64,000 nucleotides of DNA from positions 1 through 64,000 of the forward strand of contig JAIYDD010000275.1 of assembly GCA_027487675.1 (NCBI GenBank), read 5' to 3'. This DNA comes from Acetobacteraceae bacterium. GTDB taxonomy: Bacteria > Pseudomonadota > Alphaproteobacteria > Acetobacterales > Acetobacteraceae. Position numbers and translations under genes: made by a program. This document shows, one piece after another, positions 1 to 64,000 of the stretch; position 1 is the first letter of the stretch, and each line of letters begins with the position of its first letter. The notes below the pieces were generated by a model. That model did not search any database and was not told where the DNA came from. It saw nothing but the letters and a program-made list of their open reading frames with translations.

Positions 1-2291
1 CAGGTGCGGCCGAACAGGTTGAAGTCGTTGACGTAGAAGCCGCCCAGCGTCGCCTGCAGCGCGGCGAAGATGTCGCTGATGCGGATCCCCAAGGCCTGCG
101 CCTTGTCGCGGTCCACGTCGAGGTAGAGCGAGGGCGTGGTCGGCGAGAAGGTGGAGAAGACGGCGGCCAGCCGCGGATCCTGGTTCGCCGCGACGATCAG
201 CCCGAGCATGGCGGCGCCGAGCTCCGCCGGGTCGCGCCCCTCGAAATCCTGCAGCTGGTATTCGAAGCCGCCGCCGGTGCCGAGGCCGATGATGGGCGGG
301 ATGTTGAAGGCGAAGACATTGGCGACGCGGATGCCCTGCGCTTCCCCGAACACCCGGCCGATGGCGGCGAAGACGCTGTCCTGCACGCCCTTGCGGTCGG
401 CGAAGGGCTTCATCCGCGCCACCATGAAGGCGGAGTTGGACTGCGCGCCGCCATCGATCAGCGAGAAGCCGACGATCGCCAGGCTGACCTCCACCGAGGG
501 GATGCGCGCCAGGATCGCCTCCACCTGCTCCACCGCGGCGCGGGTGCGGGCCACCGAGGCGCCCTGCGGCAGCTGCACCTGGACGAAGAAGGCGCCCTGG
601 TCCTCGGCCGGCAGGAAGCCCTGCGGTACGCGGGTGGAGGCCGTCCAGACGCCGAAGGCGAAGAGGCCGGTCAGCGCCAGCGAAAGCACGGAAAGCCGCA
701 CCAGCCGCCGCACCACCGCCGCATAGCCGTCGCGCACCTTGTCGATGGCGCGCAGCACGTATTTGATCGGCCCGCGCTTCGGCCCGCCATGGCGCAGGAT
801 CACCGCGCAGAGCGCGGGAGAGAGCGTCAGCGCGTTGATGGCGGAGATCACCATCGCCACGCTGATCGTCACCGCGAATTGCCGGAACAGCTCGCCCGAG
901 ACGCCGGGGATGAAGCCGACGGGCACGAAGACCGAGAGAAGGACCAGCGTGATCGCGATGATCGGCCCAGTGATCTCCCCCATCGCCTTGCGCGTGGCCT
1001 CGGCCGGCGAAAGCTCCGGGTGTTCCTCGAGGTTGCGCTCGACGTTCTCGACCACGACGATGGCGTCGTCGACCACGATGCCGATGGCCAGCACCATCGC
1101 CAGCAGGCTGATCGTGTTGGCCGAATAGCCGAGTGCGAGCAGCACCGCGAAGGTGCCGATCAGGCTGACCGGCACGGCGATGGTCGGGATCACCGTCGCG
1201 CGCAGGCTGCCCAGGAACAGATAGACCACCAGCACGACGAGGATGAAGGCCTCGATCAGCGTCTTGATCACCTCGTAGATGGTGTCGGTGACGAAGGTCG
1301 AGGTGTCGTAGACGATGCGGTAGTCGACGCCGGTCGGGAAGCGCGACTTCAGCTCGTCCAGCGCCCGCGTCATGTCGGCCGAGACCTGCACGGCATTGGC
1401 ACCCGGCGCGAGATAGACGCCCATCGCGACCGCCGGCTGGCCGCCGAGCCGCGCCTCCACGTCCATGTTGGTGGCGCCGAGCTCCACCCGCGCGACGTCG
1501 CGCACCCGCAGCACCGAGCCGTCGGCATTGGCGCGGATGACGATGTCGCCGAACTGCTCGGGGGAGGAAAGCCGGCCCTGGGTCTGGATGTTCAGCTGGA
1601 ACTGCTGGTCGTCCGAGACGGGCCTGGCGCCGATGCGGCCCACGGGGGCCTGCACGTTCTGCGCGCGGATCGCGGCGATGACATCGGCGGGCGTGACGTT
1701 CAGGCTGATCAGCCGGTCCACCTCGAACCAGACGCGCATCGAATAGTCCATGCCGCCGAACAGGCTGACCTGGCCGACGCCCGGCACGCGCGCGAGGCGG
1801 TCGATCATGTTGATCGTCGCGTAGTTCGACAGGAACAGCGGGTCGCGCGAGCCGTCCGGCGAGGTGACGAACAGGAATTGCAGCACGGCGGAGGATTGCT
1901 TGCGCACGGTGACGCCGCCGCGCTGCACCTCCTCCGGCAGGCGGGCCAGCGCCGCCTGCACGCGGTTGTTCACGTTCACGGTGGCGATGTCGGCATTGGT
2001 GCCGAGCGCGAAGGAGACGTTCAGCTGGTAGGTGCCGTCGTTCCCCGAATTCGACCGCATGTAGATCATGCGGTCCACGCCGTTCACCGCGCTTTCGATC
2101 GGCTGGCCGACGGTGGCTTCCACCACGGCGGCCGAGGCGCCGGGGAAGCGCGCGGTCACTTGCACCTGCGGCGGCACGATGTCCGGGAACTGGCTGACCG
2201 GGATGCGCAGCATGGACAGCAGCCCGGCCAGCGTCATCACGATGGCGATGACGATGGCGAGCCGGGGGCGGGAGACGAAGATGCCTGACAT
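1..2291 (-). CDS. RND efflux transporter permease (AcrB/HAE1 family), 3' end outside window
   Basis: Own reverse-strand translation from ATG at 2291: MSGIFVSRPRLAIVIAIVMTLAGLLSMLRIPVSQFPDIVPPQVQVTARFPGAS..., with typical GIVVDDAIVVVENVER motif; absent from supplied ORF track because it runs off the edge. Confidence 0.95.
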   Translation of the reverse strand, partial: MSGIFVSRPRLAIVIAIVMTLAGLLSMLRIPVSQFPDIVPPQVQVTARFPGASAAVVEATVGQPIESAVNGVDRMIYMRSNSGNDGTYQLNVSFALGTNADIATVNVNNRVQAALARLPEEVQRGGVTVRKQSSAVLQFLFVTSPDGSRDPLFLSNYATINMIDRLARVPGVGQVSLFGGMDYSMRVWFEVDRLISLNVTPADVIAAIRAQNVQAPVGRIGARPVSDDQQFQLNIQTQGRLSSPEQFGDIVIRANADGSVLRVRDVARVELGATNMDVEARLGGQPAVAMGVYLAPGANAVQVSADMTRALDELKSRFPTGVDYRIVYDTSTFVTDTIYEVIKTLIEAFILVVLVVYLFLGSLRATVIPTIAVPVSLIGTFAVLLALGYSANTISLLAMVLAIGIVVDDAIVVVENVERNLEEHPELSPAEATRKAMGEITGPIIAITLVLLSVFVPVGFIPGVSGELFRQFAVTISVAMVISAINALTLSPALCAVILRHGGPKRGPIKYVLRAIDKVRDGYAAVVRRLVRLSVLSLALTGLFAFGVWTASTRVPQGFLPAEDQGAFFVQVQLPQGASVARTRAAVEQVEAILARIPSVEVSLAIVGFSLIDGGAQSNSAFMVARMKPFADRKGVQDSVFAAIGRVFGEAQGIRVANVFAFNIPPIIGLGTGGGFEYQLQDFEGRDPAELGAAMLGLIVAANQDPRLAAVFSTFSPTTPSLYLDVDRDKAQALGIRISDIFAALQATLGGFYVNDFNLFGRT

Positions 2292-2304
2292 CGGTCCGGC
2301 CCGC

Positions 2305-3504
2305 TCAGCGCGCCGGGCCGGCGGCGCCGGCGCGCGGGCCGCCGGTGGTCGCGGGCGCCGGGTTCACCGGCTGGCCGGGCCGCACCCGCTGCAGCCCTTC
2401 CACGATCACGCTCTCGCCCGCGCGGAGGCCATCCTCCACCACGGCGAGCTCGGCCGTGCCGCGCGCCAGCCGCACGGTGCGGCGCATCGCCCGGTTCTCC
2501 GCGTCCACGACGAAGACGAAGGACCCGCCCTGGTCCTGCGCCACCGCGGCGCGGGGGATGACGATGGCCTGCACCGGCTCCGCGCCTTCCACCACCACCG
2601 TCACGAACTGGCCGTCGATCAGCTCCCGGTCGCCGGCCGCGCCCGCGCGGGAATTGTCGCGCACCGGATTCGGGATGACGGCGCGCACCAGCAGCGTGTC
2701 TGTGTTGCGGTCGATCTGGGTGTCGATGAAGTCGATGCGCCCGGCCTGGGCATAGAGCCTTCCGTCGGACAGCGTGATGCGCACGCGCACGGCGTCCGGC
2801 CCGCCGCGGCCCTCGTAGCGGTTGCGCAGCTCCACCGCCTGGCGGCCGCTGACGGGGAAGGCGACGCGCATCGGGTCCTGGCTGACGATGGTCGCCAGCG
2901 GCTGCACGGTGGGGGAGACGACGTTGCCCACCGTGTAGGTGACGCGCCCGATCTTGCCGTCGATCGGCGATGTGATCTCTGTGTAGCCCAGGTTGATCTG
3001 TGCGACGCGCAGCTGCGCCTGCGCGCCCAGCACCTGGGCGGCGGCGCTGCGCTCGGCGGCCAGCGCGTCGTCCACGCGCGCCTGCGTGCCGGCCTGGCTG
3101 CGCACCAGCTCGCGCGCGCGGTTCAGCGCGATGCGCGCATTGATGAGCTCCGCCTCGGCGGCGGCGACCTGCGCCTGGGCGCGCGCCACCTCCGCCTCGA
3201 AGGGGGCGCGCTCGATGGTGAACAGCAGCTCCCCGGCGCGCACTTCCGCGCCCTCGCGGAAGGCCTGGCGTTCCAGGAAGCCGGTGACGCGGGCGCGGAT
3301 GTCGACGCGGTTCACCGCCTCCACCCGCCCGACGAATTCAGCCGTCTCGGTCACCCCGCGGCGCTCCGCCGGCACCACGCCCACGGCGGGCGGGCCCTGC
3401 GGGCCGAACTGCGCGAAGGCCGGTGGTGCTGCCAGCAGCAGGGCGAGCGCGGCGCAGAGCCGGAGCCCGGTGGCTCGGCCGGGAAGGAAGCCGGGACGTC
3501 GCAT
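2305..3504 (-). CDS. RND efflux periplasmic adaptor subunit (MFP/AcrA family)
   Basis: Signal peptide, then GVTETAEFVGRVEAVNRVDIRARVTGFLERQAFREGAEVRAGELLFTIE; directly upstream of the RND permease. Confidence 0.95.
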   Translation of the reverse strand: MRRPGFLPGRATGLRLCAALALLLAAPPAFAQFGPQGPPAVGVVPAERRGVTETAEFVGRVEAVNRVDIRARVTGFLERQAFREGAEVRAGELLFTIERAPFEAEVARAQAQVAAAEAELINARIALNRARELVRSQAGTQARVDDALAAERSAAAQVLGAQAQLRVAQINLGYTEITSPIDGKIGRVTYTVGNVVSPTVQPLATIVSQDPMRVAFPVSGRQAVELRNRYEGRGGPDAVRVRITLSDGRLYAQAGRIDFIDTQIDRNTDTLLVRAVIPNPVRDNSRAGAAGDRELIDGQFVTVVVEGAEPVQAIVIPRAAVAQDQGGSFVFVVDAENRAMRRTVRLARGTAELAVVEDGLRAGESVIVEGLQRVRPGQPVNPAPATTGGPRAGAAGPAR

Positions 3505-3573
3505 GATGGGGGTTCCAGAACCTGGACCTAAACCAGCCCGAGCCGTCCCCCCCGGTCAAGCGCTTGCCATGTT

Positions 3574-4191
3574 TCAGCTTGCGCCCGCTTGCCGTGACGG
3601 CATCAGGTGGTGCTCGAAGGCCTCGATCTCGGCGATGAGGGTGAGGGTCAGGCCGATCTCGTCAACCCCGCGCAGCAGGCAATCGCGGGCGAAGTTCGGA
3701 ATCGTGAAGGGGTGCGCCGCACCCGCCGCGTCCCGCAGCAGCAGCGCCGCGAGGTCCACCGCGAGCCACGCGCCCGGTGCGGCATGCAGGCCGGCGCGCA
3801 GCGCCTCCACCACCGGCCCCGGCAGCCGCACCGGCACAAGGCCGTTCTTCAGCGCATTGCCGAAGAAGATGTCGCCGAAGCCTTCCGCCACCACGGCGCG
3901 GATGCCGAGCGCGAGCAGCGCATAGACCGCCGCTTCCCGCGACGACCCCACGCCGAAGTTGCGCCCCGCCACCAGGATGCCCGCCTGGTCAAAGGGCGCG
4001 CGGTTCAGCACGAAGTCGGGCCGCTTCGCGCCGCCGGCGTCGAAGCGCAGGTCGTGGAAGCCATAGGTCGCGTAGCGTTCGTCGCGCGGCCGGCGCATCA
4101 GCCGCGCGGGGATGATCTGGTCGGTGTCGACGTTGTGCAGGTCGAGCGGCGCGGCGATCGCCTCGAAGGTGGTGAAGGGCTCGGGCATCAT
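3574..4191 (-). CDS. leuD: 3-isopropylmalate dehydratase small subunit-like protein
   Basis: NVDTDQIIPARLM...GRNFGVGSSREAAVYALLALGIRAVVAEGFGDIFFGNALKNGLVP. Confidence 0.9.
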   Translation of the reverse strand: MMPEPFTTFEAIAAPLDLHNVDTDQIIPARLMRRPRDERYATYGFHDLRFDAGGAKRPDFVLNRAPFDQAGILVAGRNFGVGSSREAAVYALLALGIRAVVAEGFGDIFFGNALKNGLVPVRLPGPVVEALRAGLHAAPGAWLAVDLAALLLRDAAGAAHPFTIPNFARDCLLRGVDEIGLTLTLIAEIEAFEHHLMPSRQAGAS

Positions 4192-4195
4192 GTCA

Positions 4196-4500
4196 TCTCC
4201 GCGCGACCGGCTGCGCCCTCGGGTGCGCGGCGCCTCCGGCGCTTGCGCCCTCGGCCGGCCGGCTCAGGGTGCGTCTCCACGTGACCGGCTGCGCCCTCGG
4301 GTGCTCGGCGCCTCCGGCGCCTGCGCCCTCGGCCGGCCGGATCAGGGTGCGTCTCCGCGTGACCGGCTGCGGCCTCGGGTGCTCGGCGCCTCCGGCGCCT
4401 GCGCCCTCGGTCGGCCGGATCAGGGCGCGTCTCCGCGTGACCGGCTGCGCCCTCGGGTGCGCGGCGCCTCCGGCGCCTGCGCCCTCGGTCGGCCGGTTCA
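4196..4500. repeat. 78-bp tandem repeat, about 4 copies, each with a strong GC hairpin
   Basis: Anchor TCTCC at 4196, 4274, 4352 and 4430 (exact 78-bp period); core ccctcgggtgc(g/t)cGGCGCCtccGGCGCCtgcgccctcgg. Confidence 0.97.
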
Positions 4501-4503
4501 CGA

Positions 4504-5865
4504 TCAGCCCTCCGCCGCCACCAGCCGCCCGGCCAGCGCCGATGCGGCCGCGGAGGCCGGCGAGACCAGGTGCGTCCGCGCCCCGCGCCCCTGCCGCCCC
4601 ACGAAGTTCCGGTTGGAGGTGGAGGCGCAGCGCTGCCCCTCGCCCACGCTGTCGCCGTTCATCGAGACGCAGAGCGAGCAGCCGCTCTCCTCCCACGCCG
4701 CGCCGGCGTCCGCGAAGACGCGGTCCAGCCCCTCCGCCTCCGCCGCGCGCTTCACGGCGGAGGATCCGGGCGAGACCAGCATCGGCACCGCCACGCGCCG
4801 CCCGCGCAGCACCGCGGCGGCCGCCCGCAGATCGTCCAGCCGGGCATTGGTGCAGGAGCCGAGGAAGACGCGGTCGATGCGGATGTCGCTCATCGCCTCC
4901 CCGCCCGACAGGCCCATGTAGTCCAGGCTGTGGCGCCAGGCGGCGGCGCGGGCGGCGTCCGGCGCGTCCTCGGCGCGGGGGACGCGGCCGGAGAGCGGGG
5001 CGGCTTCCTCCGGGCTGGTGCCCCAGCTGGCCATCGGCGCGATGGCGGCGGCGTCCAGCGTCACCTCCGCATCGAAGACGGCCTCGGCATCGCTGGCCAG
5101 CGGCGCCCAGCCCGGCGGCGTGAAGGGCCGGCCGGCGAGCCAGGCGCGCGTCACCTCGTCGGGGGCGACCATGCCGGTGCGGGCGCCGGCCTCGATCGCC
5201 ATGTTGCACAGCGTCAGCCGCGCCTCGACCGACAGCGCGCGCACCGCGGGGCCGGCGAATTCGATGGCCGAGCCGGCCGCGCCGCCGGTGCCGATCGCGG
5301 CGATCAGCGCCAGCGCCATGTCCTTGGCGCCGCTGCCGGCAGGCAGCGCGCCCGTGAAGCTCACGCGCATCTGCCGCGGCATGGCCTGCCAGATGGTCTG
5401 GGTGGCCAGCACATGCGCCACCTCGCTCGCGCCGATGCCGAAGGCCAGCGCGCCGAGCGCGCCATGGGTCGAGGTGTGGCTGTCGCCGCAGACCACCGTC
5501 ATCCCCGGCTGGGTCAGGCCGAGCTCCGGCCCCGCGACATGCACGATGCCCTGGTCGGGGTCGGCCAGGTCGAAGGCACGGATGCCGGCGGCCCGCGCAT
5601 TCGCCTCGAAGGTCTCGATGATGCCGCGGATCTCGGGGTCCGCGACGGCGTCGGTGCGGCGGGCGCGGGTCGGCGCGTAATGGTCGCCGAAGCCGAAGCT
5701 GAGGTCGGGCCGCCGCACCTTCAGCCCGCGCGCGCGCAGCATGTTGAAGGCGTGGAAGCTGCCCTCGTGGAAGTAGTGGCGGTCCACGTAGAGCAGGCAG
5801 AGCCCGTCGTCGCGCCAATGCACGACATGGGCGTCCCAGATCCTGGCGAAGAGGGTGCGGGCCAT
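4504..5865 (-). CDS. leuC: 3-isopropylmalate dehydratase large subunit-like protein (aconitase family; divergent substrate loop)
   Basis: VVCGDSHTSTHGALGALAFGIGASEVAHVLATQ, DRVFLGSCTNARLDDLRAAA, CASTSNRNFVGRQGRGARTHLVSPA; ATG placed at 5865 rather than the 909-aa ORF start. Confidence 0.88.
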   Translation of the reverse strand: MARTLFARIWDAHVVHWRDDGLCLLYVDRHYFHEGSFHAFNMLRARGLKVRRPDLSFGFGDHYAPTRARRTDAVADPEIRGIIETFEANARAAGIRAFDLADPDQGIVHVAGPELGLTQPGMTVVCGDSHTSTHGALGALAFGIGASEVAHVLATQTIWQAMPRQMRVSFTGALPAGSGAKDMALALIAAIGTGGAAGSAIEFAGPAVRALSVEARLTLCNMAIEAGARTGMVAPDEVTRAWLAGRPFTPPGWAPLASDAEAVFDAEVTLDAAAIAPMASWGTSPEEAAPLSGRVPRAEDAPDAARAAAWRHSLDYMGLSGGEAMSDIRIDRVFLGSCTNARLDDLRAAAAVLRGRRVAVPMLVSPGSSAVKRAAEAEGLDRVFADAGAAWEESGCSLCVSMNGDSVGEGQRCASTSNRNFVGRQGRGARTHLVSPASAAASALAGRLVAAEG

Positions 5866-5949
5866 GGCGGCCGGACCATGGGCGCGCCGGCGCGGCCGGG
5901 CAAGGGTGGGCCCTTCCGCAGGGCGCGGCTTCCCGCCACGCTGCCGCCC

Positions 5950-6840
5950 ATGTGGACCGACCCGCCCCGCCCGATCGCCGCCCGCCTGCTCTCCCGCCTG
6001 CCCGACGCGCTGCGCCGGCCGATCCCCTCTTCCTGGGCGGCGGCCAATCGCGGCGGCGCGCCGATCGACAGCTTCCTGGAAGGCCCCTGCTTCGACGCGG
6101 CGGGCAACCTGTTCTGCACCGACATCCCGCATGGCCGCGTCTTCCGCATCGCCGGCAGCCAGTGGGAGGCGGTGGCCGAGTATGGCGGCTGGCCCAACGG
6201 CCTGGCGGCGCGGGGCGAGGAGCTGCTGGTCGCCGACTACCGCCACGGCCTGCTGACGCTCGACCCCCGCACCGGCGCCATGGCCCCGCTGGTGGAAACC
6301 GTCCTGTCCGAGGGTTTTCGGGGCCTGAACGACGTCATCCTGCACCCGGATGGCAGCGTGCTGGTCACCGACCAGGGCCAGACCGGGCTGCAGGACCCCT
6401 CGGGGCGGGTGTTCCGCTTCCACGCCGATGGGCGCGTCGACCGGCTGCTGGCCAATGGCCCGAGCCCGAACGGGCTGGCGCTGAACCGCGCGGCGACGCA
6501 TCTGCTGGTCGCGATGACGCGGTCCTGCGAGGTCTGGCGCTTCGCGCTGCGCGCCGACGCCGTGGTGGGCAAGGCGAACCTGTTCTTCCGGGCGCCGGCC
6601 GGCACTTCCGGCCCCGACGGCATGGCGGTCGACCCGCATGACCGGCTCTGCGTGGCCAATCCCGGCCATGGCCAGGTCTGGGTGGTCGATCCGCACGGGC
6701 TCTGCACGCATCGCATCGACTGCACCCCCTTCGGCCGCATGCCGACCAACTGCGCCTTCGCCCCCGATGGCCGCACCCTGGTCATCACCGAGAGCGAATC
6801 GGGCTGCCTGCTGGCGGCCGAGCTGCCACCCCCGGCCTGA
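5950..6840 (+). CDS. SMP-30/gluconolactonase/LRE family protein
   Basis: EGPCFDAAGNLFCTDIPHGRVFRI...WPNGLA...GLNDVILHPDGSVLVTDQG...SPNGLALN...PDGMAVDPHDRLCVAN. Confidence 0.9.
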   Translation: MWTDPPRPIAARLLSRLPDALRRPIPSSWAAANRGGAPIDSFLEGPCFDAAGNLFCTDIPHGRVFRIAGSQWEAVAEYGGWPNGLAARGEELLVADYRHGLLTLDPRTGAMAPLVETVLSEGFRGLNDVILHPDGSVLVTDQGQTGLQDPSGRVFRFHADGRVDRLLANGPSPNGLALNRAATHLLVAMTRSCEVWRFALRADAVVGKANLFFRAPAGTSGPDGMAVDPHDRLCVANPGHGQVWVVDPHGLCTHRIDCTPFGRMPTNCAFAPDGRTLVITESESGCLLAAELPPPA

Positions 6841-6893
6841 CGCGGCCCCGCCGGCGGTTTTGGCTTGACGCCGGCCCAGGCCTCGCCCAAGTT

Positions 6894-6908
6894 GTTCTAA
6901 AATAGAAC
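6894..6908. promoter_or_regulatory. Perfect inverted repeat GTTCTA-AAA-TAGAAC, candidate operator
   Basis: Direct reading; intergenic, upstream of TctC/IclR genes. Confidence 0.55.
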
Positions 6909-6911
6909 GTC

Positions 6912-6928
6912 GTTCCAATAGACGGAAC
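6912..6928. promoter_or_regulatory. Candidate IclR-type operator GTTCC-N7-GGAAC
   Basis: GTTCCAATAGACGGAAC, perfect 5-bp half sites. Confidence 0.55.
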
Positions 6929-7011
6929 ACCCGGTCTCCTGGAAGCCGCGCCGCGGCCAGTCGCGGCGATGCCGCCGCCGCGACTGGACACGGCCTCCAA
7001 AGGAACGGAAC

Positions 7012-7028
7012 GTTCGACGTAACGGAAC
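7012..7028. promoter_or_regulatory. Second candidate IclR-type operator GTTCG-N7-GGAAC
   Basis: GTTCGACGTAACGGAAC; same 17-bp layout, one mismatch, exactly 100 bp from the first site. Confidence 0.5.
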
Positions 7029-7096
7029 ACCGCACGATCCAGCCGGGTCGGCGACAACGACCGGCTGAAGCGGGACCGGCGGAGGGAGGCAGGACC

Positions 7097-8107
7097 ATGG
7101 CGCGCACCGATGACCCGCGGCCGCACGGACCCACGCGGCGCGCCCTGCTCGCCGCCCCGGTCCTGCTGGCCGCCGCTTCCCGCGCCCCCGCCGCGCGGGC
7201 CGAGTCCGCCTGGCCGGCGCGCCCCGTCCGCATGGTGCTGCCCTATGCCGCCGGCGGCGCCACCGACGTGATCGGCCGCCTGGTCGCGGACCGCCTTTCC
7301 GCCCGCCTGCCGCAGCGCGTGGTGATGGAGAACCGCACCGGCGCCGGCGGCTCGATCGGCGCCTCCAACATCGCGAAGTCGCCGGCGGACGGGCACCATC
7401 TGCTGTTCCACAACATCGGCCATGCGGTGACCAGGCCGCTCTACCCGCAGCTGGACTACGACCCGGAGGCGGACCTGAAGGCGGCGACCATCGTGGCCGA
7501 AAGCCCGATGGTGCTGCTGGTGCCGCCCAATTCCCCGCACCGGACGGTCGCCGAGCTGGTCGCCTTCGCCCGCGCCAACCCGGACCGCCTGACCTATGGC
7601 AGCACCGGCGGCGGCGGCGCGCTGCAGCTGGTCGCGCTGCTGTTCCTGCGCGCGGCCGGCATCCGCATGACGGAGGTGCCGTATCGCGGCGGCGCGCCGG
7701 CGGCGCTCGATCTGGCGAATGGCACGCTCGACATGCTCTACGATGCCGGGCTGACGGGCTTCGCGCTGGCGCAGGGCGGCCGGGCGCGGGCGCTGGCCGT
7801 CTCGGGGCCGCAGCGCAGCCCGGTGATGCCCGATGTGCCCACCATGGCGGAGCTCGGCTTCCCCGACGCCACCTTCATGGTCTGGCAGGCCGTGCTGGCG
7901 CCGTCCGCGACCCCCGCGCCGGTGATGGCGCGCATCCAGGCCGAGATCGCCGCCGTGCTGGCCGAGCCCGCCACCCGCACGCGCCTCGCTGAGCTCGGCG
8001 CCGAGCGCCTGGTCGGCAACAGCCCGGAGGAGGCGCAGCGCTTCGTCGCCGCCGAGATGGCGAAATGGGCGCGGATCCTGCGCGAGGCCGGGGTGAGGGC
8101 CGCCTGA
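7097..8107 (+). CDS. Tripartite tricarboxylate transporter (Bug/TctC family) substrate-binding protein
   Basis: Signal peptide, WPARPVRMVLPYAAGGATDVIGRLVADRLSARLPQRVVMENRTGAGGSIGASNIAKSPADGHHLL. Confidence 0.95.
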   Translation: MARTDDPRPHGPTRRALLAAPVLLAAASRAPAARAESAWPARPVRMVLPYAAGGATDVIGRLVADRLSARLPQRVVMENRTGAGGSIGASNIAKSPADGHHLLFHNIGHAVTRPLYPQLDYDPEADLKAATIVAESPMVLLVPPNSPHRTVAELVAFARANPDRLTYGSTGGGGALQLVALLFLRAAGIRMTEVPYRGGAPAALDLANGTLDMLYDAGLTGFALAQGGRARALAVSGPQRSPVMPDVPTMAELGFPDATFMVWQAVLAPSATPAPVMARIQAEIAAVLAEPATRTRLAELGAERLVGNSPEEAQRFVAAEMAKWARILREAGVRAA

Positions 8108-8802
8108 TGCTGGACAGCACCGACCGCCCGGCGCCCGACCGCGCCGCGCCGGACGGCGTCGCCGCCGTCCACCGCGCGCTCTCCCTGCTCTTCGCCTTCC
8201 GCGAGGGGGAGGCGACGCTGACGCTGGCCGAGATCGCCGCGCGCACCGGCCACTACAAATCCACCATCCTGCGGCTGCTCGGCACGCTCGAGCAGGCGCG
8301 CTGCGTGGAACGCCAGCCGGACGGCAGCTGGGCGCTGGGGCCCATGCTGTTCCGGCTCGGCAGCCTCTACGCCCAGGCGCGCCCGGCGCGGCGGCACCTG
8401 CCGACCGCGCTCGCGGCTCTCGCCGAAGCCACCGGCGAGACGGCGAGCTTCTGGATCCGCCAGGGCGACGACCGGCTCTGCCTGGCGCGTGTCCGCTCGC
8501 CCTCCCCGATCCGCGACGACCTGTCGGAAGGCGCGCTGCTGCCGCTGCCCGCGGGCGCCGGCGGGCGGATCCTGTCGGCGGCCGATCCCCGCGCGCTCGG
8601 CGTGGTTGCCACCTTCGGGGAGCGCAACCCGGAAACCGCCGCCGTCGCCGCCGCCGTGTTCGGCCCGGGCGGGGCGCTGGCGGGCGCGCTCGGCATCTCC
8701 GGCCCGCGCGCGCGGATCGAGGCGCGGGCGGAGGAATTCCGCACCCTCGTCGCGGCCGGCGCGGCGGAGCTGACGCGCCGCCTGGGCGGCGACCTGCGCT
8801 GA
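8107..8802 (+). CDS. IclR family transcriptional regulator
   Basis: HTH: VAAVHRALSLLFAFREGEATLTLAEIAARTGHYKSTILRLLGTLEQARCVER; ATG overlaps upstream TGA. Confidence 0.92.
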   Translation: MLDSTDRPAPDRAAPDGVAAVHRALSLLFAFREGEATLTLAEIAARTGHYKSTILRLLGTLEQARCVERQPDGSWALGPMLFRLGSLYAQARPARRHLPTALAALAEATGETASFWIRQGDDRLCLARVRSPSPIRDDLSEGALLPLPAGAGGRILSAADPRALGVVATFGERNPETAAVAAAVFGPGGALAGALGISGPRARIEARAEEFRTLVAAGAAELTRRLGGDLR

Positions 8803-8845
8803 CGCCGCCCGCCGCCGCACGCCGCCGACCGGAGAACGTTGGATC

Positions 8846-10030
8846 GTGACCACGCCCACCCCGCTCCGCGGCATCCGCGTCGTCGAGTTCACCCACATGG
8901 TCATGGGCCCGACCGCGGGCATGGTGCTGGCCGACCTCGGCGCCGAGGTCGTGAAGGTGGAGCCCGCGCCCGATGGCGGCACCACGCGCCGCCTGACCGG
9001 CTCCGGCACCGGCTTCCACGCCGCCTTCGGCCGCGGCCGCCGCAGCCTGGCCGTGGACATGAAGTCGCCGGAGGGGATGGCGCTGGTCCGGCGCCTGGTG
9101 GCGCGCGCCGACGTGCTGATCGAGAATTTCCGCCCCGGCGCCATGGCGAAGCTCGGCCTGGGCGTCGCGCAGCTGCGCGCGGCGCATCCGCGGCTGGTCT
9201 ATTGTTCCTGCAAGGGATTCCTGCCCGGCCCCTATGAGCACCGCACCGCGCTCGACGAGGTGGTGCAGATGATGGGCGGGCTCGCCTACATGACCGGGCC
9301 GGAGGGGCGGCCGCTGCGCGCGGGCTCCTCCGTCATTGACATCATGGGCGGGCTCTCGGCCGTGATCGGCATCCTCGCCGCGCTGAAGGAGCGGGAGGCG
9401 ACGGGGCAGGGCGGGGAGGTGCAGGCGGGCCTGTTCGAGACGGTGGCGCTGCTGATGGCCCAGCACATGGCGCAGGCCGCGATCACCGGCGCCGCGCCGC
9501 CGCCGATGTCGGTCCGCACCCCGGCCTGGCCGGTCTACGACATCTTCGACACCGAAGATGGCGGCCAGGTCTTCATCGGCGTCGTCACCGACACGCAATG
9601 GCCGGCCTTCTGCGACGCCTTCGGCCTGGGCGCGCTGGCCGCCGACCCGAAGCTCGCCACCAAGACCCAGCGCGTCGCGGCGCGCGGGCGGACGCTGCCG
9701 GTGATCGCGGATGCGCTGCGCGGCTGGACCAAGGCCGCGCTCATGGCGAAGTGCGAGGCGCTCGGCCTGCCCTTCGCGCCGATCGGGACGCCGGCCGAGC
9801 TGTTCGACGACCCGCATTTGCAGGGCTCCGGCGGGCTGGTGAAGCTGACGCTGCCCGATGGCCGCGCCGTCTCGCTGCCCGCCCTGCCGGTGGCGCTGGA
9901 CGGCGCGCGGCCAGGGGGCGCGGGCGACCTGCGGCCGGTCGGGGCGGATGGCGCGTCGGTGGCGGCGGAGCTGGGCTATACCGAGGCCGAGATCGCGGCG
10001 CTGCGTGGGGCGGGCGTGCTGGCGGGGTAG
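8846..10030 (+). CDS. CaiB/BaiF family CoA-transferase
   Basis: GIRVVEFTHMVMGPTAGMVLADLGAEVVKVEPAPDGGTTR...VLIENFRPGAMAKLGLG; GTG start. Confidence 0.95.
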   Translation: MTTPTPLRGIRVVEFTHMVMGPTAGMVLADLGAEVVKVEPAPDGGTTRRLTGSGTGFHAAFGRGRRSLAVDMKSPEGMALVRRLVARADVLIENFRPGAMAKLGLGVAQLRAAHPRLVYCSCKGFLPGPYEHRTALDEVVQMMGGLAYMTGPEGRPLRAGSSVIDIMGGLSAVIGILAALKEREATGQGGEVQAGLFETVALLMAQHMAQAAITGAAPPPMSVRTPAWPVYDIFDTEDGGQVFIGVVTDTQWPAFCDAFGLGALAADPKLATKTQRVAARGRTLPVIADALRGWTKAALMAKCEALGLPFAPIGTPAELFDDPHLQGSGGLVKLTLPDGRAVSLPALPVALDGARPGGAGDLRPVGADGASVAAELGYTEAEIAALRGAGVLAG

Positions 10031-10067
10031 CCAGGCCCGTCGCGCATCGGCGGGCGCGGGAAGATCT

Positions 10068-10093
10068 CCCTCTCCCGCCTGGACGAGAGAGGG
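10068..10093. repeat. Dispersed CCCTCTC...GAGAGGG hairpin repeat, copy 1
   Basis: CCCTCTCCCGCCTGGACGAGAGAGGG followed by taggggtgagggtgggg; intergenic. Confidence 0.8.
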
Positions 10094-10270
10094 TAGGGGT
10101 GAGGGTGGGGCGCACGGCGCCGGCGCTCTCCCCCCCGTAGAGCGCGACGCCATCCCTGACTGTCGCCTGCCGCTCTGCATCTGCGATTGCCCTGGCGGGG
10201 TCGCCGCGCTGCATTGACCCGCCGCCCCCCCCGGGCGCAGCCTTTTCGCAAACATGGGGGGAGGCCGCGC

Positions 10271-11188
10271 ATGGCGGGCGGGATCGCGCGGGTCGGCTTC
10301 GTCGGGCTCGGCCGCATGGGCTGGCCGATGGCGCGGCGGCTGGCCGAGGCAGGCTTCACGCTGTCAGTCCACGATGCCGTGCCCGGCCGCGCCGCCGCCT
10401 TCGCCGGCGCGCATGGCGCCCGCGCCGCCGCCGACCCCGCGGACTGCGCAGCGGATGCCGAGGCCTTCGTCACCATGCTGCCCACCAGCCGCGAGGTGGC
10501 CGAGGTGCTGCACGCCGCCGCGCCGCGCCTGGCGCCCGGCGCGCTGGTGATCGAGATGTCCTCCGGCGAGCCCGCCGCCACGCGCGCGCTGTCCGAAGCC
10601 CTCGCCGCGCGCGGCATCGGCATGCTGGACGCCCCCGTCTCCGGCGGCGTGGCGCGCGCTGAGACCGGCGAACTGGCTATCATGGCGGGCGGGGACGCCG
10701 CGTCGCTGGATCGCGCCATGCCGCTGCTGCGCGCGCTGGGCACCGCCGTCACCCATTGCGGCGCGATCGGCGCGGGGCAGGCGATGAAGGCGCTGAACAA
10801 CCTGGTCAGCGCGGCGGGGTTCCTGGCGAGCGTGGAGGCGCTGCTGATCGGCAGCCGCTTCGGCCTGGATCCCGCGACGATGGTCGATGTGCTGAACGCG
10901 TCGACGGGGATGAACAACAGCACGCAGAAGAAGCTGCGCCAGTTTGTGCTCTCCCGCGGCTTCGATTCCGGCTTCGGCCTCGACCTGATGGTCAAGGACT
11001 TGACCATCGCGCTGTCGGTGGGGCGGGAGACGGCAACCCCCGCGCCGCTCTCGGCCCAGGTGCGGGAGATGTGGGCGTCGGCGGCGGCGATGCTCGGCCC
11101 CGGCCAGGACCACACCGCGGCGGCGCGGTTCAGCGAGGCACTGGCGGCGCACGAACTGGCCTCGGCCCAGGTGCAGCGGAAGGGATGA
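10271..11188 (+). CDS. NAD(P)-dependent beta-hydroxyacid dehydrogenase (3-hydroxyisobutyrate dehydrogenase-like)
   Basis: RVGFVGLGRMGWPMARRLAEAGF, DAPVSGGVARAETGELAIMAGG, GAGQAMKALNNL. Confidence 0.92.
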   Translation: MAGGIARVGFVGLGRMGWPMARRLAEAGFTLSVHDAVPGRAAAFAGAHGARAAADPADCAADAEAFVTMLPTSREVAEVLHAAAPRLAPGALVIEMSSGEPAATRALSEALAARGIGMLDAPVSGGVARAETGELAIMAGGDAASLDRAMPLLRALGTAVTHCGAIGAGQAMKALNNLVSAAGFLASVEALLIGSRFGLDPATMVDVLNASTGMNNSTQKKLRQFVLSRGFDSGFGLDLMVKDLTIALSVGRETATPAPLSAQVREMWASAAAMLGPGQDHTAAARFSEALAAHELASAQVQRKG

Positions 11189-11192
11189 CCAG

Positions 11193-11981
11193 ATGTGGCA
11201 GGTGATCGCGCTGCGCTACGGCGCGCATGAACGCAACGCGCAGGCCAATTTCCTGATGCCCGTGGCGGATGCGCATGACGCCATGCCGATTGACTACTTC
11301 GTCTGGCTGCTGCGCGGCCCGGACGGGCGCGAGATCCTGGTGGACACCGGCTTCGACCCGGAGGTGGCGGCCCGCCGCAACCGCCCGCTGCTGCGCACGG
11401 TCGATGCCGCGCTCCGCAGCGTCGGCACCGCGCCGGAGGCGATCCGCGACGTGATCGTCAGCCACCTGCACTACGACCATGCCGGCAATCTCGGCCTGTT
11501 CCCGAATGCCACCTTCCACATCCAGGACCGCGAGATGGCCTTCGCCACGGGGCGGCACATCTGCGCCGCCTGCATCCGCACCACCTTCGAGGTGGAGGAT
11601 GTGGTGAAGCTGGTGCGCGCCCTCTACGCCGACCGCGTGCAGTTCCACGATGGCGAGGGCGAGGTGGCGCCCGGCGTCACCGTCCACCGCGTCGGCGGCC
11701 ACACCGACGGGATGCAGATGGTGCGCGTGGCGACCGCCCGCGGGCCGCTGGTGCTGGCGGTGGACGCGCTGCATTTCTACGCCAATGCCGATCGGCAGAA
11801 CCCCTTCCCGATCCTGTTCGACCTGGGCGCGATGGTGCAGGGCTGGCGCCGCGCGAAGCAGCTGGCCGGCGGCGACGAGACGCTGGTGATCCCGGGCCAC
11901 GACCCGCTGGTGCGCGCGCGCTTCCCGGCGATGGACGGCGACGCGGAGGCGATCCGGCTGGACCTGCCGCCGCTGCGCTGA
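11193..11981 (+). CDS. MBL-fold metallohydrolase, AHL-lactonase-like
   Basis: VIVSHLHYDHAGNLGLFPNATFHIQDREMAFATGR (HxHxDH), VGGHTDGMQMVRV, VIPGHDP. Confidence 0.88.
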   Translation: MWQVIALRYGAHERNAQANFLMPVADAHDAMPIDYFVWLLRGPDGREILVDTGFDPEVAARRNRPLLRTVDAALRSVGTAPEAIRDVIVSHLHYDHAGNLGLFPNATFHIQDREMAFATGRHICAACIRTTFEVEDVVKLVRALYADRVQFHDGEGEVAPGVTVHRVGGHTDGMQMVRVATARGPLVLAVDALHFYANADRQNPFPILFDLGAMVQGWRRAKQLAGGDETLVIPGHDPLVRARFPAMDGDAEAIRLDLPPLR

Positions 11982-12000
11982 CCGCGGCGGCGCGGCGCCG

Positions 12001-12837
12001 TCAGCGATGGATGAAGACCGGCACGCGCGATGCGCGCAGCAGCCGGTCCGTGGTGCTGCCCAGCAGCAGCCGCAGCAGGCTCGACCCGCCGAAGGCGCCC
12101 ATCACCAGCAGCCGCGCGCCGATGCCATCCGCCTCCGCCGCGATCAGCGCCGCCGCGTCGCCGCACGCCACCGGCAGCGGCTCCGCCGCGATGCCGTGGT
12201 GGCGCAGGCAGGCGACACCCTCCGCCGCGGCGGTCGCCGCTTCCTCCCGCGTGTCGCCCACCGCGACGACGCGCACCGGCGAGCCCTCGGCCAGGCCGAG
12301 CAGCGCGAAGAGCTGGAAGGTCTCCCGCGCCGGGGCCGATCCGTCATAGGCGGCCAGCACCGGGCCCTCCGCGGCCAGCGCAGCGCCCGGCGGCACCACC
12401 AGCAGCGGCCGCGCGCCGTCGCGCAGCAGTCGCTCGATCACCGGCGCGACCTCGTCCTCGGCGAGTTCCCGTCCCAGCGTGCTGTCGCGGCCGACCACGA
12501 TCATGTCATGCGCCGCGCCGGCGCGCACCAGCGCGGGTTCCGGCGCGTCCTGCAGGCGCAGCACCTCGTAGGGAAGGTCGGCGGCGGCGCCGGCGCAGGC
12601 GGCCAGCGCGGCCTCGGCCTCGGCCTCGGCCTGCGCGGTCAGCTTCGCGTCGCGCCGCGCCTTGAAGGCGGCGCCGCCGACGGGGACGAATTCGTGCTCG
12701 CTCTGGGTGTGCGGCCGGTCGAGCACGACCGCGACCGTCAGCGCCGCGCCGGTGCGCTTCGCCAGCGCGATGGCCGCGTCGCGCGCCGCGACGGCGCCCC
12801 CCGTGTCGTCCAGCGCGGCGAGGATGCTGCGGAGCAT
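12001..12837 (-). CDS. Universal stress protein, two UspA domains
   Basis: MLRSILAALDDTGGAVAARDAAIALAKRTGAALTVAVV... and LLVMGAFGGSSLLRLLLGSTTDRLLRASRVPVFIHR; start corrected from the 1076-aa ORF. Confidence 0.92.
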   Translation of the reverse strand: MLRSILAALDDTGGAVAARDAAIALAKRTGAALTVAVVLDRPHTQSEHEFVPVGGAAFKARRDAKLTAQAEAEAEAALAACAGAAADLPYEVLRLQDAPEPALVRAGAAHDMIVVGRDSTLGRELAEDEVAPVIERLLRDGARPLLVVPPGAALAAEGPVLAAYDGSAPARETFQLFALLGLAEGSPVRVVAVGDTREEAATAAAEGVACLRHHGIAAEPLPVACGDAAALIAAEADGIGARLLVMGAFGGSSLLRLLLGSTTDRLLRASRVPVFIHR

Positions 12838-12969
12838 GGCCTGTCCCTCTCTCGCCCCCAGCATAGACCCGGCTGGCGCGGCCGGGCAAAGCGCACGGGC
12901 GGATTGGCGCTGCCCGCGCGGTCCTCTAGCCTGCCCGGCGACGGGACAGGCAGCGAAGGGGGCGCGACC

Positions 12970-13821
12970 ATGCAGGCGGGAACGGGGGCGCCGGCGGATG
13001 CCGCCGCGCGGCGCGCGGTGAAGCCGGTGCTGGTCTACACGCTCGATCGGCTGCCGGCGGTGGACCTGGCCGGCTACCAGGCCGCCCGCGCCGGCTGGAC
13101 CAAGGTCGCCGAGACCCGGATCGAACCGCGCGAGGCCGAGACCTTCGACGTGCCCGCCGGCTGCTTCTTCCGCATCGTCTCGATCGAGGGCCCGCAGGTC
13201 GGCGACCTGAACCTCTGGGCGAAGGACGACCCGACCGAACACTTCTATTCCGGCAAGACCCGCGCGCTGCACGGCACGCACCTGACGACCGGCGCGCGCA
13301 TGTGGTCTTCCCTGCCGCATCTGCGCCCGATGGCGACGATCACCGGGGACACGCTGGCCTGGTATGGCCGCGACGAGTTCGGGGGCGCGGTGCACGACAT
13401 CCTCGGCACGCGCTGCGATCCCTACACGCACAAGCTGCTGTCGGGCGGCGAATACCACCATTGCTGCCATTCCAACCTGTCGCGCGCGCTGGCGAAGCGG
13501 CTGGGGCTGCCAGTGACGCAGGCGGAGATGCATGTGCACGACGTGCTGAACGTCTTCATGTGCACCGGGACCACCCGCGACAAGGGCCAGTTCTTCATGA
13601 AGGCGAGCCCGGTCCGCCCCGGCGACCACCTGGAATTCTTCGCCGAGATCGACCTGATCGGCGCCGTCTCGGCCTGCCCGGGCGGCGATTGCGGGACGGA
13701 GCATTCCTCGGACGCGCCGCGCTGCCACCCGATGCTGGTCGAGGTCTACCGCCCCGCCGCGCCGCCCGCGGGCTGGTCGCCGCCTGCGCGCAACGCCTAT
13801 GGCCGCGCGCACGGGCCGTGA
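12970..13821 (+). CDS. DUF1989 / urea carboxylase-associated family protein
   Basis: PAGCFFRIVSIEGPQVGDLNLWAKDDPTEHFYSGKTRALHGTHLTTGARMWSSLPHLRPMATITGDT... SGGEYHHCCHSNL. Confidence 0.85.
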   Translation: MQAGTGAPADAAARRAVKPVLVYTLDRLPAVDLAGYQAARAGWTKVAETRIEPREAETFDVPAGCFFRIVSIEGPQVGDLNLWAKDDPTEHFYSGKTRALHGTHLTTGARMWSSLPHLRPMATITGDTLAWYGRDEFGGAVHDILGTRCDPYTHKLLSGGEYHHCCHSNLSRALAKRLGLPVTQAEMHVHDVLNVFMCTGTTRDKGQFFMKASPVRPGDHLEFFAEIDLIGAVSACPGGDCGTEHSSDAPRCHPMLVEVYRPAAPPAGWSPPARNAYGRAHGP

Positions 13822-13853
13822 CGCGGCCGGGGGGCGCGCCGTGCCCTCCGCCG

Positions 13854-15065
13854 TCACCGCGCGCCCCGCCCGCTCAGCACCCAGAAGCCCACCGCACCGG
13901 CCACCAGCGCGACCGCGAAGGTGGCCAGCGCCGCCTCGATCCCGCCGAGCGCCGCCGCGACCCCCGACGCCGCCTGCAGCACCGCCGCCCCGAGGAAATA
14001 GGCCATGTTGCCGGCAGAGAGCGCCCGGCCGGCCTGGTCCGGCGGCACCGCGGCGCGGATCAGCGAGAAGGTGATCACCTGCAGCGAGATCACCAGGCAG
14101 AACAGCAGCAGCAGCACGAAGTCCCACGACGCCGGCAGCATTGGCACGCCGAGCGCCGCGGGCAGCGCCGCCCCGGGCCCGCCCGCCAGGATCAGCGCCA
14201 CCAGCCCGCCCGAGACCAGGTGCGCGCCTGCCAGCAGCAGCCGCGGCCGACCCACCAGGCGCAGCACCACGCCCGCCAGCGCGGGACCCGCGATCAGCGC
14301 CAGCGTCACGCCCGAGAGCACGTTGCCGGCGGCGACGCGGTCGAGCCCCTTCACATCCATCAGCCAGGGCCCACCCCACAGCCCGCGCAGGCCGAGCACC
14401 GCGGCGAAGGAGGGGAAGGCGATCACCATCACCGCGCGCATCGGCGGCGCCCAGGCGATCCGCGCCACCTCGGCCAGGTCCTGCATCGGGCTGCGGGGCG
14501 CACGCGCCGAGGGGCTGTCGTCCGGCACCACCAGCGCCACCAGCGCCGCCGCGAACCCGGCCATCGCCACGCAGGCCCAGAAGCCGGCGCGCCAGTCCGT
14601 CGCCTCTATCAGCAGCGCCAGCGGGCTGGCGGACAGCAGCATCCCGGTGTTGCCGATCGCCTGGATCAGCCCCGACCACAGCGTGAAGCGCGGCGCCGAC
14701 AGCGCGCGGGCGGCGAAGGTGATCGGTGCCATCAGCATCCCCGAACACCCCGCGCCCAGCACCACCTGCGCCGCCAGCATCGACCACGGCCCGGTGGCCA
14801 GCGCCGCCATCGCCGCGCCGCCGCCCGCCACCGCCAGCAGGCAGAGCGAGACGCGCTTCACCCCGTAGCGGTCCAGCGCGATGCCCACCGGGACCATGGC
14901 CGCCGCGAAGGCGAAGGGAAACGCCCCGGTGATCTGCGCCAGCGCTTCCGCCGAGATGCCGAGGTCGCGCGTCAGCAGGTCCACCGCCACCGCCGGCAGC
15001 GTGCGCGTGGCGTTGGAGAAGACGTGCCCGAGGCAGAGCGCGATGATCGGCAGGATGATGGGCAA
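13854..15065 (-). CDS. MFS transporter
   Basis: About 12 hydrophobic segments; VPVGIALDRYGVKRVSLCLLAVAGGGAAMAALATGPWSML. Confidence 0.88.
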   Translation of the reverse strand: MPIILPIIALCLGHVFSNATRTLPAVAVDLLTRDLGISAEALAQITGAFPFAFAAAMVPVGIALDRYGVKRVSLCLLAVAGGGAAMAALATGPWSMLAAQVVLGAGCSGMLMAPITFAARALSAPRFTLWSGLIQAIGNTGMLLSASPLALLIEATDWRAGFWACVAMAGFAAALVALVVPDDSPSARAPRSPMQDLAEVARIAWAPPMRAVMVIAFPSFAAVLGLRGLWGGPWLMDVKGLDRVAAGNVLSGVTLALIAGPALAGVVLRLVGRPRLLLAGAHLVSGGLVALILAGGPGAALPAALGVPMLPASWDFVLLLLFCLVISLQVITFSLIRAAVPPDQAGRALSAGNMAYFLGAAVLQAASGVAAALGGIEAALATFAVALVAGAVGFWVLSGRGAR

Positions 15066-15083
15066 GCTGGCGTGCCCGGCGCC

Positions 15084-16478
15084 TCAGTTCCGGAACATCT
15101 TGCCCGGGTTCAGGATGCCCTTGGGGTCCAGCGCCTGCTTGATGCCGCGCATCACCGACAGCGCTTCCGCCCCATGCTCGCGCTCCAGGAATTCCCGCTT
15201 GCCGAGGCCGATGCCGTGTTCGCCCGAACACGTCCCGCCGAGCGCCAGGCCGCGTTCCACGATGCGCCGGTCCATGTCCCAGGCGCGTTCCAGCCCCTGC
15301 GGATCGGCCGGGTCATAAAGCACCATCTGGTGGAAATTGCCGTCGCCGACATGGCCCACGATGCAGGTCGGGTGGCCGAGCGCCTGCGCTTCCCGCTTCG
15401 CCCCCACCAGCGCTTCCGCCAGCCGCGAGATCGGCACGCAGACATCGGTGGTCAGCGCCTTCCAGCCGGGCCGGCTCGCGATGCCGGCCCAGTAGCTGTC
15501 ATGCCGCGCCTTCCACAGCTTCGCGCGCTCCGCGGGGTCGGTCGCCCATTGGAAGCCGGAGGCACCGTGGCCGGCGGTGATCGCCTCCACCGCCTCGGCC
15601 TGTTCGCGCACGCCCGCGTCCGTGCCGTGGAATTCCAGGAACAGCGTGGTGCGCACCGCATAGCCCTCGAGCTTCGAGAAGCCGATGCAGGCGGCCATCA
15701 TGTCGTCGTCCAGCAGCTCGATGCGGGCGACGGGGATGCCCATCTGCATCACCTCGATCACGCTCTGCACCGCGCCCTCCAGCGCGTCGAACTGCACCAC
15801 CGCGGCGCTCATCGCCTCCGGGATGCCGTGCAGGCGCAGCCGCACGCGGGTCACCACGCCGAGCGTGCCTTCCGATCCGATGAACATCCGCGTCAGGTCG
15901 TAGCCATTGGCGGCCTTGCGCGTGCGCCCGCCCGTCTCGATGACGCGGCCATCGGCCAGCACCACTTCCAGCCCCAGCACCTGTTCGCGGATCGTGCCGT
16001 AGCGCACGGCATTGGTGCCCGATGCCCGCGTCGCGACCATGCCGCCGATGGTGCAATGGCTGCCGGGATCGACGGGGAAGAACATGCCCTTGTCGCGCAG
16101 GTGCTCGTTCAGCTGCTGGCGCGTGACACCTGGCTCGATGACGCAATCCATGTCCTCGGCGTTCACTTCCAGGATCGCCGCCATCTGCGACAGGTCGAGG
16201 CTGATCCCGCCGCGCACCGGGTTCACATGCCCCTCCAGGCTCGTGCCCGCGCCGAAGGGCGTGACCGGCACGTCATGCCGGTGGCAGAGCGCGAGAAGGC
16301 GGCTCACCTCCTCCGTCGTGCGGACGAAGGCCACCGCATCGGGCAGGGTCGGCGTGGTGCTGTCCTCGCCCTTCGCATGCTGCTCGCGCACCGTCGCATT
16401 GGTGGACAGCCGCTCGCCGAGCAGCTCGCGCGCGGCGGCGATCACGGCATCCACCGGGCGCGGCGTGATGGCGGTCAT
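15084..16478 (-). CDS. FAD-binding oxidase, D-lactate dehydrogenase (cytochrome)/GlcD family
   Basis: VPVTPFGAGTSLEGHVNPVRGGISLDLSQM...PVDPGSHCTIGGMVATRASGTNAVRYGT...GEHGIGLGKREFLEREHG...PKGILNPGKMF. Confidence 0.94.
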   Translation of the reverse strand: MTAITPRPVDAVIAAARELLGERLSTNATVREQHAKGEDSTTPTLPDAVAFVRTTEEVSRLLALCHRHDVPVTPFGAGTSLEGHVNPVRGGISLDLSQMAAILEVNAEDMDCVIEPGVTRQQLNEHLRDKGMFFPVDPGSHCTIGGMVATRASGTNAVRYGTIREQVLGLEVVLADGRVIETGGRTRKAANGYDLTRMFIGSEGTLGVVTRVRLRLHGIPEAMSAAVVQFDALEGAVQSVIEVMQMGIPVARIELLDDDMMAACIGFSKLEGYAVRTTLFLEFHGTDAGVREQAEAVEAITAGHGASGFQWATDPAERAKLWKARHDSYWAGIASRPGWKALTTDVCVPISRLAEALVGAKREAQALGHPTCIVGHVGDGNFHQMVLYDPADPQGLERAWDMDRRIVERGLALGGTCSGEHGIGLGKREFLEREHGAEALSVMRGIKQALDPKGILNPGKMFRN

Positions 16479-16625
16479 GGCGGTCCCTCCCGCGGCAGCG
16501 TGGCGGGCGCGCCGGGCCGCGGCAACCCCGCCACCCCCGCACGCCCCCTCGCGTTGACGCCGCTTCGCGGACGGGCCTAGCGTCCTTCTCACCCGCATCG
16601 CAAGGGATTGGGAGAGGAACGGCCA

Positions 16626-17381
16626 ATGGCGAATGGCGTGAAGGCGGCCTGGGCGGCCGGCAAGCCGGTGCTGAACGGGTGGCTCGCCATCCCCTCCGGC
16701 TTCAGCGCGGAAGTCATGGCGCTCGCCGGCTTCGACAGCCTGACGGTCGACATCCAGCACGGGGTGCAGGACTACCTCTCCATGGTCGCCTGCTTCCAGG
16801 GCATGCAGCCGCACGGCGTGACACCGATGGTCCGCGTCCCCTGGAACGAGGTCGGCATCATCGGCAAGGTGCTGGACGGCGGCGCCAAGGGCGTGATCTG
16901 CCCGATGGTGAACACCGAGGCCGAGGCGCGCGCCCTGGTCTCCGCCTGCCGCTACCCGCCCAAGGGCACGCGCAGCTTCGGCCCGATCCGCTCCGGCCTC
17001 TACGGCGCGCCGGCCGACACCAACGCGGCGAACGACGACGTCCTCGTCATCCCGATGATCGAGACCAAGACGGCGCTCGAGAACCTGGAGTCGATCGTCT
17101 CCGTCCCCGGCGTCGACGCGGTCTATATCGGCCCCTCCGACCTCTCGCTCTCGCTCGGGATGGAGCCGAAGCAGGACCGGCAGGAACCGGAATTCCTGGA
17201 GATCCTGGACCGCATCCGCACCACCGCCCACCGCCACGGCGTGAAGGCCTGCATCCACACCATGTCGGGCGCTTACTCGAAGCAGATGCTCGCCCGTGGC
17301 TTCAACCTGGCCACCATCATGAACGACAGCGGCCTGATGCTGACCGGCGCCCGCGCCCAGCTGGCGGCCGCGCGAGGCTGA
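16626..17381 (+). CDS. HpcH/HpaI aldolase/citrate lyase family protein
   Basis: SAEVMALAGFDSLTVDIQHGVQDY...PMVRVPWNEVGIIGKVLDGGAKGVICPMVNTEAEA...VDAVYIGPSDLSLSLG. Confidence 0.94.
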   Translation: MANGVKAAWAAGKPVLNGWLAIPSGFSAEVMALAGFDSLTVDIQHGVQDYLSMVACFQGMQPHGVTPMVRVPWNEVGIIGKVLDGGAKGVICPMVNTEAEARALVSACRYPPKGTRSFGPIRSGLYGAPADTNAANDDVLVIPMIETKTALENLESIVSVPGVDAVYIGPSDLSLSLGMEPKQDRQEPEFLEILDRIRTTAHRHGVKACIHTMSGAYSKQMLARGFNLATIMNDSGLMLTGARAQLAAARG

Positions 17382-17406
17382 AGGGGCGGTAGCGCTTGTG
17401 GCCCGG

Positions 17407-17624
17407 GTAGGGCTCTGCCCTCCCCGTACCCCACCCGCCAGGGGCGTGACGCCCCTGGACCCGTCATCAGTTGGTCGTTGGTTGGGGAGGGGGCCGCGCG
17501 CGCCATTGCCACGCGTCCGCCCTTGAGGCCCCCTCCCCAACCAACGACAAAACTCACGGCTGGGGTCCGGGGACCGCCACGGTCCCCGGCGGGGAGGGTT
17601 CGGGAGGGGCAGCGCCCCTCCCGA
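17407..17624. repeat. Composite intergenic repeat: two inverted copies of a two-hairpin module around a 22-bp inverted repeat
   Basis: Perfect stems at 17409-17421, 17438-17458, 17567-17589 and 17601-17623, plus the 22-bp IR 17474-17495/17527-17548. Confidence 0.9.
17474..17548. repeat. 22-bp perfect inverted repeat with 31-nt loop
   Basis: GTCGTTGGTTGGGGAGGGGGCC ... GGCCCCCTCCCCAACCAACGAC. Confidence 0.97.
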
Positions 17625-17638
17625 GGAGCCGCCACCGC

Positions 17639-17911
17639 CTACCCCCCCTTCAAGGCCTTCCGCAGGTTCGCCCGCACGCGCCGCCGGGCCGGGGCCAGGG
17701 CGGCCGCGGCGACCAGGTCGGGTCGGCTGCCGAGCATGGCGGCCTGGGTGGCCGCGATGGCGCCGGCGGTGAAGGCGCGCTGCTTCTCCTCCGCCATGTC
17801 GCACAGCGTGGCGGCGGCGGTCGCGGGCTGGGTCCACAGCTGCGCCGAGCGCAGGGTGAAGACGCAGCCGGCCTGCCAGGCGAGAAGGGCGTAGTCGGCG
17901 GGGGTTCTCAC
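17639..17911 (-). CDS. Small conserved-type protein (90 aa, helical/phasin-like), function unknown
   Basis: GTG start overlaps the peroxiredoxin stop (GTGA): MRTPADYALLAWQAGCVFTLRSAQLWTQPATAAATLCDMAEEKQRAFTAGAIAATQAAML... Confidence 0.65.
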   Translation of the reverse strand: MRTPADYALLAWQAGCVFTLRSAQLWTQPATAAATLCDMAEEKQRAFTAGAIAATQAAMLGSRPDLVAAAALAPARRRVRANLRKALKGG

Positions 17912-18390
17912 AGGGCGGCCAGTACCGCCTCGGCCTTCGACACCTCGAAGGCGCCCGGCGCTTCGACCGCGATGTGCGTGACCTTGCCGCCCTTGGCGAT
18001 CAGCGCGAAGCGCTGGCAGCGCAGGCCGAGGCCGCGCGCCGTCAGGTCCAGTTCCAGGCCGAGCGCCTTGGTGAAGGCCGCCGAGCCATCGGCCAGCATC
18101 ACCACCTCCTCCGTGATGCCCTGGTCCTTGGCCCAGGCGCGCATCACGAAGGCGTCGTTCACCGACATGCAGGCGATGCTGTCCACGCCCTTGGCCTTCA
18201 GCGCCTCGGCGTGCTGGACGAAGCCGGGCAGGTGCTTGGCCGAGCAGGTCGGCGTGAAGGCGCCCGGCACCCCGAACAGCACCACGGTCCCGCCGCCGAA
18301 GAGGTCGGTGGTCGAGACCTCCTTCGGCCCTTCGGCGGTGGCCTGCATCAGCCGCACCTCGGGGATCTGGTCCCCCACCTTGATCGTCAT
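17908..18390 (-). CDS. Peroxiredoxin (Prx5/AhpC-TSA family)
   Basis: GGGTVVLFGVPGAFTPTCSAKHLPGFV...KGVDSIACMSVNDAFVMRAWAKDQ. Confidence 0.96.
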   Translation of the reverse strand: MTIKVGDQIPEVRLMQATAEGPKEVSTTDLFGGGTVVLFGVPGAFTPTCSAKHLPGFVQHAEALKAKGVDSIACMSVNDAFVMRAWAKDQGITEEVVMLADGSAAFTKALGLELDLTARGLGLRCQRFALIAKGGKVTHIAVEAPGAFEVSKAEAVLAAL

Positions 18391-18503
18391 CGCGTGATCC
18401 CCCGCGCCTCGTGGTCAACCCTGCCATGTAGCGCGTGATGGCATGGTGGCGGAAGCGCCCCGCCGCGCTTGCGGTGCCCGGCCGGCGGCCTCATCTTCCC
18501 GGC

Positions 18504-19109
18504 ATGGGTCGACGTCTCTCCCCCCGCCGGGCCAAATCCTCGGTGTCGCCCGGCGATGGCTGGCTGACCGGGCAGCTGCTGGTCGCCATGCCGCAGATGC
18601 AGGATCCGCGGTTCGCCCGCTCGGTGATCTGCCTGTGTGCCCATTCCGCCGATGGGGCGATGGGGCTCGTCCTGAACAAGCCCTTGCCGAACCTCAGCTT
18701 CGACGAGCTGCTCAAGCAGTTGAGCCTGGACCCGGTGCCGCCGCAGCGGCGCATCCGCCTGCTGGCCGGCGGCCCGGTGGAGGGTGGCCGCGGCTTCGTG
18801 CTGCACACCGCGGATTGGGAGACGGAAGGCAGCCTGCGGGTGACCGGCGACGTGGCGCTGACGGCGAGCGTGGACATCCTGAAGGCGATCGCCGGCGGCG
18901 GCGGTCCGCGCCAGGGGCTGCTGGCGCTTGGCTATGCCGGCTGGGGCCCGGGCCAGCTGGAGAGCGAGTTCCAGCAGAACGCCTGGCTGTCGGTGCCGCC
19001 GGACCACGGGTTGCTGTTCGACGCCGACCCGGATGGGCTGTGGCGCCAGGCCCTGGCCAAGCTGCATGTGGACCCGGCGCTGCTGTCGGCGGCCGCGGGC
19101 CACGCCTGA
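18504..19109 (+). CDS. YqgE/AlgH family protein
   Basis: GQLLVAMPQMQDPRFARSVICLCAHSADGAMGLVLNKPL...GGPVEGGRGFVLH...GYAGWGPGQLESEFQQNAWL; start could be 18435. Confidence 0.93.
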   Translation: MGRRLSPRRAKSSVSPGDGWLTGQLLVAMPQMQDPRFARSVICLCAHSADGAMGLVLNKPLPNLSFDELLKQLSLDPVPPQRRIRLLAGGPVEGGRGFVLHTADWETEGSLRVTGDVALTASVDILKAIAGGGGPRQGLLALGYAGWGPGQLESEFQQNAWLSVPPDHGLLFDADPDGLWRQALAKLHVDPALLSAAAGHA

Positions 19110-19113
19110 AGGC

Positions 19114-19139
19114 GGGCGTGCCGGCCAGCGGGCACGCCC
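19114..19139 (+). terminator. Hairpin downstream of yqgE; no clear U-tract
   Basis: GGGCGTGCC-ggccagcg-GGCACGCCC, 9-bp perfect stem. Confidence 0.5.
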
Positions 19140-19519
19140 TTCCCGCGGCCTGGCGAAAGCCTTTTCCAGCTTCGAACCATGACCGGCGATGCAGGGATCG
19201 CCGACCATAATCCGGCCGATTGTTCCGGCACGTGGTTCATGCCTGCCCGGCGTTCCGCCTTGCGGCGATGGCGCGGCAGGGGGACTCGGCAAAAGGGGGC
19301 GCCACAGGGGGGCAACGGCTCCGGCGCAGCGCGCCGTCGGGGCGGGGGCGGGGGGAACGCGCGCGATCCGCGTCTGCGTCGTCCGACGCTATCCCCGCGC
19401 CCGGCCGGCTGCCGCATCGGTGGATCGGCCGGTTCCGTGCCGCCGCCCGCCCGCCCACGCACCCCAGCCCCCTGCCGATCCCGCTGGACCGCGCGGCCGC
19501 GCCTGCCACACTCGGCGCG

Positions 19520-20383
19520 ATGTCCCGCACCCTCCAGGGCGTGCTGCTGCAGCTGGCCGCGCTCGCCCTTTTCGTCGCGATGGATTCGCTGCTGAAGCTG
19601 CTGGTCGCGCAGTTCGCGGTGCCGCAGCTGATGTTCATCCGCTTCCTGACCAGCAGCGTGCTGGTGCTGGGCGGGGTCTGGGCGGTGACCGGCTCGGTGC
19701 CCTGGCGGTCGCGGGCGCCTGGCCTGCAGACGCTGCGGTCGCTGTCGCTCGCGGTCGCCAATGCCGCGTTGTCGGTCGCGCTGCTCGACATCCCGCTGGC
19801 GGATGCCACGGCGATCGTCTTCATCGGCCCGGCATTGACCGTCGCCGCGGCCGCGATCTGGCTCGGGGAGAAGGTCTCGCCGCGCCGCTGGGCGGGGGTG
19901 ACGATCGGGCTGGCGGGCGTCGTCATCGCCGTCCGGCCGCCCTTCCTCACCGGCGAGCCGCTGGCCTGGGCGATGCTGCTGCCGCTGGTCACGGCGGCGG
20001 CCAACACCGTCTACCAGCTGCTCACGCGCCGGCTGGCGGCGGTGGATGATCCGCGCACCACCTTCGTCCATACCGGCGTCGCGGCCGCGGCGGTCACGGG
20101 ACTGGCGCAGCCCTTCGTGTGGGACGCGCCGGCGGCGGGGGATTGGCCCTGGCTGCTGGCGCTCGGCGCGCTGGGCGGGGCTGGGCATGTGCTGCTGGTG
20201 ATGGCCTTCGCCCGGGCGCCGGCCTCGATCCTCGCGCCGATGTCCTACAGCCAGCTGGTCTGGGCAGGATTGGCCGGCGTGCTTGTCTTCGGCGACTGGC
20301 CCGATGGCTGGACCCTTCTGGGGGCGGCGGTGATCGCGGCGGGCGGGCTGCTCGTCGCCTGGCCGGAACGCCGGGCAACCTGA
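19520..20383 (+). CDS. DMT/EamA family transporter
   Basis: About 10 TM segments, two EamA repeats: FVAMDSLLKLLVAQFAVPQLMFIRFL...LGEKVSPRRWAGVTIGLAGV. Confidence 0.92.
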   Translation: MSRTLQGVLLQLAALALFVAMDSLLKLLVAQFAVPQLMFIRFLTSSVLVLGGVWAVTGSVPWRSRAPGLQTLRSLSLAVANAALSVALLDIPLADATAIVFIGPALTVAAAAIWLGEKVSPRRWAGVTIGLAGVVIAVRPPFLTGEPLAWAMLLPLVTAAANTVYQLLTRRLAAVDDPRTTFVHTGVAAAAVTGLAQPFVWDAPAAGDWPWLLALGALGGAGHVLLVMAFARAPASILAPMSYSQLVWAGLAGVLVFGDWPDGWTLLGAAVIAAGGLLVAWPERRAT

Positions 20384-20536
20384 CCGCCCGGCGGGCGCGT
20401 TATCGATTCGTCGCTTTCTTGACGCTTCATTGTCACGAAACCGCTTGCGCGCCTTCCGCTTCGGATTTACCGCCTGCGATCGCCCGGGGCCTGACGGCCG
20501 AGCCGGCGCCCCGCCCGCCGCGAGACCCTGCACCGC

Positions 20537-21229
20537 ATGAACATCCGCACCGATGCCCCCGACCGCCAGCATCCCCGCGCCAGCCTGGACGCGGAGGGGG
20601 TGCGGGACGCCTACCGGCGTTGGGCGGGCGTCTACGACGCCGTCTTCGGCGGCGTCTCCGCCCCGGGCCGCCGCCGCGCGGTGGCGGAGGTGAACCGCCT
20701 GCCCGGCACCCGCGTGCTGGAAGTCGGCGTCGGCACCGGCCTCGCCCTGCCGCATTACCGCCGGGAGAAGCGGGTCGTCGGCATCGACCTGTCGCGGGAG
20801 ATGCTGGACCGGGCGGCGGAACGGGTGCGTGCGGAGCACCTCGGCCAGGTGGTGGGCCTGGCCGAGATGGACGCCGAGCGCATGGCCTTCGCCGACGATG
20901 CCTTCGACATCGCGGTGGCGATGTTCACCGCCTCCGTCGTGCCGGATGCCAGGCGCCTGTTCGCGGAGATGTCGCGGGTGGTCCGGCCGGGCGGCGACCT
21001 GTTGTTCGTCAACCACTTCGCGGCCGAGGCCGGCCCGCGCTGGTGGGTCGAACGCACCATGTCGCCGCTGGCCCGCCTGCTCGGCTGGCACCCGGATTTC
21101 GCCCTGCGCGACCTGCTCGACCCCGAGGCCACCAGGGTCGAGGCGATGGAAGCCTGCCCGCCGGTCGGACTGTTCACGCTGATCCGGGTGCGGAACCCGG
21201 CAGCGCCGGCTCTGCTGGCCGCGGCGTGA
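20537..21229 (+). CDS. Class I SAM methyltransferase, PmtA-like (phosphatidylethanolamine N-methyltransferase)
   Basis: YRRWAGVYDAVFGGVSAPGRRRAVAEVNRLPGTRVLEVGVGTGLALPHY...VVGIDLSREMLDRAAER. Confidence 0.85.
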   Translation: MNIRTDAPDRQHPRASLDAEGVRDAYRRWAGVYDAVFGGVSAPGRRRAVAEVNRLPGTRVLEVGVGTGLALPHYRREKRVVGIDLSREMLDRAAERVRAEHLGQVVGLAEMDAERMAFADDAFDIAVAMFTASVVPDARRLFAEMSRVVRPGGDLLFVNHFAAEAGPRWWVERTMSPLARLLGWHPDFALRDLLDPEATRVEAMEACPPVGLFTLIRVRNPAAPALLAAA

Positions 21230-22133
21230 CGCTGGCGCGGCGCCTGGCCAGCGCCGCCGCCGCCACCGCCAGCCCGCCCAGCGTGCCGATCACCCCGGCG
21301 GCGTTCAGCGCCACCCCGATGCCGAGCGCCGCCGGCACCGGCCCGGCCAGCGCATAGCCCACGCCCCCCAGCGCGGCGCCCAGCGCCGCGCCGCCCAGCA
21401 CCTGGGTCCGGTAGTCGTCGGTCATCAGCCGCAGCGCGGCGGCCGGGCAGACCAGCATCGCCACCACCAGGATGCTGCCGACGGCCTGGAAGGCCGCCAC
21501 CGCGGCGGCCGCCACCATCATCGCCAGCCCGATCTCCAGCCCGCGGGAAGGCAGGCCGAGCGCCGCGGCATAGCCCGGGTCGAAGCAGATCAGCTTCAGC
21601 GGCCGCCACAGCGCCGCGACCGTGAGCCCCACCGCGACCGCGACGCCCGCCATCAGGCCGAGCTGCCGCGGCAGGGCGGCCAGCGCCGCCGGATCGACCA
21701 GCGCGGCGAGGCTGCGGCCCTCGGTCCAGACCAGGGTTTCCAGCTGGCCGAACAGCACGCAATCCAGGTCGAGGTCGACGCTGCGCGCCCCCGTCACCTC
21801 GATCAGCACCAGCCCCACCGCGAAGAAGGTGGTGAACACCGCGCCGATCGCCGCGCCGGGGTCGAGCCGCGCCGCCTTCTGCACCACCGCGATCAGCCCG
21901 ACCGCCGCCAGCCCCGCCAGCATGGCGCCCGCCAGCATCGGCAGGCCGGACGCCACGCCGGTGACGGCAAAGCCCAGGATGATGCCGGGCAGCACCGCAT
22001 GCGCCAGCGCATCGCCGACCAGGCTTTCCCGCCGCAGCACGAGGAACGACCCCAGCAGCCCGCAGGTGCCCCCCGCCAACAGCGCCGCCAGCAGGGGCGG
22101 CAGGTCCAGCATCAGCAGGTCCTGGAGCGTCAC
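21174..22133 (-). CDS. Metal (Mn/Fe/Zn) ABC transporter permease
   Basis: GTCGLLGSFLVLRRESLVGDALAHAVLPGIILGF...FQAVGSILVVAMLVCPAAALRLMTDDY; GTG start overlapping the previous stop (GTGA). Confidence 0.92.
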   Translation of the reverse strand: MTLQDLLMLDLPPLLAALLAGGTCGLLGSFLVLRRESLVGDALAHAVLPGIILGFAVTGVASGLPMLAGAMLAGLAAVGLIAVVQKAARLDPGAAIGAVFTTFFAVGLVLIEVTGARSVDLDLDCVLFGQLETLVWTEGRSLAALVDPAALAALPRQLGLMAGVAVAVGLTVAALWRPLKLICFDPGYAAALGLPSRGLEIGLAMMVAAAAVAAFQAVGSILVVAMLVCPAAALRLMTDDYRTQVLGGAALGAALGGVGYALAGPVPAALGIGVALNAAGVIGTLGGLAVAAAALARRRASVTPRPAEPALPGSAPGSA

Positions 22134-23425
22134 GGCGTTCCCTTCCCCAGCGCATGCGGGCTGTCCGGCAGGGCGGAAGGCTCGGGCAGCAGGCGGGCGG
22201 CCATCTCGGCCGGCAGCCCGTGCTCCACCAGGTCCGCCAGCCGGTCGGCGGAGGCGATGTCGGCCGCGCCCGCCGCCAGCAGATGGTGCTCCACCACCCG
22301 ATGCGCGCGGACCGCGCGCCGCGCCGCGGTGGCGCCGAGCGGCGTCAGGTGCACATGCCCCTGCGCGCAGGCGACCAGGCCGCGCAGCGCCAGCCAGCGC
22401 GCCAGCCGCCGGGCGCGGCCCGGGGTCCAGCCGCGGGTGGCGGCCACCGATTCGATGCTGGCCCAGCGGTCGCCCGCCGTGCCCGGCCCGGCGCCCGCGG
22501 CTTCCTGCGCTTCCCAGGCGGCGCGCAGGAAATGGTCGGTGTCGGCCGAGAGGCGCCGCCGCAGCCGGATCGCCCCGCGCGCCAGCAGCCCGCGCCCGGG
22601 CGAGAACAGCAGGGCCAGGGAGAACATCGCCGCCGCCGCCAGCACCACCGCCGCCCCGGTCGGCACCTCGGGCCGCCAGGCGGAGGCCATGGCCCCGCCC
22701 GCGCCCGCCACCGCGCCGACGGCGGCCGCGATCGCCAGCATCCGCGGCAGCCGGTGCGTCAGCAGCCGCGCGGTGGCCGCCGGCAGCACCAGCAGCGCCA
22801 CCACCAGGATCAGCCCGACCGCCTGCAACCCCGCGACGCAGACCACCACCAGCAGCCCGAGCAGCAGCAGGTCCACCCGGCCCACCGCGAGCCCCTGCAC
22901 GCGCGCGAAATCCGGGTCGAAGGACGCGGCCCGCAGCGCCTGGAAGGCCAGCAGCACCACCAGCAGGCAGGCGCCGGCGACGGCGGCGGCGATGATCGCG
23001 TCCTCCGCCCGCATCGCCGCCGCCTGGCCGAGGATGAACTTGGACAACCCCGCCTGCGCGGCCCCGGGCCGGGTCTGCAGCCAGGACAGCAGCGCCACGC
23101 CGGCGGCATAGAAGGCGGACAGCACGACGGCGATCGCCGCATCCTCCCGGATGCGCCCGGTGCGCGACAAGGCCTGCACCGCCAGCACGCCGAGCAGGCC
23201 CGCCAGCGCGGCGCCCGCCAGCAGCGGCGGCAGGGAGCGCGGATCGGCCCCCACCGCGCCCACCACCAGCGCCGCCAGCGCCACGCCGGGCAGCGCCGCA
23301 TGGCCGATCGCATCGGCGACCAGGGCGCGGCCACGCAGCAGCGCGAAGGTGCCGACCGTGCCGGCGGCGACACCGAGCAGGGCGCAGCCGAGCAGGACGA
23401 CGAGCGTGTTGTAGGGGATCAGCAT
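22130..23425 (-). CDS. Metal ABC transporter permease fused to C-terminal DtxR/MntR-like repressor domain
   Basis: Permease: LLGVAAGTVGTFALLRGRALVADAIGHAALPGVALA; C-term: ESVAATRGWTPGRARRLARWLALRGLVACAQGHVHLTPLGATAARRAVRAHRVVEHHLLAAG...ASADRLADLVEHGLPAEMAARL. Confidence 0.88.
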   Translation of the reverse strand: MLIPYNTLVVLLGCALLGVAAGTVGTFALLRGRALVADAIGHAALPGVALAALVVGAVGADPRSLPPLLAGAALAGLLGVLAVQALSRTGRIREDAAIAVVLSAFYAAGVALLSWLQTRPGAAQAGLSKFILGQAAAMRAEDAIIAAAVAGACLLVVLLAFQALRAASFDPDFARVQGLAVGRVDLLLLGLLVVVCVAGLQAVGLILVVALLVLPAATARLLTHRLPRMLAIAAAVGAVAGAGGAMASAWRPEVPTGAAVVLAAAAMFSLALLFSPGRGLLARGAIRLRRRLSADTDHFLRAAWEAQEAAGAGPGTAGDRWASIESVAATRGWTPGRARRLARWLALRGLVACAQGHVHLTPLGATAARRAVRAHRVVEHHLLAAGAADIASADRLADLVEHGLPAEMAARLLPEPSALPDSPHALGKGTP

Positions 23426-23443
23426 GATGGGGGAGGGCCTTGC

Positions 23444-23535
23444 GGGGGCTCCGCCCCCACGCCCCCGCGGGCCCCCATGCACGCTGCGCGGCATCGTGCA
23501 CGGGTTCCGTCGCCGGGGGGCGTGGCGCCCCCCGG
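23444..23535. repeat. Third copy of composite hairpin repeat, with an extra internal hairpin
   Basis: GGGGGC-TCC-GCCCCC (23444-23458), TGCACG...CGTGCA (23478-23500), CCGGGGGGCG-TGG-CGCCCCCCGG (23513-23535). Confidence 0.85.
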
Positions 23536-23594
23536 GCCCCGCCGCGTTCCGGCGCCCGGCGGCAGGCGCACCCGATCCCGGCCCATGCCATTCC

Positions 23595-23616
23595 CTCTCC
23601 CGCCCGGGCGGGAGAG
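23595..23616. repeat. Dispersed CTCTCCC/GGGAGAG hairpin repeat, copy 2 (22-bp perfect palindrome)
   Basis: CTCTCCCGCCCGGGCGGGAGAG. Confidence 0.9.
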
Positions 23617-23651
23617 CGTGAGGCTGGGGCGCGCGGCGCGTGACAACTCCG

Positions 23652-24419
23652 TCATCCGCCGCCTCCCTCCGCCCCCGACAGCAGCGCCTGCTCCAGCACC
23701 GGCAGCCGCGCGCCGTAGGTCTGCGCGATCGCGGCCGCGGAGAACGCCCGCGCCACCGGGCCGGCCGCGAAGACCCGCGTGTTCAGCAGCAGCACGCTGC
23801 CGAAATAGGCCGGCACCGTGCCCAGATCGTGATGCACCGCCACCACGTGCCGGCCGCTCGCGGCCAGGTCGCGCAGCACCTGCACGATCGCTTCCTCCGT
23901 TGCCGCGTCCACGGCGGCGAAGGGCTCGTCCATCAGCACCAGGTCGGCATCCTGCGCCAGCGCGCGCGCCAGGAAGACCCGCTGCTGCTGCCCGCCCGAC
24001 AGCATCCCGATCTGCCGCCCCGCGAGGTCCGCCAGACCCACCTGCGCCAGCGCATCCCGCGCCGCCTCGCGGTGCCGGCGCGGGATCGGGCCCCACCAGC
24101 GCATCCGGGGGTAGCGCGCCATCGCCACCACATCCAGCGCGGTCGCGGGGAAGTCCCAGTCCACGCTGGCCCGCTGCGGCAGGTAGCCGACGCGGTCGCG
24201 CACCTCGGCGAGCGGGCGGCCGAAGAAGCGCACCTCCCCCGACAGCGCCGGCACCAGGCCGAGCGTCGCCTTCAGGAGCGTCGATTTTCCCGCCCCGTTC
24301 GGCCCGACGATCGCCGTGAGCCCCGGCGGCGCGTCCCAGGACACGTCCCAGACCGCCGGCCGCTCCCCATACGCGACCGTCAGCTGCCGGACCGACAGGG
24401 GAGGGGGCGCGGCGCTCAC
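23652..24419 (-). CDS. Metal ABC transporter ATP-binding protein
   Basis: Walker A GPNGAGKSTLLKA, YLPQRASVDWDFPATALDVVAMARY, signature LSGGQQQRVFLARALAQDADLVLMDEP. Confidence 0.95.
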   Translation of the reverse strand: MSAAPPPLSVRQLTVAYGERPAVWDVSWDAPPGLTAIVGPNGAGKSTLLKATLGLVPALSGEVRFFGRPLAEVRDRVGYLPQRASVDWDFPATALDVVAMARYPRMRWWGPIPRRHREAARDALAQVGLADLAGRQIGMLSGGQQQRVFLARALAQDADLVLMDEPFAAVDAATEEAIVQVLRDLAASGRHVVAVHHDLGTVPAYFGSVLLLNTRVFAAGPVARAFSAAAIAQTYGARLPVLEQALLSGAEGGGG

Positions 24420-25435
24420 GCCGCCAGCCGCCCGTTCAGCCCGCGCGCCGGCACCCGACCGCCGAGCGCCCGGGCAATGGTGGTGGCGTTGTGGTCCATC
24501 ATGCCCTCGTAGCTCCCTTCATAGGTGCCCGGCCGCCCCATCGCATCGGAGAACAGGTTGCCCCCGAGCGCGACCCGGTGGCCGCGTGCCGCCGCGCCCT
24601 CGATGAGCGCGCGGACGGCGCGGTCGGGGACCGAGGTCTCGGCGAAGACCGCCGGCACCCGGCGCTCGACCAGCTTGCGCACCAGCGCCTCGATCTGCGC
24701 CAGGTTCGCCTCCGATTCGGTGGACAGCCCCTGGATCGAGGCGATCTCGAGCCCGTAGCGGGCACCGAAATACGCGAAGGCGTCATGGGCGGTGACCAGC
24801 AGCCGCGCCTCGGCCGGGATGCTGCCGATCGCTTCCTGCACGTAGTGGTCCAGCCGCCCGAGCCGGCGGCGGAAGCGCAGCAGGTTGTCGGCGAAGCCTT
24901 CGCGGGCATCGGGGGCCAGCGCCGCCAGCGCTTCCGCCACCGCGCCCGAGGCGTCGGCCCAGAGCGCGGGGTCCATCCATACATGCGGGTCGGCGGCGTC
25001 CGGGTAGTCCGGATTGGCGCGCAGCCGGGAGCGCGGCAGCGATTCGGCCATCAGCACCACCGGCTTGCCGGCCGCCCGGACCCGTTCCAGCACGTCGCCC
25101 ATCCGGCCCTCCAGCCGGTGGCCATTGGCGAAGACGGCATCCGCGGCCAGCAGCTTCGCGATGTCGGCCCGCGTCGGGCGGAACAGGTGGGGGTCCACCC
25201 CCTCGCCGATCAGCGTCTCGGCACGGATGCGCCCGCCCGAGATCTCGCGCACCACGTCACCCACCATGGCAACCGTCGCGATCACGTTGCGCGGCACCCG
25301 GGCGCCCGGGGCCGGCTGCGCCTGCGCGATGGCCGGCAGCGCCAGCGCGCCGAGCCCGCCGAGGAGCAGCGAGCGGCGCCCGACATGTGAACGACTGTAG
25401 AGATGTAGCTGTCTCGATATGTGTCTCCTGTTCAT
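24416..25435 (-). CDS. Metal ABC transporter substrate-binding protein (TroA/SitA-like cluster A-I)
   Basis: Tat/Sec-like leader GRRSLLLGGLGALALPAIAQA; VAMVGDVVREISGGRIRAETLIGEGVDPHLFRPTRADIAKL; GTYEGSYEGMMDHNATTIARALGG; no His-rich loop. Confidence 0.93.
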   Translation of the reverse strand: MNRRHISRQLHLYSRSHVGRRSLLLGGLGALALPAIAQAQPAPGARVPRNVIATVAMVGDVVREISGGRIRAETLIGEGVDPHLFRPTRADIAKLLAADAVFANGHRLEGRMGDVLERVRAAGKPVVLMAESLPRSRLRANPDYPDAADPHVWMDPALWADASGAVAEALAALAPDAREGFADNLLRFRRRLGRLDHYVQEAIGSIPAEARLLVTAHDAFAYFGARYGLEIASIQGLSTESEANLAQIEALVRKLVERRVPAVFAETSVPDRAVRALIEGAAARGHRVALGGNLFSDAMGRPGTYEGSYEGMMDHNATTIARALGGRVPARGLNGRLAA

Positions 25436-25452
25436 CTGTTCATATGTTCCTT
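25429..25452. repeat. Three 8-bp tandem units (TGTTCATC-TGTTCATA-TGTTCCTT) over the start of the metal-binding protein gene
   Basis: Direct reading; possible regulatory half-sites. Confidence 0.75.
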
Positions 25453-25572
25453 TTGATTCAATAGGTTGGTCCGACATGCCGCAGGTTGGATGCTGCGCGG
25501 GCCGAATCAAGGGCGGGCTGGACGCGGCCGCGCCGGCGCATGATCCTTGCTTCCGCACCGGGGAGGCGGCCG

Positions 25573-25905
25573 ATGGGCGCGCGCGACAGGATCGGCGAGG
25601 ACCAGGTGGTGGAGCTCGCCGAGATGTTCCGGCTGATGAGCGACCCGACACGGCTGCGCATCATCCTCGCCTGCCTCGACGCCCCGGTCCCGGTGGGAGA
25701 GATGGCGGACCGCCTGGCGATCTCCGCTTCCCTTGTCTCGCACCACCTGCGGCTGCTGCGCGCCGCACGGCTGCTGCAGGCGGAGCGACGCGGCCGGCAG
25801 GTCTTCTACGTGGTCGGCGACAGCCACATCCGCTCCATGCTGACCGACATGGTGGACCATGTCGCTGAAGGCGACGCGGAGGCCGAGCAGGCGCCCGGCG
25901 GCTGA
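25573..25905 (+). CDS. ArsR family winged-helix metalloregulator-like protein
   Basis: LAEMFRLMSDPTRLRIILACLDAPVPVGEMADRLAISASLVSHHLRLLRAARLLQAERRGRQVFY. Confidence 0.93.
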   Translation: MGARDRIGEDQVVELAEMFRLMSDPTRLRIILACLDAPVPVGEMADRLAISASLVSHHLRLLRAARLLQAERRGRQVFYVVGDSHIRSMLTDMVDHVAEGDAEAEQAPGG

Positions 25906-26126
25906 CGCCCGGCCCCGCGCCCCGCCTTCGGCGGCGCCGCTTCGACGCGACGGAGCGCTTGCCAAGCGGCGGGAACGCCTCACTTGTGCGGTGCGGTGGG
26001 CGCTTCTATGGTCCGGCCGCGGGTCGCCGGCCGCCATGCGCGCCGGCGACCCGCATCCGGGCCAGCGCCTGGGGTTGAGGGAAGAATGCGAGCGCGCCCC
26101 GGGGCGTGCCGGCAAGGCGGATCAGG

Positions 26127-28704
<2,578 letters not shown>

Positions 28705-28769
28705 ACGCGGGGATGCCTTAAGCCGCCGCACGCCCGCGCAAGCCGGGCGGCGGCGGATGGAACGGACGG

Positions 28770-29717
28770 ATGAGCGACGCCGCGCTGCACCAGGGGGGGG
28801 CTCAGGCCCCCCTCGCCGCATCCATGGACCAGTCCGAGGTCAAGGACTGGCTCACCCTGCTCAAGCCGCGGGTGATGACGCTTGTCGTCTTCACCGGCCT
28901 GGTCGGGCTGCTGGTCGCGCCCGTCCCGGTGCACCCGGTGCTGGGGCTGGCCGCGGTGCTCTGCATCGCCGTCGGCGCGGGCGCGGCGGGCGCGATCAAC
29001 ATGTGGTACGACCGCGACATCGACGCGGTGATGCGCCGCACCGCGCGCCGGCCGATCCCGGCCGGGCGCATCTCGCCCGAGGCCGCGCTGAGCTTCGGCC
29101 TGGTGCTGTCCGCGGCCTCGGTCGCGGTAATGGGGCTGGCGACGAACTGGGTGGCGGCGGGATGGCTCGCCTTCTCCATCTTCTTCTACGTCGTGGTCTA
29201 CACGATGTGGCTGAAGCGCCGGACGCCGCAGAACATCGTCATCGGCGGCGCGGCCGGCGCCTTCCCGCCGCTGATCGGCTGGGCGGCGGCCACCGGGGAC
29301 GTGACCCTGGTGCCGATCCTGCTCTTCGCGATCATCTTCGCCTGGACGCCGCCGCATTTCTGGGCGCTCGCGCTCTGGGCGCATGGCGACTACGCGCGCG
29401 CCAAGGTGCCGATGCTCCCCGTGACCCACGGCGCGAAGGAAACGCGGCGGCAGGTGCTGATCTATGCGCTGCTGCTCGCCCCGCTCGGCCTGTCGCCCTG
29501 GATCATCGGCTTCGCCGGCCCCATCTATGCGGCATCGGCCGCCGGGCTCGGCCTGTGGTTCGTCTGGCACGCCATCCGCGTGGTGCGCGAAGCGCAGGAC
29601 GAGCAGGGAAGCAGCCTGGTGAACGACGCCGCCGCGCGCGGCGCCTTCAAGGTCTCGCTCTATTACCTTTTCGCGCTGTTCGGCGCGCTGGCCCTGGACC
29701 GACTGGTGTTCGCATGA
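28770..29717 (+). CDS. ctaB: Protoheme IX farnesyltransferase
   Basis: LLKPRVMTLVVFTGLVGLL...GAINMWYDRDIDAVMRRTARRPIPAGRISPEAAL; TPPHFWALAL. Confidence 0.97.
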   Translation: MSDAALHQGGAQAPLAASMDQSEVKDWLTLLKPRVMTLVVFTGLVGLLVAPVPVHPVLGLAAVLCIAVGAGAAGAINMWYDRDIDAVMRRTARRPIPAGRISPEAALSFGLVLSAASVAVMGLATNWVAAGWLAFSIFFYVVVYTMWLKRRTPQNIVIGGAAGAFPPLIGWAAATGDVTLVPILLFAIIFAWTPPHFWALALWAHGDYARAKVPMLPVTHGAKETRRQVLIYALLLAPLGLSPWIIGFAGPIYAASAAGLGLWFVWHAIRVVREAQDEQGSSLVNDAAARGAFKVSLYYLFALFGALALDRLVFA

Positions 29718-29851
29718 CGCCCGACGAAACCGCTGCCTTCGAGAAGCGCCGCCGCGCCCGCAACTGGGCGATCATGCTGACGCTGATCGGCCTGGTCGTT
29801 CTGTTCTACTTCATCTCCATGGCGCGCTTCCCGCGCGCGGCGCTGGGCTGA
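29714..29851 (+). CDS. Small single-TM cytochrome oxidase operon protein (CoxF-like)
   Basis: MTPDETAAFEKRRRARNWAIMLTLIGLVVLFYFISMARFPRAALG; ATGA overlap with ctaB; conserved operon position. Confidence 0.8.
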   Translation: MTPDETAAFEKRRRARNWAIMLTLIGLVVLFYFISMARFPRAALG

Positions 29852-29859
29852 GCCGCGCC

Positions 29860-30468
29860 ATGCCGGATCGCGCCCAGATGGCCGCCCGCAACCGCCGCGT
29901 CGCCGGCGCCGCCTTCGGCGTGGTGTTCGGCATGGTCGGCCTCTCCTTCGCCGCCGTGCCGCTCTACGATCTGTTCTGCCGGGTGACGGGCTTCGGCGGC
30001 ACGCCGATGATCGGCCAGGCCGCCCCCGCGCAGCCCGGCGAGTTCGTCGTCACCGTCCGCTTCAACGCCAACACCCAGCCCAACCTGCCCTGGCGGTTCG
30101 AGCCGGCGCAGCCCGCCGTGCAGCTCCGCGTCGGCGAGGAAGCGGTGGGCTTCTACCTGGCGCGCAACCTCTCCGACGCGCCGGCCACCGGCATCTCCAC
30201 CTACAACGTCACGCCCGAGGTGGTCGGCAAGTATTTCCACAAGACCGCCTGCTTCTGCTTCGAGGAGCAGACGCTGGCCCCCGGCCAGCAGGTGGACATG
30301 CCGCTGGCCTTCTGGGTCGACCCGCGCATCGCCGAGGACCCGAACACGCGGGGCATCCGCACCATCACGGTGAACTACACCTTCTTCCGCAGCCTGAAGG
30401 ACGCCGAGCGCGCCGGCGCCGTCGCCTCCACCGGGCCGCATGTCGGGCGCGCCGCCGCCCAGCCCTGA
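29860..30468 (+). CDS. ctaG: Cytochrome c oxidase assembly protein CtaG/Cox11
   Basis: VGLSFAAVPLYDLFCRVTGFGGT...FNANTQPNLPWRFEP...YFHKTACFCFEEQTLAPGQQVDMPLAFWVDP. Confidence 0.97.
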   Translation: MPDRAQMAARNRRVAGAAFGVVFGMVGLSFAAVPLYDLFCRVTGFGGTPMIGQAAPAQPGEFVVTVRFNANTQPNLPWRFEPAQPAVQLRVGEEAVGFYLARNLSDAPATGISTYNVTPEVVGKYFHKTACFCFEEQTLAPGQQVDMPLAFWVDPRIAEDPNTRGIRTITVNYTFFRSLKDAERAGAVASTGPHVGRAAAQP

Positions 30469-30522
30469 CCGCGCCGCACGCGCGGGTTGACGGAGCGCCG
30501 CGAAACCGCGCCTGATCGGCCG

Positions 30523-31209
30523 ATGCACGACACCGCCCTGGCCGCCGGCGCGGCCTTCTTCGAGACATACGGCACCAAGCCCGGCGTCGAGATCGTCGAG
30601 GTCGGCGCACGCGACGTCGGCGTCGGCGCGCTGCGCAAGGCCGCCCCCGCCCATGCCGGGCGCTACATCGGCCTCGACCTGGAAGCCGGCCCCAATGTGG
30701 ACCTGGTGCTGGAAGATCCGCACAGCTTCCCGCTGGCCGATGCCTCGGTCGATCTCGTCGTCTCCTCCTCCTGCATGGAGCATGACGGGATGTTCTGGCT
30801 GACCTTCCTCGAGATGGTCCGCATCCTGCGTCCCGGCGGCGTGCTGTATGTGAACGCGCCGTCGAACGGGGTGGTGCATCGCTACCCCGTGGATTGCTGG
30901 CGCTTCTACCCTGACAGCGGCGCGGCGCTGGCCAAGTGGGCGGCGCGCCAGGGCATGCCGGTGCTGCTGCTGGAAGCGATGACGCTGCGCCGGCAGCGCG
31001 ACATCTGGAACGACTGCGTCATGGTGTTCCGCCGCGAGCCGGTGCACGAGCCCGCCCTGCCCGCGCGCCCGCTGGCCGCGCGCTTCCCGGATGCGATGAA
31101 TGTGCGCATGCATGGCGACACCGCGCTGCGCAACCCGTCGCAGTTGACGGAGGACATGGCCATCATCCGCGCGCTGCGCCAGCGGATGGCCGCATCCGCG
31201 AAGGGTTGA
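30523..31209 (+). CDS. Class I SAM-dependent methyltransferase domain protein
   Basis: VEIVEVGARDVGVGALRKAAPAHAGRYIGLDLEAGPNVDLVLEDPHSFPLADASVDLVVSSSCMEHDGMFWLTFLEMVRILRPGG. Confidence 0.85.
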   Translation: MHDTALAAGAAFFETYGTKPGVEIVEVGARDVGVGALRKAAPAHAGRYIGLDLEAGPNVDLVLEDPHSFPLADASVDLVVSSSCMEHDGMFWLTFLEMVRILRPGGVLYVNAPSNGVVHRYPVDCWRFYPDSGAALAKWAARQGMPVLLLEAMTLRRQRDIWNDCVMVFRREPVHEPALPARPLAARFPDAMNVRMHGDTALRNPSQLTEDMAIIRALRQRMAASAKG

Positions 31210-31353
31210 CGCGGCGCCCGCGGTCGCGCATCCGGCACCGCGCGGGGACCGCCGCGGGCTTGATCGCTGCGGGCTTTTGGGGATTGATGCGCCGCGGAAG
31301 GCACCCGGCCCGCGACCCCGCGCGCGGGGCAAGAACGGCGACCAGGACGAACG

Positions 31354-32190
31354 ATGGCAAGCCAGAGCGAGACGGGCGCAAGCCCCTACAAGCACCCCTA
31401 CCATCTGGTCGATCCCTCGCCCTGGCCGCTGATCAGCGCCTTCGCGGGCGGCGCGCTGGTGCTGGGCATCGTGCTCTACGCCCATTACGGCGACATGATC
31501 GTGCTGGGCGTGGGCCTGGTCGGCGTGCTGGCCTGCATGTTCGGCTGGTGGCGCGACATCATCAAGGAAAGCCGCACGCCCGGCCTGCACAGCCCCGTGG
31601 TGCGCATCGGCCTGCGCTACGGCATGGTGCTGTTCATCGCCTCCGAGGTGATGTTCTTCGTCGCCTTCTTCTGGGCCTATTTCCACTTCGCGCTGTTCCC
31701 GGAACACGTCTCGGGCGCCGAGCGCGCGATCTGGCCGCCGGCCGGGGTCTACACCTTTGATCCCTTCCACCTGCCGCTGCTCAACACGATGATCCTGCTG
31801 CTGTCGGGCTGCACGGTCACCTGGGCGCACCACGCGCTGCTGAACAACGACCGCAAGGCGCTGATCACCGGCCTGGCGCTGACCGTCGCCCTGGGCGTCA
31901 TGTTCACCGGCTTCCAGATCAAGGAATACTTCATCGCGCCCTTCGGCTTCCGCGATGGCATCTATCCCTCGGTCTTCTATCTCGCGACCGGCTTCCACGG
32001 TTTCCACGTCTTCGTCGGCACCTGCTTCCTGGCGGTCTGCCTGGTGCGCGCCATCCGCGGCCACTTCACCACCCAGCGCCATTTCGGCTTCGAGGCGGCG
32101 GCCTGGTACTGGCACTTCGTGGACGTGGTGTGGCTGTTCCTCTTCATCTTCATCTATGTCTGGGGCGTCGGCGAGATCGCCCACCACTGA
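31354..32190 (+). CDS. ctaE: Cytochrome c oxidase subunit III
   Basis: YHLVDPSPWPLISAFAGGALV...RYGMVLFIASEVMFFVAFFWAYFHFALFP...YHWHFVDVVWLFLF-like terminus. Confidence 0.97.
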   Translation: MASQSETGASPYKHPYHLVDPSPWPLISAFAGGALVLGIVLYAHYGDMIVLGVGLVGVLACMFGWWRDIIKESRTPGLHSPVVRIGLRYGMVLFIASEVMFFVAFFWAYFHFALFPEHVSGAERAIWPPAGVYTFDPFHLPLLNTMILLLSGCTVTWAHHALLNNDRKALITGLALTVALGVMFTGFQIKEYFIAPFGFRDGIYPSVFYLATGFHGFHVFVGTCFLAVCLVRAIRGHFTTQRHFGFEAAAWYWHFVDVVWLFLFIFIYVWGVGEIAHH

Positions 32191-32213
32191 CCGCATCCTC
32201 GATTCGCGATGCG

Positions 32214-32245
32214 ACGACCCCGTCCGCGCCCGCGGGCGGGGTCGT
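32214..32245 (+). terminator. Strong hairpin downstream of ctaE; no clear U-tract
   Basis: ACGACCCCG...CGGGGTCGT 9-bp stem with an inner CCGC/GCGG. Confidence 0.45.
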
Positions 32246-32326
32246 GCCGTTCGGCGGGCGCGGCGACGCGCCCGCCGGGGCGTCGTCGGTCCGGCGGCTC
32301 GCGCGCCGGGGCAGGGGGTTCGGCGC

Positions 32327-32557
32327 ATGACGCGCCGCGGCGTGTCCTGGCTGGTCGCGCCGCCCGTCGCGCTGCTGGCCTGGCTGCTCGGCGCGGGGCT
32401 GCCGGCGGTGTTCGTGGCGGGCTGCCCCGGTCTGCTGGCGGGTTGGGCCGCCGCCGCGCTGGCCGGCCTTCCGCCGCCGCCCGGCGACCAGTCCGGCGCC
32501 GGCGGCGAGGGCGGCTTTGCCGATGGCTGCGCCGGCGGGGATGGCGGCGGCGACTGA
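32327..32557 (+). CDS. Small Gly-rich membrane protein between ctaE and SURF1
   Basis: MTRRGVSWLVAPPVALLAWLLGAGLPAVFVAGCPGLLAGWAAAALAGLPPPPGDQSGAGGEGGFADGCAGGDGGGD; two hydrophobic segments. Confidence 0.55.
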   Translation: MTRRGVSWLVAPPVALLAWLLGAGLPAVFVAGCPGLLAGWAAAALAGLPPPPGDQSGAGGEGGFADGCAGGDGGGD

Positions 32558-32577
32558 GCCGGGCCACATACCGCCGC

Positions 32578-33282
32578 ATGCGCCGCCCCGTCCTGATCGC
32601 CGCCATCGCCGCGCTGCCCGTGTTCGGCCTGCTGCTCTATCTGGGCACCTGGCAGGTCCAGCGGCTGGGCTGGAAGAACGACCTGCTCGCCCGCATCGCG
32701 GCCGCCGAGGCCGGCCCCGCCGCGCCGCTGGCCGAGCCGCCCGAGCCGCTCGCCAAGGTGCGCGTCGCCGGCCGCTTCGACCATGCCCGCGAATCGCTCC
32801 TGGGGATGGAGGTGCGCGGCAATGCGCTCGGCGCCCGGCTGGTGACGCCGCTGCTGCGCGACGGCGCGCCGCCGCTGCTGGTCGATCGCGGCTGGGTGCC
32901 GACCGACCGCGCCGCCGACATCGCCCGGCCCGAGGGCCCGGTGCAGCTGGAGGGCTGGGTGCACCCCGGCGACCGGCCCAACCTGTTCTCCGCCCGCGAC
33001 GACGGGGCGGCGCGGCGCTTCTTCACCTTCGACCCGCCGGCGATCGGCGCGGCGCTCGGCCTGCCCTCCGTCGCGCCCTACGGGCTGGTGGCGCTCGGCC
33101 CGGCGGGCGCGCTGCCGGAGCCCGCGCGCACCCTGCCGCGGCCGACCAACAACCACCTGGGCTATGCGATCACCTGGTACGGGCTGGCGCTGTCTCTGGT
33201 GGTGGTGCTCGCCGCCCTCGCGCTGCGTCGCCCCTCCGGTCGCCGGGGGGCGGATGAAGCGGGCCGGGTGACGGGGGCGTGA
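32578..33282 (+). CDS. SURF1 family protein
   Basis: FGLLLYLGTWQVQRLGWKNDLLARI...VDRGWVP...NNHLGYAITWYGLALSLVVV. Confidence 0.94.
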   Translation: MRRPVLIAAIAALPVFGLLLYLGTWQVQRLGWKNDLLARIAAAEAGPAAPLAEPPEPLAKVRVAGRFDHARESLLGMEVRGNALGARLVTPLLRDGAPPLLVDRGWVPTDRAADIARPEGPVQLEGWVHPGDRPNLFSARDDGAARRFFTFDPPAIGAALGLPSVAPYGLVALGPAGALPEPARTLPRPTNNHLGYAITWYGLALSLVVVLAALALRRPSGRRGADEAGRVTGA

Positions 33283-33299
33283 CGCGAAGGGAAGCCGAG

Positions 33300-34787
33300 A
33301 TGACCAACCCTGCCTATGGCCGCCTCAAGGCCCGCTTCGCCCGCATCGGTGCGCTGGAGGAAGCCGCCGGCATCCTGCGCTGGGACGAGAGCGTGGTGAT
33401 GCCGGTGGGCGGCGCCCATGCCCGCGGCGAGCAGCTGGCGGCGCTGGCCGGCGTGACGCATGAGCTGCTGACCGCGCCCGAGATGGCCGACGACCTCGCC
33501 GCCGCCGAGGCCGCGGGCGACTGGGACGGCCCGAACCTCGCCCTGATGCGCCGCGCCCATGCCCGCGCCACCGCGCTGCCCGTCGCGCTGGTCGAGGCGG
33601 TGGCGCGCGCCAACACCGCCTGCGAGAAGGTCTGGCGGGAGGCGAGGCGGGATGCCGATTTCGCCAAGGTCGCGAAGCTGCTCACCGAGGTGGTGCGCCT
33701 GCAGCGCGAGGTGGCGTCGGGGCTTGCCGCGCGTCTCGACCTCGATCCCTACGACGCGCTGATGGATGGCTACCAGCCGGGCATCGGCGCGGCGGATGTC
33801 GAGCCGGTCTTCGAAGCCTATGCCGGCTGGCTCGCCACGGCGCTGCCGCGCGCCGAGGCGCTGCAGGCGCGCCGCCCGGCGCCGGTGCCGCTGGAAGGCC
33901 CCTTCGATGCGGAATTGCAGGAGAAGCTCTGCCGCTGGCTGTCGGAGCGGCTGGGGCTGGAGCCCGGCCATGCGCGGCTCGACGTCTCGGCCCATCCCTT
34001 CTGCGGCGGCCATCCGACCGACATCCGCATCACCACCGCCTATGATGAGGACAACGTCGCCAAGGCGGTGCTCGGCGTGCTGCACGAGACCGGGCATGCG
34101 CTGTACGAGCGCGGGCTGCCGGCGGCCTGGTCGCGCCAGCCGGTGGGCGCGGCGGCGGGGATGGCGGCGCATGAATCGCAGTCCCTGATCGTCGAGATGC
34201 AGGCCTGCCGCTCCGACGCCTTCCTGGGCTTCCTGGGCCGCGAGCTGGCCGATGGCTTCGGCCTGCCGGAGGCGGCGACGTCCGCCGCCAACCTCGCCCG
34301 GATCTGGCGGCGGGTGGCGCGCGGCTTCATCCGGGTGGATGCCGACGAGATGACCTATCCCGCCCATGTCCTGCTGCGCTTCCGGCTGGAGCGGGCGATG
34401 ATCCGGGGCGAGCTCGAAGTGCCGGACCTGCCCGCGGCCTGGAACGAGGGGTTGCGCGGGCTGCTCGGCATCGTCCCGCCCGACGATGCGCGCGGCTGCC
34501 TGCAGGACATCCACTGGCATGACGGCGCCTTCGGCTATTTCCCCAGCTACACGCTGGGCGCCATGGCGGCTGCGCAGCTGATGGCGGCGATCCGGCGCGA
34601 CCTGCCGGACCTGGACGCGGCGCTCGCCGAGGGCGACCTGTCCGGCATGCTGCGCTGGCTGAACCTGCGCGTGCACGGGCAGGGCGCGCGGCTCGGCTTC
34701 CAGGACCTGCTGCGGCACGCTACGGGCAAGCCGCTCGACCCCGCCGACTTCACCGCCCACCTGGCCCGGCGCTACCTGGACGGCTGA
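33300..34787 (+). CDS. Carboxypeptidase M32 family
   Basis: HEXXH zinc site GVLHETGHALYERGLP; AHPFCGGHPTDIRITTAYDEDN; alternative GTG start at 33279. Confidence 0.95.
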   Translation: MTNPAYGRLKARFARIGALEEAAGILRWDESVVMPVGGAHARGEQLAALAGVTHELLTAPEMADDLAAAEAAGDWDGPNLALMRRAHARATALPVALVEAVARANTACEKVWREARRDADFAKVAKLLTEVVRLQREVASGLAARLDLDPYDALMDGYQPGIGAADVEPVFEAYAGWLATALPRAEALQARRPAPVPLEGPFDAELQEKLCRWLSERLGLEPGHARLDVSAHPFCGGHPTDIRITTAYDEDNVAKAVLGVLHETGHALYERGLPAAWSRQPVGAAAGMAAHESQSLIVEMQACRSDAFLGFLGRELADGFGLPEAATSAANLARIWRRVARGFIRVDADEMTYPAHVLLRFRLERAMIRGELEVPDLPAAWNEGLRGLLGIVPPDDARGCLQDIHWHDGAFGYFPSYTLGAMAAAQLMAAIRRDLPDLDAALAEGDLSGMLRWLNLRVHGQGARLGFQDLLRHATGKPLDPADFTAHLARRYLDG

Positions 34788-34872
34788 TGCGCCCCGGCCC
34801 GCCGCCGCGCCGTCGGGCCGCGCCGTCGGGCCGCGCGGGCCTGGCGCGGGCCGCCCCACCGGGCGGCCGGCC

Positions 34873-35625
34873 TCAGTCCAGCAGGTGCACCAGCCGCGGA
34901 TCCTCGATGCTGCGCAGGAAGCGCAGGGAGCGCGCGTACATGGCGTTGAGGGCGACGATGGTCTCGGGCTTCAGTTCATGCTTGTGCCGGCCCGGCGCGG
35001 TGTCCGAGCCCTGCCAGCGCTGGCCGATCCAGCGGCGGTTGCCGGCGAGGTTCTCCGTCCGCTCCGCCTCCACCGCCTTGCGCCGGCCGGAGTTCAGCTT
35101 CCAGACATCGGTGTCGAGCATAGAGGCGATCTTCGCCACGGCATCGTCGAACAGCAGGCAATAGAGCGCATAGCCGACGAAGGTCCAGTTCTCCCGCGGC
35201 GCGCTTTCCAGGATCTGCGCCACGCGGTCGTATTGCGCGACGTAGGAGGTATCGAGGACGAAGCGGTCGATACCTTCCGCCTGCAGCTTGGCGTGGCGGG
35301 CGGCCACGATCTCCGGCGTGTCGCCGGGATAGGGGTGGCTGAACTGCCAATGGTACTTGTTGCAGGCCAGGTCGCGGGGGTCGCGCAGGTTCACGACCAG
35401 CTTGTACTTGCCGAGGTCGAGGTCGCGGTTGAGCTGCATCGGACCGTTGAACAGGATGACATGGTCCTCCTCCGGCGGCACCCAGCTGTGCATCGGCACG
35501 CCCTCGCGCTTGGCGAGGTGCGCCTGGGCGATCTGCGTCCAGCGCCGGTCGGCAAGGGCGCTGATGGTGCGCCACATCGATCCGGTTGCACTGGTCGTCG
35601 AGGTCAGGAAGATGACCGTCTGCAT
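34873..35625 (-). CDS. Sulfotransferase-like P-loop protein
   Basis: N-terminal VIFLTSTTSATGSMWRTI (degenerate 5'-PSB-like loop) and VVNLRDPRDLACNKYHW (3'-PSB-like). Confidence 0.6.
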   Translation of the reverse strand: MQTVIFLTSTTSATGSMWRTISALADRRWTQIAQAHLAKREGVPMHSWVPPEEDHVILFNGPMQLNRDLDLGKYKLVVNLRDPRDLACNKYHWQFSHPYPGDTPEIVAARHAKLQAEGIDRFVLDTSYVAQYDRVAQILESAPRENWTFVGYALYCLLFDDAVAKIASMLDTDVWKLNSGRRKAVEAERTENLAGNRRWIGQRWQGSDTAPGRHKHELKPETIVALNAMYARSLRFLRSIEDPRLVHLLD

Positions 35626-35842
35626 CGCCGGATCCTGGCCCTTCCCCAAGGCATTTAGCGGCCTCGCCGCGGGCCGTACGCGCCCTTGCCGAGGCACCGG
35701 TCACCGTGGCGCGCGGGACCTGGCAGGCCAGACCCGCCACCGTGCCGCCGTTCTAGGGTGCGCCGCCGCAGGCCACAAGGCAGGTCGCCGCCGATCGGGT
35801 GGCGCGGCTCGCGCCACGGGCCGGGGCACAGGCGCAAGGCGC

Positions 35843-36931
35843 TCAGCGCGGGCCGGGCGGGCCGGGCCATTCCCAGCCCGGCAGGCGCAGCACCGGGATG
35901 CGGGCGATCGCCAGCGTGCGGTCCTCCAGCGTCGCCGGCACCTCGACCTCGGGCGGGCCGCCATCGGCGGGGATGCGGGAGAGCAGCGGGAGTACCGCGC
36001 GCGCCGTGCCGGCGGCGCGGCGGCCGACCAGCCCGGCCTCGGCCAGCGCGTCCAGCGCCTGCGCCGCGCCGGACAGGCGCAGCGTGCCCGCGCCCATCGG
36101 CTGCAGCGCCTCGTCCAGCGCGATCGTCGCCGCCGCGGCGGCCCCCACCGGGCCCCAGCGCAGGCTGAGCGAGCGCACCTCCAACGTGCCGCCGCCGTCG
36201 CGCCAGGCGCCCGCCCGCTCGGCAGGCAGCCGCCCGGCGGGCAGCGGGCCGGACAGCGCCAGGTCGGCCGACAGCGTGTCGATCCGCCGCCCGAAGGCCG
36301 CCGCCGCCCCGCCGGCCTGTGCCAGCGGCAGGTCCAGCGCCTCGGCCACCAGGCTGAGCGACAGCGCCGGCTCCGCCTCGGTGGCGGAGGCCGAGCCCTG
36401 CACCGCCAGCCGCCCGGAGCCCAGCGCGACGCCGCCGGCCGGCGTGCCGACGCGCAGGCGCTCCGCGAACAGTTCCGCCGCGCTCGGCACCGTGCCCTGT
36501 TCCAGGGGCACCAGCGCCAGCAGCCGGTCGGCGGCAAAGGGCAGTTCCGCGCCGCCGACCCGCAGCCTGCCCTGGCCCGGCAGGTCGATCTCCAGCCGGT
36601 CGAGCCGCGGCAGCCGCACGCGCAGCACCATCCGCTCCCCCGAAAGGCCGATCCCGCCCGGGATGGTGGCGCCGGCGCCCTCGATCCGCACGCGGTCCAG
36701 GGTGAGCGTGGCGGCCAGCGGCCAGCCGCCGCGGAGCGGGGCCGCATGCTCCACCCGCCAGCCCTGGGCGCGGCGCAGCGCGGTCCAGGTCGCCAGCCCT
36801 TCCTCGAGCCGCGCGGCCATCAGGTTCCACAGCGCGGCATGTCCGGCGCCGATCGCCACCAGCGCGACGACCAGCCAGAGGCCCAGGCGACGGCCGGCGC
36901 GGCGGCGCGGGGCGGGGGGCTTCATGTCCAT
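35843..36931 (-). CDS. DUF2125 domain-containing protein
   Basis: N-terminal TM; VEHAAPLRGGWPLAATLTLDRVRIEG; position beside the ftsEX-plsC block. Confidence 0.75.
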   Translation of the reverse strand: MDMKPPAPRRRAGRRLGLWLVVALVAIGAGHAALWNLMAARLEEGLATWTALRRAQGWRVEHAAPLRGGWPLAATLTLDRVRIEGAGATIPGGIGLSGERMVLRVRLPRLDRLEIDLPGQGRLRVGGAELPFAADRLLALVPLEQGTVPSAAELFAERLRVGTPAGGVALGSGRLAVQGSASATEAEPALSLSLVAEALDLPLAQAGGAAAAFGRRIDTLSADLALSGPLPAGRLPAERAGAWRDGGGTLEVRSLSLRWGPVGAAAAATIALDEALQPMGAGTLRLSGAAQALDALAEAGLVGRRAAGTARAVLPLLSRIPADGGPPEVEVPATLEDRTLAIARIPVLRLPGWEWPGPPGPR

Positions 36932-37027
36932 GGCGCGTCGGCGTATAGCCCGGCCCCGCCCGTGCAGACACCCCGCCCAGCCCGCCCGATCCGCCTGCCC
37001 GACCCGCCGCTGGCCCCCTGCGGGCAC

Positions 37028-37576
37028 ATGTGGGTCTTCGCCTATGGGTCGCTGATCTGGAACCCGGGCTTCGCCCATGCGGGCAGCCATCCGGCGCTGC
37101 TGCGCGGCTTCCACCGGCGGTTCTGCCTGTGGTCGCATCGCTACCGGGGCACGCCGGAAATGCCGGGGCTGGTGCTGGGCCTGGATCGCGGCGGCGCGTG
37201 CCGCGGCGTGGCCTTCCGCGTGGCGGCCCGCCACGCGGCCGAGGTGCTGGGCTACCTCGACGACCGCGAACTGCCGGACGGGGCCGAGCAGGTCTATCAC
37301 CGCCGCGTGCTGAAGGTGCGGCTGCTGGATGCGCCCGCGGCCGGCGGGGTGCCGGCGGTCGCCCCGGCGGTCGCCTATGTCGCGAACCGTGCCTGCCGGC
37401 TCTACGCCGCGCGGCTCTCGCCGGAACAGGCGGCGGCGGCCATCGCGCGCGGGCGGGGGCAGATGGGCCCGAACCGCGACTACCTGCTGAACACGGTGGG
37501 CGGGCTGCGGGCCATGGGGGTGCGGGATGCGGGGCTGGACCGCATCGCCGCCCTGCTGCCGGACCCGGCCGGGTGA
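37028..37576 (+). CDS. Gamma-glutamylcyclotransferase, ChaC-like
   Basis: MWVFAYGSLIWNPGF...RRFCLWSHRYRGTPEMPGLVLGLDRGGACRGVAFRV...YLDDRE. Confidence 0.94.
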   Translation: MWVFAYGSLIWNPGFAHAGSHPALLRGFHRRFCLWSHRYRGTPEMPGLVLGLDRGGACRGVAFRVAARHAAEVLGYLDDRELPDGAEQVYHRRVLKVRLLDAPAAGGVPAVAPAVAYVANRACRLYAARLSPEQAAAAIARGRGQMGPNRDYLLNTVGGLRAMGVRDAGLDRIAALLPDPAG

Positions 37577-37848
37577 CATCGCCGCGCCGGCCTGGGCAAG
37601 GCCGTTGACTTGCTGTGGGCGCCGCGACCCGCGCGAACTATCCACGGTCGCGGCGACGGCATGGGCGGGCCGCCGCACGGCGCCGGCGGGCAGAGCAAGG
37701 GAATTATCACCGCCAGGTTGATGCGTTTGATTTCAATGCGTTGCTGGCGATCTGCCGAGGCGGTCGGCCGCAAGGACCCGCAAAGCGCCGCACAAAACCG
37801 GCCACGAACAGCACCTTGGCGCGTCCTTCCGCGGCCGTGCGGCAGGCT

Positions 37849-38589
37849 TCAACCCACAGACTTGTCCACAGCTCCGTGCACAGGCTCGGCGAGCAGCCGG
37901 GCCGATTCCGTCTCGATGGCCTGCTCCAGCGCGCCGAGCAGCGCGGCGCGCGGCAGGCCCGGCGGCAGCGGCGGCAGGATCGAGATGCGGATCACCCCGG
38001 GATGCTTGGCGAAGGCGCGGCGGCCCCAAAAGCGGCCGCTGTCGGTCGCCACCGGCACGACGGGCGCGCCGCCGGAACCTGCGATGGCCACCACCCCGGG
38101 CTGGTAGGGGATGCGGGCGCCGGGCGCGGTGCGGGTGCCCTCGGGGAAGATCACCACCTGGCGGCCCTCGGCCAGCGCGGCCTGGGCGGCGCGCAGCATG
38201 CGGCGCAGCGCGGCGCCGCCGCCGGCGCGGTCCACCGGGATCATGCCCGACTTGCGCAGGTGCCAGCCATAGAGCGGGATCGACAGCAGTTCCTTCTTCA
38301 GGACGTAGGCGACATCCGGCAGCAGCGCGAGCCAGACGATGGTGTCGAAGGCCGATTGGTGCTTGGCGGCGACGATGCAGGGGCCGGGCGGCAGGTGCTC
38401 GCGCCCCAGCACCTCGAAGCGGACCCCGCAGATCAGGCGCAGCAGGAACAGCAGGATCCGCGCCCAGAGCCGCGCGACGGCGCGCATGGCCCAGCGTGGC
38501 GCCGCCAGCGCCGGCAGTGCCAGAATGGAGACCAGGGCGGTGACGCCGAAGAAGGCCGCGTTGAAGATCGCGGAGCGGAGCAGCGTCAT
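37849..38589 (-). CDS. plsC: 1-acyl-sn-glycerol-3-phosphate acyltransferase (PlsC family)
   Basis: IVAAKHQSAFDTIVWLALLPDVAYVLKKELLSIPLYGWHL, VIFPEGTRTAPG. Confidence 0.93.
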   Translation of the reverse strand: MTLLRSAIFNAAFFGVTALVSILALPALAAPRWAMRAVARLWARILLFLLRLICGVRFEVLGREHLPPGPCIVAAKHQSAFDTIVWLALLPDVAYVLKKELLSIPLYGWHLRKSGMIPVDRAGGGAALRRMLRAAQAALAEGRQVVIFPEGTRTAPGARIPYQPGVVAIAGSGGAPVVPVATDSGRFWGRRAFAKHPGVIRISILPPLPPGLPRAALLGALEQAIETESARLLAEPVHGAVDKSVG

Positions 38590-39188
38590 CGTCGCTGGGC
38601 CTCCGCCGCCGTGGCGAAGCGCGTCAGCCCGGCGGCGGCCAGCCCGAGCTTGGCGTATTCCCCGGCCATCAGCCGCGCGACGCGGCCGGCCGGCATCGTG
38701 CCCTCCCGCAGCGCCGCGGGCCCGACCGGATGCGCCAGCAGCTCGGCCTCCGGCAGGGCGCGGGAGAGTTCCAGCATGGCGCGCGGCATGTGGTAGCCGG
38801 CGGTGACCACGCGGAAGGACCGGACGCCGTGCGCCCGCGCATAGGCCGCGGCCTCGGCGGCGTTGCCGATGGTGGTGGCCGCGGCATGGCCGAGCGTGAC
38901 ACGGCCGGCCAGCGCGGCCGGGCTGCGGCCGGTGGCGCGGGCGAGTTCCGCCAGCGTCAGCCCCGGCGCGGCGCCGGAGACCAGCAGGCGCGGCGCGGCG
39001 CCGGCCTCGAGCAGGCGCAGGCCGGTGTCCACCCGCTCGGCCCCGCCGGTCAGCACCAGTATGGCATCGGTGCGGCGGGCCAGGTCGGCGGGCGGGGCGG
39101 CGGCCGCGCGCAGGAACCAGGCGAAGCCCGCGCCGGCCAGGGCGAGCACCGCCGGGCCCAGCAGCAGGGGCAGGCGCCAGCGCCTCAT
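38586..39188 (-). CDS. YdcF/ElyC-like (DUF218) family protein
   Basis: RTDAILVLTGGAERVDTGLRLLEAGAAPRLLVSG...TTIGNAAEAAAYARAHGVRSFRVVTAGYHMPRAMLELSRALP. Confidence 0.9.
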   Translation of the reverse strand: MRRWRLPLLLGPAVLALAGAGFAWFLRAAAAPPADLARRTDAILVLTGGAERVDTGLRLLEAGAAPRLLVSGAAPGLTLAELARATGRSPAALAGRVTLGHAAATTIGNAAEAAAYARAHGVRSFRVVTAGYHMPRAMLELSRALPEAELLAHPVGPAALREGTMPAGRVARLMAGEYAKLGLAAAGLTRFATAAEAQRR

Positions 39189-39258
39189 GCGCGGGACCCC
39201 GGCGACGGCCGGGCCGGTGCCCGGCAGGGCCGGCCGCGGGCGGGAAGGCAGGCGGGCG

Positions 39259-40125
39259 TCACGGCAGTTGCCGCAGCCAGCGCCGCACCGTGGCCTGGGC
39301 GGTCGCCCAGCCGACCAGGAAGGCGAAGGGCGGCACAGCCAGCAGCGCCGGCCAGGGCAGGGCGGAGAGCCCGCGCGCCGCTTCCCCGCCCACCCAGGGC
39401 GCGGCGAGGTCGGCGAGCAGCGCCAGCATCGGCACCGCCGCCGCCGTGCCCCCCGCCGCGCCGAGCGCCGCCAGCAGGCCGAGCCGGCGGGCGAAGCGGC
39501 CGGCGATGTCGGCATCCCGCGCGCCCAGGCCGTGCAGCACCTCGATCGCGTCGCGCCGTGCCGCAAGGCCCGCGCGGGTGGCGACCGCCACCACGGCGGC
39601 GGCGACGGCGGCGACGAGGGCAAGGACCACCCAGGCCAGCGCCTGCAGGCTGCGGGCGAGCGCCGCCAGCCGCCGGACCCAGAGGCCATGCGCCTCCACC
39701 ACCGCGCCGGGCACGACGGCCGCCAGGCGGTCGCCGACCAGCACCGGGTCGGCGCGGGGGTCGCGCAGGCGCAGCTCGATCAGGGCGGGCAGCGGGATGG
39801 CGGGCGCGGCGCCGAGCCAGGGGCGGAGCAGGGCATCGAGGCGGGCGGCGTCGATCGCCTCGGCCTCCGCCACCTCCTCCATGGCGCGCAGCGCGGCGAG
39901 CGCCGGTTCGACGCGGGCGGCATCGGGCAGCTGGACGGTGACGGCGGCGGCGGCGCCGCGCTGCCAGCGATCGGCGAGGCCCGCCGCGCCCTGCGCGCCG
40001 GCGACGGCCAGCGCGGCCAGCAGCGCCATGGCGGCGACCAGGCCGGGCAGCAGCCAGCCCGACAGCGCCCGGCGCAGGCCGAGCGGGTCGCGGGAGTATC
40101 GGCTACGCCTCGGCAAGCCCGTCAT
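39259..40125 (-). CDS. ftsX: Cell division protein FtsX-like ABC permease
   Basis: Four TM topology, [32 protein letters not shown]; follows ftsE. Confidence 0.88.
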
Positions 40126-40834
40126 CCTCCGCCGCGAAGGGGCCGCGGGCATTGTCGGGGTCGTGCAGCCGGCCTTCATGCAGCAGCAGCGACGGCGCCG
40201 GGAAGCGCGCGACCAGCTCGTCGTCATGGGTGGCGACGACGACGGTGGTGCCCAGGCGGTTCATCTCCCGCAGCAGGGCGAGCAGGCGGCGGGCCTGGCG
40301 GCTGTCGAGGTTGCCGGTCGGCTCGTCGGCCAGCAGCAGGTCGGGGCGGTGGATGACGGCCCGCGCGATGGCGACCCGCTGCTGTTCCCCGCCCGACAGC
40401 TCCGGCGGCAGGGCGAGCGCCTTGGCCTGCAGGCCGACCCAGCGCAGCATCTCGGTCACATCGGCCTTGAGCGAGGCTTCGGGCCGCCCCGCCAGGCGCA
40501 GCGGCAGCGCCACGTTGTCGAAGACGGACAGGTAGGGCAGCAGCCGGAAATCCTGGAAGACGACGCCGATTCGCCGGCGGATCGGGGGCAGGGCGGCGCG
40601 CGGGGCGCGGGCGGTGCGCAGGCCGAGCACCTCGACCTCGCCGCGGGTCGGGCGGAGCGCCAGGTGCATCAGGCGCAGCACGGAGGATTTGCCGGCCCCG
40701 GAGGGGCCGAGCAGCCAGGTGAAGGACCCGGGCGGCAGCGCGAAGGTGACGTCGGCGAGTGCTTCCTCGCCCCAGTCGCCGCGATGCGGCCCGGTGCCGG
40801 GATAGCGCAGGCCGACCGCCTCGAAGCGGACCAT
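40103..40834 (-). CDS. ftsE: Cell division ATP-binding protein FtsE
   Basis: [72 protein letters not shown]. Confidence 0.95.
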
Positions 40835-40949
40835 GGGGCGTTTCTGCCCGCCGCGCGGGCCGGCGCCAAGGGGGCAATCGCGACGGCGTGATGGCGACGG
40901 CGTCGGGCGCTGGACGGGCCGGGGCGGCGCGGTCACTCTGCCGGGCGAG

Positions 40950-41411
40950 ATGCGAATCGCCTGCCCCGGATGCGCCGCGGAATACGAGGTGCCGGACGCC
41001 GCGCTGGCGGCCGGGCCACGGATGCTGCGCTGCGCGCGCTGCGCGACGCAGTTCCGGGCGGCGCTGCCGGAAGCCGGGGCCGCGGCGCCGCCGGTTTCGC
41101 CGCGGGCGGCGGAGCAGCCGGCGGCGGTGGATCGCGAAAGGCCGGCGGAGGCGGGGCTTCGGGCGGGGGACGGGCCGGCCCGCCCGCCGCCGACCCGCGG
41201 GCCAAGCCGGCACAGCCCGATCGACCCGGCGCCGGAGGAGGCGGAGCGCCGAAGCGGCGGGGCGGGGCTGGTGCTGGCCTGGGTGCTGTCCTTGGCGTTG
41301 CTGGGGGGGGCGGGCTGGGCGGCGTTCGCCTATCGCGCCGAGGTGATGGAGGCCTGGCCGCCCTCGATCCGGTTGTACGAGGCGCTGGGGATGGCGGACC
41401 GGGCGCCCTGA
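40950..41411 (+). CDS. MJ0042-type zinc-ribbon, single-TM protein
   Basis: MRIACPGCAAEYEVPDAALAAGPRMLRCARCATQFRA plus C-terminal TM; divergent from ftsE. Confidence 0.88.
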   Translation: MRIACPGCAAEYEVPDAALAAGPRMLRCARCATQFRAALPEAGAAAPPVSPRAAEQPAAVDRERPAEAGLRAGDGPARPPPTRGPSRHSPIDPAPEEAERRSGGAGLVLAWVLSLALLGGAGWAAFAYRAEVMEAWPPSIRLYEALGMADRAP

Positions 41412-41811
41412 GGGTTGCCGGGCGCGAGGTTGCTTGTGCCGGGAAGACGCCCGCGCAACCTGTGCCGTGCGGCCGGTGCCGGTCGGTCCGATGGCTTGCA
41501 TGCGGGGCGGTGGCCTGCGGCGCGATGGCCGGGGAGGCAAAGGCGCGCGGCGGGGCCGGCTTCGGGCACCGCCGCCCTCGGGCGCACCCGCTGCCCGGGC
41601 GGAGTGGCCAGAGCCGCCAGGATGCGGGCGAGGGCGAGCGTGACGTCACGCACCGCCGGCCGTCCCGGGTCCCGGCGAGGAGCTGCAAGGCGGGCCCGGC
41701 TGGCCGCCGCCCATCCGCGCGACCCGGCCTCACGGTACGCGTCGCGGCCGCCATCCGGTGGCCTTCCCCGCTCCGCCGGCCGCCTGGCGCCGAGGTCGCC
41801 GCCGCCCGCGG

Positions 41812-42771
41812 TCAGGCCGGGATCCGGCGGAAGAACCGGTTCTCGCCCAGCCGCGGCAATTCGGTGAAGCCGGGCCCGACCGCGCGCCGCACCGCGGCAT
41901 CGCTGCCGGGACGGAAGCGGTCATGGGTCTCGACGACGATCAGCCCGATGCGTGGCAGCCAGGCGGCGGCGCTGTCGTCGAACAGCTCCACCTCCGCGCC
42001 CTCGATGTCCACCTTCAGGATGTCCACCTGCTGGAAGCCGTGGCGATCGAGCAGCGTGTCCAGGCGGAAGCAGGGCGTCTGGCGCGCCGACGGGGACGGC
42101 GCCTCGGTGACCTGGATGCCCCAGCCATCAAGGTCATTGCCCGCCTCGTCCTCGTCGGCCAGCGAGATCATGCCGTCGCGGTTCCAGATCGCGGCCTGCT
42201 CGCGCCGGACGCGCTCGCCGAAGGGCGCGGTGTTGGCTTCCAGCAGCGCGAAGTTGCCGGCATCGGGCTCCACCGCAAGCAGGCGGGCCTGCCTGTAGCG
42301 CAGGGCGAAGAACAGCGCGCTGAGGCCGATATTGGCACCCAGATCGACCACCGTCGCCGCGGCGGCGGGCAGGTCGGGGGTTTCGTATTCGCGGCGACCG
42401 AAGACCTGCTGGTAGACGGCGCCGTCGCTGCCGTGCAGGCGCAGGCTGACCTCGGCCTCGGTGCCGGGGATGGTGAAGCGAAGGCTGTGCGGCCGGACGA
42501 CCTGGCCGGCGATCTGGATCAGGCCGCCGCGGCGGCGCAGCATGTCGAAGCGGATCGCCGTGGCGGCAACGGCTTCATGCACGAAGTCGCGGCCGACGCG
42601 GAGGAAGGCGTCGCGTTCGCCGTCCTCCCAGTCCAGCTCCAGCCGATCGGCGGCCAGCCGGTACCGGCCGCGCCGGGGCTTGCCTTCCATCGCCGCGGCG
42701 GCCTCGGCCTCGGACAGCAGGAGATGCGCGGTCCAGGCCGGGTGGATCGCCTTCACGCGGGTCACGGACAT
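41812..42771 (-). CDS. FkbM family methyltransferase
   Basis: VVDLGANIGLSALFFALRYRQARLLAVEPDAGNFALLEAN...VDILKVDIEGAEVELFDDS. Confidence 0.9.
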   Translation of the reverse strand: MSVTRVKAIHPAWTAHLLLSEAEAAAAMEGKPRRGRYRLAADRLELDWEDGERDAFLRVGRDFVHEAVAATAIRFDMLRRRGGLIQIAGQVVRPHSLRFTIPGTEAEVSLRLHGSDGAVYQQVFGRREYETPDLPAAAATVVDLGANIGLSALFFALRYRQARLLAVEPDAGNFALLEANTAPFGERVRREQAAIWNRDGMISLADEDEAGNDLDGWGIQVTEAPSPSARQTPCFRLDTLLDRHGFQQVDILKVDIEGAEVELFDDSAAAWLPRIGLIVVETHDRFRPGSDAAVRRAVGPGFTELPRLGENRFFRRIPA

Positions 42772-42912
42772 GCTGCTGGCTGCCTTCTGCCGGACGGGCG
42801 GCGCCGTCGGCCCGGATGCCGGGCGGTCGGGCCTTCCGGCTCCGCGCGGCGGTGGTGCCATGGGCGCCCGGCGACGCCAAGGGCCGGGCGAGGGCTCATC
42901 GGGGCGCGGTCG

Positions 42913-43851
42913 TCAGCCTGCCACCCCCAGCACGCGCCGCGCCGCCGCCGCGTCGGCCGCGATCGCGGCCTTCAGCTCCTCCAGCCCCCCGAAGGTCGCG
43001 TCCGGCCGCAGGAAGGCGCGCAGGCGCACGCCGATCTCCTGGCCGTAGAGGTCGCCGGACCAGTCGAACAGATGCGTCTCGCACCGCGTCACCGGGTCGC
43101 CGCCCAGCGTCGGGCGGCGGCCGACATTGGCCACGCCCGGCACTTCCTGCCCCGATGCCAGCATGCAGGTCACGGCATAGACCCCGCGCGCCGGTTCCAG
43201 GTGCCGGCCGAGCAGAATGTTGGCGGTCGGCCAGCCCAGCACGCGCCCGAGCCGGTCGCCGACGAAAACCTCGCCGCGCAGCTCGAAGGGCCGCCCGAGC
43301 AGCGCGGCGGCGCGGTCCGGGTAGCCATCCTGCAGCAGCTTGCGGATGCGGGTGGAGGAGACGGGTCCGGCCTCATCCGTCACCGCGGGGACGATGGTCA
43401 GGCCGATGCCGCGGCGTTCCGCCTCCCGCGCCAGGAAGGCGACGTCGCCGCCGCGGCGGTGGCCGAAGGCGAAGTCGGCGCCGCAGGCCAGGTGCCGGGC
43501 GCCGAGTCCCTGGTGCAGCACCTCCTCCACGAAAATCTCCGCCGGCATGGCGGCGAGCGTCGCGTCGAAGGGAAGCGCATGGATGCGGGTGGCGCCGGCG
43601 GCGGCCAGCGCGGCCGCCTTGGCGGGCAGCAGCGTCAGGCGGAAGGGCGGGTCCTCGGGGCGGAAATGCTCGCGCGGGTGGGGTTCGAAGGTCAGCGCGG
43701 CGAGCGGCAGGTCCGGGCGGGCGGCGTGGGCGGCGCGCAGCACGGCCAGGTGGCCGAGATGCACGCCGTCCAGGTTGCCGAGCGCCAGGGTGGCGCCGCG
43801 CCGGGACGGGGGAAGCTGGCGCCAGTCCGTGACGATGTCGGGGGTGGTCAT
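42913..43851 (-). CDS. ribF: Bifunctional riboflavin kinase/FAD synthetase
   Basis: ATLALGNLDGVHLGHLAVL...ALTFEPHPREHFRPEDPPFRLT...GPVSSTRIRKLLQDG...GWPTANI...GVYAV. Confidence 0.96.
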   Translation of the reverse strand: MTTPDIVTDWRQLPPSRRGATLALGNLDGVHLGHLAVLRAAHAARPDLPLAALTFEPHPREHFRPEDPPFRLTLLPAKAAALAAAGATRIHALPFDATLAAMPAEIFVEEVLHQGLGARHLACGADFAFGHRRGGDVAFLAREAERRGIGLTIVPAVTDEAGPVSSTRIRKLLQDGYPDRAAALLGRPFELRGEVFVGDRLGRVLGWPTANILLGRHLEPARGVYAVTCMLASGQEVPGVANVGRRPTLGGDPVTRCETHLFDWSGDLYGQEIGVRLRAFLRPDATFGGLEELKAAIAADAAAARRVLGVAG

Positions 43852-43930
43852 GGCCGGCAGATGAGGGGTGGCGGGGCCGGGGCGCAAGGCGGGCCGGCGG
43901 GAAGGGGGGCGCGGGCGCGCCCCGCGGGCA

Positions 43931-44548
43931 TCACGCCTGGTCGGGGCGCAGCCAGGCCTGGGTGCCCGGGGGCGGGGCGAAGCCGTCCAGCGCCGCCAGC
44001 GCGCCGTCCGGGTCCTCGGCCAGCATGGCCAGGGGGCGATGGTGGGGGCGGACGAAGCCCTCGGCGGCCATATGGTCGAGCGCCCCCAGGAAGGGGCGCC
44101 AATAGCCGTCCACGTCGAGGAACACCGTGCCCTTGTCCTGGATGCCGAGCTGCGCCCAGGTCAGCGCCTCCACCGCTTCCTCCAGCGTGCCGTAGCCGCC
44201 GGGCAGCACGATGAAGCCGTCGGAGAGCGAGGCCATCAGCGCCTTGCGCTCATGCATGGTGTCGACGACGTGCAGGTCGACCGCGCCGCCATGCCCGACC
44301 TCCCGCGCCAGCAGCCCGTGCGGGATCACGCCGGTCACATGCGCGCCGGCCGACAGCGCGGCATCCGCCACGATGCCCATCAGCCCGACCGCGCCGCCGC
44401 CGTAGACCAGGCCGAGGCCGCGCGCCGCGATCCGCCGGCCCATGGCGCGCGCGGCCTCCGCATAGGCGGGGCGGGCGCCGGGGGCGGATCCGCAGAAGAC
44501 GCAGACGCGCCTGAGGCGCCGGAAGCCGGGGGCGGCGGGCGGGGTCAC
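43931..44548 (-). CDS. LOG family / TIGR00730 Rossmann-fold protein
   Basis: VCVFCGSAPGARPAYAEAARAMGRRIAARGLGLVYGGGAVGLMGIVADAAL...MHERKALM...VLPGGYGTLEEAVEALTWAQLG. Confidence 0.95.
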   Translation of the reverse strand: MTPPAAPGFRRLRRVCVFCGSAPGARPAYAEAARAMGRRIAARGLGLVYGGGAVGLMGIVADAALSAGAHVTGVIPHGLLAREVGHGGAVDLHVVDTMHERKALMASLSDGFIVLPGGYGTLEEAVEALTWAQLGIQDKGTVFLDVDGYWRPFLGALDHMAAEGFVRPHHRPLAMLAEDPDGALAALDGFAPPPGTQAWLRPDQA

Positions 44549-45015
44549 TCCGCGGCCTCCGCTGCTGCCGCCGCCGCGGCGCGGACGGCGAGCGCGGCGC
44601 GGGATGGCACGGCGACCAGCGCTTCCCCTTCCAGCACCGGCTCGCCGCGCACGGTGCAGACGGTGCGCAGGCTGGCGCGGCTCTTGGCGGCGTTCAGCTC
44701 GGTGATCTCCACGGTCGCGGTGACGGTGTCGCCGATGCGGACGGGGCGGCGGAAGCGCAGCGATTGCGACATGTAGATGGTCCCCGGGCCGGGAAGTTGC
44801 GTGCCCATGACCTTGGTGATCAGCCCGGCCGCCAGCATGCCGTGGGCGATGCGTTCGCCGAAGACGCTGTCGCGGGCGTATTCGGCGTTGAGGTGCATCG
44901 GGTTGGTGTCGCCGGTGACGGCGGCGAACAGCACGATGTCGGCTTCCGTGATGGTCTTGCCGAAGCTCGCCTTCTGGCCGACCGAGAGATCCTCGAAGAA
45001 CCAGCCCTCGCTCAT
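44545..45015 (-). CDS. MaoC family dehydratase
   Basis: MSEGWFFEDLSVGQKASFGKTITEADIVLFAAVTGDTNPMHLNAEYARDSVFGERIAHGMLAAGLI. Confidence 0.95.
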   Translation of the reverse strand: MSEGWFFEDLSVGQKASFGKTITEADIVLFAAVTGDTNPMHLNAEYARDSVFGERIAHGMLAAGLITKVMGTQLPGPGTIYMSQSLRFRRPVRIGDTVTATVEITELNAAKSRASLRTVCTVRGEPVLEGEALVAVPSRAALAVRAAAAAAAEAAE

Positions 45016-45097
45016 TGCGTGACGCCCCTGTTGCGCTGCACAAGCCGTAGCCGTTGCGGGGCGTGGCGGGCAAGGGGCGCCCAAGGGGGGACACGGC

Positions 45098-46303
45098 ATG
45101 GACAAGCCGGCGCGCCCCTGCCAGAACGCCGGCCGCTTCACGAAACTGCCACGGGACGACGCGATGCCCCGCACCGAGATCGGCTCCTCCGAGCGGCTGC
45201 TGGAAGAACTGCGCGGCTGGGTCGAGACGGAGACGCCGACCACCGATGCGCTGGCCGTGAACCGGCTGGCCGACCGCGCAGAGGCGGGGCTGCGCGCGGT
45301 GGGCGGCGCGGTGACGCGCATCCCCGGCCGCGACGGATTCGGGGACACGCTGGTGTGCCGCACGCCAGGCCCAGGGGGCGACGGCGTCGCGCCGGTGGTG
45401 GTGGCCGGGCATCTCGACACGGTGTGGGACCACGGCACGCTGGACGGCGCGATGCCCTTCCGCATCGACGGCGCGAAGGCCCACGGGCCGGGGATCTACG
45501 ACATGAAGGCAGGGTCCTTCATGGCCTTCCACAGCGTGCGGGAGATCCTGCGCCAGAAGGTCGCGACGCGCAGCCCGATCGTGCTGCTGCTGACGCCGGA
45601 CGAGGAGGTGGGAAGCCCCACCAGCCGCGGCCCGATCGAGGAGGCGGCGCGCGGCGCCCGGGCGGTGCTGATCCCCGAACCGGCCGGCGCGGGGGGGGCC
45701 TGCGTCACCGCGCGCAAGGGCGTCGGGCGCTTCGAGATCGCGGTCGATGGCGTCTCCGCCCATGCCGGCGGCAACTGGAGCGAGGGGCGCAGCGCGATCG
45801 TCGCCCTCTCGCGCCTCGTCCTGCGGATCCATGCGATGACGGACCTGGCGGCGGGCATCACCACCAATGTCGCGCCGGTCTGGGGCGGCACGCGCCCGAA
45901 CGTGATCGCGCCGGAGGCAGGGTGCGAGGTGGATCTGCGCGTGCCGACCATCGCGCTCGGCGAAAGGCTGGAGGCGGAGATCCTGGCCCTGGCGGGCACG
46001 GAGGACGGGGTGCGTGTGACGGTGACCGGCGGCATGAACCGCCCGCCCTTCGCCGAGACGCCGGCGATCCGCGCGCTCTACGAGCAGGCGCGCGCCCTGG
46101 CGGCGGCGCATGGCTACGACCTGCCGGTGCAGCATCGCGGCGGCGGGTCGGACGGGAATTTCACGGCGGCGCTCGGCGTGCCGACGCTGGATGGGCTGGG
46201 CTGCACGGGCGCGGGCGCGCATGCGCCGCACGAGCATATCCTGTGGCCGGACCTGGCGCCGCGCTGCGCGACGCTCTGCGCGCTGCTCGAGGAGATCGGG
46301 TAG
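45098..46303 (+). CDS. M20 family metallopeptidase (CPG2-like)
   Basis: VVVAGHLDTVWDHGTL...GPGIYDMKAGSFMAF...LLTPDEEVGSPTSR; possible alternative start at 45164. Confidence 0.93.
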   Translation: MDKPARPCQNAGRFTKLPRDDAMPRTEIGSSERLLEELRGWVETETPTTDALAVNRLADRAEAGLRAVGGAVTRIPGRDGFGDTLVCRTPGPGGDGVAPVVVAGHLDTVWDHGTLDGAMPFRIDGAKAHGPGIYDMKAGSFMAFHSVREILRQKVATRSPIVLLLTPDEEVGSPTSRGPIEEAARGARAVLIPEPAGAGGACVTARKGVGRFEIAVDGVSAHAGGNWSEGRSAIVALSRLVLRIHAMTDLAAGITTNVAPVWGGTRPNVIAPEAGCEVDLRVPTIALGERLEAEILALAGTEDGVRVTVTGGMNRPPFAETPAIRALYEQARALAAAHGYDLPVQHRGGGSDGNFTAALGVPTLDGLGCTGAGAHAPHEHILWPDLAPRCATLCALLEEIG

Positions 46304-46485
46304 GGGGCGCGCGGGGCCGCGGCTGCGGCCCGTCGGGCCGCGGAGGCCGTGCCGCGCGGGCGCGGCCGGCATGGCCACCCGCGGCCGCGCTTCAGCCGGC
46401 GCGGGCCATGGTCTAGCCTGCCGCCGATGCGCGCCGCCCCTCCGCCCTGCCCGCCTTGCCATGGCCGCCCGGCCGACCGGCGGGC

Positions 46486-46815
46486 ATGACCGCGGCCTTC
46501 GGCTTCTACGCGCTGGCGGCGCTGGCCGAGATCGCGGGCTGCTTCGCGGTCTGGGCGGTGCTGCGGCTCGGGCGCAGCGCCTGGTGGCTGCTGCCGGGGC
46601 TGGCGTGCCTGGCGCTGTTCGCCTGGGTGCTGACGCGGGTGGAGGCGGAATTCGCCGGCCGGGCCTTCGCCGCCTATGGCGGGGTCTACATCGCCGCATC
46701 GCTCGCATGGATGTGGGCGGTGGAAGGCGCGCGGCCGGATCGCTTCGACCTGGCCGGCGCCGCGCTGTGCCTGGGCGGCGCGGCGCTGATCCTGCTGGCA
46801 CCGCGCGCGGGCTGA
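46486..46815 (+). CDS. YnfA family (UPF0060) membrane protein
   Basis: [32 protein letters not shown]...[24 protein letters not shown]. Confidence 0.92.
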
Positions 46816-46827
46816 GCCGCCGGCGCC

Positions 46828-47937
46828 TCAGCCCAGCGGCGCGGTGCGCCACAGCGTGACGCGCAGCCCGCCATGCGGCACCGGCGGGCCCGGCGGCAGG
46901 AAGGGCAGGGCGGTGGCCCGCGCCAGGGCGGGCTCGGCCGTCACCAGCCCGACGCGCCAGCCCCGGAAGCGGCGCAGCAGCACCTGGCCGAGGGCGCGGT
47001 GCAGCGGCACCAGCGCCGCCGCATCGCCCAGCCGCGCGCCATAGGGCGGGTTGACCATGACCAGGCCCGGCGGGCCGGGCGGCGGCTCGGCCTCGGAGAC
47101 CACGGCCTGGCGGAAGGCGGTGCCCGCCGCCATGCCGGCGCGGCCGGCATTCGCGATGGCCGCGGCGATGGAGCCGGCATCGCGGTCGCTGCCGTGGCAG
47201 GTGGCGGCGGGCGGCCGCGGCCGTTCCACCGCGCGCATCCGCGCCCAGGCCTCGGCGTCGAAGGTGGCCAGGCGTTCGAAGGCGAAGCTTCGGGCACGGC
47301 CGGGGTTGAGGCGCGCGGCGATCTCCGCGGCCTCGATGACGAAGGTGCCCGATCCGCACATCGGGTCCAGCACCGGCTCCGCGCCGCCATAGCCGCATTG
47401 CATCAGGAACAGCGCGGCCATGGTCTCGCGCAGCGGGGCGGCGGCGACGTCCTGCTTGAAGCCGCGGCGATGCAGGGGCTCGCCGGAGGTGTCGAGGCTG
47501 AGGGTGCAGAGATCGTGGTCGATGCGGACCATCACCGCGACCTCCGCGGCCGGGTCGGGCGTGGCGCCGAGCGTCTCCGCGATCGCGCGCTCCACCCGCT
47601 CCGCTGCCGCGCCGGAATGCCAGATGCGGGAGGCGCTGCAACTGGCCTCGACGCGGAAGGGGGTGTCCCGGCGCAGCAGCGCGGGCCACGGCGTGCGCCG
47701 CGCGCGCAGGTCGAGCTGGGCAAGCTGCGTGACGCGGAAGGCATCGACGCGCGCCAGCACGCGGGTGGCGCCGCGCAGCCAGAGATTGGCGCGCCAGGCA
47801 TCCGGCCAGGCGCCCTGGAAGGCGACGCCGCCGGGCACGGCGAGCGGCTGGCGGAACCCCTTGAGGCGGAGCTCCTGGAGGAGCGTGGGCTCCAGGCCCG
47901 GCGGGCAGGCGGCGAAGAGGTCGAGATGAGGGGGCAT
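46828..47937 (-). CDS. THUMP-domain class I SAM RNA methyltransferase (RlmL N-terminal-like)
   Basis: LFAACPPGLEPTLLQELRLKGF...LDPMCGSGTFVIEAAEIAARLNPGRARSFAFERL...MVNPPYGARLGD; start set to 47937. Confidence 0.92.
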   Translation of the reverse strand: MPPHLDLFAACPPGLEPTLLQELRLKGFRQPLAVPGGVAFQGAWPDAWRANLWLRGATRVLARVDAFRVTQLAQLDLRARRTPWPALLRRDTPFRVEASCSASRIWHSGAAAERVERAIAETLGATPDPAAEVAVMVRIDHDLCTLSLDTSGEPLHRRGFKQDVAAAPLRETMAALFLMQCGYGGAEPVLDPMCGSGTFVIEAAEIAARLNPGRARSFAFERLATFDAEAWARMRAVERPRPPAATCHGSDRDAGSIAAAIANAGRAGMAAGTAFRQAVVSEAEPPPGPPGLVMVNPPYGARLGDAAALVPLHRALGQVLLRRFRGWRVGLVTAEPALARATALPFLPPGPPVPHGGLRVTLWRTAPLG

Positions 47938-48044
47938 GTCGGTGGGGCCGGATGATGCCGGCGGGCCGGGCGCGCGGAAAGGCCGGCGCCCGGGCATGGG
48001 CATCGCATGCGCGGAACGAAAGGCTACTGCCGTCGTTGCACCTG

Positions 48045-48069
48045 CCCTCTCCCCGGCGGAGGGAGAGGG
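48045..48069. repeat. Dispersed CCCTCTCCC/GGGAGAGGG hairpin repeat, copy 3
   Basis: CCCTCTCCC-cggcgga-GGGAGAGGG followed by tcgggg. Confidence 0.85.
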
Positions 48070-48163
48070 TCGGGGCAGTGCGCCGTCGGGGTGAAGGGGC
48101 GTGCGAAGCGCTGGTCCACCACCTGGAGTCCGAAGCGTTATCCGCACGGCGCCGCGCGCCCCG

Positions 48164-48190
48164 CCCTCTCCCGGCCAGGCGGGACAGGGT
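48164..48190. repeat. Dispersed CCCTCTCCC hairpin repeat, copy 4 (imperfect)
   Basis: CCCTCTCCCGGCCAGGCGGGACAGGG, one mismatch in the stem. Confidence 0.65.
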
Positions 48191-48305
48191 GGTTCTCGCC
48201 GCGTCGGCGCCCCTGCGGGTGTCCTGGGCGTCCGGGACCGGCCCCTTGCCGGCCCCCGCCCGGCCGGGCGATCCTCGGCCCCGACGCCGCCAGGGGAGTT
48301 CCGCC

Positions 48306-48980
48306 ATGCCGCAGGCGCTGATCGTCGGCGCGGGGGAGGGGTTTTCCGCCTCCTTCGCCCGGAAGCTGGCCGGGCAGGGCCATGCCGTGGCGCTCGCCGC
48401 CCGCGACGTGGCCAAGCTCGAACCGCTGCAGGCCGAGACCGGCGCCACGCTGCACGCCTGCGACGCCGCCGACCCGGCGCAGGTCGCGGCGCTGTTCGCG
48501 ACGCCGCAGGCGCGCGACGCCGGGATCGTGCTCTACAACCCCTCCTACCGCGTGCGCGGGCCGATCACCGAGCTCGAGCCGGAGCAGGTGCGCCGGGTGC
48601 TGGAGGTCTGCGCCTTCGGCGCCTTCCTCGTCGCGCAGCAGGCGGCGCGCTGCATGCTGCCGCGCGGGCGCGGCACCATCCTGCTCACCGGCGCCTCGGC
48701 CGGGGTGAAGGGGTTTCCGGGTTCCGCCCCCTTCGCCATGGGCAAGTTCGCGCTGCGGGGGCTGGGCGAATCGCTGGCGCGGGAGCTGCACCCGCAGGGC
48801 ATCCATGTGGTGCACATCGTCGTCGATGGCGGCATCCGCAGCGCCAGGCGGCCGGAGACCGGGCAGGACACGCTGCTCGACCCGGATGCGATCGCGGAGG
48901 CCGCCTGGGCCGCGGTGCAGCAGCCGCGCAGCGCCTGGTCGCACGAGATCGCGCTGCGCCCCTGGGTGGAGAAGTTCTGA
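48306..48980 (+). CDS. SDR family oxidoreductase
   Basis: ALIVGAGEGFSASFARKLAGQGHAVALAARDVAKL...GTILLTGASAGVKGFPGSAPFAMGKFALRGLGESLAREL. Confidence 0.88.
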   Translation: MPQALIVGAGEGFSASFARKLAGQGHAVALAARDVAKLEPLQAETGATLHACDAADPAQVAALFATPQARDAGIVLYNPSYRVRGPITELEPEQVRRVLEVCAFGAFLVAQQAARCMLPRGRGTILLTGASAGVKGFPGSAPFAMGKFALRGLGESLARELHPQGIHVVHIVVDGGIRSARRPETGQDTLLDPDAIAEAAWAAVQQPRSAWSHEIALRPWVEKF

Positions 48981-48981
48981 C

Positions 48982-50325
48982 ATGCCGCAGGACGCGCAGG
49001 GCAACGCGCTGACCATCGCGTCGGAGGAGGCGGCGCGCGCCTTCGACCACATGGTGGCGGGCTTCCTGACCTATCGCTTCGACACCGGCCTGCGCCTGAA
49101 GGCCGTCCTCAAGCTGGACGCCGAGGCGCCGCTGCCGCAGGCCATGGCCGGCGCCTTCGCGCTGCTGGCCTATGACCGCGGCATGGTCCCGCGCGCGGAG
49201 GCCGCGCTGGACCGCGCCGCCGCGCTGCCCGCCAACCCGCGCGAGGCCGCCCATGTCGCGGCGCTGCGCCATTGGGCGGCCGGCCACCCCGAACGCGCGC
49301 TGACGGCGTGGGAGGCGATCGTGGCGGAGCATCCGCGCGACCTGCTCGCCTTCCGCCTGCACCATTTCACCGCCTTCTGGATGGGGGCGAAGGGGCGGAT
49401 GCTGGCGCTGGCGCAGCGCGCCATGCCGGGCTGGTCGGACGCGGTGCCGGGCCATGGCTCGATGCTCGCCTGCCTCTGCTTCGCGATGGAGGAATGCGGG
49501 CTCTACACCCCCGCCGAGGAAGCCGGCCGCGCCGCCGTGGCGCTGGACCCGGAGGAATTGTGGGCGGTCCACGGCGTGGCCCATGTGCTGGAGATGCAGG
49601 GCCGCCGCGCCGAGGGCCTGGACTGGATCGCCGCCTGCGAGCCCGGCTTCGGCGAGGGCAACAACCTGATGCACCACATCTGGTGGCACCAGGCGATGTT
49701 CCACCTGGAACGGCGGGAATTCGACGCGGCGCTGGCGCTGTACGACACGCGCTTCCGCAACCCCGGCAGCCGCGTGACCCAGGCGCAGCCCGACCTCTAC
49801 ATCGACGTGCAGAACGCCGCCTCCATCCTGTGGCGGCTGGAACGCCAGGGGGCGCAGGGCGGCGCGCGCTGGCAGGAACTGGCCGACAAGGCGGAGGCGC
49901 GGATCGGCGACACGCTCTCTGCCTTCACCCAGCCGCACTGGATGATGGCGCTGGCCGCCGCCGGGCGGTTCGAGGCGGCGGGGCGGATGCTGGCGGCGCT
50001 GGAGGAGGCCGGCCGCGGCAACACGCCGCACGCCGCGGTGCTGCGCGAGGCGGCGCTGCCGGCCTGCCGGGCCGTGCTGGCCCATGCGCGCGGCCAGCAC
50101 GCGGCGGCGGTGGCGGCGCTGCGCCCGGCGCTCGGCGGGCTGTATCGGCTCGGCGGGTCGCATGCGCAGCTGGACGTGCTGGAACAGCTGTTCCTGGACG
50201 CGGCGATGCGGGCGGGGCAGGTGGCCGATGCGCGGCTGCTGCTGGAACGCGTCGCCGCCCGCCACCCGGTGCCGCCGGCGCGGCGCATCGGCTATGCCGA
50301 GGCCGCGCTGGCCGTGCCGCACTGA
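48982..50325 (+). CDS. TPR repeat protein, TTC38-like
   Basis: Helical repeats; [29 protein letters not shown]-type block, [27 protein letters not shown]. Confidence 0.82.
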
Positions 50326-50377
50326 CCGGCCTCCCCGCACGTTGAGGCGGGGGGGCGAGTGGTCTAAACCGGCGCGC

Positions 50378-51253
50378 ATGACCCAACAGCCCGCCACGGT
50401 CGAGATCGGCGCCGCCGCCGGCGCCGTCCGCTTCGCCAATCACCTGCCGATCGCGCTGATCGCCGGGCCCTGCCAGATGGAAAGCCGCGCCCATGCGCTG
50501 GAGATGGCGCAGGCGCTGAAGGAGATCGCTGCCCGGCGCGGCATCGGGCTGGTCTTCAAGACAAGCTACGACAAGGCCAACCGCACCTCCGGCAAGGCCG
50601 CGCGCGGCATCGGCATGGCGGGCGCGCTGCCGGTCTTCGCCGAGATCCGCGAAAGCCTCGGCCTGCCCGTGCTGACCGACGTGCACGAGGCGGCGCAATG
50701 CGCCCCCGTCGCCGAGGCGGTGGACGTGCTGCAGATCCCGGCCTTCCTCTGCCGCCAGACCGACCTGCTGCTGGCCGCCGCCGCGACGGGCCGGGCGGTG
50801 AACGTCAAGAAGGGCCAGTTCCTGGCGCCGTGGGACATGAAGAACGTCGCCGCCAAGATCACCGAGGCCGGCAACCCCCGCGTGCTGCTGACCGAGCGCG
50901 GGGCATCCTTCGGCTACAACACGCTGGTGTCCGACATGCGCGCCCTGCCGATCATGGCGCGGGAGACCGGGCTGCCGGTGGTGTTCGACGCGACGCATTC
51001 CGTGCAGCAGCCGGGCGGGCAGGGCGCGTCCTCCGGCGGGCAGCGCGAATTCGTGGAGACGCTGGCGCGCGCGGCGGTGGCGGTCGGCGTGGCCGGCCTG
51101 TTCATCGAGACGCACCAGGACCCCGACCGCGCGCCGTCGGACGGGCCGAACATGGTCCCGCTGGCGAGGTTCGAGGCGCTGGTCGCGCGGCTGCAGGCGA
51201 TCGACGCGCTGGTGAAGGGTTTTGCCGCCGATGACGGCGGCGCCGCGGGCTGA
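50378..51253 (+). CDS. kdsA: 3-deoxy-8-phosphooctulonate synthase
   Basis: [25 protein letters not shown]...[22 protein letters not shown]...LTDVHE...[16 protein letters not shown]...[14 protein letters not shown]. Confidence 0.98.
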
Positions 51254-51274
51254 GGCGTCGGGACGGCGACACCA

Positions 51275-52015
51275 ATGAACCCGATCGTCCTGATTCCGGC
51301 GCGCATGGCCGCGACGCGGCTGCCCGACAAGCCGCTGGCCGACATCCACGGCAAGCCGATGATCGTGCATGTCTGGGAACGCGCGATGGAGGCCGCGATC
51401 GGCGCGGTCGTCGTCGCCACCGACAGCCCCGCCATCGCGGATGCCGTGCGCGCCGCCGGCGGGCGCGTGCAGATGACGCGCGCCGACCACCCTTCCGGCA
51501 GCGACCGCATCCATGAGGCGATCGCGGCACTCGACCCCGAAGGCCGGCACGATGCGGTGGTCAACGTCCAGGGCGACCTGCCGACCATCGATCCCGCCTG
51601 CATCCGCGCCTCCCTCTCGCCGCTGATGGACCCCGCGGTGGACATCGCCACCCTGGTCGCGGAGATCGACCGGGAGGAGGAGCGCACCGCGCCGTCGGTC
51701 GTGAAGATGGTGGGCAGCGAACTGGCGCCGGGGCGCTTCCGCTGCCTGTATTTCACCCGCGCCACCGCGCCCTGGGGCGAGGGCAGGCTGTGGCACCATA
51801 TCGGGCTCTACGCCTGGCGGCGCGCGGCGCTGGCGCGCTTCGTCGCGCTGCCGCCGTCCGGGCTCGAGAGGCGCGAGAAGCTGGAACAGCTGCGCGCGCT
51901 GGAAGCGGGGATGCGCATCGACGCGGTGGCGGTGCCGACCGTGCCGCTCGGCGTGGACACGCCGGCCGATCTGGAACGCGCGCGCCGGATGCTGGCGCCG
52001 GGAGCGAGGGCATGA
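51275..52015 (+). CDS. kdsB: 3-deoxy-manno-octulosonate cytidylyltransferase
   Basis: [37 protein letters not shown]...[18 protein letters not shown]...[13 protein letters not shown]. Confidence 0.97.
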
Positions 52016-52989
52016 GCGAGGCAATGCGGCGTGCGACGCTGGTGCGCACCCTGGCGCTCGAAGTGGAAGGCCTGCAGGCGCTGCAGGCGGCGCTCGAAGG
52101 CGAGCTCGGGACCCAGGTGCTGCGCGCGGTGGAGGTGGTGCTGGCGCGCCATGGCCGCGTCGCCGTCACGGGCATGGGCAAGTCGGGGCATGTGGCGCGC
52201 AAGATCGCGGCGACCATGGCTTCCACCGGCACGCCCGCGCAGTTCGTCCATCCCGCGGAAGCCAGCCATGGCGACCTCGGCATGATCGCGCGCGACGACG
52301 TGGTCTTCGCGCTGTCCTGGTCGGGCGAGGCGCCGGAGCTGGCCGACATCATCGCCTATACGCGGCGCTTCGCGGTGCCGCTGGTGGCCTTCACCTCCCG
52401 CGCCGACAGCGCGCTGGGCCTGGCGGCCGATGTCTGCCTGACCATGCCGCGCATGGCGGAAGCCTGCCCGAACGGCCTGGCGCCCACCACCAGCACGACG
52501 ATGACGCTCGCGCTGGGCGATGCGCTGGCCATGGCGCTGCTGGAGGCGCGCGGCTTCTCGCCGCAGGATTTCCGGGACTTCCACCCGGGCGGCAAGCTCG
52601 GCGCGCGCCTGAAGCGCGCCCGGGACCTGATGCACGGGCCGGAGGACCTGCCGCTGGTCACGCAGCAGGCCACGCTGACCGAGGCGATCGTGGAGATGAC
52701 GTCGCGCCGCTTCGGGGTGACCGGCGTGGTGGACGGGGAAGGCCGCCTGGTCGGCGTGCTGACCGATGGCGACCTGCGCCGCGCCTTCCAGACTGGCCGT
52801 TCGCTGGATGGCGAGGTGGCGGAGGCGATGACGCCGCGGCCGCGCACCGCCGCGCCCGATGCGCTGGCGGCCGACCTTCTCGGCATGATGAACGAGAAGC
52901 GAATCACCAGCCTGTTCGTCGTCGCCGGCGGCATGCGGCCGGTCGGCATCCTGCACATCCACGACCTGCTGCGCGCCGGGGTGGTGTAG
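52012..52989 (+). CDS. kdsD: Arabinose-5-phosphate isomerase (KdsD/KpsF, SIS plus CBS domains)
   Basis: [43 protein letters not shown]...[48 protein letters not shown] overlap with kdsB. Confidence 0.96.
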
Positions 52990-53086
52990 CGCAGCCGGCG
53001 TCGATCACGCGCGCGAACAGCCTTCCGCGCCATGGCGGGGGCCCCGCCGGGCACGCATCACGGAACGCGGCCCGGCCGGCCTGCCT

Positions 53087-54826
53087 TCACCATATGCCGA
53101 GGCTCGCCAGGCCCCAGATCGTCAGCACGGCCGCGCAGGTGTAGCTGGCGAGCACCACGCTGCCGACGCGCAGGAAGTCGATGATGCGGTAGTTGCCCGG
53201 CCCCATCACCATCAGATGGGTCTGGTAGCCATAGGGCATCAGGAAGGAAGCGGAGGCACCGAAGGCCACGGTCAGTACCACGGCTTCCGGCGCGAGGTTG
53301 CCGAGCTGCGCGAGCTGGATGCCGATGGGCAGCGCGGCGACGCCGGCGGCGACATTGGACAGCAGCTCCGTCAGCACCCAGGTCACGAAGAAGATCGCCA
53401 GGATCAGCAGCAGCGGCCCCGCCTCTCCGAGCAGGCTCGCGACGCCGCCCGCGATCGTAACGTCGAGCCCGACCTTGGTCATCGCGTTGCCCAGCGCGAT
53501 CGAGCCCCAGAGCAGCATGCCGAGCTCGAAGGGGAAGATGCGCCGCAGCTCGCGCGGGGTCAGCATGCCGAACATCAGCGGCACGAAGACCAGCATCGCC
53601 GCGGCGAGAACGAAGGGCACGATCTCCGCCGTCACCAGCACGAAGAAGCTGCCGAACAGCGCGGTGACGATGGCGGCGTCGCGGCGCGACAGCATGGCGC
53701 CGCTGCTCTCGTCGGTCTCGACGATGTGGAAGTTGGACCGCACATCCTCCTTCGCGAGGAAGTCGGAGCCGGCGGAGATCACCAGCAGGTCGCCCGGCCG
53801 CAGCTCGATCTCGCCGAGCTTGCCGGACAGCTTCTGGGTGCCGCGGCGGATGCCGAGCACGGAGGCGTCGAAGGCGGCGCGGAAGCCCACCTCCTTCAAC
53901 GTGGAGCCCACCAGCCCGGAATTGGACGACACCACGGCGTGGTAGACGCCGAGGCTGGAATGCGATTTCGGCTCGCGCACCACCTGCAGGCCGGCGATGG
54001 CGCGCAGCTCGTCGATGTAGCGCACGTCGCCGGCGAGGATCAGCACGTCGCCATCCTGCAGCAGCTCGGTCGGGTGGACAGGGGCGAGGGTGGCGGTGCC
54101 GCGCACGATCTCGGCGACGTAGAAATGCGCCAGGTTGCGCAGCTGGTTCTCGATCAGCGACTTGCCGATCAGCTGGCTGCCGGGCGGGACGCGCGCCTCG
54201 ATGTGGAAGAGCTCGGCGGTGCGGACCTCGGCGGTGCCGCGCCTGCCGCTCAGCAGCAGGGGGGCGAAGAACAGCAGCACGCCGAGCACCGCGGCGAAGG
54301 CGGCGATGCCGGGCAGCACGAAGTCCAGCACGCCGACGCCGATGCCGCGGTTCGCCGCCTGGCCCACCACGATGACGCTGGCCGAGGTGCCGAAGCTGGT
54401 CAGCATGCCCCCGGCCAGCGCGATGTAGGACAGCGGCATGAGCAGCTGGTGCGGCGGCACGGTCGGGTGGCGCGCCGCCGGGCCCATGAAGGCGCCGACG
54501 ACCGCGGTGTTGGGCAGCGCGGCGGAGACGAGGCCGGCGGTGCCGAGGAAGCGGCGCGCCGCGGCGAAGACGGTGCTGTCGCGCCGGCTGACCAGCAGCT
54601 TTCGCAGCCAGTGCAGCCGGCCGAGCAGGGTGGAGAAGATCACCAGGCAGATCACCGCGACGGAAGCGGGATCGACCAGCAGCTGCAGCAATTCGCGCGA
54701 GGTCATGGTGCCGAGCAGCAGCAGCCCCGCCATGAAGGCGGCGAAGGCGTGCGCCATCCTGACGCGGCCGCTGGTGAGCGCCACCAGCAGGACCGCGATC
54801 AGGGCATACTCGGCATAGGGGCTCAT
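53087..54826 (-). CDS. SLC13 family permease with two RCK_C/TrkA-C-like domains, probable sulfate transporter
   Basis: N- and C-terminal TM blocks around FHIEARVPPGSQLIGKSLIENQLR... and ...ELRPGDLLVISAGSDFL; next to cysNC/cysD. Confidence 0.88.
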   Translation of the reverse strand: MSPYAEYALIAVLLVALTSGRVRMAHAFAAFMAGLLLLGTMTSRELLQLLVDPASVAVICLVIFSTLLGRLHWLRKLLVSRRDSTVFAAARRFLGTAGLVSAALPNTAVVGAFMGPAARHPTVPPHQLLMPLSYIALAGGMLTSFGTSASVIVVGQAANRGIGVGVLDFVLPGIAAFAAVLGVLLFFAPLLLSGRRGTAEVRTAELFHIEARVPPGSQLIGKSLIENQLRNLAHFYVAEIVRGTATLAPVHPTELLQDGDVLILAGDVRYIDELRAIAGLQVVREPKSHSSLGVYHAVVSSNSGLVGSTLKEVGFRAAFDASVLGIRRGTQKLSGKLGEIELRPGDLLVISAGSDFLAKEDVRSNFHIVETDESSGAMLSRRDAAIVTALFGSFFVLVTAEIVPFVLAAAMLVFVPLMFGMLTPRELRRIFPFELGMLLWGSIALGNAMTKVGLDVTIAGGVASLLGEAGPLLLILAIFFVTWVLTELLSNVAAGVAALPIGIQLAQLGNLAPEAVVLTVAFGASASFLMPYGYQTHLMVMGPGNYRIIDFLRVGSVVLASYTCAAVLTIWGLASLGIW

Positions 54827-54851
54827 GCCTGCCGGCCCGCCGCCGCGCCGT

Positions 54852-56708
54852 TCAGCTGGCGATCAGCCGCCGGACGTGGTCGAGCACCTCGACCGCCGCC
54901 TGTTCGGGCGTGCGGCCGACGGTGTGCAGGTGGACTTCCGCCTGCTCCGGCGGTTCGTAGGGCGAGGAGACGCCGGTGAAATTCTGGATCGCCCCGCGCA
55001 GCGCCTTGGCGTAGAGGCCCTTCGGGTCGCGGCGGATGCATTCCTCGACCGGGGTGTCCACGAAGACCTCGATGAACTCGCCGTCTGCCATCATCTCGCG
55101 CACCATGCGGCGTTCCGCGCGGAAGGGCGAGATGAAGGAGCAGAGCACGATCACGCCGGCATCGACGAACAGCTTCGCCACCTCGCCCACGCGGCGGATG
55201 TTCTCCACGCGGTCCTGGTCGGTGAAGCCCAGGTCGCGGTTGAGCCCGAAGCGCAGGTTGTCGCCGTCCAGCGTGTAGGTGTGCCGCCCTTCGCGGTAGA
55301 GCGCCTGCTCGACCAGCTTGGCCACCGTGGACTTGCCCGAGCCCGACAGGCCGGTGAACCACAGCACCAGTGGCTTCTGGTGATCGAGCGCCGCGCGCGC
55401 CCGCTTGTCCACCAGGAATTCCTCCTGGTGGATGTTGGTGGCGCGGCGCAGCCCGAAGCTGATCATGCCCGCGCCGGCGGTGCGGTTCGACAGCCGGTCC
55501 ACCAGCACGAAGGCGCCGGTCTGGCGGTTCTCGGTGTAGGCGTCGAAGGGCACGCGCATCGCGGTGGAGAAGTTGCAGAAGCCGATCTCGTTCAGGTCGA
55601 GCTTCTTGGCCGCCGCGTGTTCCAGCGTGTTGACATCGACGCGGTGCTTGATGGCGGTGACCGAGGCGGTGGTCCACAGGTTGCCGACGCGCATCAGGTA
55701 CTGGCGGCCGGGCAGCATCGCTTCCTCGTCCATCCAGAGCAGGTGCGCGGCGAACTGGTCGGCGAGTTCCGGCCGGTCCGCCAGCGGCGCCAGCACGTCG
55801 CCGCGCGCCACGTCCACCTCGTCCGCCAGGCAGATCGTCACGGCATCGCCCGCCGAGCAGACATCGACGTCGCCGTCGGGGCCGAGGATGCGCGCGATGT
55901 GGCTGGTGCGCCCCGAGGCGGCGACCACCACCGCGTCCCCCACCGCCGCGCGGCCCGAGGCGACGCTGCCGGAGAAGCCGCGGAAATCGAGGTTCGGCCG
56001 GTTCACCCACTGCACCGGGAAGCGGAAGGACTTGTCTTCCACCCCGTGCTCCACGTCCACCGCTTCCAGGTGGCCGAGCAGCGTCGGGCCGCGGTACCAG
56101 GGCGTGTTGCCCGAGCGCTGCGTGACGTTGTCGCCGAAGCGCGCGGAAACCGGGATCGGCACCATCGTCTGGAAGCCGAGGCCCGAGGCGAAGGTCGCCC
56201 AGTCGCCCACGATGCGGTCGAAGGTCGCCTCGTCGAAGCCGACCAGATCGATCTTGTTCACCGCCAGAACCACGTGGCGGATGCCGAGCAGCGAGCAGAT
56301 GTAGGTGTGCCGCCTGGTCTGCGTCAGCACGCCCTTGCGGGCGTCGGCCAGGATGATCGCGAGATCCGAATTGGACGCGCCGGTCGCCATGTTGCGCGTG
56401 TACTGCTCGTGCCCCGGCGTGTCGGCGACGATGAAGCTGCGCTTCGGCGTGCCGAAGAAGCGGTAGGCGACGTCGATGGTGATGCCCTGCTGCCGCTCCG
56501 CCTCCAGGCCATCCACCAGCAGCGCGAGATCCACTTCCTCGCCCACCGTGCCGTGCTTGCGGCTGTCCTTCTCGATGGTCGCCAGCGTGTCTTCCATGAT
56601 CAGCTTGCTGTCGTAGAGCAGCCGGCCGATCAGGGTGGACTTGCCGTCATCCACCGACCCGCAGGTGAGGAAGCGGAGCAGCCCGCGCGCGGTGTCCATG
56701 CCGTGCAT
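54852..56708 (-). CDS. cysNC: Bifunctional sulfate adenylyltransferase subunit 1/adenylylsulfate kinase
   Basis: [28 protein letters not shown]...[20 protein letters not shown]-terminal kinase [23 protein letters not shown]...[16 protein letters not shown]. Confidence 0.97.
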
Positions 56709-57655
56709 CAGAAGTAACCCTCGCGCTTCTTCCGCTCCATCGAGGCTTCCTGGTCCTTGTCGATCAGGCGCCCCGCGCGTTCGCTGACGCGGCTTTCGCG
56801 CAGCTCGTCCAGCATCTGCCCGAGCGTCTCGGCGCGGCTTTCATGCGCCGCCGTCAGCGGCCAGTCGCCCATGGTGCGAAAGCGCACCCACATGCGCTCC
56901 ACCTGCTCGCCGTCGCGCAGCTTCATGCGGTCGTCGTCGCGCATGATCAGGATGCCGTCGCGCTTCACGATCGGGCGTTCGGCGGCGAAGTACAGCGGCA
57001 CGACGGGGATGTTCTCGGCGGCGATGTATTCCCAGACGTCGAACTCGGTCCAGTTGGACAGCGGGAAGACGCGCATGCCCTCGCCCTGGTTGATGCGGGT
57101 GTTGTAGAGGCCCCAGAGCTCCGGCCGCTGGTTGCGCGGTTCCCAGGTGTGGCCGGCGGTGCGGTGGCTGAACACGCGCTCCTTGGCGCGCGCCTTCTCC
57201 TCGTCGCGCCGCGCGCCGCCGATCGCCGCGTCGAAGCCATGGATGTCGAGGCCCTGCTTCAGCGCCTCCGTCCCCATGACCGACATGTGGACCTGGCTGC
57301 CGTGGTCGAGCGGGTTGATGCCGCGCGCCAGGCCGTCGGGGTTGGAATGCACGATCAGCCGCAGGCCGAGTTCCGCCACGCGGCGGTCGCGGAATTCCAG
57401 CATGTCGCGGAAGTCCCAGCCGGTGGCGATGTGCATCAGCGGGAAGGGCGGCTTGCCCGGCGCGAAGGCCTTCATCGCCAGGTGCAGGACGACCGAGCTG
57501 TCCTTGCCGATGGAATAGAGCAGCACGGGGTTGCGGAAGCCCGCCGCCGTCTCGCGCAGGATGCCGATGGCCTCGGCCTCCAGCCGGCGCAGCTGCGGGG
57601 TCAGGCGGCCGGCGGAGGCACCCACCCCGGGCCCCGCGCGCGTAGTGGATTGCAT
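56708..57655 (-). CDS. cysD: Sulfate adenylyltransferase subunit 2
   Basis: [49 protein letters not shown]...[15 protein letters not shown]-type C-term; start trimmed to 57655. Confidence 0.97.
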
Positions 57656-57877
57656 CGCCACGCTCGATCGCATCCCTGGGATCGCCCTTCCAAAACTGCT
57701 GGCCGGCGGTTGCATACCGCAGCGCAGCATCGCCGGATAGGCACTATACCAGCCATCCGGGCAAACTCTACCGGCGCGAAGGTCGCTGTTGGTCGTGCCG
57801 CTTGGCGCGGCGCGGCGGTGCGCGCGAATGCTCCTTGCCGCCGTCGTCGGCGTCCGCCGGCGCCGCGCCGGATGCGC

Positions 57878-59185
57878 TCAGGGCCGGCCGATGGATGCGT
57901 ATCGGAAGCCCGCCTCCCGCATCGCCGGGGGGTCCCAGACGTTGCGGAGGTCGAGCACGACGTCGCCGCGCATCGCGGCCTTCAGCCGCGCCGGGGCCAG
58001 CGCGCGGAACTCGTTCCATTCGGTCAGCAGCACCAGCGCATCGGCGCCCGCCGCCGCATCCAGCGCGTTCTCGCAGAACTGCACGGCCTGCGGCAGCAGC
58101 GCCTTCGCATGCGCCATGGCCGCCGGGTCGAAGGCGCGCAGCGTGGCGCCGGCCGCCGCCAGCCGCGGCAGGATGTCGAGCGAGGGCGCGTCGCGCATGT
58201 CGTCGGTCTCGGGCTTGAAGGCCAGCCCCAGCACGCCGATCACCTTGCCCGCCGCGTCGCCGCCGAGCGCGTGCAGCACGCGGTCCGCCATCGCCAGCTT
58301 GCGCGCATCGTTCGCCGCGATCGTCGCCTCCACCAGCGTGATCGGCGCCCCGGCGTCGCGCGCGGTGCGCGCCAGCGCCAGCGTGTCCTTCGGGAAGCAG
58401 GACCCGCCATAGCCCGGCCCGGCGTGCAGGAACTTCCGCCCGATCCGGCCATCGAGGCCCATGCCGCGCGCCACGTCGTGCACGTCCGCGCCGACCTTCT
58501 CGCAGAGATCGGCGACCTGGTTGATGAAGGTCACCTTGGCGGCCAGGAAGGCGTTGGCGGCGTACTTGATCAGCTCCGCCGTCTCGATGCTGGTCGCGAC
58601 GATCGGCGTCTCGATCAGGTAGAGCGGGCGGTACAGCCGGCGCAGCACCGTCAGAGCGCGGTCGCTGTCGGTGCCGATCACCACGCGGTCCGGGCGCATG
58701 AAGTCGCCGATCGCGTTCCCCTCGCGCAGGAATTCCGGGTTGGAGGCGACCTGGATCTCGAGGTCCGGGCGGATGCGCGCCACCAGCTCGCGCAGCTGCG
58801 CGCCGGTGCCGACGGGCACGGTGGATTTCGTCACCAGCACGAAGGGCTGGGTGGCGGCGCGGGCCACCTGTTCGGCGGCGGCGAAGACGTAGGTGAGGTC
58901 GGCGTGCCCGTCGCCGCGGCGGGACGGCGTGCCGACGGCCAGGAACACGGCTTCCGCGCCGGCGATGCCCTCGGCGATGTCGGTGGTGAAGCGCAGCCTG
59001 CCTTCGGCGCTGTTGTCCGCGACCAGCCGGTCCAGCCCCGGCTCGTAGATCGGGATCCGGCCTTCGCGCAGCGCGGCGATCTTGGCCGCGTCGGTGTCCA
59101 CCAGCACCACCTCGGTGCCGAATTCGGCGAAGCAGGCGCCGGAAACCAGGCCGACATAGCCGGCGCCGATGACCGCGATCCTCAT
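57878..59185 (-). CDS. UDP-glucose 6-dehydrogenase
   Basis: MRIAVIGAGYVGLVSGACFAEFGTEVVLVDTDAAKI...FLAAKVTFINQVADLCEKVGADVHDVARGMGLDGRIGRKFLHAGPGYGGSCFPKDTLAL. Confidence 0.97.
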   Translation of the reverse strand: MRIAVIGAGYVGLVSGACFAEFGTEVVLVDTDAAKIAALREGRIPIYEPGLDRLVADNSAEGRLRFTTDIAEGIAGAEAVFLAVGTPSRRGDGHADLTYVFAAAEQVARAATQPFVLVTKSTVPVGTGAQLRELVARIRPDLEIQVASNPEFLREGNAIGDFMRPDRVVIGTDSDRALTVLRRLYRPLYLIETPIVATSIETAELIKYAANAFLAAKVTFINQVADLCEKVGADVHDVARGMGLDGRIGRKFLHAGPGYGGSCFPKDTLALARTARDAGAPITLVEATIAANDARKLAMADRVLHALGGDAAGKVIGVLGLAFKPETDDMRDAPSLDILPRLAAAGATLRAFDPAAMAHAKALLPQAVQFCENALDAAAGADALVLLTEWNEFRALAPARLKAAMRGDVVLDLRNVWDPPAMREAGFRYASIGRP

Positions 59186-59266
59186 GGCCTCAGCCTCCTT
59201 CCGGGCGGCAGCGGGGATCGGCCTGCGTCGCCAGGCCGCCCGCGCCCTGCATGGCTGCGGGGCGGG

Positions 59267-60430
59267 CTAACGCAGCCCCGCCCCGCTGGCAAGTGAGGCG
59301 CCGGCGCCTTCGGCCAGCAGCCCCGCGAAGATCGGCAGGGCGGCCCGCAGTTCGGCCGCCGGCACCCTCTCCCGCGGGGTGTGCGCCAGCCCGACATCGC
59401 CGGGGCCCAGCACGAGGCAGGGGGCCAGGGCCTGCAGCTCGCTCGCATCCGTCCCGTAGGGCGCCGTGCCGGGCGCGCGGCCGGTCAGCCGCGCGCCGAG
59501 CGCCACCAGCGGATGGTCGGCCGGCAGCTCGGGCGGGCGGCCTTCATGGTGCTCGGCCAGCTCGACCCCGGCCTCCGCGGCGGCCGCGCGCACCGCCTCC
59601 AGCACGGGGGCCGGATCGACCTTCGCGCTGTAGCGGAACTTGATCAGCGCGGTGGCCCGGCCGACGGTGACGTTCACCGCGGTGCCGTGGTTGTCGAGCA
59701 CCAGGTTGAAGTCCGAGAAGGGCGGCGCGTAGTCCGCATCCTGCAGCGCCGGGTCGCTGCGCAGGCGGTCATGCACCTGCCGCATCGCGACCAGGAACGG
59801 CAGCAGCTTCCAGTTGGCGTTGACGCCGAGCCCGGTCGAGGAATGCGCCTGCACGCCGCGCGCGACGGCGGTGAAGGCGACATGACTGCGATGGCCGCGC
59901 ACCGGGGCAAGGCCCGTCGGCTCCGCCACCACGATGCCGGCAAGCCCGATCTCCCGCGCCAGGCGGCTGTCGCGGGCGATGCGCTGCGCACCTTCCTTCG
60001 TCGTCTCCTCGTCCGTCGTGATCAGCAGCGTGGCCGGCGTGCCGGCGGGCGCCGCCTTCGCGGCGACGATGCAGGCCGCGAGCTGGCCCTTCATGTCGAC
60101 GCTGCCGAGGCCGTGCAGCCAGCCTTCCGCATCCAGGCGCGGCGACCAGGGGTCGCTCTCCCACCCCGTGGCGGGGACGGTGTCCATGTGGCCGGACAGC
60201 GCGATGCCGCCGCGCGGGCCGCGATGCGCGACCAGCGCGCGCTTCGCGACGCCGGCGGCGTCGGTGAAGTCCAGCCGCTCGATCTCGAAGCCCGCCAGCT
60301 CCCGCTCGATGCGATCGGCGATAGCGAGGTTGGACATCGCGCTGCGGCTGTCGATGGCGACGAGGTCCGCGGCGAGCCGCAGCACGGGATCCCGGGTGGC
60401 TTGCAGCGCCGGCTTGGGCAGGTCGGTCAT
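59267..60430 (-). CDS. argE: Acetylornithine deacetylase (M20)
   Basis: GIALSGHMDTVPATGWESDPWSPRLDAEGWLHGLGSVDMKGQLAACI...LITTDEETTKEGAQ...IVVAEPTGLAPVRGHRSH. Confidence 0.9.
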   Translation of the reverse strand: MTDLPKPALQATRDPVLRLAADLVAIDSRSAMSNLAIADRIERELAGFEIERLDFTDAAGVAKRALVAHRGPRGGIALSGHMDTVPATGWESDPWSPRLDAEGWLHGLGSVDMKGQLAACIVAAKAAPAGTPATLLITTDEETTKEGAQRIARDSRLAREIGLAGIVVAEPTGLAPVRGHRSHVAFTAVARGVQAHSSTGLGVNANWKLLPFLVAMRQVHDRLRSDPALQDADYAPPFSDFNLVLDNHGTAVNVTVGRATALIKFRYSAKVDPAPVLEAVRAAAAEAGVELAEHHEGRPPELPADHPLVALGARLTGRAPGTAPYGTDASELQALAPCLVLGPGDVGLAHTPRERVPAAELRAALPIFAGLLAEGAGASLASGAGLR

Positions 60431-60534
60431 GGGCTGACCCTTGCTCGCCCGGGCGCGCGCCGCAAGCCGTCCCTGCCGCGGCGCGTCCCGAGCCGCGCTT
60501 GCCGCGGCCTTGGCCGCGAGGGAGGATGCGCGCC

Positions 60535-61653
60535 ATGCAAAGCTACCTCGACCCGCGCAGCGGCCGCACCTGGCCGCTCGACCCGCCCCGCTGGTGCGGC
60601 GATGCCCGCGAGCCGCTGCTGCTGACCCCGCGGCGCGGCATCGGGCGGGACGAGGTCGCGCGCGACCGGCGCTCCATCTGGCGCTACGCCGCCGCGCTGC
60701 CCTTCGCGCCCTCGGCGCCGGTCACGATGGGGGAGGGCTGCACCCCGCTGCTGGAACGCGCCCTGCCCGGCGGCACGGCGCTGCTGAAATGCGAATGGTT
60801 CATGCCGACCGGCAGCTTCAAGGATCGCGGGGCGTCGGTGATGCTGTCGCTGCTGCGCGCGCAGGGCATCGCGCATGTGCTGGAAGACAGTTCCGGCAAT
60901 GGCGGCGCCGCGGTCAGCGCCTATGCCGCGGCCGGCGGGATGGCGGCGACGATCTACGTGCCGGCTTCCACCAGCCCGGCCAAGACCGTGCAGGCGCGCG
61001 CGGCCGGCGCGGCGATCGAACTGGTCCCCGGCAGCCGCCAGGACTGCGCCGATGCCGCGCTGGCCAGGTCCGGCGGGATCTTCTACGCCAGCCACAACTG
61101 GCACCCCTTCTTCCTGGAAGGGACGAAGACGCTCGCCTACGAGCTGTGGGAGGATCTCGGCTTCCGCGCGCCGGACCATGTCATCGTGCCCTGCGGGGCG
61201 GGATCGAACGTGCTCGGCTGCTGGCTCGGCTTCGGGGAGCTGCTGCGCGCGGGGCAGGTCGCGGCGCTGCCGCGAATCTGGGCGGCCCAGCCGGCGCAGT
61301 GCGGGCCGATCGCCCGCGCGGCGCTCGGCCTGCCGGACGTGCCGCCGGGCCCGACCATGGCGGAAGGAACGGCCATCGCCCGGCCCATCCGGCTGCCCGA
61401 ATGCCTGGCTGCGCTCCGCGAAAGCGGCGGCGGCGCGGTGCTGCTCGACGAGCCGGAGATCGCCGCGGCCGCGCTGGCGCTGGCGCGGCAGGGCATCTAT
61501 GTGGAGCCCACCTGCGCGCAGGCGGCGGCGGCCTTCGCGCGGCTGCGCCAGGCGGGCGCGATCGGGCCGGCGGAGACGGCGGTGGTGGTGCTGACCGGCA
61601 CCGGGCTGAAGGCGACGCCGCGCTTCGCCGATCTGCTGGGGCTGCAATTGTGA
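60535..61653 (+). CDS. PLP-dependent threonine synthase-like lyase
   Basis: TMGEGCTPLLERALPGGTALLKCEWFMPTGSFKDRGASVMLSLLRAQG...EDSSGNGGAAVSAYAAAGGM. Confidence 0.9.
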   Translation: MQSYLDPRSGRTWPLDPPRWCGDAREPLLLTPRRGIGRDEVARDRRSIWRYAAALPFAPSAPVTMGEGCTPLLERALPGGTALLKCEWFMPTGSFKDRGASVMLSLLRAQGIAHVLEDSSGNGGAAVSAYAAAGGMAATIYVPASTSPAKTVQARAAGAAIELVPGSRQDCADAALARSGGIFYASHNWHPFFLEGTKTLAYELWEDLGFRAPDHVIVPCGAGSNVLGCWLGFGELLRAGQVAALPRIWAAQPAQCGPIARAALGLPDVPPGPTMAEGTAIARPIRLPECLAALRESGGGAVLLDEPEIAAAALALARQGIYVEPTCAQAAAAFARLRQAGAIGPAETAVVVLTGTGLKATPRFADLLGLQL

Positions 61654-61704
61654 CCCGCACGCCGGCGCCGCCCCGGCGCGCCAGGCACCGGAGGCCCGGA
61701 CCGC

Positions 61705-62823
61705 ATGCGTGACAACCCGCTTCTCGACCTGCCGACGCCCTGCCTGCTGCTCGACCTCGATATCCTGAAGCGCAACCTGGCGCGCATGGCCGCCGCCGTC
61801 GCGCGGCATCCGGGCGTCGCGCTGCGCCCGCACATGAAGACCGCGAAGTGCTGGCAGGCCGCGGAACTCGCCGCGCCCGGCCGCGGGCCGATCACCGTCA
61901 GCACCCTGGCCGAGGCGCGGCACTTCGCCGACCACGGCTTCCGCGACCAGGTCTATGCGGTCGGCATCGCGCCGGCGAAGCTGGACGCGGTGGCGGCGCT
62001 GAACGCCGCCGGGGCCTCGGTCAAGGTCATCACCGACGACGCGGAGGTCGCCGACGCCATCGCCGCGCATCCCGGCGACATCCCCACCCTGATCGAAGTG
62101 GATGTGGGCGAAGGCCGCGGTGGCATCCCGGCCGACAGCGCGATGCTGGAACAGGCCGCCGCGCGGCTCGGCCCGAAGCTCGCCGGCCTCCTCTCCCATT
62201 CCGGGCATTCCTATGCCGGCCGCAGCGCGGCGGCGATGGCCGAACTGGCGGAGGCCGAGCGCGCCGCGCTGGCCGGCGCGGCGGCAAGGCTGCGCCAGGC
62301 GGGGCACGCCGTGGGCATCGTCTCGGCCGGCGCTTCCCCCACCGCGGCGCATGCGGCGCGGCTCGATGGCATCACGGAGATGCGGGCCGGCGTCTACATG
62401 CTCGGCGACCTGTTCCAGGCGGGCATCGGCACGCATGGGATCGAGGATGTGGCGGTGACCGTGCTGGCCTCCGTCATCGGGCGCTATCCTGCGCGCGGCG
62501 CGGTGCTGCTGGATGCCGGCGCGCTGGCGCTGTCGAAGGACCGCAGCACGGAAGCGGGCCCGCGCGACTGGGGGTTCGGCCGCGTGCTGGACCTGGAAGG
62601 CCGGCCATTGCCGGGCGAGGCGATGGTCACCCGCGTCCACCAGGAACATGGCGAGGTGCGGGCCGCGCCGGGCGCGACCCTGCCGCTCGACCGGCTGGCG
62701 GTCGGTACGCGGCTGCGGGTCGCGCCCAACCATGTCTGCCTGACCGCGGCCGCGCATCCGCGCTACCACGTGCTGGAGGGCGGGCGCGTCGTCGCGGTCT
62801 GGGAGAGGGTGAACCACTGGTAA
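61705..62823 (+). CDS. DSD1 family PLP-dependent enzyme (D-threonine aldolase/D-serine dehydratase-like)
   Basis: LPTPCLLLDLDILKRNLARMAAAVARHPGVALRPHMKTAKCWQAA...LSHSGHSYAGRS...ITEMRAGVYMLGD. Confidence 0.92.
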   Translation: MRDNPLLDLPTPCLLLDLDILKRNLARMAAAVARHPGVALRPHMKTAKCWQAAELAAPGRGPITVSTLAEARHFADHGFRDQVYAVGIAPAKLDAVAALNAAGASVKVITDDAEVADAIAAHPGDIPTLIEVDVGEGRGGIPADSAMLEQAAARLGPKLAGLLSHSGHSYAGRSAAAMAELAEAERAALAGAAARLRQAGHAVGIVSAGASPTAAHAARLDGITEMRAGVYMLGDLFQAGIGTHGIEDVAVTVLASVIGRYPARGAVLLDAGALALSKDRSTEAGPRDWGFGRVLDLEGRPLPGEAMVTRVHQEHGEVRAAPGATLPLDRLAVGTRLRVAPNHVCLTAAAHPRYHVLEGGRVVAVWERVNHW

Positions 62824-62883
62824 GGGCGTTTTCACCGCCGCGGCGCAACATCGGGGCTAGTTTCCAATGCCAGAGCAGCCCCG

Positions 62884-63306
62884 GTGTCCAAGCCCCCTCT
62901 CCCCCGTCGTGCCGCCTTCCTGCTGCCCGCGCTGCTGTTGCCGGGCGGGCATGCGCGCGCGGCGCCGGCCGCCATCCCGCCCTTTCCCGACTGGGTCGGG
63001 CGCACCGCGCTGCTCTCGGGCGAGGGCGGCGCGGCGCGTCTGCTGCTGACGGCGGACGGCAGCGGGCGGATGGCCGTGAAGCTGCTGCTGTTCTGCCGCA
63101 CCGTCCCGATCCGCGAGGTGCGGATGGCCGCCGACGGCATGTCCATCCGCTACGCCCGGCCTTCCGTCCTCGACCCCGCCCGCACGGTGGCGGGGGAGGC
63201 GCATATCCTGGCCGAGGAGCGGCAGCTGCTGTGGATCGAGGCGCGCCGGCACACCGCCGTGCTGGACGGCTTCGCCCCGGCGCAGGCGATCGCAGGCTGC
63301 GGTTGA
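62884..63306 (+). CDS. Hypothetical secreted protein
   Basis: GTG start; MSKPPLPRRAAFLLPALLLPGGHARAAPAAIPPFPDWVGRTALLSGEGG...; signal peptide-like N-terminus. Confidence 0.6.
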   Translation: MSKPPLPRRAAFLLPALLLPGGHARAAPAAIPPFPDWVGRTALLSGEGGAARLLLTADGSGRMAVKLLLFCRTVPIREVRMAADGMSIRYARPSVLDPARTVAGEAHILAEERQLLWIEARRHTAVLDGFAPAQAIAGCG

Positions 63307-63404
63307 GCGGCGGCCGCCGCGCTTGCTTGCCAGCCGCCGGGGCCGCTGGTAACCGCGCCGCCTGACAGGCCGGGCGGCGCCCGGCGAGCAGGAGGCGGAC
63401 CGAC

Positions 63405-64000
63405 ATGGCGGCCCCGCCGCCGCGGCGGCAGTGCATCTTCACCAGCGCCGGCGACGACCACGCGATCGGCGCCTGGACCGCGGCCCCGTCCCGCAGCTGG
63501 GACCTGCTGGCCGCCTGGCAGGGCGACGACGCGACGGCGCGGGCGGTGGTGGAGGCCGAGGCGACGCTGCTGCTCCCGGGACGCGGCGCGACCTTCCCGG
63601 ACCTCGCCGCGGCGCTGAAGGCGCGGCCGCTGCTGCTGACCGGCTACGACCTGGTCTGGGTGATGGACGCTCGGCTGGCCCCCGCGCCGGATGCGATCGA
63701 GCGGATGTTCGCCATCGCGCGCGGCTGGGCGCTCGGCGTCTGCCAGCCGGCGCAGGCGGGGAATGCCGGGCCGGGCGGGCTGCTGGCGCGCGATCCGGGC
63801 GGCGGGCTGCTGCGCTACACGACGCTGGTCGGCCATGCCTGCCCGCTGTTCCGCCGCGAGAGGCTGGAGCGGTTCCTGGCCCGCTACGACGGCAGCCTGG
63901 AAGGCCCGGCCTTGTCGCACTGGATGGCGCAGGTGCTGCGCGGCGGGCCGGCCACCGGCTTCGCGGTGGTGGACGCGGTGGAACTTGCCGTGCCCGACGA
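63405..64000 (+). CDS. DUF707-like protein, 3' truncated by window edge
   Basis: Own translation, not in ORF track: MAAPPPRRQCIFTSAGDDHAIGAWTAAPSRSWDLLAAWQGDDATARAVVEAEATLLLPGRGATFPDLAAALKARPLLLTGYDLVWVMDARLAPAPDAIERMFAIAR... Confidence 0.65.
   Translation, partial: MAAPPPRRQCIFTSAGDDHAIGAWTAAPSRSWDLLAAWQGDDATARAVVEAEATLLLPGRGATFPDLAAALKARPLLLTGYDLVWVMDARLAPAPDAIERMFAIARGWALGVCQPAQAGNAGPGGLLARDPGGGLLRYTTLVGHACPLFRRERLERFLARYDGSLEGPALSHWMAQVLRGGPATGFAVVDAVELAVPD

Follow-up and report, generated by a model that had tools for sequence, protein, structure and literature searches.

In the window, by which we mean the whole 64,000-nt stretch of DNA that was analysed, a composite palindrome of the form A-B-C-B'-A' (17388–17642) fills the intergenic space from an HpcH/HpaI aldolase gene (PF03328, 16626–17381, plus strand) to a convergent small ORF. 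It is one copy of a family of five-hairpin elements of about 250 bases. The sequence comparisons showed the copy number, shared architecture and 3'-end position of this family, compensatory stems almost without G-U pairs, loop inversion, nested in-place inversion between species and a flank symmetry specific to each copy. Judged from the sequence comparisons, we give a probability of about 0.6 to the reading that the element is a REP/BIME-like gene-end palindrome whose symmetry and inversions are due to template switching, and probably a 3'-end hairpin array.

The window element and its family

Hairpin A (type 1; 17404–17426, plus strand, loop TCT) contained one T-C mismatch peculiar to the window copy and was preceded by a left terminal tail, GGTAGCGCTTGTGGC (17388–17402, plus strand), whose consensus, GGTTGCGCTKGTGGC, occurred at both ends of many copies. 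Hairpin B (type 1; 17438–17458, plus strand) was CCAGGGGCG-TGA-CGCCCCTGG, with 9 bp and a TGA loop, and was joined by the type 1 linker ACCCGTCATCAGTTG (17459–17473, plus strand) to the left arm of the central hairpin C (17474–17495, plus strand), which had the form GTCG-N8-GGAGGGGGCC with a copy-variable N8. The central loop of 31 nt (17496–17526, no strand assigned) was constant in length in 30 copies from the element's own genome and occurred in both orientations. On the minus strand followed the right arm of C (17527–17548), the type 2 linker (17549–17566), hairpin B' (type 2; 17567–17589, CCGGGGACCG-CCA-CGGTCCCCGG, 10 bp), hairpin A' (type 2; 17600–17624, TCGGGAGGGGC-AGC-GCCCCTCCCGA, 11 bp) and a right terminal tail (17628–17642) that matched the consensus weakly, with 5 mismatches. 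In 9 of 30 copies each end carried the 15-nt tail with no more than 4 mismatches. An outer left flank arm (17379–17392, plus strand), with the TGA stop of the aldolase gene at its start, formed an inverted match, 93% complementary, with an outer right arm (17639–17652, minus strand) in which the small ORF has its TAG stop, and the symmetry extended up to both stop codons. The small ORF itself (17639–17911, minus strand) had no Pfam match and adjoined a Redoxin-family gene (17908–18390). The folding energy of the window element was about 10 SD below that of dinucleotide shuffles on each strand.

The first-pass annotation had described an inverted pair of hairpin modules at 17407–17624. All four hairpins that it named (A, B, B' and A') were present there, the modules were inverted copies of each other (17404–17443 against 17584–17623, 78% complementary), and the 22-bp perfect inverted repeat between them corresponded to the two arms of C around the 31-nt loop, while the element as a whole reached further out, to about 17388–17642. 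The additional copies it supposed within the window were not recovered as full copies; a weak partial module was observed at 23434–23535, consisting of an A-like hairpin followed by CCGGGGGGCGTGGCGCCCCCCGG (E 0.14–0.6). It had also named two outcomes that would refute its reading, a lack of further copies in the genome or relatives and a lack of significant covariation; further copies were found, as was covariation in the C stem.

The element's own genome was placed in Falsiroseomonas (family Acetobacteraceae) by named orthologues, and genome-wide counts come from searches scoring up to 150 candidates per genome. At least 38 places in this genome matched a covariance model of the central hairpin, and the full-length copies among the dozens found there by DNA search were mostly 78–88% identical, so the window element is not a product of chance. 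Central hairpins were present in 15 of the 15 Falsiroseomonas genomes searched, with 3–32 model matches per genome in the sister species among the matches listed. The two-hairpin A-B module was more widespread, with at least 136 occurrences in the element's genome, and was present in at least 57 of 150 Acetobacteraceae genomes, representing at least 42 of 102 genera, and the family included single modules, inverted pairs and pairs arranged around C. Aligned copies from the own genome were always heterodimers, in which a type 1 module was joined with a type 2 module, inverted around the centre. The genomes compared were mostly draft assemblies, and genes were called with a home-made caller. We found no literature on palindromic repeats of Roseomonas or the Acetobacteraceae that described a five-hairpin element; as far as we have searched, the family is a real, REP/BIME-like one that has not been reported before.

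Several variant forms were also observed. Three inverted module pairs in the own genome (L194, L195, L196) carried about 190–340 nt of other DNA in place of C, and a module pair without C lay directly after a tRNA-like sequence (L120, G000:C154). Four copies from two species (L021, L116 and L119 in the own genome, L078 in G001) had an extra hairpin like GTCGCGGCAGTGCCGCGAC at the A/B junction, resembling the insertion of a second hairpin repeat at this point, and other hairpins were inserted at the apex of A in L025 and inside B' in L086. In L010 the A stem was extended into a long hairpin without mismatches (GCGGGTGGGGTCTGGGGAGGGC-TCC-...) that also took in the A-B spacer.

Position at gene ends

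Among 35 own copies read for context, 34 had a gene 3' end beside them, usually with the stop codon within about 20 nt, and the facing stop codon lay at a median of 8 nt from the element. The flanking genes were convergent in 17 instances, tandem in 17 and divergent in 1. Convergent settings accounted for 14 of the first 30 copies, compared with 5 of 42 gene pairs in the window (p 0.002), and divergent settings for 1 of 30 compared with 8 of 42 (p 0.07). The end of the HpcH gene carried a single plain hairpin in most relatives. Within the named set of orthologues, the module was found only in F. bella, as A-B only, and in F. oryziterrae, where the full five-hairpin element was present in unrelated letters.

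Hairpin A was polar with respect to the strand. Its loops, read from A to B in own copies, were TCC, GCT, GCC, TCT and similar, and we looked for but did not find the reversed polarity in these copies. Deletion derivatives at orthologous loci included two (L284, L290) that kept one A hairpin after the stop codon and two (L287, L292) that had lost C, leaving ATCGAT. The strand-polar A beside each stop codon, together with the A retained in deletion forms, suggests selection on A as a 3'-end hairpin. No intrinsic terminator (a GC stem followed by a T tract) was detected in 16500–18500, where no U-tract followed the stems and no canonical promoter or promoter-like site was present. A coding role for the loop was rejected by eye, some copies reading into stops despite the constant length.

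We suggest that the element is probably a bidirectional 3'-end hairpin array and, more tentatively, that selection may mainly keep the strand-polar hairpin A beside each stop codon. The weakest step is the 3'-end role itself, for which position and polarity would point to termination, to protection of the mRNA end, or to both, serving one or both of the adjacent genes. A 3'-end structure that is symmetric and indifferent to orientation would explain why inversion is tolerated.

Paired stem changes, flank symmetry and inversion in place

The 22-bp C stem was compared in 30 copies. Its outer GTCG and inner GGAGGGGGC were almost fixed, while the eight pairs between these ends varied freely and yet stayed complementary (98.2% paired). 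Ninety pairing changes were both-sided compared with 2–3 that were one-sided, which was matched in 0 of 500 shuffles, and G-T pairs accounted for about 3 of 660. A weakly supported tree of the flanking modules needed 5–14 changes for each of the eight pairs, indicating that the stem changes were repeated rather than inherited once. The claim of the first-pass annotation that stem changes preserve pairing was borne out across the 30 copies of the family.

Compensatory changes in a stem normally serve as proof that an RNA fold is under selection, and the earlier interpretation of this structure-preserving divergence was selection on ssDNA or RNA folding. A structured 3' UTR RNA, a bidirectional terminator or an sRNA would produce such changes, and this explanation draws on the very stable folds of both strands, the strong covariation, the location after stop codons and the conserved polarity of the A loop. 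It predicts wobble intermediates, however, and G-U pairs were almost absent, although a requirement for folding in either strand could also account for this. No match above the gathering score was found in Rfam for the window, and selection on an RNA fold predicts neither loop inversion, nor in-place flips of the complete element or of B-C-B', nor copy-specific flank symmetry. The same pattern of paired changes fits template switching between arms, and these observations weaken the folding interpretation to one that we consider unlikely.

Inversion was evident at the smallest scale in the central loop, which was reversed in 8 of 30 own copies relative to the frame set by the type 1 and type 2 modules. 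Allowing loop reversal gained 157 log units of likelihood, and the largest gain among 60 simulations that lacked reversal was 20.

Symmetry was also found outside the element. We compared the unique left flank of each copy with the reverse complement of the right flank of the same copy and of other copies, and found that over about 40 nt outside A the two unique flanks of a copy mirrored one another as inverted repeats. Similarity within a copy exceeded all 2000 permutations just outside A in the 30 own copies, and the same was found independently in 43 copies from relatives (0 of 2000 permutations at the nearest offsets). It was lost at a distance of about 125 nt from the C base, held separately in convergent and tandem settings, and was absent in direct orientation. 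In some examples the symmetric sequence took in the stop codon and final codons of the genes on either side. Insertion of a fixed element into unique DNA would not give symmetric flanks; insertion into an older palindrome could explain them in part.

To compare orthologous sites we used 17 loci at which a full element lay between colinear genes in at least two species (flank BLAST and a composite flank query), with flanks mostly 83–95% identical. A, B plus linker, and the loop were scored separately at each locus, with ambiguous calls at the A level resting on the B level. The element or its inner part was inverted between species at 8 of the 17 loci (1, 3, 4, 5, 8, 9, 12 and 14). At locus 12, genomes G012 and G006 (L035 and L038) differed by an inner B-C-B' inversion alone; once reversed, it was identical at 127 of its 129 bp, with both differences at the centre of the loop, while A, A' and the genes were unmoved. 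At locus 9, G006 and G013 (L109 and L265) differed by the loop alone, with 29 of 30 positions matching after reversal. The close pair G006 and G012 differed at 7 of 11 comparable loci, six by inversion of the whole element and one of the inner part. Breakpoints fell at three nested levels, each in different sequence, and the loop-bounding arms of C varied by copy.

Origin of the symmetry and comparison with known systems

Template switching between the arms of inverted repeats homogenises the arms and inverts the spacer (PMC8604942), and RNA hairpins have been proposed to arise and persist through it, with multiple paired changes and inverted loops as its traces (PMC8794818). Both hallmarks were present in the family, as paired stem changes without wobble intermediates and as spacer or loop inversion, and all the published traces occurred together, at three nested levels. 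Symmetrisation at the DNA level is favoured over selection on an RNA fold because of four results: the scarcity of G-U pairs, the loop in both orientations, the flank symmetry and the inversion in place. We infer that the symmetry was likely made and renewed by template switching or by hairpin-mediated recombination between nested arms. One arm copied from the other would give paired changes without wobble intermediates; the DNA between the switching points, whether the loop, B-C-B' or the whole element, would be flipped; and copying past the old end of an arm would extend the palindrome outwards into the gene ends. The product would be a doubled, symmetric array indifferent to flipping, with selection acting on A. 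As a counterpoint, B and B', like A and A', were unlike each other within a copy, so homogenisation was not uniform. Inversion by RecA-dependent recombination or by a recombinase is possible.

A broader proposal, that a dedicated process continually flips gene-end palindromes of the Acetobacteraceae at three nested levels, so that dozens of 3' ends vary in orientation among members of one species, and perhaps of one population, appears doubtful to us; if true, it would have consequences for termination or read-through. The family itself offers dozens of related loci in one genus in which paired changes stand alongside loop inversion, in-place inversion and symmetrised flanks, a combination expected of a mutation process. 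With these loci the choice between selection and template switching can be tested directly. They are also relevant to the origin of REP heterodimers and serve as a warning for covariance-based RNA discovery in GC-rich genomes.

Recent spread of a miniature mobile element, either a REP with a RAYT-like enzyme or a MITE, would account for the dispersed copies and the inverted terminal tails, and at locus 10 the element occupied one of four species only, next to a different downstream gene, which indicates that gain or loss happens. The first-pass annotation had likewise proposed REP/MITE-like mobility and looked to a REP-associated tyrosine transposase and flanking target duplications. The Y1 transposase (PF01797) was found in 0 of 15 Falsiroseomonas genomes (the own genome and 14 congeners), while the same search was positive in 5 of 14 controls. 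Flanking direct repeats in 9 testable copies averaged 2.1, compared with 1.5 (sd 0.55) by chance, and target duplications were thus not above chance. The same loci were occupied across species, which argues that the elements are mostly inherited and not currently jumping. The REP-like part of that proposal was right in kind, the copies being dispersed, intergenic, at gene 3' ends and inverted heterodimers, and we regard recent mobility as rather improbable.

A separate, true MITE was observed in the same genome, 219–220 bp long and with about 40 copies by matches to its terminal inverted repeat, CAGGCTGCGGAAATTCG (L211, L212, L213 and L243–L261, e.g. G000:C54:44818-45037). It had paired terminal inverted repeats and 4-bp target duplications (CTAG, TTAG, TTAA), and its body shared the A-B..B'-A' layout, a point in favour of mobility that indicates that the modules can ride on true transposons. 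At locus 2 in another genome (L301, G006:C28), B' was interrupted, near a contig end, by DNA resembling an inserted element.

An invertible switch with a dedicated site-specific recombinase, as in inverton-like phase variation, would agree with clean in-place inversions at several loci that were frequent between close species. Such a switch fits poorly with three nested levels of breakpoints in different sequences, loop-bounding C arms that vary by copy, a segment with no promoter-like site and orientations that look equivalent, and we consider it very unlikely. Errors of short-read assembly at hairpins are the least credible explanation of the inversions: most genomes were draft and hairpins are hard to sequence, but the identical bounding arms, at about 20–25 bp, were below usual assembly words, inverted forms usually had their own substitutions, flipped loops occurred in 8 separate own copies, and the flank symmetry was independent of orientation calls.

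Among known systems, REPs and BIMEs, which include the GTAG and CGTC superfamilies (Di Nocera et al. 2013, PMC3733652), resemble the element as short, GC-rich palindromes in many copies, intergenic, located after genes and often in inverted heterodimers. The family likewise consisted of high-copy extragenic palindromes at gene 3' ends, rarely between divergent genes, and as in BIMEs its units were paired in inverted orientation. In contrast to REPs, its unit was a two-hairpin module of 75–80 nt, with a 75-nt central hairpin between modules, and it was almost without the G-T pairs often observed in GTAG REPs (PMC3733652). Nested in-place inversion between species was not found described for REPs. 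No conserved GTAG or CGTC tag was found at the aligned copy ends, which show the tail consensus, and assignment to the GTAG or CGTC REPs was rejected. A RAYT-moved REP was rejected on the lack of a Y1 transposase in the 15 genus genomes; alphaproteobacterial CGTC REPs are also without a dedicated transposase (PMC3733652).

Bacterial MITEs, which have inverted terminal sequence, share with the element a non-coding body of 70–300 bp; the element carried its tail at both ends in 9 of 30 copies. The absence of target-site duplication above chance in the 9 testable copies led us to reject this class, and the loci of the element were common to several species. The in-place flip of DNA between inverted repeats is common to the element and to invertons, from which it differs in having no promoter seen, several nested levels and copy-variable arms. 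Small hairpin inversions have reportedly been seen in chloroplast intergenic DNA. Arm homogenisation, paired changes and spacer inversion are shared with hairpins attributed to template switching (PMC8794818, PMC8604942). Loop inversions in that work were mostly of 4–8 nt (PMC8794818), whereas in the present family they involved 31-nt loops, inner segments of about 130 nt and whole elements of about 250 nt, in dozens of copies.
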